Part shown: positions 1 to 28,029 of the stretch, in pieces | Layout of the letters: every line of letters starts with the position of its first letter | How positions within the stretch are numbered: the stretch's first letter is position 1 | Source of the DNA: a virus | Length of the DNA stretch: 28,029 bases | Virus record (IMG/VR): IMGVR_UViG_3300013119_000147 | Coordinates: 1 to 28,029 of that record | Direction: 5' to 3' (one strand) | The notes under the pieces: model-generated | What the model was told of the DNA's origin: nothing | The model's database searches: none | What the model saw: the letters and a program-made list of their open reading frames with translations, nothing else | Position numbers and translations under genes: made by a program

Positions 1-561
1 GCCTTCTTTAGCTGCAGTAACAAATCTAGGCATTACCATGCCATACTCTCCAGATTGTCCTGGGCCTACTACATTAAAGAATCTAACTATTACAGAAGGG
101 AACTTTGATGCTCTAATCATAAACTCCGTCACTAATTTAGCACAAGCATAACCCCATCTTAATTTATCAGGTGATCCGATAGTTAGTGAGTCTGTTTCTT
201 TAAAAGGGCCTTCCCCGTATACTTCTGAAGTACTAGAGAATATTACTTTTTTACCTCTACGCTCTAGTACTGGTATAATTTTATTGACTAAATTAATATT
301 ATTAAATAAAGTACCTCTAGGGTCTTTATCAATATGTGAAACTCCTACAGACCCCGCTAGAAAATATACTATATCGGAATCCCTTACTAAGGTGTCTAAT
401 TCTAGTTCTGTAATATCACTTTTAATAAAATTAACCCCATAGTCTGGGAAGGTTGAGGTTTTTAGGGAGTCTATAATAGTGACATCATGCCCCTCTTCCA
501 TTAAATTCTTCGCTAAATGGGTTCCAATGAATCCCGCGCCTCCCAGTAGTAAATAATTCAT
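1..561 (-). CDS. NAD(P)-dependent SDR epimerase / UDP-glucuronate decarboxylase-like, partial
   Basis: This gene starts at ATG 561-559, overlaps the upstream dehydrogenase stop as ATGA, and runs off the left edge, so only about 187 N-terminal residues are visible. It opens with the Rossmann motif GGAGFIG at residues 7-13 and has the extended-SDR catalytic pair as YACAK. The strand before it reads SSTSEVYG; the TSE triad, with a downstream RW near the catalytic Tyr, is the pattern of UDP-glucuronate decarboxylases (ArnA C-terminal domain, UXS) more than of plain 4-epimerases, but this is inference. Translational coupling to a UDP-glucose dehydrogenase-like gene fits a route from UDP-glucose to UDP-glucuronate to a UDP-pentose. 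The product probably feeds modification of a surface polysaccharide or virion. The exact substrate cannot be read from the fragment; UDP-galactose or UDP-glucuronate 4-epimerase remain alternatives. Confidence 0.85.
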   Translation of the reverse strand, partial: MNYLLLGGAGFIGTHLAKNLMEEGHDVTIIDSLKTSTFPDYGVNFIKSDITELELDTLVRDSDIVYFLAGSVGVSHIDKDPRGTLFNNINLVNKIIPVLERRGKKVIFSSTSEVYGEGPFKETDSLTIGSPDKLRWGYACAKLVTEFMIRASKFPSVIVRFFNVVGPGQSGEYGMVMPRFVTAAKEG

Positions 562-1328
562 TTTCTAATCTCCTTATTTAGTTCTAGTACTTTATGTAGT
601 AGTTCCATATTATATTCAGTAGCAAGTGCAGTAGTATCTTTAACCAAACAAGGGCCGCCGAAGCCAAAGCTTCCATCAGGCCCAGGTACTTCAAAATGGT
701 GTGATCCCATCCAAGGATGTTGTTTCAAAATATTAGTTAGCTCTTCCCAATCCCCATCAAACGCTTTCCAAAGTTCATTCATAAAGGTAATCTTAGTAGC
801 ATAGAAAGTATTCATTGCGTACTTAGCAAATGCTGCTGTTTTAATATCAGTTAAGAATACTTTATCAGTTCTTACATTAGAACATTGCTTGTACAAATCT
901 AAAGCATCTTTAGATCTATCGCCTCCTAAAATTAACATAGGAGGTTCTACAAAATCCTTAAAAGAAGTAGCTCTCGATAAAAACTCTGGATTATATACTA
1001 CATCTCTATCTACTAAGAAATGTGGTAAAATTGTTGATTTAACAATGACCAAACCTTGATAAAATGCTTTATCCAACTCGTTTAAAACATTTTCCAAAAT
1101 TTGATGTTCGATGAGACCTTTGTCATCGGTAAGGGTCGGTACAGCAACGAAAATCGCAACTGGATTTTCCTGAGCTACATGGGTAACTGACATATCGTTA
1201 TACTTCGGATCCGATATGTAATGTTTACAGTGAGGAAACCCATACTGCACTGCTTTTCCGACCATTCCGTAACCAATAATTCCTATTGATGTACTCAATC
1301 GCTTATTTTCATTATTTTCATTATACAT
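558..1328 (-). CDS. Short UDP-glucose/GDP-mannose dehydrogenase-like protein
   Basis: This 256-residue protein belongs to the UDP-glucose/GDP-mannose dehydrogenase family, which oxidises a nucleotide sugar to the uronate with two NAD+. Visible are the Rossmann motif GYGMVG (19-24), the VAVPT strand (61-65), KSTILP (97-102), YNPEFL (112-117), the central-domain AFAKYAMNTFYATKI segment with Lys179 and Asn183, and the catalytic-Cys motif GFGGPCLVKD with Cys227. Family members are usually about 390-450 residues and end in a UDP-binding Rossmann domain; this one stops soon after the catalytic Cys, so that domain is absent. ATG 1328 is preceded by AAGGA. It is coupled by ATGA to the SDR gene. It may be a minimal phage version, may need a second polypeptide for UDP binding, or may act on another substrate. 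Confidence 0.85.
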   Translation of the reverse strand: MYNENNENKRLSTSIGIIGYGMVGKAVQYGFPHCKHYISDPKYNDMSVTHVAQENPVAIFVAVPTLTDDKGLIEHQILENVLNELDKAFYQGLVIVKSTILPHFLVDRDVVYNPEFLSRATSFKDFVEPPMLILGGDRSKDALDLYKQCSNVRTDKVFLTDIKTAAFAKYAMNTFYATKITFMNELWKAFDGDWEELTNILKQHPWMGSHHFEVPGPDGSFGFGGPCLVKDTTALATEYNMELLHKVLELNKEIRK

Positions 1329-1376
1329 TGGTTTTTCCTTAAAACTGTAAACAATTTACGAAAATTTTTCTAAAAA

Positions 1377-2201
1377 TTATTTTTGAAAATAACTTCTAAT
1401 TTCAGAAATATTTTCAGTACCGATAGCTTCAGCACTGTAAGTTACTAAATCCATTAATTCATAGTTTTTATAAATTGCTTCAGCTCCAAAATCATTTAAG
1501 TTTTGGATATATTTATACTTACTATCGATAGGTAATTGATCTGCGATATCAAATGCAGATCCATACTGCTCAATTAACCCTACGGCACGCTTAGGCCCCA
1601 CACCAGGTACTCCAGGTACATTATCCCCAGCATCACCAGTAAGACACTTAAAACTGATATAATCTTCTTTAGGAACCTCATAGTGTTCTGTCCAATTATC
1701 ATTTGTAATTTCCTTCCTTGTAACATAGCTGAAACGAGAAACTTTAGGACTAATTAATAAATCCCAGTCCTTATCTGAAGATATTAGCCAAATATTCTTA
1801 TCGGTGACTTGAGTAATGTATGCTGCAATATCGTCTGCCTCCACTCCTTGGTACCTAAATACTTTAAAGTGTTTAGCTAGAAGAGATACTGTATCTTCAA
1901 AATCATTTAAGAAGTTTTCAAACTCTTTAGCTTCTTGTTCTGATTGTTTTGCATACTTTTCTTTCCTATTACCTTTATACTCAGGTAAAATAGCCTTTCT
2001 ATATGTAGAAGAACCTTTATCACAAGCAATAATAACTTCGCCTGCTTTATAAGAGTGTGCTAAAGAATGTACCGTATTTAAGTAGTCTTGAGCGAAATCT
2101 CGCTTCTTTTGATGCTTATACCTAAATGCTAAATTTAGTGCATCTACTACCATTATTGTATCTTCATCCCCTGTACTTATTTCTTTGAAACTCTTTGCCA
2201 T
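1377..2201 (-). CDS. 5'-3' exonuclease / flap endonuclease (T5 D15-like)
   Basis: This 274-residue nuclease cleaves 5' flaps and degrades RNA primers or 5' ends during lagging-strand maturation. Metal-binding residues of the PIN-like fold are visible: Asp20 in MVVDALN, Asp61 in IACDKG, the EADD cluster at 121-124, Asp143 and Asp146 in SSDKDWD, and Asp190 and Asp193 in GDAGDN. The helix-three-turn-helix DNA-binding motif follows as VPGVPGVGPKRA (195-206). Length agrees with T5 D15 (about 290) and T4 RNase H (about 305). It is the last gene of the recombination cluster, after the resolvase-like gene, as in T5. ATG 2201 lies inside the end of the upstream gene (25 bp overlap), which suggests translational coupling. 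Confidence 0.95.
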   Translation of the reverse strand: MAKSFKEISTGDEDTIMVVDALNLAFRYKHQKKRDFAQDYLNTVHSLAHSYKAGEVIIACDKGSSTYRKAILPEYKGNRKEKYAKQSEQEAKEFENFLNDFEDTVSLLAKHFKVFRYQGVEADDIAAYITQVTDKNIWLISSDKDWDLLISPKVSRFSYVTRKEITNDNWTEHYEVPKEDYISFKCLTGDAGDNVPGVPGVGPKRAVGLIEQYGSAFDIADQLPIDSKYKYIQNLNDFGAEAIYKNYELMDLVTYSAEAIGTENISEIRSYFQK

Positions 2202-2653
2202 ACCCAGTCATCCTTTTTTCTATCGGTTAAATAATCGTCTAACTTAGCTAGATAATACCCTTCTGAAAAGTAAAAATGTCTATAACAATTAACTGGCTCT
2301 TCTTCAAAAGCACAGAACCATTTACTTCTATCAAATTTAAATATTAATAAAGGATATTCAGCTTCGTTTTCTTCTTGTTCTCTTTTTGTTTGATCCCACC
2401 ATTCTTGTACTTGTGGGTATTTTCCAGTTAACATTTTACTTGTAAGATGGTCATCTTTATAGTGCTTTACTTCAACTGAATATTTCATTAACTCTTTAGG
2501 GATATATACATCCCCTTTTAATCCATGCTTAGCGTCTAAAGCACCTGAAAGCGGGATTCTTTCCCACTGCCAGCCAGTAGCAGCTGTAAGAACCTTACAT
2601 GCTGCTGTCTCTGCTCTAGACCCCTTCGCCTTACTCTTGTTCGTCGAGGGCAT
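2177..2653 (-). CDS. PD-(D/E)XK nuclease, putative Holliday-junction resolvase
   Basis: This 158-residue protein has the layout of small archaeal/phage Hjc-type resolvases: a basic N-terminus with GSRAE (Glu15), then Asp48 in LKGDVYIP, then the paired EVK (Glu61-Lys63) of the PD-(D/E)XK metal site. The rest is charged and has no second recognisable domain. The likely role is resolving recombination or replication intermediates before packaging. Its position between SbcC/thioredoxin and the flap endonuclease corresponds to the T5 D14 position. It overlaps thioredoxin upstream and the flap endonuclease downstream, so all are probably co-translated. The nuclease fold is well supported; junction specificity is inferred from family and context. 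Confidence 0.8.
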   Translation of the reverse strand: MPSTNKSKAKGSRAETAACKVLTAATGWQWERIPLSGALDAKHGLKGDVYIPKELMKYSVEVKHYKDDHLTSKMLTGKYPQVQEWWDQTKREQEENEAEYPLLIFKFDRSKWFCAFEEEPVNCYRHFYFSEGYYLAKLDDYLTDRKKDDWVWQRVSKK

Positions 2654-3011
2654 TAAGTTGCTCCTTTTCTAGCTCCTCTTGAGATTTCCAAGTACCTTTA
2701 ACAATATCTCTATGTGTTGTGATAACTGCTTCAATTGGAGCCGCTCCTACAGCTACAAATACTCTTTCTCCATTTTTAAATAGATAAGAGATTGGGAACG
2801 ATGTAGGCTCCCAAGACATTTGTTCTGTAATTCGTTTATGTTCATTAGCGTTAATTTTAAAGAACCTCCAGTCGGACATTTGATCCTCAACATTTTCTAA
2901 TTCTGGGACAAAATGGTCACATACTGGACAGTCTTCCTTATGCCATAATACATGTACATAAGGAAAACGCTTTACCATTTGTAATGCTTTATTTGCTGTT
3001 GTTATTTCCAT
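2631..3011 (-). CDS. Thioredoxin-like protein, CPVC active site
   Basis: This 126-residue protein has a thioredoxin fold: a hydrophobic strand (VHVLWH, 19-24), the redox motif Cys28-Pro-Val-Cys31, and the cis-proline region TSFPISYLF (Pro73) followed by the KNGE turn. The C-terminal helix continues to a Glu-rich tail. The active site is CPVC rather than the usual CGPC, which shifts redox potential in related glutaredoxin/thioredoxin proteins. Possible roles are reductant for the phage class Ia ribonucleotide reductase (as T4 NrdC is) or, by analogy with T7 and host thioredoxin, a polymerase accessory factor; the sequence does not decide between them. ATG 3011 overlaps the SbcC stop as TAATG. 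Confidence 0.85.
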   Translation of the reverse strand: MEITTANKALQMVKRFPYVHVLWHKEDCPVCDHFVPELENVEDQMSDWRFFKINANEHKRITEQMSWEPTSFPISYLFKNGERVFVAVGAAPIEAVITTHRDIVKGTWKSQEELEKEQLNALDEQE

Positions 3012-4813
3012 TAGTCTAACCTTGAAATATCTTTCTCTTTAACCACATTAACTTTAGTAAGTAATGGGTGAGTGTACCCGTGAGATACTAAGAAAGTGTT
3101 TAACTCTACTTCTTTTAGCAAAGTTTCAATTAACTTCTCCCTACCTGGGTCGTCTAATACATTTATAACTTCGTCTAAAAATAACATATTGATTTTAGAC
3201 TTAGATAATGTAGCCATAAGTTTTCTAATTGCCAATAGAGTAGCTGTATTAACCCTAGCTAACTCTCCAGAACTTAATGCTAAAATATGAATAGAATCCC
3301 CATTGTCTGAAATGATAACATTTAGTTTATCATTAGTAACTTCAAAAGTTAATTGGAATCTTCCATCAGACAATTCAGATAAGTACTCATTAGCAATCTC
3401 TTCTAAGTCTTTTACTAAGTTCTCAATCTTATAAGCAACCAAACCATTAGTACTAAATGCTTTCTTTAATACTTCTAAATTAGCAGCTTCATTTGTGATA
3501 TTCTTTAAAGCAGATTGTTTACTTTCTAAATTTTCCTTAAACTCCTTAATTTGATTTAATAAGTAGTCTAGTTCTGTATTAAACTTAGTTGCTTCTCTAT
3601 TCTCTCTTTCAATTTCTGTAATCTGAGATTGAATACTATTGATATGAGTTTGTAGTTCACTTATTTGACTTTGTAAGTCTGACTCACTTTCTGGATCACT
3701 AGGCAAATCTTCATCAATTAGAGTAGATAATCTTTCAAATTCAAAAATTAGCGATTGATGCTCATTATAGGCTTGAGATTGTTGTCTAATTTCAATCAAC
3801 TTATCTTGTAGCAGACTAATTTCAGATAGTTTGCTACTAATAGATGAGTTAGCGTCAGCAATAAGAGAATCTCTAAATTCTTCATCAATTTCTTGCATAC
3901 AAGTCGGACATTGTGCACCCCCAACTAAAACATTAATTTTGTTCAGAATAGCCTTAGATGCATTTCGTTCTGAAGTTAGAGCACCTATTTGAGAATTGAT
4001 ACTCTCAGGGTCTTCAGACTTTTCAACTGTTTTTGCCAACTCTGTAGGGTCTATTTCTTTAATCAGTTTTTTATACTGCTGATTCTGAGAAATCTCCCTA
4101 TTAGTTTTATGTAGATTTTTTAACCTTACTTGTAATTCAGCCACTTCATCTACTTCATCAGTAGGTAGTTCTGGGAGGTCTTTTACTTCTTTCTTTTTAG
4201 TAGAAGTAACTTTATGCCCGTTAAGCCAGTGTTCTATATTAGAAATTTCTCCCTTAATAGAAGATAAAGAGTCTTGTACATCTTTATGAGCTGCTTTAAA
4301 TACATCAAATAATTCAATGTATTTCTCAAGATTAAGTAAATCAATTAAGAACTTCTTTCGGTTAGTATCAGTAGCAGTTAGAAACTGCAAAGAACTTGTT
4401 GTACTTTGATAAACTAACTGAGAGAATGTTTTGAAGTCCAAACCTAAAATACCTTCAAGACTCTTGAAGGTACCTGTTGCAGTGTGTGAAGATATATCTT
4501 CTCCATCGGCTAATAGTTTAATCTTTAGACTTGTGGCTCTATTAATATCAATAGTATATTCTGTACCATCAGTAGAGAAGTCCAAAGCAATACTATAACT
4601 TTTCGCACCATTATGCCTGTTTAGTATATCTGCTTTCTTTATCCCTTTAGAGTTTTTATTAAATAAAGCCTCTTCAATAAGGATAGGTATTGAACTCTTA
4701 CCTGCACCATTTGTGCCAATTAATTGAGTAAGAATGTCACTTTCCAAATCTAAAGTATTATTTGTTCCGTAACTAAAGCAATTACTCCATCTTAGTTGTT
4801 TAAGTATAATCAT
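3011..4813 (-). CDS. SbcC/gp46-like exonuclease ATPase subunit (T5 D13-like)
   Basis: This 600-residue Rad50/SbcC-family ATPase drives the SbcD-type nuclease in processing DNA ends for recombination and replication. Domains in order: Walker A GTNGAGKSS (33-41); a long coiled coil from about 170 to 450 broken by a zinc hook CPTC (302-305); the ABC signature LSSGELARV (513-521); Walker B MLFLDE (543-548) with a D-loop VLDD; and the switch His in LVSHGY. Length is close to T4 gp46 (560) and much shorter than E. coli SbcC, so the coiled coil is short. It overlaps the upstream SbcD-like gene by 14 bp, consistent with a complex made stoichiometrically. Confidence 0.95.
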   Translation of the reverse strand: MIILKQLRWSNCFSYGTNNTLDLESDILTQLIGTNGAGKSSIPILIEEALFNKNSKGIKKADILNRHNGAKSYSIALDFSTDGTEYTIDINRATSLKIKLLADGEDISSHTATGTFKSLEGILGLDFKTFSQLVYQSTTSSLQFLTATDTNRKKFLIDLLNLEKYIELFDVFKAAHKDVQDSLSSIKGEISNIEHWLNGHKVTSTKKKEVKDLPELPTDEVDEVAELQVRLKNLHKTNREISQNQQYKKLIKEIDPTELAKTVEKSEDPESINSQIGALTSERNASKAILNKINVLVGGAQCPTCMQEIDEEFRDSLIADANSSISSKLSEISLLQDKLIEIRQQSQAYNEHQSLIFEFERLSTLIDEDLPSDPESESDLQSQISELQTHINSIQSQITEIERENREATKFNTELDYLLNQIKEFKENLESKQSALKNITNEAANLEVLKKAFSTNGLVAYKIENLVKDLEEIANEYLSELSDGRFQLTFEVTNDKLNVIISDNGDSIHILALSSGELARVNTATLLAIRKLMATLSKSKINMLFLDEVINVLDDPGREKLIETLLKEVELNTFLVSHGYTHPLLTKVNVVKEKDISRLD

Positions 4814-5735
4814 TAAACACTCCTATAACCTCTTTGGTTTTCTTATCATTTAACCCCAATATGTATTGAAGATATTCTGATAGTTCTTCTTCGATAGTCA
4901 TATCTCTGTCAAGTATTAAAGCTGCCTCAGATTTTCTCTTAACTAATTTCTTATCAAGAAGATCTGTATCACCATCTACTTTAGCTAATTCTGTTAGATC
5001 GCCTTCTAGTTCATAGATTGTATGATGATAATTAGTTTTCTTCATTTGCTCTGGGGATGCTACTGTCTGCCTAATCAGCTGAGGTAGCTTCAACTTCATA
5101 AATGAGTAATTTTTAGTTTCATTATCAAACAATAAAACTCCAGTATCTACTGGATTTCTATGAAATGAGGTAGTTACAGGACTGCCTGGATATACTATAT
5201 TTCTTTGTGAGTTTTCGTGCGAATGTAAATCACCTGCGACTACCAACTCCCAGCCACTTAGTTTATCTAAATCAATTTCGGGAGTTACATGAGGAGGGAT
5301 TTCCCCTCTAACATGAGTAAATAGTACTTCGCCTGTAAAGTCTTCTGGTTCAAACTCTTTTAGTTTTGTATACGGAATAAAATCCATATTCTCAATCTTA
5401 TGATAGTCATCTATAATAGTTACTTTATTATTGACTGCTGTAGTAACTTCTTTTAAGTTACTAAAGAATGAAGTGTTCTTTTTTAATGCTTCATGATTGC
5501 CTGGGTAAATGATTGTTTCAACATTTACTCCTTTAATGAACTGAAAATATAAACTTAACTCATCTAGGCTAGGTAATCTATCAAATAAATCTCCTCCTAT
5601 AATGTGTAAATCTACTCTTTTCTCTAGTTTGTATATTTCCTCAAAGAGCAAGCCGTATCGGTTTACAGCCCAATCTTTAGGAACATTTTTCTGCCCTAGC
5701 TTTATATGCCAGTCTGCGCTGAATAGTATTTTCAT
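4800..5735 (-). CDS. SbcD/gp47-like exonuclease nuclease subunit (T5 D12-like)
   Basis: This 311-residue calcineurin-type metallophosphoesterase is the Mre11/SbcD nuclease partner of the following gene. All phosphoesterase motifs are present: DWH (Asp8, His10), GGDLFDR (Asp49), GNHE (Asn80, His81), FTHVRGE (His141), and GDLHSHE (His171, His173). The C-terminal part lacks recognisable motifs and probably binds the ATPase. Length is close to T4 gp47 (339). It begins after the intrinsic terminator that follows the SSB gene, with no sigma70 promoter visible in between, so it is probably expressed by readthrough. The RBS AAAGGA precedes ATG 5735. Confidence 0.95.
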   Translation of the reverse strand: MKILFSADWHIKLGQKNVPKDWAVNRYGLLFEEIYKLEKRVDLHIIGGDLFDRLPSLDELSLYFQFIKGVNVETIIYPGNHEALKKNTSFFSNLKEVTTAVNNKVTIIDDYHKIENMDFIPYTKLKEFEPEDFTGEVLFTHVRGEIPPHVTPEIDLDKLSGWELVVAGDLHSHENSQRNIVYPGSPVTTSFHRNPVDTGVLLFDNETKNYSFMKLKLPQLIRQTVASPEQMKKTNYHHTIYELEGDLTELAKVDGDTDLLDKKLVKRKSEAALILDRDMTIEEELSEYLQYILGLNDKKTKEVIGVFNDYT

Positions 5736-5755
5736 TTAGTTCCTTTATTACATAC

Positions 5756-5790
5756 AAAAAGAGCTCACTGAGTTTCCTCGTGAGCTCTTT
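5756..5790 (-). terminator. Intrinsic terminator after the SSB gene
   Basis: On the minus strand a perfect 11-bp stem AAAGAGCTCAC / GTGAGCTCTTT with an 11-nt loop is followed by a T run. It sits between the SSB-like gene and sbcD, so it should lower transcription of the recombination genes relative to SSB. Confidence 0.9.
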
Positions 5791-5801
5791 AGGTCTTTTA
5801 C

Positions 5802-6434
5802 TTATAGCAGTTCTTGAACTTCTTCAGCTACTTCAGCTGGAACTTCAGTGCTACCACTTTCAAGAATATTTTGCTCAATGAAAGTTTTCTGATCATCAGC
5901 AGTCGGACGACGAACAATCTCGTCGATAGGCTTAAGACCCTTAAGAACTTCTCTTTCCTCATCAGTAAGAGGGCGAGGCTTGCACTTAAGTACCTGCAAC
6001 TGATACTCTACGTTGAATGGAAGAGGCCCAGTCTTAACCTTTTTAAACTTAACGTCCCAACCAGTCTCTGGATCAGTTGGATCGCCCAAGTCTTCTGCTG
6101 CAATAAGAATACTTTCGAACAACTTCTTCTTCAGGTTTAGAATTTTAATTTTGCCATCATCTACTACTTGAACAGCGTATGCCCAAGAGCATTTCAAATC
6201 TGGAAAATAATGTTGTACCCAGTCTTTCTCTAAGTTTGCAAATCTTTCTTGTTCTCTATCGAATGCAAGGCACTCCAAAGGTACACGCTTATTGTCTGTA
6301 GTAGTAGTCCAGTAAACATAGCGAGGTAGAATATCTCCTACCATGCGAACTGTATTATCACCTTCGTTATACGTATATGCTTCTGCTGAAGACTTCTTTG
6401 CTTTACCTGTTACATTCTTGAATTTAATTGCCAT
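5802..6434 (-). CDS. Single-stranded DNA-binding protein, gp32-like
   Basis: This 210-residue protein has the layout of phage ssDNA-binding proteins: a basic N-terminus, a central OB-type region rich in aromatic residues (Tyr39-Trp42, Trp72, Tyr76, Trp84), and an acidic C-terminal tail (about 195-210, EVPAEVAEEVQELL) of the kind used to recruit partner proteins. The segment DPTDPETGWDVKFKKVKTGP (118-137) resembles the core of gp32-type proteins from T4-like phages; this is remembered family similarity, not a search result. No zinc-binding Cys cluster as in T4 gp32 is seen. Its own strong terminator and a codon choice visibly richer in G/C than its neighbours suggest high expression. Context (between helicase and SbcD/C) fits replication and recombination. 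Confidence 0.8.
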   Translation of the reverse strand: MAIKFKNVTGKAKKSSAEAYTYNEGDNTVRMVGDILPRYVYWTTTTDNKRVPLECLAFDREQERFANLEKDWVQHYFPDLKCSWAYAVQVVDDGKIKILNLKKKLFESILIAAEDLGDPTDPETGWDVKFKKVKTGPLPFNVEYQLQVLKCKPRPLTDEEREVLKGLKPIDEIVRRPTADDQKTFIEQNILESGSTEVPAEVAEEVQELL

Positions 6435-6440
6435 TTTTGT

Positions 6441-6821
6441 TTATTCCTCTAATTTAAAGTGTATTTTATCGTTCCTTACGATAAGTAAGGGGTTCTTCTC
6501 TATATTTTCTATCTTCATTCTACAATGATGAATAGATAGACTGCTATCTCCAGTCATCTGATAATCAGCGTACCGTCTATAGCTTGCTAGTCCAATATAT
6601 TCAACCATGTGTCTTAAAGATGCTGCGTTCTCATTCTTTAACAAAAGTTCTGGGTTTAAAAGGTAACTATCTCCACTTATATCGCTCTTATAAAAGATGT
6701 CTTTCTGCCTATTGCTAGAATGACAAGTTAAGTTATAAGTTAACCTTGCAACCATTACGATGATGTTTTTAGGGTCCCCCTTTGCCAATTTGGCCATAGT
6801 TTCCCAGTCATAAAAAATCAC
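6441..6821 (-). CDS. Unknown protein in T5 D11-like position
   Basis: This 126-residue protein has no motif I can tie to a known function. It is mixed in charge, has no signal peptide or membrane helix, and contains several Cys and His residues that do not form a clear zinc site. The start is GTG at 6821, supported by AGGAG eight bases upstream. It is the first gene after a sigma70 promoter that overlaps the end of the helicase gene, and is followed six bases later by the SSB gene, so the two are probably expressed together at high level. The position matches that of D11 in T5, but I cannot confirm homology. Confidence 0.7.
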   Translation of the reverse strand: MIFYDWETMAKLAKGDPKNIIVMVARLTYNLTCHSSNRQKDIFYKSDISGDSYLLNPELLLKNENAASLRHMVEYIGLASYRRYADYQMTGDSSLSIHHCRMKIENIEKNPLLIVRNDKIHFKLEE

Positions 6822-6848
6822 TTAAACTTCTCCTAAATTTGAAAGTAT

Positions 6849-6877
6849 ATTATACTAAAATTTAACCATATTGTCAA
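6849..6877 (-). promoter_or_regulatory. Sigma70 promoter for the D11-like/SSB unit
   Basis: Reading on the minus strand: -35 TTGACA (6877-6872), 17-bp spacer, -10 TATAAT (6854-6849), with A/T-rich sequence upstream. The -35 overlaps the TGA stop of the helicase gene. The predicted start near 6842 gives a leader of about 20 bases before GTG 6821. Confidence 0.9.
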
Positions 6878-8163
6878 GTAAAATTTTTTATATTGTATCC
6901 TTCTTGAAGATAGACACCCATACGAGCTTTAGCTTGATTACTAGCTGTTTTGCCTTTTAATTTAATGTCTACTACAACAGGACTTAATTTTCCTTCTTTC
7001 TTTCTAATTACTCTACCTATTAACTGAATAAGAAGTGGTTCATTATTGATAGGAGTGCCCAAAATAAGAGCAGATAACTCATTAAGCGAAATACCTTCGC
7101 TAAAAATACTCTGAGTCCCATAAAGGATATCTGCCTTATCATTTTTGATTTTTTCGAGTTCTGGTCCTCTAAGTTCATGATCCATTTCTCCTGTTACACA
7201 GATTGCTCTGTCTCCTGTTAATTTAGCACAATTTTTTAGTAATTGTACTCTGTCACTTACTACCAATACTTTATGCCCCTTAGCTGCGTATACCGAAGCT
7301 ATCTGGGCTATTAAATGCTGGTAGTTGGGATCATATGCTACTACGTTTACTCTTTTCGCCCAAGGCGTTCTACTACCGTCAGGGAATCGAATATCAGATG
7401 CAATAGATACAATCTCTGGAATCATATAGTTTTCTTTTGGAGGCTGATGTACATCAAACCCAAAGTAATCATTGAATACTACATGCTTACCGTCTTTTCT
7501 CTTTAATGTGCCAGACAGCCCTATTTTATACTTTGCTGGCATTTTATCCACTATCTTAGAGAAGGTAGGGGAAGATACGTGATGCATCTCGTCTAGTACT
7601 ACTGTACCAAACAAATCTTTAATCTCTGGTATCTTCTTATTTAATGTCTGAACATTACCCACAACTATAGGAGTGTCCGTTTGCATCTTACCACTACCTA
7701 TAATTCCGGGGGTGAACCCCATTGTTTTCTCGATCTCTTCAACCCATTGATTTCTTAGTGCTAAAGTATGTGTGACAATTAAAGTCTTTTGACTTAGTTT
7801 TTCAACTATAGCTAAAGCTGTGAAAGTTTTACCCCAACTAGGTGGAGCATTAATAATTGAATTACCCGAGATTTTGTCATAAACCGCTTGTTGACTCTCA
7901 CGTAACTTGAACCTAAACTCTGGCATGGTGATCGGTGCAGACAAAGTTTTATCGACAATTTCATACTCCTCAGGTACTAAATCCATTCTTCCAACAGGAA
8001 TGCTGACGAGTTCTTTATTTATTCGTCCAATGTTTTTAATTACTAAAGGAGGTTGGTCAGGGCCATAAGAGGGTATCAAGTAAGTAAGCTCTTCATTGAG
8101 TTTATCTTGCAGTGCTTCATCTGCTTTTAGATATATCCTATTGGATACTACTGCTTTATTCAT
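6874..8163 (-). CDS. SF2 DNA helicase (T5 D10 / T4 UvsW-like)
   Basis: This 429-residue superfamily 2 helicase has motif I APPSWGKTF (106-114), motif Ia VTHTLALRNQW, motif II DEMH (191-194), motif III SGT (217-219), and motif VI QLIGRVIRK (380-388). A Q-like region RESQQAVYD precedes motif I. The roughly 90-residue N-terminal domain resembles the substrate-recognition part of UvsW/RecG-like phage helicases in position. Expected roles are branch migration and regression of recombination intermediates or origin unwinding. The order polymerase, unknown, helicase follows the T5 D9-D10 region. It overlaps the upstream unknown gene by ATGA. Confidence 0.9.
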   Translation of the reverse strand: MNKAVVSNRIYLKADEALQDKLNEELTYLIPSYGPDQPPLVIKNIGRINKELVSIPVGRMDLVPEEYEIVDKTLSAPITMPEFRFKLRESQQAVYDKISGNSIINAPPSWGKTFTALAIVEKLSQKTLIVTHTLALRNQWVEEIEKTMGFTPGIIGSGKMQTDTPIVVGNVQTLNKKIPEIKDLFGTVVLDEMHHVSSPTFSKIVDKMPAKYKIGLSGTLKRKDGKHVVFNDYFGFDVHQPPKENYMIPEIVSIASDIRFPDGSRTPWAKRVNVVAYDPNYQHLIAQIASVYAAKGHKVLVVSDRVQLLKNCAKLTGDRAICVTGEMDHELRGPELEKIKNDKADILYGTQSIFSEGISLNELSALILGTPINNEPLLIQLIGRVIRKKEGKLSPVVVDIKLKGKTASNQAKARMGVYLQEGYNIKNFT

Positions 8164-8693
8164 ATCTTTCTCCTAGTATCCTCTTTCTTCTCGAAACTTA
8201 ATTCATATAAAAACCATGACCTATCTACTTTTAGTAACCCAACCCAGCAAGCATCTGGATGGATTACATAATCTACTTCAAACCAACTATTTACGCCTTT
8301 AACAGTAAAAACAGTTCCTTTACCCTCTACAAACTTACTATATTGTATAGGTTTGTAAACTAATTGAGCATATCTTGTTTTTGTATACTTAAAAGGTTTA
8401 CCGTTAAAATCTACATAAAATTTATAAATAGCCGAATATTTAACTAAGTCTATAAAGGTATCAATCTTTCTTTTTAACGGATAAATTGATCTCTTATCTG
8501 CTTTAATATGCAGCCTTCTAACCCCTAAGTAGTCTCCTGCTATATTCCTATCATCTAAGATTCGATACCCTCTTGTATCTTTAGCAAAAAGAACCCCATC
8601 TTCCTTATAGAACGATTCAATCCCTGACCCTAAAGGGAAGATGGGGAATACTATCTCAGACCAAGTCAGCGTATTGCTTTTTGAATTTACCAA
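8160..8693 (-). CDS. Unknown protein between polymerase and helicase
   Basis: About 177 residues, not recognised. It is rich in Lys, Tyr, Phe and Val in alternating runs, suggesting a mostly beta soluble fold; no signal peptide, membrane helix or metal site is seen. There is no ATG near the 5' end. I choose TTG 8693-8691 because a strong GGGGAGGA lies nine bases before it, inside the last codons of the polymerase gene; a longer frame from TTG 8711 exists but begins on that Shine-Dalgarno itself. Its stop overlaps the helicase ATG, so it is embedded in the replication operon. Confidence 0.7.
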   Translation of the reverse strand: MVNSKSNTLTWSEIVFPIFPLGSGIESFYKEDGVLFAKDTRGYRILDDRNIAGDYLGVRRLHIKADKRSIYPLKRKIDTFIDLVKYSAIYKFYVDFNGKPFKYTKTRYAQLVYKPIQYSKFVEGKGTVFTVKGVNSWFEVDYVIHPDACWVGLLKVDRSWFLYELSFEKKEDTRRKI

Positions 8694-10917
8694 AACTATA
8701 ATCCTCCCCAATATCCAAGTCTACACCGATAGGCTTACCAGGAATGGAACAACCTCTATCTTTTTGAGTAAATAACGCCATATGTTCCGCAACAATATCT
8801 ACTACACTATCTTCAACCTCTAATACAAGAGAGTCGTGTACCAATGCTATAATTTTAGCATCTATTTTAATATCCTTAATCCATTCATTTAATTCAATAC
8901 CTGCATATAGATTTACGTCTGATGCAACTGATTGAATTAAGAAGTTAATACCACTTCTTACTTCATGAGAGGCTACGCCTTTATCACTACTAAATACGTT
9001 AGGTAACCTACGCTTCCTTCCAAAAATACTATAAATATGCCCAATAGATTCAATATCTTGTTTAGACATATCCAACCATATTTTTAGTTGAGAGAAAGTT
9101 TGGAAATACTTAGCAATTGTATCTTTCGCTTGTTGAACAGTGAAAGGCTTTCCGCTATCTTTACTAACAGTTTCTGATACCTTAGCTGGGCCTGACCCAT
9201 ACATAATACCAAAAGTAATAGCTTTAGCTGCTTGTCTTGCTGTCGGGTTTTTCTCCTTAACTTCTTCAACCGGTTCTTTCAAACCAAATACCATTTTAGC
9301 AATTGTAGAGTGTAGATCGCCTCCACTCTTGAAAACATTCTGGAGATTTTTATCTCCAGATAAGATCGCAGCAACGTAAACTTCAGCAGTAGCCAAGTCT
9401 TGTTGCAAAATCTTATATCCAGGCCGTGCTTTAATACAGCCTTTTACTGCAGCGTTGTCTCTCGGCAACTGTTGCATGTTAATCTTACCACTACTAGAAA
9501 GGCGACCAGAAGTAGTGGAAGTGAGATTAAAATATGTTCTAAGACACCCATCTTTATCTATCTCCGGAATAATCTTATCCAAGTATGTATTCTTAATTTT
9601 AGACTTCTGTCTAATATCAAGAATAATACCAGGGATAGGATGTTCTTCAGCTAATTTCTTAAGTACTTCAGCATCGGTACTTGCTGCTCCCGTACCAGTA
9701 AGTTTACCAGTAGGGGTTAAACCAAGATAATCAAATAATAGCACTCTTAGTTGCTGAGTACTATTAGGGTTGAATACCTTTCCTTGTTCCGATTCAAAAT
9801 GATGTACTTCTTCATACCCATATAATAAGGCTTTGGCCTCTGTGACCTCACCTTCCATTAGTTCTTGTACTTTCAACAATCTATCTTTGTCAAAAGGAAC
9901 TCCATTTTCCTCAACATCTTTAAGGAAAAGCATACCTGGAACCATAAGTTCTTTATATACTTTAGTAAGGAGCTTATTAGACAATAACTTTTTACTGAAC
10001 AGTTGATAGAGTTCGTAAGTTACTGCCGTATCAATTGCAGCATACTCTGCAATAATATCAAAAGGAATCAAATCATATGTGAAATCACCTTTTAGAATAC
10101 CGTGCTGTTTACAATAAGTTACCTTAAAATCATCAAGAGCCTTATCATAATCACCATATCCAGTGAATTTCATTGCTAGAGATTTCAAACCGTGAGTTCC
10201 TTGAGTTTCATCTAACAGATAATGCATAAGCATAGTATCTGATACTCTAGGGAACTTAAATCCGAAATGATACTCCAACATTTTCAAGTCGAATTTAGCG
10301 TTATGAAATACTACTAATCTAGAGGAGAAAAGATCTTGCAACAGTTTTTCTGTATCTGATCCAATACAGTCAGTGGATATGTAAACACCCTGATGAAGTG
10401 TATGTGTAATACTAATGCCCAGAATATAACCATCCCTTGGATAAAGAGCCGTTGTCTCCGTATCGCACGCGATATATTTAATCGATGGATCCGATAGTAC
10501 CGACTCCAAATATTCCTTTGCTCTCTCTTCATCAATAATCCCCTCAAAATTACCTGTTACTGTTGGAGGCTTCTCTCCAGTAGCATAGCCTTCCAACTTC
10601 TTTACTGCTGCATCAAAATGAGGTCTAGCCTCGGGTTTGAAATTCAACATAGCTGGATTAATCATTGGAACAAATTTGTCATCAACAAGATGCCCCGCAA
10701 ATTCCGTAACAGATCCAACACCTGCAATAAACTTACAAGCCTCAGAACCAATAAGAACTACTAAATCATATTCATCTGCATTAAACTCCAAATCAACATC
10801 TCGTTTTAGCAACTTCTTTGTTTTTACAGAGGACAAATGAAATACTTCATGTTCAAAGCTAAAATGTCTTCCATAATTAATATTTGTGGGGTGTTTATCA
10901 ATAATCGCTATCTTCAT
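8656..10917 (-). CDS. Family A DNA polymerase with 3'-5' exonuclease (T5 D9-like)
   Basis: This 753-residue replicative polymerase has a proofreading domain with Exo I DTET (Asp152, Glu154), Exo II HNAKFD (Asp210) and Exo III YAAIDTAVTYELY (Asp296). Polymerase motifs are A QQDLATAEVY (Asp507, Glu512), B RQAAKAITFGIMYG (Arg561, Lys565, Phe569) and C LVHDS (His694, Asp695). Motif C has Ser696 where most family members have Glu. Phe569 aligns with E. coli Phe762. Residues about 50-112 (VVLIGSEA, then INPAML and a Phe-rich helix) resemble a degenerate family-4/5 uracil-DNA glycosylase domain in which the HP(S/A) motif has become NPA; an N-terminal UDG-like domain is known in phage SPO1 polymerase. 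There is no 5' nuclease domain; a separate flap endonuclease gene supplies it. Confidence 0.95.
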   Translation of the reverse strand: MKIAIIDKHPTNINYGRHFSFEHEVFHLSSVKTKKLLKRDVDLEFNADEYDLVVLIGSEACKFIAGVGSVTEFAGHLVDDKFVPMINPAMLNFKPEARPHFDAAVKKLEGYATGEKPPTVTGNFEGIIDEERAKEYLESVLSDPSIKYIACDTETTALYPRDGYILGISITHTLHQGVYISTDCIGSDTEKLLQDLFSSRLVVFHNAKFDLKMLEYHFGFKFPRVSDTMLMHYLLDETQGTHGLKSLAMKFTGYGDYDKALDDFKVTYCKQHGILKGDFTYDLIPFDIIAEYAAIDTAVTYELYQLFSKKLLSNKLLTKVYKELMVPGMLFLKDVEENGVPFDKDRLLKVQELMEGEVTEAKALLYGYEEVHHFESEQGKVFNPNSTQQLRVLLFDYLGLTPTGKLTGTGAASTDAEVLKKLAEEHPIPGIILDIRQKSKIKNTYLDKIIPEIDKDGCLRTYFNLTSTTSGRLSSSGKINMQQLPRDNAAVKGCIKARPGYKILQQDLATAEVYVAAILSGDKNLQNVFKSGGDLHSTIAKMVFGLKEPVEEVKEKNPTARQAAKAITFGIMYGSGPAKVSETVSKDSGKPFTVQQAKDTIAKYFQTFSQLKIWLDMSKQDIESIGHIYSIFGRKRRLPNVFSSDKGVASHEVRSGINFLIQSVASDVNLYAGIELNEWIKDIKIDAKIIALVHDSLVLEVEDSVVDIVAEHMALFTQKDRGCSIPGKPIGVDLDIGEDYSFGKFKKQYADLV

Positions 10918-11737
10918 ATAAATTGTCCTTTATTTGTTTTATGTCCTCAGTGGACAGATCTCCAGGGTCTAAACCATCTGGAAGTTCTATTTGTTCAATG
11001 AGGAACACGCTTTCCAATTCCTCTTCTACTTTCTTTGATGCTTCTCGACCTGCCTTATCGCCATCGAACATCACATATATCTTTCTTACTCCTAAAAACT
11101 TTAGGTTTTCTATCTTATCTTTAGAAATATTATTGGCACCTAATACTGCAGTTGCGTTATAAAGGCCACCATTAATAAGATTTAAAGCATCTAAAGAGCC
11201 TTCAACGAGAATCACACTTCCATTAATAGGCTTAACTTTAGAAGGAAAAAGGGGTAAATCTACTCCTTTTGGAAATACTAGATATTTAGGGTGGGAATTA
11301 CTATTGATATATCTACCAATAAATGCCCTAATTTTTCCAGTAATGTCGGGGATTGGAAAGATAATTCTATCTTCATGGTCTTTATGCGTAAATGCATTAA
11401 AACTTCTTAAAACTTCTTTCTTAATCCCTCTAAACTCCCTGTTATAAGGAACAAAGCCAGCAGGCATAGGTAACCCATGAGCTTCTTGTCTTATCTTAGT
11501 AATTTCTTTCTGTAGTTTCTTAACTCGAAAGTCTTGCCAATCTCTGTGAACATTATAGAACTTAAATACATTTCCTTTAAATCCACAACTAAAACAATTA
11601 AATGCTCCACTAATTTTATCAATGTGCATAGATGGGTTATTATCCTCGTGGTCCGGGTTTAAACACCTAACTACGAAGTCTTGGCCTTTTGGCTTAAACT
11701 CAATTTTTCTTTCGTTTAATAACTGTTCTATATCCAT
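10898..11737 (-). CDS. DnaG-type primase (CHC2 zinc finger + TOPRIM)
   Basis: This 279-residue primase makes RNA primers at the fork. The zinc ribbon is Cys25-x4-His30 ... Cys48-x2-Cys51. The TOPRIM domain has LVEGSLDAL (Glu179) and the DGD motif in YVMFDGDKAGR (Asp225, Asp227). The linker region contains IIFPIPDITGKIRAFIGRY, the usual approach to the catalytic core. It is much shorter than bacterial DnaG (about 580), lacking the helicase-binding C-terminal domain, which is common in phage primases with a separate helicase. It overlaps the polymerase start downstream and the helicase stop upstream (TAATG), so all three are translationally coupled. Confidence 0.93.
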   Translation of the reverse strand: MDIEQLLNERKIEFKPKGQDFVVRCLNPDHEDNNPSMHIDKISGAFNCFSCGFKGNVFKFYNVHRDWQDFRVKKLQKEITKIRQEAHGLPMPAGFVPYNREFRGIKKEVLRSFNAFTHKDHEDRIIFPIPDITGKIRAFIGRYINSNSHPKYLVFPKGVDLPLFPSKVKPINGSVILVEGSLDALNLINGGLYNATAVLGANNISKDKIENLKFLGVRKIYVMFDGDKAGREASKKVEEELESVFLIEQIELPDGLDPGDLSTEDIKQIKDNLYEDSDY

Positions 11738-13113
11738 TAGAATAAATCAGACTCCTCTTTTACGGGTTTCTTTCCTATTTTTGCGGTTTTTGTTTTTATA
11801 TCCTTTTTCTCCTCAGGCTTAGTAGTATCTTGAGGTCCAAGTCTTAAATTATCCCAGTTCATTTTACTGGTAAATTCAATATCTGGCCCACTTCGCACTT
11901 TAGTTGAGGTAAATGTTATTGCTTGATCTTCCTTAGAGTGGGCATCGATTAAGAATGCTAAATCTGGACTATCAAGTAGTCCTTTAGCAAATCTTGTAGC
12001 ACCACTTTCATCGATCTGATAAGGGCTCATAATAGCAATATCATACTTTCGTGCATACTCTTTTAGTTTCTTACTAGCAAAGATTTGTGACTGCCAATCA
12101 TACAAATCTTTTCCAATACCAGTTTCAACCTGATTCACATAGTCTACAACGGCTAAAGTAAACTTGTCTCCAAATTGTGCTTTTGCTTTTTGTAATTGTA
12201 AATCAATGCTTGTTAGTGATAGTGACCTATCATCAACAATAATAATTTGATTATCTGGTTTGAGAGTACAATCTCTCATTAACTCTGTTTCTAATCTAAC
12301 AGGGTCTCTATGTTCTAGATACTCATCATAAGTTTCTTGTCCATCCATAAACATATCAGAACGCATTTTAGCAAGAGCAAAAACTTCTTCCCTTTCTAAG
12401 GCATTTTTTCTAATTTGTGAATAAGACACTCCAGATATCATACTACTAATTCGTTGAAAGGTTTCCATCGCTGTCATTTCAATAGTAAAAAATATAGAGG
12501 TATTTCCCATCATATATTGATTAGCAACCATATTAGCACTAACCAAAGACTTACCTGAGCCTCGCTTACCGCCAAGCATGATAAGCTCTTCACGATATAT
12601 ACCACCGTGTTTACTATCAAAAGTGTTGTTAATACCAGTTGGAAATTTCTTATACTCAGTATCATCCTCTTCTTGGAATAGGCTGATAGAGTCCATGGTT
12701 GCTACCATTTCATTCGTATGAGTTTTCTCATCTAGTTTTAACGCTATGTCAGATATTCCAGACTTAATCTCGTGAACATCCATCATAGTAATATCCTTGA
12801 TATAGTGTTCCAACATATCAAGTGTTGAGTTTTGTGCAAACTGATCTATCAAAGCATCAATAGCTAAGTCTAAATCAATATCCGGAACCTCTAAAAGTTC
12901 CAACGAAGCAATGTCCTTTTCTAACTTAGAATTTCTAGTTTTAACACCTAAATCTTCAAAGCTAGGAATATCATTCCGATCCTTATAATATTTATTGATT
13001 GCCGTATAGACAGACTTAAATGAGGAGTCGAAAAATTCACTTCTTAACCTAGACCAACCATCAAGGCTCTGTTCTTCTAGCAATTTATGTAGAACAACCG
13101 CGCCTATATCCAT
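11737..13113 (-). CDS. Replicative DNA helicase, DnaB family
   Basis: This 458-residue hexameric RecA-fold helicase unwinds DNA at the fork. After a DnaB-like N-terminal domain (about 1-130) comes Walker A GGKRGSGKS (181-189), a FFTIEMT strand with the conserved Glu (about 208-214), Walker B AVVDYVNQ, and a C-terminal region with KVRSG resembling the arginine-finger/DNA-loop segment. The C-terminus ends in a Lys-rich stretch and ESDLF. Length matches DnaB (471) and T4 gp41 (475). Overlaps of the TAATG type join it to the gene before and to the primase after it. Confidence 0.93.
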   Translation of the reverse strand: MDIGAVVLHKLLEEQSLDGWSRLRSEFFDSSFKSVYTAINKYYKDRNDIPSFEDLGVKTRNSKLEKDIASLELLEVPDIDLDLAIDALIDQFAQNSTLDMLEHYIKDITMMDVHEIKSGISDIALKLDEKTHTNEMVATMDSISLFQEEDDTEYKKFPTGINNTFDSKHGGIYREELIMLGGKRGSGKSLVSANMVANQYMMGNTSIFFTIEMTAMETFQRISSMISGVSYSQIRKNALEREEVFALAKMRSDMFMDGQETYDEYLEHRDPVRLETELMRDCTLKPDNQIIIVDDRSLSLTSIDLQLQKAKAQFGDKFTLAVVDYVNQVETGIGKDLYDWQSQIFASKKLKEYARKYDIAIMSPYQIDESGATRFAKGLLDSPDLAFLIDAHSKEDQAITFTSTKVRSGPDIEFTSKMNWDNLRLGPQDTTKPEEKKDIKTKTAKIGKKPVKEESDLF

Positions 13114-13412
13114 TAGTCCACCTTTTCTTCGTTATCTTTGATTACCTCATCTAATTCCTCTTCCAATCTAGCTAAAGTCTTACTTCTTAACTCTTTGACT
13201 TTTTCGGGGTATAAAGGCCCTTCGTCAAAAATTAAATTAAGTTGTTCAGACGTTATAATCTGTTGAATGGCGAAATAAATGTTATCCCAGGGGTCGGTGG
13301 TACTAGGGTACGCTTTTATTTCAATAAAATCCCCTAATAAATCCTTCGCACGTCTAATGGCTTCATCGGAAGTGAAGCTATCCAAATCGTGAAATTTAGC
13401 TACCAGTTTCAT
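13113..13412 (-). CDS. Unknown small acidic protein before the DnaB-like helicase
   Basis: This 99-residue protein is not recognised. It is acidic and predicted largely helical, ending in a Glu/Asp-rich helix (ARLEEELDEVIKDNEEK); no signal peptide or membrane helix. The RBS GGAGG precedes ATG 13412, and its stop overlaps the helicase ATG (TAATG). Its position just before the helicase could fit a helicase loader or other replication accessory, but nothing in the sequence shows it. Confidence 0.75.
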   Translation of the reverse strand: MKLVAKFHDLDSFTSDEAIRRAKDLLGDFIEIKAYPSTTDPWDNIYFAIQQIITSEQLNLIFDEGPLYPEKVKELRSKTLARLEEELDEVIKDNEEKVD

Positions 13413-13429
13413 TCTAACCTCCAGGCAAT

Positions 13430-13463
13430 AAAAAGGGCGAGATTAGGGTTTCTAATCCCGCCC
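13430..13463 (-). terminator. Intrinsic terminator after the D5-like gene
   Basis: On the minus strand a 12-bp stem GGGCGGGATTAG / CTAATCTCGCCC (one G-U pair) is followed by TTTTT. It ends the transcript of the D5-like gene before the helicase-primase-polymerase genes. Confidence 0.92.
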
Positions 13464-13489
13464 TATAGACTATATACTAATTATAAGTA

Positions 13490-14227
13490 TTAAGCTTTTG
13501 CTGCAGCATTCTTAGCTGCTTTCTTAGCACCATCATAGTTTGCACAAGTCAAACCACGACGAGTAAGCATAGTCTTAACGCCACGAGCAGTCTTATCAAT
13601 AGACTCTGCAATCTGCTCTACTGTCATGCTAGTAATGTCGCCAAGTGCGCCTAATGCATCTTCCTTAGTCTTAGCACGAGATTCCTTCTGTGCTGGGATT
13701 GCATCGATATCACCATTACGAAGGAAAGAAAGTGCCTTACCACGTACTGAGTTGATAGACTTACCAAGTGCTTCAGCAATATCTTCAACGAAAGAGCCAT
13801 TACCTACCATCTCAAGGAAAGTAGACTCTTCTGAAGGAGTATAAGTGCGAACTGCTTCTGGCTTTTCAGTTGGCTTAACATGAGAAGTAAGTTCCATAGA
13901 AAGAAGCTTACCCTGAATGCTCTTAGCAGAATACTTGCCATCAGCAAAAGACTCTGCGATTTCAGCGTATGTATACTGACCGCTATTACCTTCTACAAAT
14001 GAGCGAAGAGTTGCTTCCTCTTCGTCAGAGAAAGTCTTAGAATGTGATGCAGATGCAAGCTCTACATCGTAACCCATCTTGCGAAGCTTAGAGCTTACAG
14101 AACGAGTTGTAGTTGAAAGTGCCTCAGCAGTTGTTGCTACTGTTGCTTGTGTTACTGGTGACTCTGAGCCTACCATATCAGTTAGTGAGTTTGTGCGGTC
14201 TTCTGTCCACTTTGGAATTGCTGTCAT
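13490..14227 (-). CDS. D5-like DNA-binding protein with tandem HTH repeats
   Basis: This 245-residue protein is built from about four related helix-turn-helix units at roughly 6-55, 66-115, 129-172 and 189-230. Each has an acidic/aromatic first helix (WTEDRTNSLTDMV, FSDEEEATLRSFV, YTPSEESTFLEMV), then a helix ending IAE-like, then a recognition helix (RSVSSKLRKMG, KSIQGKLLSM, NSVRGKALSFL, RGVKTMLTRRG). The tail is Ala/Lys-rich. Size and location between the ligase and helicase genes match T5 D5, an abundant double-stranded DNA-binding protein required for replication and late transcription; homology is inferred. G/C-richer codons than its neighbours and a strong terminator behind it suggest very high expression. 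A single-unit relative is encoded at 17299-17652. Confidence 0.8.
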   Translation of the reverse strand: MTAIPKWTEDRTNSLTDMVGSESPVTQATVATTAEALSTTTRSVSSKLRKMGYDVELASASHSKTFSDEEEATLRSFVEGNSGQYTYAEIAESFADGKYSAKSIQGKLLSMELTSHVKPTEKPEAVRTYTPSEESTFLEMVGNGSFVEDIAEALGKSINSVRGKALSFLRNGDIDAIPAQKESRAKTKEDALGALGDITSMTVEQIAESIDKTARGVKTMLTRRGLTCANYDGAKKAAKNAAAKA

Positions 14228-14238
14228 ATTATTATCCT

Positions 14239-14991
14239 TTAAATTAATTCTTTTATAGTTACAATTGGTATACCATAGCTTTCTGCTTTGGTACGTTTAC
14301 TTGATTGTTTGCCTTCTTCATCGACTAAAAAGTCTGTCTTTTTTGTTACTGAACTTGTTATTTTATATCCCAAAGACTTTAGAAAATCACCTGCTAAGGT
14401 TCTGTTCTTATAGTCATTCAGTTTCCCGGTAATGCAAACACTCTTACCGTTCTCCACCACAGTGGTTTTTGATTTTTCTGATGCTTTGAAGTCAAATGGT
14501 AGACTATCTAAATCACCATAAAAATCAGTTGCCATCCATCCCATTAAGTTACTACAGGCCTTTGGCCCTAGTCCCGCTTTCAAGCAGGAATCTTCGTTAA
14601 TCTCATCTATGTGAGATACTACAAAAGTTAACTTATTTGCCGCTGTTGTCCCAATTAATGGGATGGAAAATGCCGCAAGTAAGGTAGCTAGATCCATTTG
14701 CTTGCTTTCTTCGATTTTGTCAAGCAGTTTAGAACCTAGTTTTTCCCCAATTACGGCATTTATTTCATTAGATGAGATAGTGTAGATATCGGGGATACTA
14801 TACAAACCAAGTTTTTCAATAGTCTTAGGTCCGAGTCCTTTTATTTTAAGTGTTTTAGCAAAATGCTCTACTTTTTTTGTTGATTGGGCAGGACAATTTT
14901 TACTCCTACAAAATAATTGGTCTTTTACTAATTCTAGCTCAGAACCACATGATGGGCATGTAGTTGGAGCGATTATTGGTTCATATTGCAT
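14239..14991 (-). CDS. NAD+-dependent DNA ligase, C-terminal subunit (Zn, HhH, BRCT)
   Basis: About 250 residues forming the C-terminal half of a LigA-type ligase. In order: a four-Cys zinc finger (Cys12, Cys15, Cys28, Cys33), tandem helix-hairpin-helix units (LKIKGLGPKTIEKLGL and AGLGPKACSNLMG regions), and a C-terminal BRCT domain from about 175 (SVCITGKL, with a Gly-Tyr near LKSLGYKI). It has no catalytic lysine; that lies in the next upstream gene. T5 ligase is split in the same way. I place the start at ATG 14991: the longer in-frame TTG at 15045 is the -35 box of a promoter and would be upstream of the transcript start. Confidence 0.9.
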   Translation of the reverse strand: MQYEPIIAPTTCPSCGSELELVKDQLFCRSKNCPAQSTKKVEHFAKTLKIKGLGPKTIEKLGLYSIPDIYTISSNEINAVIGEKLGSKLLDKIEESKQMDLATLLAAFSIPLIGTTAANKLTFVVSHIDEINEDSCLKAGLGPKACSNLMGWMATDFYGDLDSLPFDFKASEKSKTTVVENGKSVCITGKLNDYKNRTLAGDFLKSLGYKITSSVTKKTDFLVDEEGKQSSKRTKAESYGIPIVTIKELI

Positions 14992-15016
14992 ATCTAATTT
15001 CTCATTTTGAATGTAT

Positions 15017-15045
15017 ATTATACTAAAATCTAACCTGAAAGTCAA
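15017..15045 (-). promoter_or_regulatory. Sigma70 promoter between the two ligase genes
   Basis: Minus strand: -35 TTGACT (15045-15040), 17-bp spacer, -10 TATAAT (15022-15017) preceded by G. Predicted start near 15010 and first ATG at 14991. It gives the ligase C-terminal subunit and the D5-like gene a promoter separate from the ligase N-terminal subunit. Confidence 0.9.
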
Positions 15046-15065
15046 GTTTTATTTTTTCTGATGTC

Positions 15066-16001
15066 TTACTTGACTCGTGCCACAACACAAGGTATGATCT
15101 TACCCGCACGAATTACTTCAACTTGGCAACCAATTTCGAGGTCTAGCTCTTCAATATATGCCATGTTGTTTAATGTTGCTCTTGAAATTTTCGCATCATC
15201 AATTTCGATAGGGTCTAGTAAAGCTACGGGGGTAACCTTACCACTTTTACCTGTCTGCCACACTACATCCAATAAGGTAGTTGCTACTCCAGCCTCTCTA
15301 GTCTTTAAAGCGTAAGCTCCTCTAGGGTGGTGTGAAGTAAAACCTAACTCATTAAACCTTTCGTTAGAATTTATTCTGAAAACTCTACCATCATTTGGAA
15401 ACTCTTCCCAGTCTTTATCAATCACAGAATTAAATCCTAGAGATTGAAGTAGATACATATCATTAAGATAAGTTTCTGAAAAGACAGGTTGAACTCCATA
15501 CGCAATAAAAGTCAAATCCCTACTTAGAAACTCTAAAGTATCTTTTAAGTTCAATGACCCTGCTGCATAGTTCCTAGCATTTGGTATCTCTTTTGGAGCT
15601 ACCAACTCGCCAGTAATTTGAATACTACCATTATTTTTGATACAGTAAGGAACTATATTATTATGAAGAAACTTTTCTGTAACATTAACTCCTTCTTTAC
15701 CATTACCACGAGTAAGCACTTTATCGATCTTTCCTTCTTTATACTGAATTGATATTGCCGCTCCATCTAGCTTAGGAGTTTCGATAATATCAACTTCGTA
15801 CTCAAAAGGGTCTTGATCTTCTCCTACAAAAACCTTTTGTAGAGAAAAAAGTGGGAAGATATGGGCTTCCCTATTATCAGGGTTATAGCCTACATCTTCC
15901 CACTTATGGATATCAGCAAGCCTATCAAACTCCTCATCGGACATAATAGGATTGCCTTCATAATATGTTTTGCTTGCTTGTTTTAGTAGTTTGTTATTCA
16001 T
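15066..16001 (-). CDS. NAD+-dependent DNA ligase, N-terminal (adenylation) subunit
   Basis: About 311 residues with the N-terminal and catalytic parts of a LigA-type ligase. The Ia-like NMN-binding region reads YYEGNPIMSDEEFDRLAD near the start; the adenylated lysine is in KLDG (Lys77 from this start); GNGKEGVNVTE and TGELVAPKEIPNARN follow; then an OB-fold segment (about 245-311) with VWQTGKSGKVTPVA. The zinc finger, HhH and BRCT parts are in the next gene, so the protein is split at the OB/zinc junction. The start is uncertain: ATG 16001 is preferred, TTG 16031 would add ten residues, and neither has a strong RBS; coupling to the upstream stop at 15994 is likely. Confidence 0.92.
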   Translation of the reverse strand: MNNKLLKQASKTYYEGNPIMSDEEFDRLADIHKWEDVGYNPDNREAHIFPLFSLQKVFVGEDQDPFEYEVDIIETPKLDGAAISIQYKEGKIDKVLTRGNGKEGVNVTEKFLHNNIVPYCIKNNGSIQITGELVAPKEIPNARNYAAGSLNLKDTLEFLSRDLTFIAYGVQPVFSETYLNDMYLLQSLGFNSVIDKDWEEFPNDGRVFRINSNERFNELGFTSHHPRGAYALKTREAGVATTLLDVVWQTGKSGKVTPVALLDPIEIDDAKISRATLNNMAYIEELDLEIGCQVEVIRAGKIIPCVVARVK

Positions 16002-16299
16002 CTGGGTATAATTCTCGTATTTGTTCTTCAAAATGTTCTAATATTTCATTTTTTGACTCAGCTAGAGATAGTACCTCTACTAATGCTGAGAACAAGTTAG
16101 ATATATTATTGAGTTCGAAAGGGATACAAGCTCCTTCTTTAGTAGGTTTGTATTCCCCTTCGAAATCAAGGTAATATTTTCTTAAATGTAAATATTCTAT
16201 CTCTCGAAAGGTTGAAACAACCAATCGATACTGTGTCTCTTTATCTGGGTTTTCGTAAATAACTCGTTCATAGACATCATATTGATTGTCTTCCGTCAT
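15994..16299 (-). CDS. PC4-like ssDNA-binding protein
   Basis: This 101-residue protein resembles the transcription coactivator p15/PC4 fold. A beta-sheet segment RLVVSTFREIEYLHLRKYY is followed by the family's characteristic DFEGEYKPTKEG turn, a short strand ending in IPFEL, then a helix ISNLFSALVEVLSL. PC4-fold proteins dimerise and bind unwound DNA. Phage T5 encodes a PC4 homologue linked to recombination-dependent replication, and this gene lies in a T5-like replication region directly before the ligase, so that role is the best guess. It overlaps the upstream gene's stop (TAATGA) and the ligase start, suggesting translational coupling. Confidence 0.75.
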   Translation of the reverse strand: MTEDNQYDVYERVIYENPDKETQYRLVVSTFREIEYLHLRKYYLDFEGEYKPTKEGACIPFELNNISNLFSALVEVLSLAESKNEILEHFEEQIRELYPDE

Positions 16300-16580
16300 T
16301 AGTTATTATATTGTCTCTTTCTGTTTCTTAGGAGCGATCCTAAGGGTTGCACAGTAGTTACAGCTCTAGGATTAATCTGCCTATAACTGTTTGTATCCCA
16401 GCAGAAGAGTAATACACACTCCTCGCTAACTTTTACACTATTGCGTCTACTTTGAATATAGTTATTATCAAAATTAGGAGTACATACATTGTACTTTAAT
16501 TTTCTACTAACTGCGCTCCTATAGGTTACGACAGCGTCCCCAAAGGACTCCATCTTACTTATGAACACTTCTCTATCCAC
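16299..16580 (-). CDS. Unknown basic protein
   Basis: This 93-residue basic protein has several Arg-rich stretches (RSAVSRKLK, QSRRNSVK, and a C-terminal LLRNRKRQ) and no signal peptide or membrane helix. It is not recognised; its basic character and place before a PC4-like gene are compatible with nucleic-acid binding, without proof. The start is GTG 16580, with GGAG about ten bases upstream inside the end of the preceding gene. The stop overlaps the PC4-like ATG. Confidence 0.65.
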   Translation of the reverse strand: MDREVFISKMESFGDAVVTYRSAVSRKLKYNVCTPNFDNNYIQSRRNSVKVSEECVLLFCWDTNSYRQINPRAVTTVQPLGSLLRNRKRQYNN

Positions 16581-17241
16581 TAATCTTTACTCCAAGTTCG
16601 TTTAAGTGAGAAAGTTTGCCAAGTTCATACCATGGTTGTACTGCGTATCTAGCGTGATTGCCCGTTACCCAAATTCTATAGCAATTACCATGAATCGGAT
16701 GGTTTTGAACAACACCATTATTGTCCCACTTCTGGAACTTAGGATCAGTCGCTTTTCTACCTACAACTTCTGCCACAGCATTATACTTCGCAGACCATAC
16801 TATCTCACCCGGTTCAAAGGTCTCAGAAAGAACTTCGTCGGGGAGTAACTCTGGGTGGAAATAGTTCGCTGAAGAAGAACGCATTGGAACATTGTGTCGC
16901 TCTAATACATTCTTCACAAAGGAAGGGCTACGGAAGTTAGACTTTGCTATTTCAGACATAGATGATCCAGCCATATAGTCTTCAACTATACCACGGAGTT
17001 CTATTTCTGTAACAGGTTTTCCACGCTTTTTAGCACGAAGCTTGGCGTATCTAGCCTTTTGTTCCTTATGTCCTTCTAAAATTTTACCAAGACGAGTAGT
17101 GTTATAAGTAATATTCATTACTTTACACGCCTCTTTCTTAGTAATAGGATTTTCCTTCCTTTCTAATAGGTCGATGACATAGTCTAGAGTAGCTTCATCA
17201 AGTTTTTCACCTTGTTTAACTTTTACACCACGCTTCGCCAT
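16573..17241 (-). CDS. HTH DNA-binding protein with a beta-rich C-terminal domain
   Basis: This 222-residue protein has a Lys-rich N-terminus and two helix-turn-helix-like units: residues 33-58 (ITKKEACKVMNITYNTTRLGKIL) and 83-118 (VEDYMAGSSMSEIAK, then SPSFVKNVLERHNVP), which resembles homeodomain-like/resolvase-type HTHs. From about 141 the protein is rich in Trp, Tyr and Gly with predicted strands and conserved-looking NHPIHGNCYRIWV, an unrecognised second domain. It probably regulates phage transcription or binds a replication site, but no target can be seen. A strong RBS AGGAGG precedes ATG 17241, just after the terminator that ends the preceding gene. Confidence 0.7.
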   Translation of the reverse strand: MAKRGVKVKQGEKLDEATLDYVIDLLERKENPITKKEACKVMNITYNTTRLGKILEGHKEQKARYAKLRAKKRGKPVTEIELRGIVEDYMAGSSMSEIAKSNFRSPSFVKNVLERHNVPMRSSSANYFHPELLPDEVLSETFEPGEIVWSAKYNAVAEVVGRKATDPKFQKWDNNGVVQNHPIHGNCYRIWVTGNHARYAVQPWYELGKLSHLNELGVKISG

Positions 17242-17256
17242 ACCCCACCTCCTATT

Positions 17257-17286
17257 AGAAAAGAAACTGGGGCAATAATACCCCAG
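17257..17286 (-). terminator. Intrinsic terminator after the short D5-like gene
   Basis: Minus strand: stem CTGGGG / CCCCAG with an 8-nt loop, followed by TTTCTTTTCT. It separates the short D5-like gene from the HTH gene. Confidence 0.8.
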
Positions 17287-17298
17287 AATCCAAATTAT

Positions 17299-17652
17299 TT
17301 AACCATTAATCTTGTTAATTACACCTGCCAGATATAGAGCCGCCTTGCCCGACAGCTTTGAAATAATATCCTCATCAGCTTCCTGACCTGCGTCAGTAAT
17401 TGCTGAAGTAAGTGCATCTTGAGATTCTTGTTTAGAAACACGCTTAGCCCCTCCAGTAGAACCTCCAGATTTAGCAGCAGCTGCCTTCTTAATATAAACT
17501 CCAGCCTTTGTTAGAATCATTCGAACACCATTAGGTGACTCCTCTAATTCCTCTGCAATTTCATGAACAATCTCCATTGAAGTTTCTGGAGTTGGCTCAC
17601 TGCTCTCATACATTTCTACTGCTTGTGCTTTTTTATCGTCATCCCATGCCAT
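17299..17652 (-). CDS. Short single-repeat relative of the D5-like protein
   Basis: This 117-residue protein has one HTH unit at 3-56 (WDDDKKAQAVEMYES, then IVHEIAEEL, then NGVRMILTKAG) matching the units of the D5-like protein at 13490-14227 in helix order and in the recognition-helix pattern. After it comes an Ala/Lys/Gly linker (57-72) and a helical C-terminal half of unknown role, perhaps for oligomerisation. It has its own sigma70 promoter and terminator and G/C-richer codons than its neighbours, so it is likely made in quantity. It could act as a nucleoid-associated protein or a partner or competitor of the D5-like protein. Confidence 0.7.
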   Translation of the reverse strand: MAWDDDKKAQAVEMYESSEPTPETSMEIVHEIAEELEESPNGVRMILTKAGVYIKKAAAAKSGGSTGGAKRVSKQESQDALTSAITDAGQEADEDIISKLSGKAALYLAGVINKING

Positions 17653-17719
17653 ATTATCTTATCCTATTGTTTATTTGTTAAAAAATTTTCTTACTAAATC
17701 TCTCGATTTCAGAATACAT

Positions 17720-17748
17720 ATTATACTTAAATTTAAGGAAATTGTCAA
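17720..17748 (-). promoter_or_regulatory. Sigma70 promoter for the short D5-like gene
   Basis: Minus strand: -35 TTGACA (17748-17743), 17-bp spacer, -10 TATAAT (17725-17720) preceded by G. Predicted start near 17713, giving a leader of about 60 bases before ATG 17652. Confidence 0.9.
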
Positions 17749-17816
17749 GAATTATTTTAGTTGATGTTCAAAATAATTTCTTACATACTAGGTTATTACT
17801 ACTAGATGAGATAGCT

Positions 17817-18089
17817 TCAACCACTAATCATGTCCATCTTTTCTTCACTAAAATTTCTAAAATTCCCTCCAAAACCCTTTTCTTTTAGCCATTTAGTTCT
17901 ATTAGCAAATGCTTTGTCAATATCCTTTTGAAGCTCGTCTAGTCCTGTCATTAATTCCTCGTGTTCTACTGAATCTAGGTCAGTAGTATCAACTGTAAAA
18001 TAATTAGGGCTAGGTTTAGATAATACCGCTGCTCTTCGTAGAGTTACTTCTACTGGAGTCTTTCTATATTGGAATTGAATTTCTTTCAT
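17817..18089 (-). CDS. Unknown small protein
   Basis: This 90-residue soluble protein is not recognised. It has a short beta N-terminal part (MKEIQFQYRKTPVEVTLRRA), then an acidic middle (DTTDLDSVEHEELMTGLDEL) and a basic Phe/Gly-rich end. A strong RBS AAAGGAG precedes ATG 18089, and the gene is alone between two sigma70 promoters: one drives it, the other drives the next gene. Small early genes of this kind often act on host functions, but nothing here shows a target. Confidence 0.7.
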   Translation of the reverse strand: MKEIQFQYRKTPVEVTLRRAAVLSKPSPNYFTVDTTDLDSVEHEELMTGLDELQKDIDKAFANRTKWLKEKGFGGNFRNFSEEKMDMISG

Positions 18090-18125
18090 TTACTTTTTCT
18101 CCTTTTTCGATTGTTTATAATGTAT

Positions 18126-18154
18126 ATTATACGCAATTTTCAATAAAAAGTCAA
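18126..18154 (-). promoter_or_regulatory. Sigma70 promoter for the unknown gene at 17817-18089
   Basis: Minus strand: -35 TTGACT (18154-18149), 17-bp spacer, -10 TATAAT (18131-18126) preceded by G. Predicted start near 18119, about 30 bases before ATG 18089, with an A/T-rich tract upstream of the -35. Confidence 0.9.
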
Positions 18155-18198
18155 GAACTATTTTTTTAAATGTTTACACGTAACCTTTTAAGATTCTT

Positions 18199-18372
18199 TC
18201 AAATCTTGTTGGTCGGCGCGGGAGCAAAATTTGAATCGTATTCATGAATAGTACCTCGTGATTTAATCAATTTATCATACTTTCCTTTTAACTCTACATA
18301 TAATTGTAAAAGTGATTTTCCAGTCATAATCTCATTAAATACTTCTTTATTTTGTTTCAATTTTTTACTCAT
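18199..18372 (-). CDS. Small unknown protein, 57 aa
   Basis: This small frame reads MSKKLKQNKEVF at its start and is Lys-rich and helical, with KGKYDKLIK in the middle and an Ala/Pro tail ending NKI. Its ATG overlaps the stop of the preceding small gene (ATGAGTAA), which supports translational coupling. No function can be assigned. It is the last gene before a sigma70 promoter. Confidence 0.5.
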   Translation of the reverse strand: MSKKLKQNKEVFNEIMTGKSLLQLYVELKGKYDKLIKSRGTIHEYDSNFAPAPTNKI

Positions 18373-18523
18373 TAGCTAGCTCCTTTAGCACCTCTTCACA
18401 CATAATTGTAATTGATTCTGATAATGCGTAATTATCCGATCCATCACTTTTATGCCTACGTTGCAGTTGCTCGCTTATCATCTGTATTGCTTTTATTTTT
18501 GTTTCGCAGACTTTTTTATTCAT
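18365..18523 (-). CDS. Small unknown protein, 52 aa
   Basis: This small helical frame begins MNKKVCETKIKA and ends EEVLKELANE. ATG 18523 is preceded by AGGG at a reasonable distance, and the gene starts 20 bases after the stop of the upstream gene; its own stop overlaps the next ATG. The tight packing supports it being real. No function is recognised. Confidence 0.5.
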   Translation of the reverse strand: MNKKVCETKIKAIQMISEQLQRRHKSDGSDNYALSESITIMCEEVLKELANE

Positions 18524-18543
18524 TATTTATCCCTACGTTCACT

Positions 18544-18894
18544 TTAACAACCTGTTCCATCTCGGTCAACTCCTTCAGCATTGAAAAAGTCCTCCCAAGT
18601 CTCCCCCAATTTCTTAACGGATCCATTTAAGCCTCTAGTAATAGCATTTCTAACTCCATATTCCATTAGAAACTGAGTATCTTCATCAGTTAGTTCATAC
18701 GTCTTTACTTTTTCAGGGTATTCTCCAGACAAAGGCTCGGCTACTACTGCGTCCGCTTTCAGCTCTTCTAATAGATCTGCCATAGCACTTCTGATAATAC
18801 CTGCTTGTACATCTTCACTTAAATCAAGAACCATAGTAGAGGTTCCATCGTTATTGTCTGTAATACTTTCTACTACAATTTTTTCTGTTTCCAT
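18544..18894 (-). CDS. Unknown acidic protein
   Basis: About 116 residues, acidic, with an N-terminal beta part (IVVESITDNNDGTSTMVLDL) and a segment ELTDEDTQFLMEYGVRNAI that looks like a helical unit seen in many phage hypothetical proteins; this is a general impression only. The start is ATG 18894, preceded by AGGA; an in-frame extension from TTG 18924 would begin inside the upstream terminator and is rejected. No membrane helix or signal peptide. Function unknown. Confidence 0.7.
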   Translation of the reverse strand: METEKIVVESITDNNDGTSTMVLDLSEDVQAGIIRSAMADLLEELKADAVVAEPLSGEYPEKVKTYELTDEDTQFLMEYGVRNAITRGLNGSVKKLGETWEDFFNAEGVDRDGTGC

Positions 18895-18924
18895 TTCACT
18901 TTTCCTATTATTAGGGTTACACAA

Positions 18925-18957
18925 TTAAAAAAGGCCAACTCTTATGAGCTGGCCTTC
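18925..18957 (-). terminator. Intrinsic terminator at the end of the envelope island
   Basis: Minus strand: stem AAGGCCAGCTC / GAGTTGGCCTT with a 4-nt loop and one mismatch, followed by TTTTTT. It ends the transcript carrying the porin-like and small secreted genes. Confidence 0.9.
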
Positions 18958-18975
18958 TTTACTCCTACAGCCTAA

Positions 18976-19182
18976 TTACTCCCAATAACCATTGGATTCA
19001 TTATACGCTGCAATTTCTTCATCATCTAATACAAACCTTCCGCAAGTGGTTTGAACAACTACTGCTTCCTTGGCTTCTACAAACCATGTCCCCTCATAGA
19101 AGTCATTAAGATAGTCAGTAAATCCTGCTGACGCATTAAAAGATGTTAATGCAATAACTGCTGCAACTAAAGTCTTTTTCAT
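18976..19182 (-). CDS. Small secreted protein, 68 aa
   Basis: The protein has a clear Sec signal peptide MKKTLVAAVIALTSFNASA with predicted cleavage after residue 19, leaving about 49 mature residues. The mature part is acidic and aromatic (GFTDYLNDFYEGTWF; ending YNESNGYWE) and has one Cys (TTCGRF), so it could form an intermolecular disulfide but no internal one. It is probably periplasmic or exported. The RBS AAAGGA precedes ATG 19182. It is the last gene before a terminator and follows another small secreted protein and the porin-like gene. Function unknown; a role in envelope modification or superinfection exclusion is speculation from context. Confidence 0.7.
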   Translation of the reverse strand: MKKTLVAAVIALTSFNASAGFTDYLNDFYEGTWFVEAKEAVVVQTTCGRFVLDDEEIAAYNESNGYWE

Positions 19183-19275
19183 TTAAATTTCCTTTTTCAG
19201 TACTTTTCGATATAAACGAGGCAAAGGGCAATTCATTTGCCACATTACATACAGAGCTCTAAGATTTTCTAACAT
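19183..19275 (-). CDS. Possible 30-aa peptide between two secreted-protein genes
   Basis: A frame beginning MLENLRALYVMWQM and ending VLKKEI fills the gap between its neighbours exactly: its ATG follows the upstream stop by one base (TAAGATG) and its stop is directly followed by the next ATG (TAAATG). It is basic and partly amphipathic. The RBS is weak, so it may be a coupling peptide or chance. Confidence 0.35.
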   Translation of the reverse strand: MLENLRALYVMWQMNCPLPRLYRKVLKKEI

Positions 19276-19276
19276 C

Positions 19277-19528
19277 TTATTGATTTGTTTGGTAATTAGA
19301 TGGGTAGAAAGTAGTGTCATTACTAATTTCATCGTCAAACTCATTCATCATGTTCTCTGCTTCTCTAGCGTACCAACGAGGATCCCATACATCATACCCG
19401 TTATAGGCAAACATACCGTTTCCGTATGGATTATTATCCGCTAATGGGAACTCCATATTGCTATCGCCGAAAAATGCCTGACTAGACGTTGCTGCCATAA
19501 TCATCATTACAGTTATAAGTTTTTTCAT
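19277..19528 (-). CDS. Small secreted Asn/Tyr/acidic-rich protein
   Basis: This 83-residue protein starts with a Sec signal peptide MKKLITVMMIMAATSSQA (cleavage after about residue 18). The mature part is rich in Asn, Tyr, Gly and acidic residues (NNPYGNGMFAYNGYDVWD, then PRWYAREAENMMNEFDDEI) and has no Cys. An excellent RBS AAGGAG precedes ATG 19528. The composition recalls small Asn/Tyr/Gly-rich secreted proteins of Gram-negative bacteria, so it may have come from a host; this is a weak impression. It lies after the porin-like gene and before another small secreted protein. Likely periplasmic; function unknown. Confidence 0.65.
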   Translation of the reverse strand: MKKLITVMMIMAATSSQAFFGDSNMEFPLADNNPYGNGMFAYNGYDVWDPRWYAREAENMMNEFDDEISNDTTFYPSNYQTNQ

Positions 19529-19539
19529 TTTATATCTCC

Positions 19540-19680
19540 TTAATTTTTTTGTTAATATACAGAAACGGGTATATCAGCCGTATAGAAACTGGCTTACACT
19601 ACTCGGTAGCGAAGGAAGACCTAATATTTGTTTCTACGGTCTTACATTTATTCATATAAATACTCTGTGAATATTCATAT
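19540..19680 (-). other. Non-coding stretch with inverted and direct repeats
   Basis: This stretch between the porin-like gene and the next secreted protein has no convincing frame. On the minus strand it holds AAGACC...GGTCTT, an outer pairing GTAGAAAC with GTTTCTA(TA)C, AGCC...GGCT, a perfect palindrome TGAATATTCA, and two similar blocks CAGTTTCTATA and CGTTTCTGTATA. It could fold as a structured 5' leader of the small secreted-protein gene. I do not recognise a riboswitch or tRNA. Confidence 0.35.
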
Positions 19681-19688
19681 GGATAAAT

Positions 19689-19706
19689 GAGGAGGCGAAC
19701 CTCCTC
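19689..19706 (-). terminator. UUCG-capped hairpin after the porin-like gene
   Basis: Minus strand: perfect 7-bp stem GAGGAGG / CCTCCTC closed by a TTCG tetraloop, ten bases after the stop. The following ATTTATCC is only weakly U-rich, so it may be a partial terminator or an mRNA-stabilising 3' end rather than a full stop. Confidence 0.6.
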
Positions 19707-19715
19707 AAAAGTAGA

Positions 19716-20576
19716 TTAGAAGTTTAAAGTAAGTTTAGCTGAGATAATACCGTCTGTATCCTCTGTTTTTGAGTACTTATACTCCATAATACCACGTTCT
19801 AGCTTAGCAACATAAGTGTTTTTATCATTTTTATTAATAAGCTTACCTGTTAAGTCACCAACAGTAGTAGCTGAAGTTAAAATAACACCTTTTACTAATT
19901 TTCCGTTTGCTGCATTAGAGATATCCTCTAAAATGTCATCATCTTGTGTAACAGCTGAGGTATCTTCTACATCAATTAGAGCACCTGCAATACCAAAACC
20001 TCCAACTGTAGCAGAAGCAACTCCGCCTATATTAGTACCTACTGAAGTCTTTTGATATTCGCCATTTAAATCAACTCCGCCCTTAGATACTGAAGCTGAA
20101 ACAAAACGATCAGAATTAATTACATTTTGAACTTTAATGGCAACTCCACCAACTGTAGCACCGATATCGGCAGATGCGTTAGCGTCTCCAGAACCTTGCT
20201 GAACCGCAACATCTAAACCACCTAAAGAAGTAGCTAAACGCATCTTATTAGATGAAGCAGATTCCTTCTGTAAAAGACCTGCGCCGTTTTGACCTTGCCA
20301 TTTACCAAGTTTAGCGTCTAAACCTTCAATAGTAGTATTAACATATACTTCATTAAAAGTAATATTATCGCCTGCATCTACATTTTTAACTTTTGCAGTT
20401 ACAGTTGCAAGTTCTGCCTTACCTACGATTGCAAGATCAAGCTCTTGCGAGTATGTAGCAGCACCAGGATTACCGTCTGAGATAGTACCTTCATAATTAC
20501 CTGAGATAGATATATCAGCTAATGCAGATGTTGTTAAAGTTAGTGCTGCAACTGCAGCAATTAAGTTTTTATTCAT
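19716..20576 (-). CDS. Porin-like outer-membrane beta-barrel protein
   Basis: This 286-residue protein has a Sec signal peptide MNKNLIAAVAALTLTTSALA (cleavage after residue 20, before DISISGNYEG). The mature part is a series of alternating amphipathic strands (YSQELDLAIVGKAEL, MRLATSLGGLDVAVQ, KLVKGVILTSAT) joined by Gly/Asn/Asp turns, has no Cys, and ends in LTLNF: a C-terminal Phe after alternating hydrophobic residues is the sorting signal read by the Bam complex. It is shorter than typical trimeric porins (330-400), so it may form fewer strands or short loops. It should insert in the host outer membrane. The RBS AGGAAA precedes ATG 20576. Phage-borne porins are known from lambdoid prophages (NmpC, Lc), where they alter the host surface; finding one in a T5-like lytic module is unusual. 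Confidence 0.8.
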   Translation of the reverse strand: MNKNLIAAVAALTLTTSALADISISGNYEGTISDGNPGAATYSQELDLAIVGKAELATVTAKVKNVDAGDNITFNEVYVNTTIEGLDAKLGKWQGQNGAGLLQKESASSNKMRLATSLGGLDVAVQQGSGDANASADIGATVGGVAIKVQNVINSDRFVSASVSKGGVDLNGEYQKTSVGTNIGGVASATVGGFGIAGALIDVEDTSAVTQDDDILEDISNAANGKLVKGVILTSATTVGDLTGKLINKNDKNTYVAKLERGIMEYKYSKTEDTDGIISAKLTLNF

Positions 20577-20622
20577 ATTTTTCCTATAGTAGTTAAACTA
20601 GGGTGATTTACCCTTCCTTCCT

Positions 20623-21006
20623 CTAAAAAGGCATTATACTTCTGAACATACCTTGAGGACTAAAGTTCTTTCTCATACCTCCAACACTGTAATTCATAGT
20701 GTCCACCTGTTGATTTAGAACCTTCATTTGCTCATCCATATTGTGAGCATGTTTTTCCATTTTCTCGACACTGATATTCATTGTATCCATGTCTCGATTA
20801 ATGGACTCCATAGAATACGCAATTGTATCCATGTTCTGTCTAATACTGTGTAAATCTTCAGATCCTTGTTTGAAGGATTCTGTCCAAGATTCCATATGGC
20901 TATTAACAATTAACCCAGCATAGACAATTACTCCAGCAACTGCTAACTGTGCTGTTGTCTGTATCCATTGACACCATTTACTAGTGCAACTTGCTCCATT
21001 TGACAT
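20623..21006 (-). CDS. Membrane-anchored coiled-coil protein
   Basis: About 127 residues from ATG 21006 (MSNGASC), which has GGAG about ten bases upstream; the longer frame from 21042 lacks a good RBS. A membrane helix follows near 18-35 (AQLAVAGVIVYAGLIV), then about 70 residues of heptad-like coiled coil with repeated MDTM, ESIN and MEKM patterns. It overlaps the upstream HExxH gene. The anchor plus long coil suggests an inner-membrane oligomer reaching into either the periplasm or cytoplasm; function is unknown. It is the gene directly before the porin-like gene and in the same transcript. Confidence 0.7.
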   Translation of the reverse strand: MSNGASCTSKWCQWIQTTAQLAVAGVIVYAGLIVNSHMESWTESFKQGSEDLHSIRQNMDTIAYSMESINRDMDTMNISVEKMEKHAHNMDEQMKVLNQQVDTMNYSVGGMRKNFSPQGMFRSIMPF

Positions 21007-21277
21007 ATAGTTTATTCTCCATAGAATAAGCCTCATTTTCACAAAGCTTTCTACCTTGCTCTAATTGAGCTCTATGCGTCATTTCATGGCATATTGTTTT
21101 GTAAAAATCTTCCTCTAACATTTCAGCGTCGCTAACTTCAATAGACCCATCGGAATAACACCAACCCCACGCGTCTTCTAGTTCTACTACCTCAATATTA
21201 ACAGCTCCAGAAAGTTTGAGCTCATTATAGCAAAAAGACGCTATACCTAAAACTCTTTGGTCATTACTGTAAACCAT
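20981..21277 (-). CDS. Minimal HExxH (zincin-like) protein, 98 aa
   Basis: This 98-residue protein carries the zinc-metallopeptidase motif CHEMTH (His64, Glu65, His68) followed at 80-83 by ENEA, which could supply the third ligand, as in gluzincin-type or SprT/IrrE-like proteins. A short beta region (VNIEVVELED, GSIEVSD) precedes the active-site helix, as in minimal zincin cores. It lacks a signal peptide, so it is probably cytoplasmic. It is the first gene after a sigma70 promoter, with the RBS GGAG before ATG 21277, and is co-transcribed with the coiled-coil and porin-like genes. A proteolytic or DNA-associated role is possible; the target is unknown. Confidence 0.65.
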   Translation of the reverse strand: MVYSNDQRVLGIASFCYNELKLSGAVNIEVVELEDAWGWCYSDGSIEVSDAEMLEEDFYKTICHEMTHRAQLEQGRKLCENEAYSMENKLYVKWSKLH

Positions 21278-21303
21278 ACTTTCTCCAATTTTTAATATGT
21301 AAT

Positions 21304-21332
21304 ATTATACCATAAAATGACCTTCATGTCAA
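21304..21332 (-). promoter_or_regulatory. Sigma70 promoter for the envelope island
   Basis: Minus strand: -35 TTGACA (21332-21327), 17-bp spacer, -10 TATAAT (21309-21304) preceded by G. Predicted start near 21297, about 20 bases before ATG 21277. It lies just downstream of nrdB, with no terminator seen between. Confidence 0.9.
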
Positions 21333-21340
21333 GTACTATT

Positions 21341-22525
21341 TTACAGGTCCTCCATGGTAAAATCTTCATCCTGTGAAGTATCTATGGCTGCCACATAATT
21401 AACTGATTCAATTTCCTGTGGGGCAGACTTAATGTGAGAACTATCTAAATAATTATCAACCCACGGCAGTGGATTAGTTTTAAGACTTAAACCTATCTTG
21501 GAAGGTTCCAGACCTATATTAGTTAACCTAACTGCAAAGATATAATCCATATATTCTTTTAGAATTGCCCCATTCATTCCTATTAAGGGAGACCCCTTAC
21601 TAAATAAATAGTCTATCCAATCCATTTCTTCTCTATAGGCAGTTCTGTACATTTCATATGTTTCATTCTCTAATTTAGAAGCTACTTCCGTAAAACCTTC
21701 CGAAGGATCTTCTCTAAGCATTTTAATTACACGTTGGAAAACATCTAAGTGAATCATTTCATCTCTAGCAATTAATTTAAAGATATTACTAGACCCAGCC
21801 ATTAATTTTTCTGGTTGCTCACTAAAACTCCAGGCGGTAACAAATGTTGCGAAGAATCTGATACCCTCAAACATATTCAATACTAATGCAGACTTAAAAA
21901 TAGCTTCTTTAACTACTTGCTCATCTATTTCAGGAAAAGGTACTAGTAATGTGCCATCCATTGAAGATACTCCATTATCTTTAGCAACCTTATTAGCATC
22001 CATTCTATCAAAGACAGAAGTAGCCCAATCAAAAGCACTCAATATAGAAGTAGCTCTTTTCTGAATAAAAGGGTCGTCTATGATAGACTCGATAAATACA
22101 TCCACGTCATTATAGATAGCCCTGACCATTTCAGTATAAGATTCGGAATGTAATAACTCGTTATTCTGGTGATTAGTAATGTATAACTCCCATTCAGGGT
22201 TATTAGAAATGCCACCATTATTAAATAACTGTAAGGGAGCTCTACCCGCACAACTGTCCAAAGTAATAGCAAATTTAAGGCCAGACTCGTATATATGTCT
22301 GCCAGCCTCGTCCAATGCATCAAAGTTGCTTTTTTCCTTACTGAGATCGATCTCATTTTTACTCCAGTTTCCAATAGCTCGCATTTCTTCTGCAAACTCC
22401 ATAATCCAAGGGTACTTAGGATCGTGATATGTTTGAATATTTCTATTACAAGAGTCTTCCCCTAAGAATAGTCTTGTTCTCTTGCTATTTACTGTTTCTC
22501 CTAGATTGAATATTTTACAACTCAT
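21341..22525 (-). CDS. nrdB: Class Ia ribonucleotide reductase, beta subunit
   Basis: This 394-residue subunit carries the diiron-tyrosyl radical cofactor that starts ribonucleotide reduction. All metal ligands and the radical site are visible: Asp90 (TLDSCAG), Glu123 and His126 with Tyr130 in NELLHSESYTEM, Glu220 (LNMFEG), and Glu256 and His259 (RDEMIH). The C-terminus DEDFTMEDL is the acidic tail that docks onto the alpha subunit. Length is close to E. coli NrdB (376). It overlaps thyX by 4 bp (ATGA-type). It works with the NrdA encoded three genes upstream, probably reduced by thioredoxin or glutaredoxin, to supply dNTPs for phage replication. Confidence 0.96.
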   Translation of the reverse strand: MSCKIFNLGETVNSKRTRLFLGEDSCNRNIQTYHDPKYPWIMEFAEEMRAIGNWSKNEIDLSKEKSNFDALDEAGRHIYESGLKFAITLDSCAGRAPLQLFNNGGISNNPEWELYITNHQNNELLHSESYTEMVRAIYNDVDVFIESIIDDPFIQKRATSILSAFDWATSVFDRMDANKVAKDNGVSSMDGTLLVPFPEIDEQVVKEAIFKSALVLNMFEGIRFFATFVTAWSFSEQPEKLMAGSSNIFKLIARDEMIHLDVFQRVIKMLREDPSEGFTEVASKLENETYEMYRTAYREEMDWIDYLFSKGSPLIGMNGAILKEYMDYIFAVRLTNIGLEPSKIGLSLKTNPLPWVDNYLDSSHIKSAPQEIESVNYVAAIDTSQDEDFTMEDL

Positions 22526-23250
22526 AATTCCTCCATAAGTGGGAAAATTGTGGCAATTGCTTTAGCACATTGTTTTGCTACTTCGATATGTTCTTTTTGT
22601 GTACCATTAGCACTTCTAAGCTCGATGTAATGAACCCAACTTCTAATAGTTCCATTCATATACATTCTGCTCATGATATTACCTTCCGGAAGTACGGCTC
22701 TTGCTTGTTCCTTTGCGATACCGTTTTCAATTGCCCAATTGTAAGCATCAAGTGATTTCTTAATTACTTCTTCCTGCTTAATCCTCCACATAGCAGATAA
22801 TGCTTCATCATTATTTTCAATGGAGTTCTGACGGTTCTTAGTATCTTGAAGTCTAGCCTCTCTAAGCATAAAATCCATATCCTTAGTAGGGTCTGCATAA
22901 CGCTGACTAAACTCTTGGAAACTAAAACTTCTGTGTCTAAGGATCTGTCTTCCAATATCTCTAGTGGTTTCGATTTCTAAACAAGCTGATACTGTTTCTA
23001 AAGGGCTCCAATGTTTATGCTTGATTAAATACTTAATTAGTTTTTCACTTGTTTCTTTATTAAATTGATTAGAAGGGTTACTTACTCTAGCACAAAAAGC
23101 TACTAGATCTTGTACATTTTCTAATCCTTCATTTTTGAACTCCAAAGCTGGCATACTATAAGATACCATTCGAACATTTGTTTTCGTATTTTGATGATTT
23201 GGTACTTTTGCTTTTTCTGGGGTTTTAATACTGTTTGTTCTTTCCACCAT
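22522..23250 (-). CDS. thyX: Flavin-dependent thymidylate synthase
   Basis: This 242-residue enzyme makes dTMP from dUMP using FAD, NADPH and methylene-tetrahydrofolate. The ThyX signature RHRx7S is present as RHRSFSFQEFS (105-115), followed by QRYAD; a second family segment is EQARAVLPEG near 180. Length matches bacterial ThyX (about 220-260). The N-terminal 25 residues are Lys/Asn-rich and probably disordered. It sits between phoH and nrdB in an operon with overlapping ends (TAATG with phoH). It adds a folate-sparing thymidylate route to the dNTP operon, whereas T5 itself uses a ThyA-type enzyme. Confidence 0.96.
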   Translation of the reverse strand: MVERTNSIKTPEKAKVPNHQNTKTNVRMVSYSMPALEFKNEGLENVQDLVAFCARVSNPSNQFNKETSEKLIKYLIKHKHWSPLETVSACLEIETTRDIGRQILRHRSFSFQEFSQRYADPTKDMDFMLREARLQDTKNRQNSIENNDEALSAMWRIKQEEVIKKSLDAYNWAIENGIAKEQARAVLPEGNIMSRMYMNGTIRSWVHYIELRSANGTQKEHIEVAKQCAKAIATIFPLMEEL

Positions 23251-23951
23251 TATATTCCTAGTAATTGTTGTTCGTTAATAATAAAATCTTTTACTAAACC
23301 AGACCTAACGATGTCGTCTGCTGTAAAATCAATGATTTCAAAGTGATTAGGCATTCTCCTTAATATATCTAAGAAATCATTTATTCCTTTTCTCTCTTTC
23401 TCTCTATGGAAGTCTGACTGATTATAGTCTCCCGAGAATATAATTTTGCAATGCTGTCCTACTCTAGTAATTACAGAGGATAGCTCGTGATAATTTAAGT
23501 TCTGACATTCATCTACAACTATAACTGCATTATTATAAGTTATTCCTCGTATAAATGAAGTAGACTCAAAACTTAATAAATTATTAGCAATTAAATTATC
23601 CCACGGGGTAAGGCAATTAAATATTTCTTGGAATATTGCCTTATACGGGCCAGTATAAGCATCTTTCTTCTCTTGCTCATCTCCTGGCAAGAATCCTATA
23701 TCACGAGTAGGTACTATAGACCTAACTATTATTAATTCGTGATAAGGGGTTCCTTTTTCAAGTACTTGCTGAATACCTAATGAGAGTGCTAAAAACGTTT
23801 TTCCAGTTCCTGCACATCCAGATAATACTAGATTTTTATTCTCGAAAGCTTCAATAGCACTTTTTTGATTTTGATTTCTCGCCCCTAAATGTGGCAAGTC
23901 TTCTTCAGTTACTTTCCTTTGTTTCTTCAAAGTAGTCCTTTTTGGTGGCAT
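23250..23951 (-). CDS. phoH: PhoH-like P-loop ATPase
   Basis: This 233-residue PhoH-family ATPase has Walker A GCAGTGKT (45-52), an LALSLGIQQVLEKG helix, Walker B VIVVDECQNL, and a downstream SGD motif typical of the family. A basic N-terminus precedes the ATPase core. PhoH-like genes are common in phage genomes; the role is still debated (RNA or nucleotide metabolism, phosphate response). ATG 23951 has GAGG five bases upstream and lies 47 bases inside the end of the upstream DUF3310 gene, so the two genes overlap in different frames. Confidence 0.93.
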   Translation of the reverse strand: MPPKRTTLKKQRKVTEEDLPHLGARNQNQKSAIEAFENKNLVLSGCAGTGKTFLALSLGIQQVLEKGTPYHELIIVRSIVPTRDIGFLPGDEQEKKDAYTGPYKAIFQEIFNCLTPWDNLIANNLLSFESTSFIRGITYNNAVIVVDECQNLNYHELSSVITRVGQHCKIIFSGDYNQSDFHREKERKGINDFLDILRRMPNHFEIIDFTADDIVRSGLVKDFIINEQQLLGI

Positions 23952-24150
23952 TTAGCCTCTTAGCCAGTTCTCTGGCAACGTACCATTGAGCCTTTTTCAA
24001 GTCCTCAATTCCTCCGTCATCATGTTTCTCGTCTGCTCTCCAAATATACTTCATAGCATTGCCTAAACAAAAATTCATATGCTCTGTAATCTGAATAGCC
24101 TCAATCCCAGACGGGTGAGATTTATAGTGTTCTGGGTTAATATTATCCAT
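23905..24150 (-). CDS. DUF3310 family protein
   Basis: This 81-residue protein is a single DUF3310 domain: PEHYKSHPSGIEAIQI at the start, then FCLGNAMKYIWRA and GIEDLKKAQWYVAREL. The same domain occurs in T7 gp1.7, a nucleotide kinase, and in many phage and Staphylococcus proteins. It may bind nucleotides or assist dNTP metabolism, which suits its place between nrdA and phoH/thyX; catalytic activity of a domain this short is unproven. ATG 24150 touches the nrdA stop and the 3' end overlaps phoH by 47 bases. Confidence 0.85.
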   Translation of the reverse strand: MDNINPEHYKSHPSGIEAIQITEHMNFCLGNAMKYIWRADEKHDDGGIEDLKKAQWYVARELAKRLNATKKDYFEETKESN

Positions 24151-26441
24151 TATATACTACATGCCCCACTTTCGCAATCAGATACGATCGCTTCACTTGT
24201 ATTCTCTTTATCTTTTGTTCTAATATAGTATAAACTCTTTAGTCCATACTTCCATGCTGTGAGGATATCCCTCTTGACTCTATTACTATCCAATATTTTA
24301 TTTTGGATTTTTGTTAAGTCATACCATTGATTTGTACTCATAGCTTGGTCAATAAACTTCTGCAAAATAGCCATAAGTTTAATATATTCAGCTGAATTAT
24401 TCTCTGGCAAGTCCCATGACTTCATATAATAAGGCTCCATTTCGTAGTCTGGTATCAGACTTTTAACCGTGAAATTAGATGCCTCAAAAGTATCTGTTGT
24501 ACTTTGGATTGGGTCAATTCCTTGAGTTGAATTAGATACAAGAGAAGAACTAGCAGTTGGAGGAATAGCACTTAAAGTAGTATTCCTAATACCAAATTCT
24601 TTAATATCTTCTCTCAAAGATTCCCAGTCACATAGTAACTCATTAGGGTATAATTGGTCTACATTTTCATTGTATGTATCAATAGGCATAATACCTTGTG
24701 CATATAATGAATTATCTACATAATGACAAGCACCTTTCTCGATAGCTAAGTCTGCAGAAGCTCTTATTAGCCCATACTGAAATCTTTCTGCCCATTCATG
24801 CGTTAAACGCTTAGCTTTTGTAGTTCCAAGTACTGCTTTATTCTTTGCTAAGAAGTGGGCGAAATCACTAACACCAATTCCTAAGAATCTATATCCTAGA
24901 GTAGGCCAGCGCGTAGCGTCCATAGGGTAATCTTGTATATCAATTAAGTTATCTAAGAATCTAACCATAATGTTAGTTAGCCCATCCATCTCATCAATAG
25001 AATCTAACTTTCCAAAATTAATACAACCTAAAATACATAAAGCTACCATTCCGTTATCTAAATCATAGCCCTGAATTCCCAGGTCTTTATTATTTTTTAA
25101 TCCCTCGAAGTTAACATCCCTAGTCGGTAAGAAGATTTCTGAACAAAGGTTTGTTTGAGTAATTTGCTCGTCGAACATACCCTGTCTATTAACATTATCA
25201 ATAAAATGAATATAAATACGCCCAGTACCTACTCGCTCTTTAATGAGCTTATTAAATACTTCAACTGCAGGTAGAGTCTTTTTACGAATAGTCTCATCCT
25301 TTTCATAGGTTTTATAGATATTTTCAAATAGCTCTGCTTCTCCATAAGAGCTTAACAGCAAAGGTACTTCTTCAGAACTAAATAAAGTCCAATCCCCTTT
25401 AGTTAGTACTCTCTTTAGAAATAAATCAGGTAAGCCAATAGTATAGTCAATAAACCTAGCTCTATTAGTGTTACTACCCTGGTTATTTTTATACTCCAAG
25501 ACATCCATTATCTCCCAGTTAAATATAGGGTAGTTTACTACTGTAGCTCCAGATCGTAAACTATTTTGCGTAAATTGTTTTGAAGTAGACTCAATAGCCT
25601 TTAAAATAGGTAAAGCACCTGTGTGCTTAACCGTATTATTTTTTACTGGAGCCATAATCCCACGAACTGGGGCCATATCCACCCCTATCCCTGCTCTATT
25701 AGCTGTCATTAAAGATAAAGCATACTCTGAAGCTAAAATACTTTTAGTAGTGTCCCCCATCTTTAATAAACAGCAAGAACTAAACATTTTTAGTTGTGTA
25801 CGAACTCCGCTAATAATAGGAGTGGGTAAACTAATTTTATCCTCTTTTAAAGCTCTATACATTTGGATTGTCAAGTCTAAAGCATTTTCTTCTAGCGCGA
25901 AAATAGTCATAGCAATAAGCATAAAAGTCTCTTGAATCATTTCAAGTCTGCGACCTGTTGCTGCATCTTTAATCAGATACTTACTATCTAATTGAACAAT
26001 AGAAGAGTAAGAGCGAGCAAAATCATTGTTATAATCAAGTTCTGCTTCTAATACATCAATTTCTTGTTCACTATACAACTCTAAAATAAGAGGGTCGTAT
26101 AAACCACTTTCTACATTTAATTTAATATAATCTAGAAATCTGATAGGTTGAAAGCTTTCGTATACTTCCTTACGCATTTCAGTAACTAAAAGCCTACCTG
26201 CAAAAATAGAATAATCAGGTGTTTTAGTACTAATCTTCTCTGCTGCGGATTTTATTAAGGTTTGCTGAATATCGGAGGTACTCATACCATCTACAAACTT
26301 GATGTGCGCACTAATTGCTGTATCAGATACGCTCACGTCAAGTACTCTTCCTAAATCCTCTTTTTTACAGTTTTGTAACATTCTATGAATGTTATCGATA
26401 TTCAACTTCTCTGTTGTTCCGTCTCTCTTTGTTACTAGCAT
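24150..26441 (-). CDS. nrdA: Class Ia ribonucleotide reductase, alpha subunit
   Basis: This 763-residue catalytic subunit reduces ribonucleoside diphosphates. An ATP-cone allosteric domain fills about residues 1-90 (LVTKRDGTTEKLNIDNIHRM). Active-site elements are Cys223/224 in FSSCCLLKMGD, Asn431, Cys433 and Glu435 in NLCSEIFLPT, Cys469 in VALCILGCINFG, and the C-terminal redox pair CESGACSI. Length equals E. coli NrdA (761), so it is complete. The RBS AAAGGAG precedes ATG 26441 and a sigma70 promoter lies about 50 bases upstream. It heads the dNTP operon with DUF3310, phoH, thyX and nrdB. Confidence 0.97.
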   Translation of the reverse strand: MLVTKRDGTTEKLNIDNIHRMLQNCKKEDLGRVLDVSVSDTAISAHIKFVDGMSTSDIQQTLIKSAAEKISTKTPDYSIFAGRLLVTEMRKEVYESFQPIRFLDYIKLNVESGLYDPLILELYSEQEIDVLEAELDYNNDFARSYSSIVQLDSKYLIKDAATGRRLEMIQETFMLIAMTIFALEENALDLTIQMYRALKEDKISLPTPIISGVRTQLKMFSSCCLLKMGDTTKSILASEYALSLMTANRAGIGVDMAPVRGIMAPVKNNTVKHTGALPILKAIESTSKQFTQNSLRSGATVVNYPIFNWEIMDVLEYKNNQGSNTNRARFIDYTIGLPDLFLKRVLTKGDWTLFSSEEVPLLLSSYGEAELFENIYKTYEKDETIRKKTLPAVEVFNKLIKERVGTGRIYIHFIDNVNRQGMFDEQITQTNLCSEIFLPTRDVNFEGLKNNKDLGIQGYDLDNGMVALCILGCINFGKLDSIDEMDGLTNIMVRFLDNLIDIQDYPMDATRWPTLGYRFLGIGVSDFAHFLAKNKAVLGTTKAKRLTHEWAERFQYGLIRASADLAIEKGACHYVDNSLYAQGIMPIDTYNENVDQLYPNELLCDWESLREDIKEFGIRNTTLSAIPPTASSSLVSNSTQGIDPIQSTTDTFEASNFTVKSLIPDYEMEPYYMKSWDLPENNSAEYIKLMAILQKFIDQAMSTNQWYDLTKIQNKILDSNRVKRDILTAWKYGLKSLYYIRTKDKENTSEAIVSDCESGACSI

Positions 26442-26494
26442 TTTACTCCTTTGGTTAAACTTTTTAATGTTTAAAATTCGATTTTTAATAGCAT

Positions 26495-26523
26495 ATTATA
26501 CTATATTTTCACCTTTTTGTCAA
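26495..26523 (-). promoter_or_regulatory. Sigma70 promoter for the nrdA operon
   Basis: Minus strand: -35 TTGACA (26523-26518), 17-bp spacer, -10 TATAAT (26500-26495) preceded by G, with an A/T-rich tract upstream. Predicted start near 26488, about 47 bases before ATG 26441. Confidence 0.92.
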
Positions 26524-26594
26524 GAAATATTTTTGGGGAGGAACCTACTCTACACTGGAGGTTTCCGACTTTACTCTTAATATTTTAAGGGCGT

Positions 26595-26620
26595 AAAAAA
26601 GCCCCTAATTTAGGGGCTTT
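26595..26620 (-). terminator. Intrinsic terminator after the DUF1353 gene
   Basis: Minus strand: stem AAAGCCCCTAA / TTAGGGGCTTT with a one-base centre in the sequence (in practice a loop of a few bases), followed by TTTTTT. It separates the lysis/envelope cassette from the nrdA operon. Confidence 0.92.
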
Positions 26621-26625
26621 CTATT

Positions 26626-27105
26626 TTATAACATAGTTTTCCAATTAGCATTTCGTTTCCTATGCCCTCTCCAAGCAATAAATCCACCTAATCTAAGTGC
26701 ATAATACGCTATGTAATTGATAATTTTAAATCCATTAATCTCAATGTTAATATCTCTAAAAATTACATCTAATTCTTTTTGAGTCTTTTTACCTATACTA
26801 TCTTTCTTGCTTTTTAATAGTAAGGTTTCAAATTTGTACCCATAATCATGAACTAAACCACCTATTAGTAACACTCCCATAGGGGATAACCACGATCTAA
26901 AATACTTAGGTACAGAAGCTCCATCGAATACAAACCCTGAAGGAATTACTAATTTTTTGCCATCAATATTGTACGAAAAATCTTGAGTAAGTTCCCACTT
27001 TCTCGTTGTAATAATCCAGGTAACTAATGCTCCCCAGAACCCCTTCCCTTTAGTAGGGATTGGCAGTGGCCTCATAACAGGCATGCTTTCATACTTAAAG
27101 TTCAT
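26626..27105 (-). CDS. DUF1353 family protein
   Basis: This 159-residue protein matches DUF1353: the family core GFVFDGASVPKYF (57-69) is followed by VHDYGY (85-90), both easily recognised. The N-terminal part has two short hydrophobic stretches (FWGALVTWII) and the C-terminal part another (INYIAYYALRLGGFIAW), so it may be membrane associated; the end is basic. DUF1353 proteins are frequent in phage genomes and are often found near lysis or tail genes; the function is not established. Here it follows a spanin-like lipoprotein and precedes a terminator, supporting a late envelope or lysis role. Confidence 0.8.
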   Translation of the reverse strand: MNFKYESMPVMRPLPIPTKGKGFWGALVTWIITTRKWELTQDFSYNIDGKKLVIPSGFVFDGASVPKYFRSWLSPMGVLLIGGLVHDYGYKFETLLLKSKKDSIGKKTQKELDVIFRDINIEINGFKIINYIAYYALRLGGFIAWRGHRKRNANWKTML

Positions 27106-27112
27106 TCAAATG

Positions 27113-27532
27113 TTATTTTAATCCCTTTTGCTCTCGGGCTAATTTAGCCTCATATTTATACTGTTCGTACTTACGTTTCCTTCTTGCTCTACGTTGGGTA
27201 GCCCAAGGAGCTATAACTGTAGAAAAGGCTAAAAGAGCGATCAATCCATAAAGAATCCCCTCTGAAGTGTCTTTCCATATATACGCCCACATTTGTTCCC
27301 TATTTCCGGGGTCTATATCAGGAACATTAGGTTTGTCAGGCATTACTTCATCAACAGCTACACTGGTCAATAGATTTGCCGCTGCTGGCACTGGTCCAGC
27401 TACCGCATAAGTGACAGCAGTAGTAGCAGTTGTTTTAACTGCATTGTCTAACTTCAAGGATTTAGGCACATCTAATGTGCTACATCCAGATAATAATATT
27501 ACACTTAATAAAATCAGTACATTATTTTTCAT
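27113..27532 (-). CDS. Lipoprotein with C-terminal membrane helix (u-spanin-like)
   Basis: This 139-residue protein has a lipoprotein signal with lipobox LLSGC (Cys17) at the N-terminus and a single membrane helix near 92-110 (EGILYGLIALLAFSTVIAPW) followed by a strongly basic tail (RRARRKRK). A lipid anchor at one end and a membrane helix at the other, with about 75 periplasmic residues between, is the layout of unimolecular spanins such as T1 gp11 (131 residues), which fuse inner and outer membranes at lysis. The intervening part is Ala/Pro/Val-rich, not an obvious coiled coil. It could instead be an ordinary inner-membrane lipoprotein. It overlaps the upstream two-helix membrane protein by 11 bp. 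Confidence 0.65.
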   Translation of the reverse strand: MKNNVLILLSVILLSGCSTLDVPKSLKLDNAVKTTATTAVTYAVAGPVPAAANLLTSVAVDEVMPDKPNVPDIDPGNREQMWAYIWKDTSEGILYGLIALLAFSTVIAPWATQRRARRKRKYEQYKYEAKLAREQKGLK

Positions 27533-27788
27533 GCTTCTTTAAAAACCCTTCTGTTAAGTTGTATATAAAGCTATGCTTAATATCATCATTTAATAAAGGT
27601 AAAGCTAATATAGGTATAAACACTATGGCCGTAGACAACCATACTAAAGTACCTATGCACTGATGCCTATATACAACGTGCTCTGGATTTGCAATCCCTA
27701 CCATCTCTATTGACGGTCTAAATATTTGTATCCAAGTTAATAATGCACCTGATAGTGCAAAAATAAAATAGTAGTATAACCACTCCAT
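27522..27788 (-). CDS. Two-helix membrane protein, possible holin
   Basis: This 88-residue protein has two membrane helices at about 5-23 (YYYFIFALSGALLTWI) and 46-66 (GTLVWLSTAIVFIPILALPL), a loop with one Cys between, and a Lys-rich end (LKKHEK). The RBS AAGGA precedes ATG 27788. Size and topology suit a small holin (two-helix class) and the next gene is spanin-like, but no endolysin is seen in the window, so the assignment is tentative. It overlaps the next gene by 11 bp, suggesting coupled translation. Confidence 0.6.
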   Translation of the reverse strand: MEWLYYYFIFALSGALLTWIQIFRPSIEMVGIANPEHVVYRHQCIGTLVWLSTAIVFIPILALPLLNDDIKHSFIYNLTEGFLKKHEK

Positions 27789-27817
27789 AATAATCCTTAT
27801 ATGGGCAGGTATAAATA

Positions 27818-28029
27818 CTACTTATACTTTTTAATCTCACACATACATTTATTTCGTTTTGCAGATTTAATAAAGTGTAATTCCATAGCTGCCGCCTTCG
27901 GGGTTAATTTATCTTCATACCAACGCTCTAATCTAGCGTTATCGGTTGTAAAACATGACATACACTCATTAAAGACTGCTAACTCTGTATTAAGCAGTTT
28001 AACCCATTCAACATATATTGCTTCTTTTA
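27818..28029 (-). CDS. Unknown protein, C-terminal fragment
   Basis: A frame open to the right edge ends at TAG 27820-27818, giving at least 69 residues. It is charged and helical with two Cys pairs, CMSC and CMC, separated by about 40 residues, and a Lys-rich end (IKKYK). The Cys pairs could bind a metal, but this is not a recognised zinc motif. The start is outside the window, so family and function remain unknown. It precedes the two-helix membrane protein on the same strand. Confidence 0.55.
   Translation of the reverse strand, partial: KEAIYVEWVKLLNTELAVFNECMSCFTTDNARLERWYEDKLTPKAAAMELHFIKSAKRNKCMCEIKKYK

Follow-up and report, generated by a model that had tools for sequence, protein, structure and literature searches.

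A porin-like gene in a T5-like replication region

We analysed a 28,029-nucleotide stretch of viral DNA (IMG/VR record IMGVR_UViG_3300013119_000147), hereafter the window, and focused on an ATG-initiated open reading frame on the minus strand of this 28-kb viral record that encodes a 286-amino-acid protein. The N terminus, MNKNLIAAVAALTLTTSALA followed by D, reads by eye as a Sec-type signal peptide and is retained as such in complete relatives. The final residue is Phe in all 30 complete relatives, each of which also has a hydrophobic residue at position −3 (30/30), and Cys is absent from all 33 aligned rows of the family. A C-terminal Phe on the last strand is the usual assembly signal of outer-membrane barrels. 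The signal peptide, lack of Cys and terminal Phe singled out in a preliminary description of this DNA are all present and kept across relatives. The gene and its immediate surroundings are as follows (relatives are named by contig, as L or G numbers):

19716–20576, minus strand: barrel gene, encoding a 286-residue exported, porin-like protein with a predicted 18-stranded β-barrel (open reading frame, relatives, AF2 and VIA-align)
20517–20576, minus strand: signal peptide, residues 1–20, assigned by eye; almost no variation at A20 among 33 relatives
19719–19748, minus strand: last strand and C-terminal Phe, residues 277–286
20623–21042, minus strand: upstream gene for a protein with a membrane segment and a coiled coil; translation probably begins at the ATG at 21006; L015 relative at 59%
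20981–21277, minus strand: upstream gene for a small protein with HExxH (SprT-like, weak)
19277–19528, minus strand: downstream gene for a small exported aromatic/Asn-rich protein that recurs near the barrel gene in relatives
18976–19182, minus strand: downstream gene for a small exported protein; L001 relative at 47%

Co-directional genes around the barrel gene encode a D5-like transcriptional regulator, a two-piece NAD-dependent ligase, an SbcC/SbcD-like nuclease, a PolA-type polymerase, a DnaB-like helicase, a primase, NrdA/NrdB, ThyX and PhoH. The polymerase is nearest to those of T5-like Vibrio/Enterobacter phages at about 48% identity, which places the window phage, a marine one, in a distant T5-like lineage, and T5-like core genes are also present on the contigs of 8 relatives. 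The barrel gene sits on a viral genome, and the T5-like replication region proposed earlier is borne out by the D5-like regulator, split NAD ligase, SbcCD-like nuclease and T5-nearest polymerase. Positions 558–1328, where the T5-like replication block ends, encode a UDP-glucose dehydrogenase-like protein (phrog_9148). The exported protein encoded at 19277–19528 forms a family with L013:8371-8784, sharing the motif DNGxFAYNxxDFWDPRWYSxEFTNMVNEIDDE, and is duplicated in L013.

A compact 18-stranded barrel is predicted

AF2 modelling from an alignment of 33 rows (A6), 30 of them complete, yielded a pLDDT of 86.1 and a pTM of 0.73; the same protein modelled with only four sequences reached a pLDDT of 29. 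DSSP assigns 18 strands to the AF2 model, in which all eight periplasmic turns consist of two residues each and alternate with outer loops of 2–7 residues, except for L3 (15) and L7 (22). The mature protein spends only 266 residues on these 18 strands, such that the earlier remark that 286 residues is short for a classical porin was correct but understated. Alternating amphipathic strands, also noted earlier, give a weak signal when the protein is read alone (lag-2 z 0.8) and emerge when hydropathy is averaged over the family (lag-1 z −2.5, lag-2 z 2.1) and in the predicted strands, where the hydropathy gap between strand faces is 2.36 versus 1.43 ± 0.24 when residues are permuted within strands (z 3.9, 0/5000).

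Structural searches consistently return porins. The top Foldseek matches in the PDB are OmpM1 (E 3.9e-8), MOMP (E 3.4e-7), OmpU and the R. blastica porin, and among viral models Foldseek retrieves two porin-annotated proteins of uncultured phages (E 1e-6 and 6e-5). VIA-align, run on the Foldseek candidates, ranks Campylobacter jejuni MOMP best (Z 19.4, rmsd 3.1 over 261 residues); MOMP, Occ/OprD, ChiP and AlgE together span Z 17.8–19.4 with rmsd 3.1–4.4 over 257–268 residues, and LamB follows at Z 16.2–17.5. The top of the list is thus filled by 18-stranded channels (Occ/OprD, AlgE, ChiP and LamB), and VDAC (283 residues) scores Z 14.9. Closure of the barrel is suggested by this match of the model to closed barrels. 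Because the model is confidently a barrel of 18 strands whose structural neighbours are porins and not virion proteins, the earlier porin call is right, and the protein very probably sits in the outer membrane of the host as a porin-like barrel.

The barrel defines an unnamed family under purifying selection

Relatives of the barrel occur in about 50 viral contigs, all IMG/VR scans together, many of them T5-like, with identities from 62% down to about 30%. Across ten pairs of barrel genes dN/dS is 0.13–0.36, and the frame is under purifying selection. On the same relatives' contigs the T5-like polymerase is 73–83% identical to that of the window as against 30–52% for the barrel, indicating faster evolution of the barrel than of the replication genes, though still under purifying selection.

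Sequence libraries offer no usable match. The best Pfam hit is ZirS_C at E 0.0036, under the cut-off; no porin family (Porin_1/Porin_4, OprD) matches any of the 33 members, and the Porin_4 profile is absent from the window. NCBIfam gives nothing significant for the barrel protein, PHROGs only weak scattered matches with no significant family for any of the 33 members, and a PDB sequence search a best E of 0.24. Queries with three different family members found no tblastn match in phage GenBank records, two genome scans limited to short patterns detected no bacterial relative, and the lambdoid porins NmpC and Lc show no relation to the barrel by sequence. The barrel represents an unnamed, very compact porin family outside Pfam, NCBIfam and PHROGs.

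Several relatives depart from the common form. In the L030–L032 clade the mature protein is only about 225 residues long, having lost most of L3 and L7 while keeping the rest of the barrel and the terminal Phe. L016:10001-10854 holds a copy of the L010/L011 barrel gene that loses its frame after 79 amino acids on an otherwise nearly identical contig, and is either a pseudogene or an assembly error. The L012 and L013 barrels are about 93% identical overall and diverge over the N-terminal 25 or so residues, a pattern suggestive of recombination in the signal-peptide region.

Two long loops and opposed charges may line the predicted pore

Two outer loops stand out in the model:

20253–20297, minus strand: loop L3, residues 94–108, between strands 5 and 6 (DSSP), motif NGxGLLQ, conservation 0.69
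19902–19967, minus strand: loop L7, residues 204–225, between strands 13 and 14, acidic motif TQDDGILGDISDA, conservation 0.78

Of the long loops, L7 shows the highest conservation, and it carries a net charge of −3 to −8 in all 33 rows, although it is reduced in the L030–L032 clade, and L3 tends to positive charge. In Occ channels, inward-folded L3 and L7 form the constriction (PMC3260308). Conserved acidic positions of the phage barrel, E29, D/E45, D47 and E64 on strands 1–4 together with L7, make up one side, and a conserved basic side lies on strands 15–17 (K245 in 27/27, K249, R261, and K270 in 29/30); R157 is basic in 33/33 rows. With faces assigned by hydropathy, the average composition of the lumen-side face is acidic (18% D+E, 8% K+R), and the whole protein is acidic across the family, with a net charge of −7 to −26. 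This predicted arrangement of opposed charges would be compatible with either cation or anion preference.

Predicted signals point to early transcription by the host

The flanks of the gene contain two candidate expression signals:

21304–21332, minus strand: predicted σ70 promoter above 20981–21277, 20623–21042 and the barrel gene, with 12/12 consensus positions, a 17-nt spacer and an extended −10 (TG)
19688–19707, minus strand: hairpin of 8 bp with a UUCG loop, 8 nt after the stop codon (−13.5 kcal/mol, z −3.3)

Exact σ70 sites number four in the window (26523, 21332, 17748 and 6877), all on the minus, coding strand, against 0.06 expected in shuffles, and likely mark early transcription units. 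In 7 of 25 relatives such a site directly precedes the barrel gene, at a distance of 95–115 bp. These predicted sites suggest early transcription of the barrel gene by host polymerase. An intrinsic terminator after the gene was considered and rejected: the hairpin is stable, but lacks a T run and is not listed by the terminator scan. It may instead mark an mRNA 3′ end.

Sulfur and nitrogen genes adjoin the barrel in several relatives

The window contains no DsrA, DsrC/TusE or AmtB, nor other island genes found in relatives (Fe–S/TusA, PurM), so what its island may hold is inferred from those relatives only. A DsrC-family gene exceeds the Pfam cut-off on 11 of 27 barrel contigs, and in L027 a TusE-like gene lies 159 bp upstream of the barrel. 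Most of the short DsrC-family copies read have one Cys and are TusE-like, whereas L013 and G003 encode a two-Cys DsrC. For this reason we rejected DsrC/TusE alone as proof of a sulfur-oxidizing host (PMC8190135); that a sulfur-oxidizing host is likely follows rather from rDsrA and from the two-Cys DsrC of L013 and G003. rDsrA scores above the NCBIfam cut-off on 4 of 18 records tested, and lies 102 bp downstream of the barrel in L023 and about 0.9 kb away in L013. The gene order in L023 is TusE-like, exported proteins, barrel, rDsrA, TusA, NifU_N-type scaffold, ferredoxin and A-type Fe–S carriers, and the L023 contig also encodes the D5-like regulator and a polymerase that shares 83% identity with that of the window; in L013 the order is PurM-like, barrel, exported protein, two rDsrA, Fe–S genes, TusA-like and DsrC. 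Conversely, 9 of 27 rDsrA-bearing viral contigs also carry the barrel, a fraction that reaches 7 of 10 among those of at least 15 kb, several of which are near-copies from one sample.

The sulfur cassettes themselves span L013:8977-13795 and L023:7097-10278 and comprise rDsrA (twice in L013), TusA, a NifU_N scaffold, ferredoxin and two A-type Fe–S carriers, with DsrC in L013. Phages carrying dsrA are known from SUP05 bacteria (PMC8190135), and together with rDsrA in the relatives this suggests a SUP05-type, gammaproteobacterial host group. By gene content, the relatives' sulfur genes would tie the barrel family to sulfur phages of such hosts.

Nitrogen and purine genes also recur. AmtB exceeds the cut-off on 4 of 34 records and lies 0.1–0.6 kb from the barrel in three, 79 bp downstream in L043 and 0.3–0.6 kb upstream in L017 and L037; phage genes for this ammonium channel near the barrel gene include L037:6431-7594, L043:1985-3136 and those of G008 and G010. 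A PurM-like gene lies about 1.5 kb from the barrel in 8 loci. Many relatives have neither AmtB nor DsrA on the recovered sequence. On the barrel tree, dsrA-linked and amtB-linked members show no clustering beyond chance, and these neighbours thus seem to be exchanged around the barrel.

Exported repeat proteins rich in Asn, Gly, Trp and Phe (GSNWGPF repeats) are encoded within about 1 kb of the barrel at L010:11053-11466, L023:5682-6038, L024:9558-9920, L026:896-1258, L036:11041-11418 and L001:5346-5690, the last a Gly/Asn-rich variant. Their composition recalls sulfur globule proteins; one tested gave no Pfam match. The idea of a cassette of exported proteins around the barrel found no support as an enrichment, as a crude signal-peptide rule flags 13% of ORFs within 1.5 kb and 11% of those beyond 3 kb (p 0.40).

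A candidate solute channel for the infected cell

We propose that the barrel is an auxiliary, AMG-like solute channel. Host σ70 RNA polymerase would transcribe the gene, probably early; the infected cell would export the compact porin and insert the 18-stranded barrel into its own outer membrane, where L3 and L7 may narrow an open pore. By raising or altering permeability to small ions and nutrients, perhaps through ammonium uptake or exchange of sulfur anions, the barrel would let the cell feed phage DNA synthesis. In relatives it appears to travel in a variable island with genes for ammonium uptake (AmtB), purine synthesis (PurM) and sulfur oxidation (rDsrA, DsrC, TusA and Fe–S assembly). 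The computational analysis shows the signal for export, the fold of the barrel, its conservation across the family, the T5-like setting and the island neighbours of relatives; insertion into the host membrane, an open channel, early timing, the substrate and a SUP05-type host are inferred. We lean towards a solute channel that serves the metabolism of the infected cell as the probable function. The preliminary description had offered two roles, nutrient uptake and superinfection exclusion. The AmtB, rDsrA, DsrC/TusE and PurM neighbours favour the first, and nothing positive was found for the second.

Exclusion would have the barrel replace or crowd out a host receptor and present adsorbing phages with a nearly loop-free face that offers no grip, a role comparable to that of the phage-borne porins Lc and NmpC or, through a different mechanism, of T5 Llp. 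The short outer loops of the model, the strong predicted promoter and the precedent of T5, which carries an exclusion protein at the outer membrane (PMC9586334), are consistent with such a role. However, the short loops show no hypervariability, L7 and L8 rank with the most conserved elements, and dN/dS is consistently low; moreover, relatives' neighbours are metabolic with no receptor-binding gene identified among them, and a Cys-free barrel is not a lipoprotein. We consider exclusion unlikely. A plugged barrel, a surface protein with no open pore that binds a solute or an exported partner, would suit the recurrence of exported neighbours and the conserved, acidic, 22-residue L7, which could fill the lumen; yet the L030–L032 proteins keep the barrel without most of L3 and L7, which an open channel explains better, leaving this reading a slim chance. 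Slimmer still is the prospect that the barrel or nearby exported proteins aid lysis or stress the outer membrane. The membrane segment and coiled coil of the 20623–21042 product, with its weak Rz-like match (E 0.11), and other exported proteins nearby hint in that direction, but the nucleotide-metabolism and replication surroundings and σ70 promoter suggest early rather than late expression, the fold is typical of porins, and neither a holin nor an endolysin was identified adjoining the barrel. A virion or tail protein incidentally rich in β-strands would fit a phage genome but is barely credible given the signal peptide, terminal Phe, two-residue turns and 18-stranded porin match, with no significant PHROG family in 33 members.

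Taking the solute channel as our preferred reading, the place of the barrel beside sulfur-oxidation and ammonium-uptake genes in relatives suggests that these phages may rebuild the outer wall to supply the cell. More tentatively, and with somewhat less than even confidence, T5-like SUP05 sulfur phages may carry an outer-membrane module in which a minimal 18-stranded porin and Asn/Gly/aromatic-rich exported partners resembling sulfur globule proteins work with viral rDsrA, TusA, DsrC, Fe–S assembly and AmtB to admit ammonium or sulfur compounds while the cell is infected. With such a module, viral sulfur metabolism would gain its first outer-membrane component, and the barrel would perhaps be the smallest 18-stranded channel known. 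If the barrel conducts, phage manipulation of sulfur and nitrogen would cover what enters the cell and not only the enzymes inside. A minimal 18-stranded barrel would also be a useful channel scaffold.

Comparison with known systems

Lambdoid prophages and a small number of marine contigs are, to our knowledge, the main sources of virus-borne porins described so far, and no paper with the phrase 'phage-encoded porin' turned up in the open-access library searched. Lc and NmpC are 16-stranded OmpC-type porins borne by lambdoid phages. The barrel resembles them as a phage-borne outer-membrane porin, but has no Porin_1/Porin_4 match, has 18 strands in the model and belongs to a T5-like and not a lambdoid phage.

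The closest structural relatives are the Occ/OprD carboxylate channels of Pseudomonas and Campylobacter MOMP, which share the 18 strands (VIA-align Z 18–19, rmsd 3.1–4.0, about 260 residues). Occ/OprD also share a long L3 and L7, with inward folding known for Occ and loop length alone given by the model here. Occ/OprD lumens are lined by a basic ladder of Arg/Lys, and the conserved basic row on strands 15–17 may add to the likeness, yet the lumen-side face of the barrel has an acidic average. Unlike these channels, the barrel is phage-encoded, acidic overall and without a Pfam match; identity is 6–14% (6–12% for Occ/OprD), and the mature length is 266 residues versus 354–416 in the MOMP/Occ chains listed.

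Through Llp (PMC9586334), T5 likewise acts on the outer membrane of its host, but Llp is a small lipoprotein that blocks FhuA, whereas the Cys-free barrel has no lipobox cysteine. In Flavobacteriales viruses a viral porin gene, ompL, of unknown substrate lies beside glnK–amtB (PMC8115048). Likened by gene setting only, it too is a virus-borne porin by amtB from oxygen-depleted marine water, but one of Bacteroidetes viruses, with the gene attributed to Flavobacteriales. Like the dsrA/dsrC sulfur phages of SUP05 (PMC8190135, PMC4164917), relatives of the barrel carry rDsrA, DsrC and TusE-like genes; the main texts of those two studies make no mention of a porin or the outer membrane, and relative to these main texts the barrel adds an outer-membrane component to sulfur phages. 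Phage-borne porins as such are already known; what is new is the barrel family, the compactness of its 18 strands, its occurrence in T5-like sulfur phages and its position next to rdsrA and amtB.
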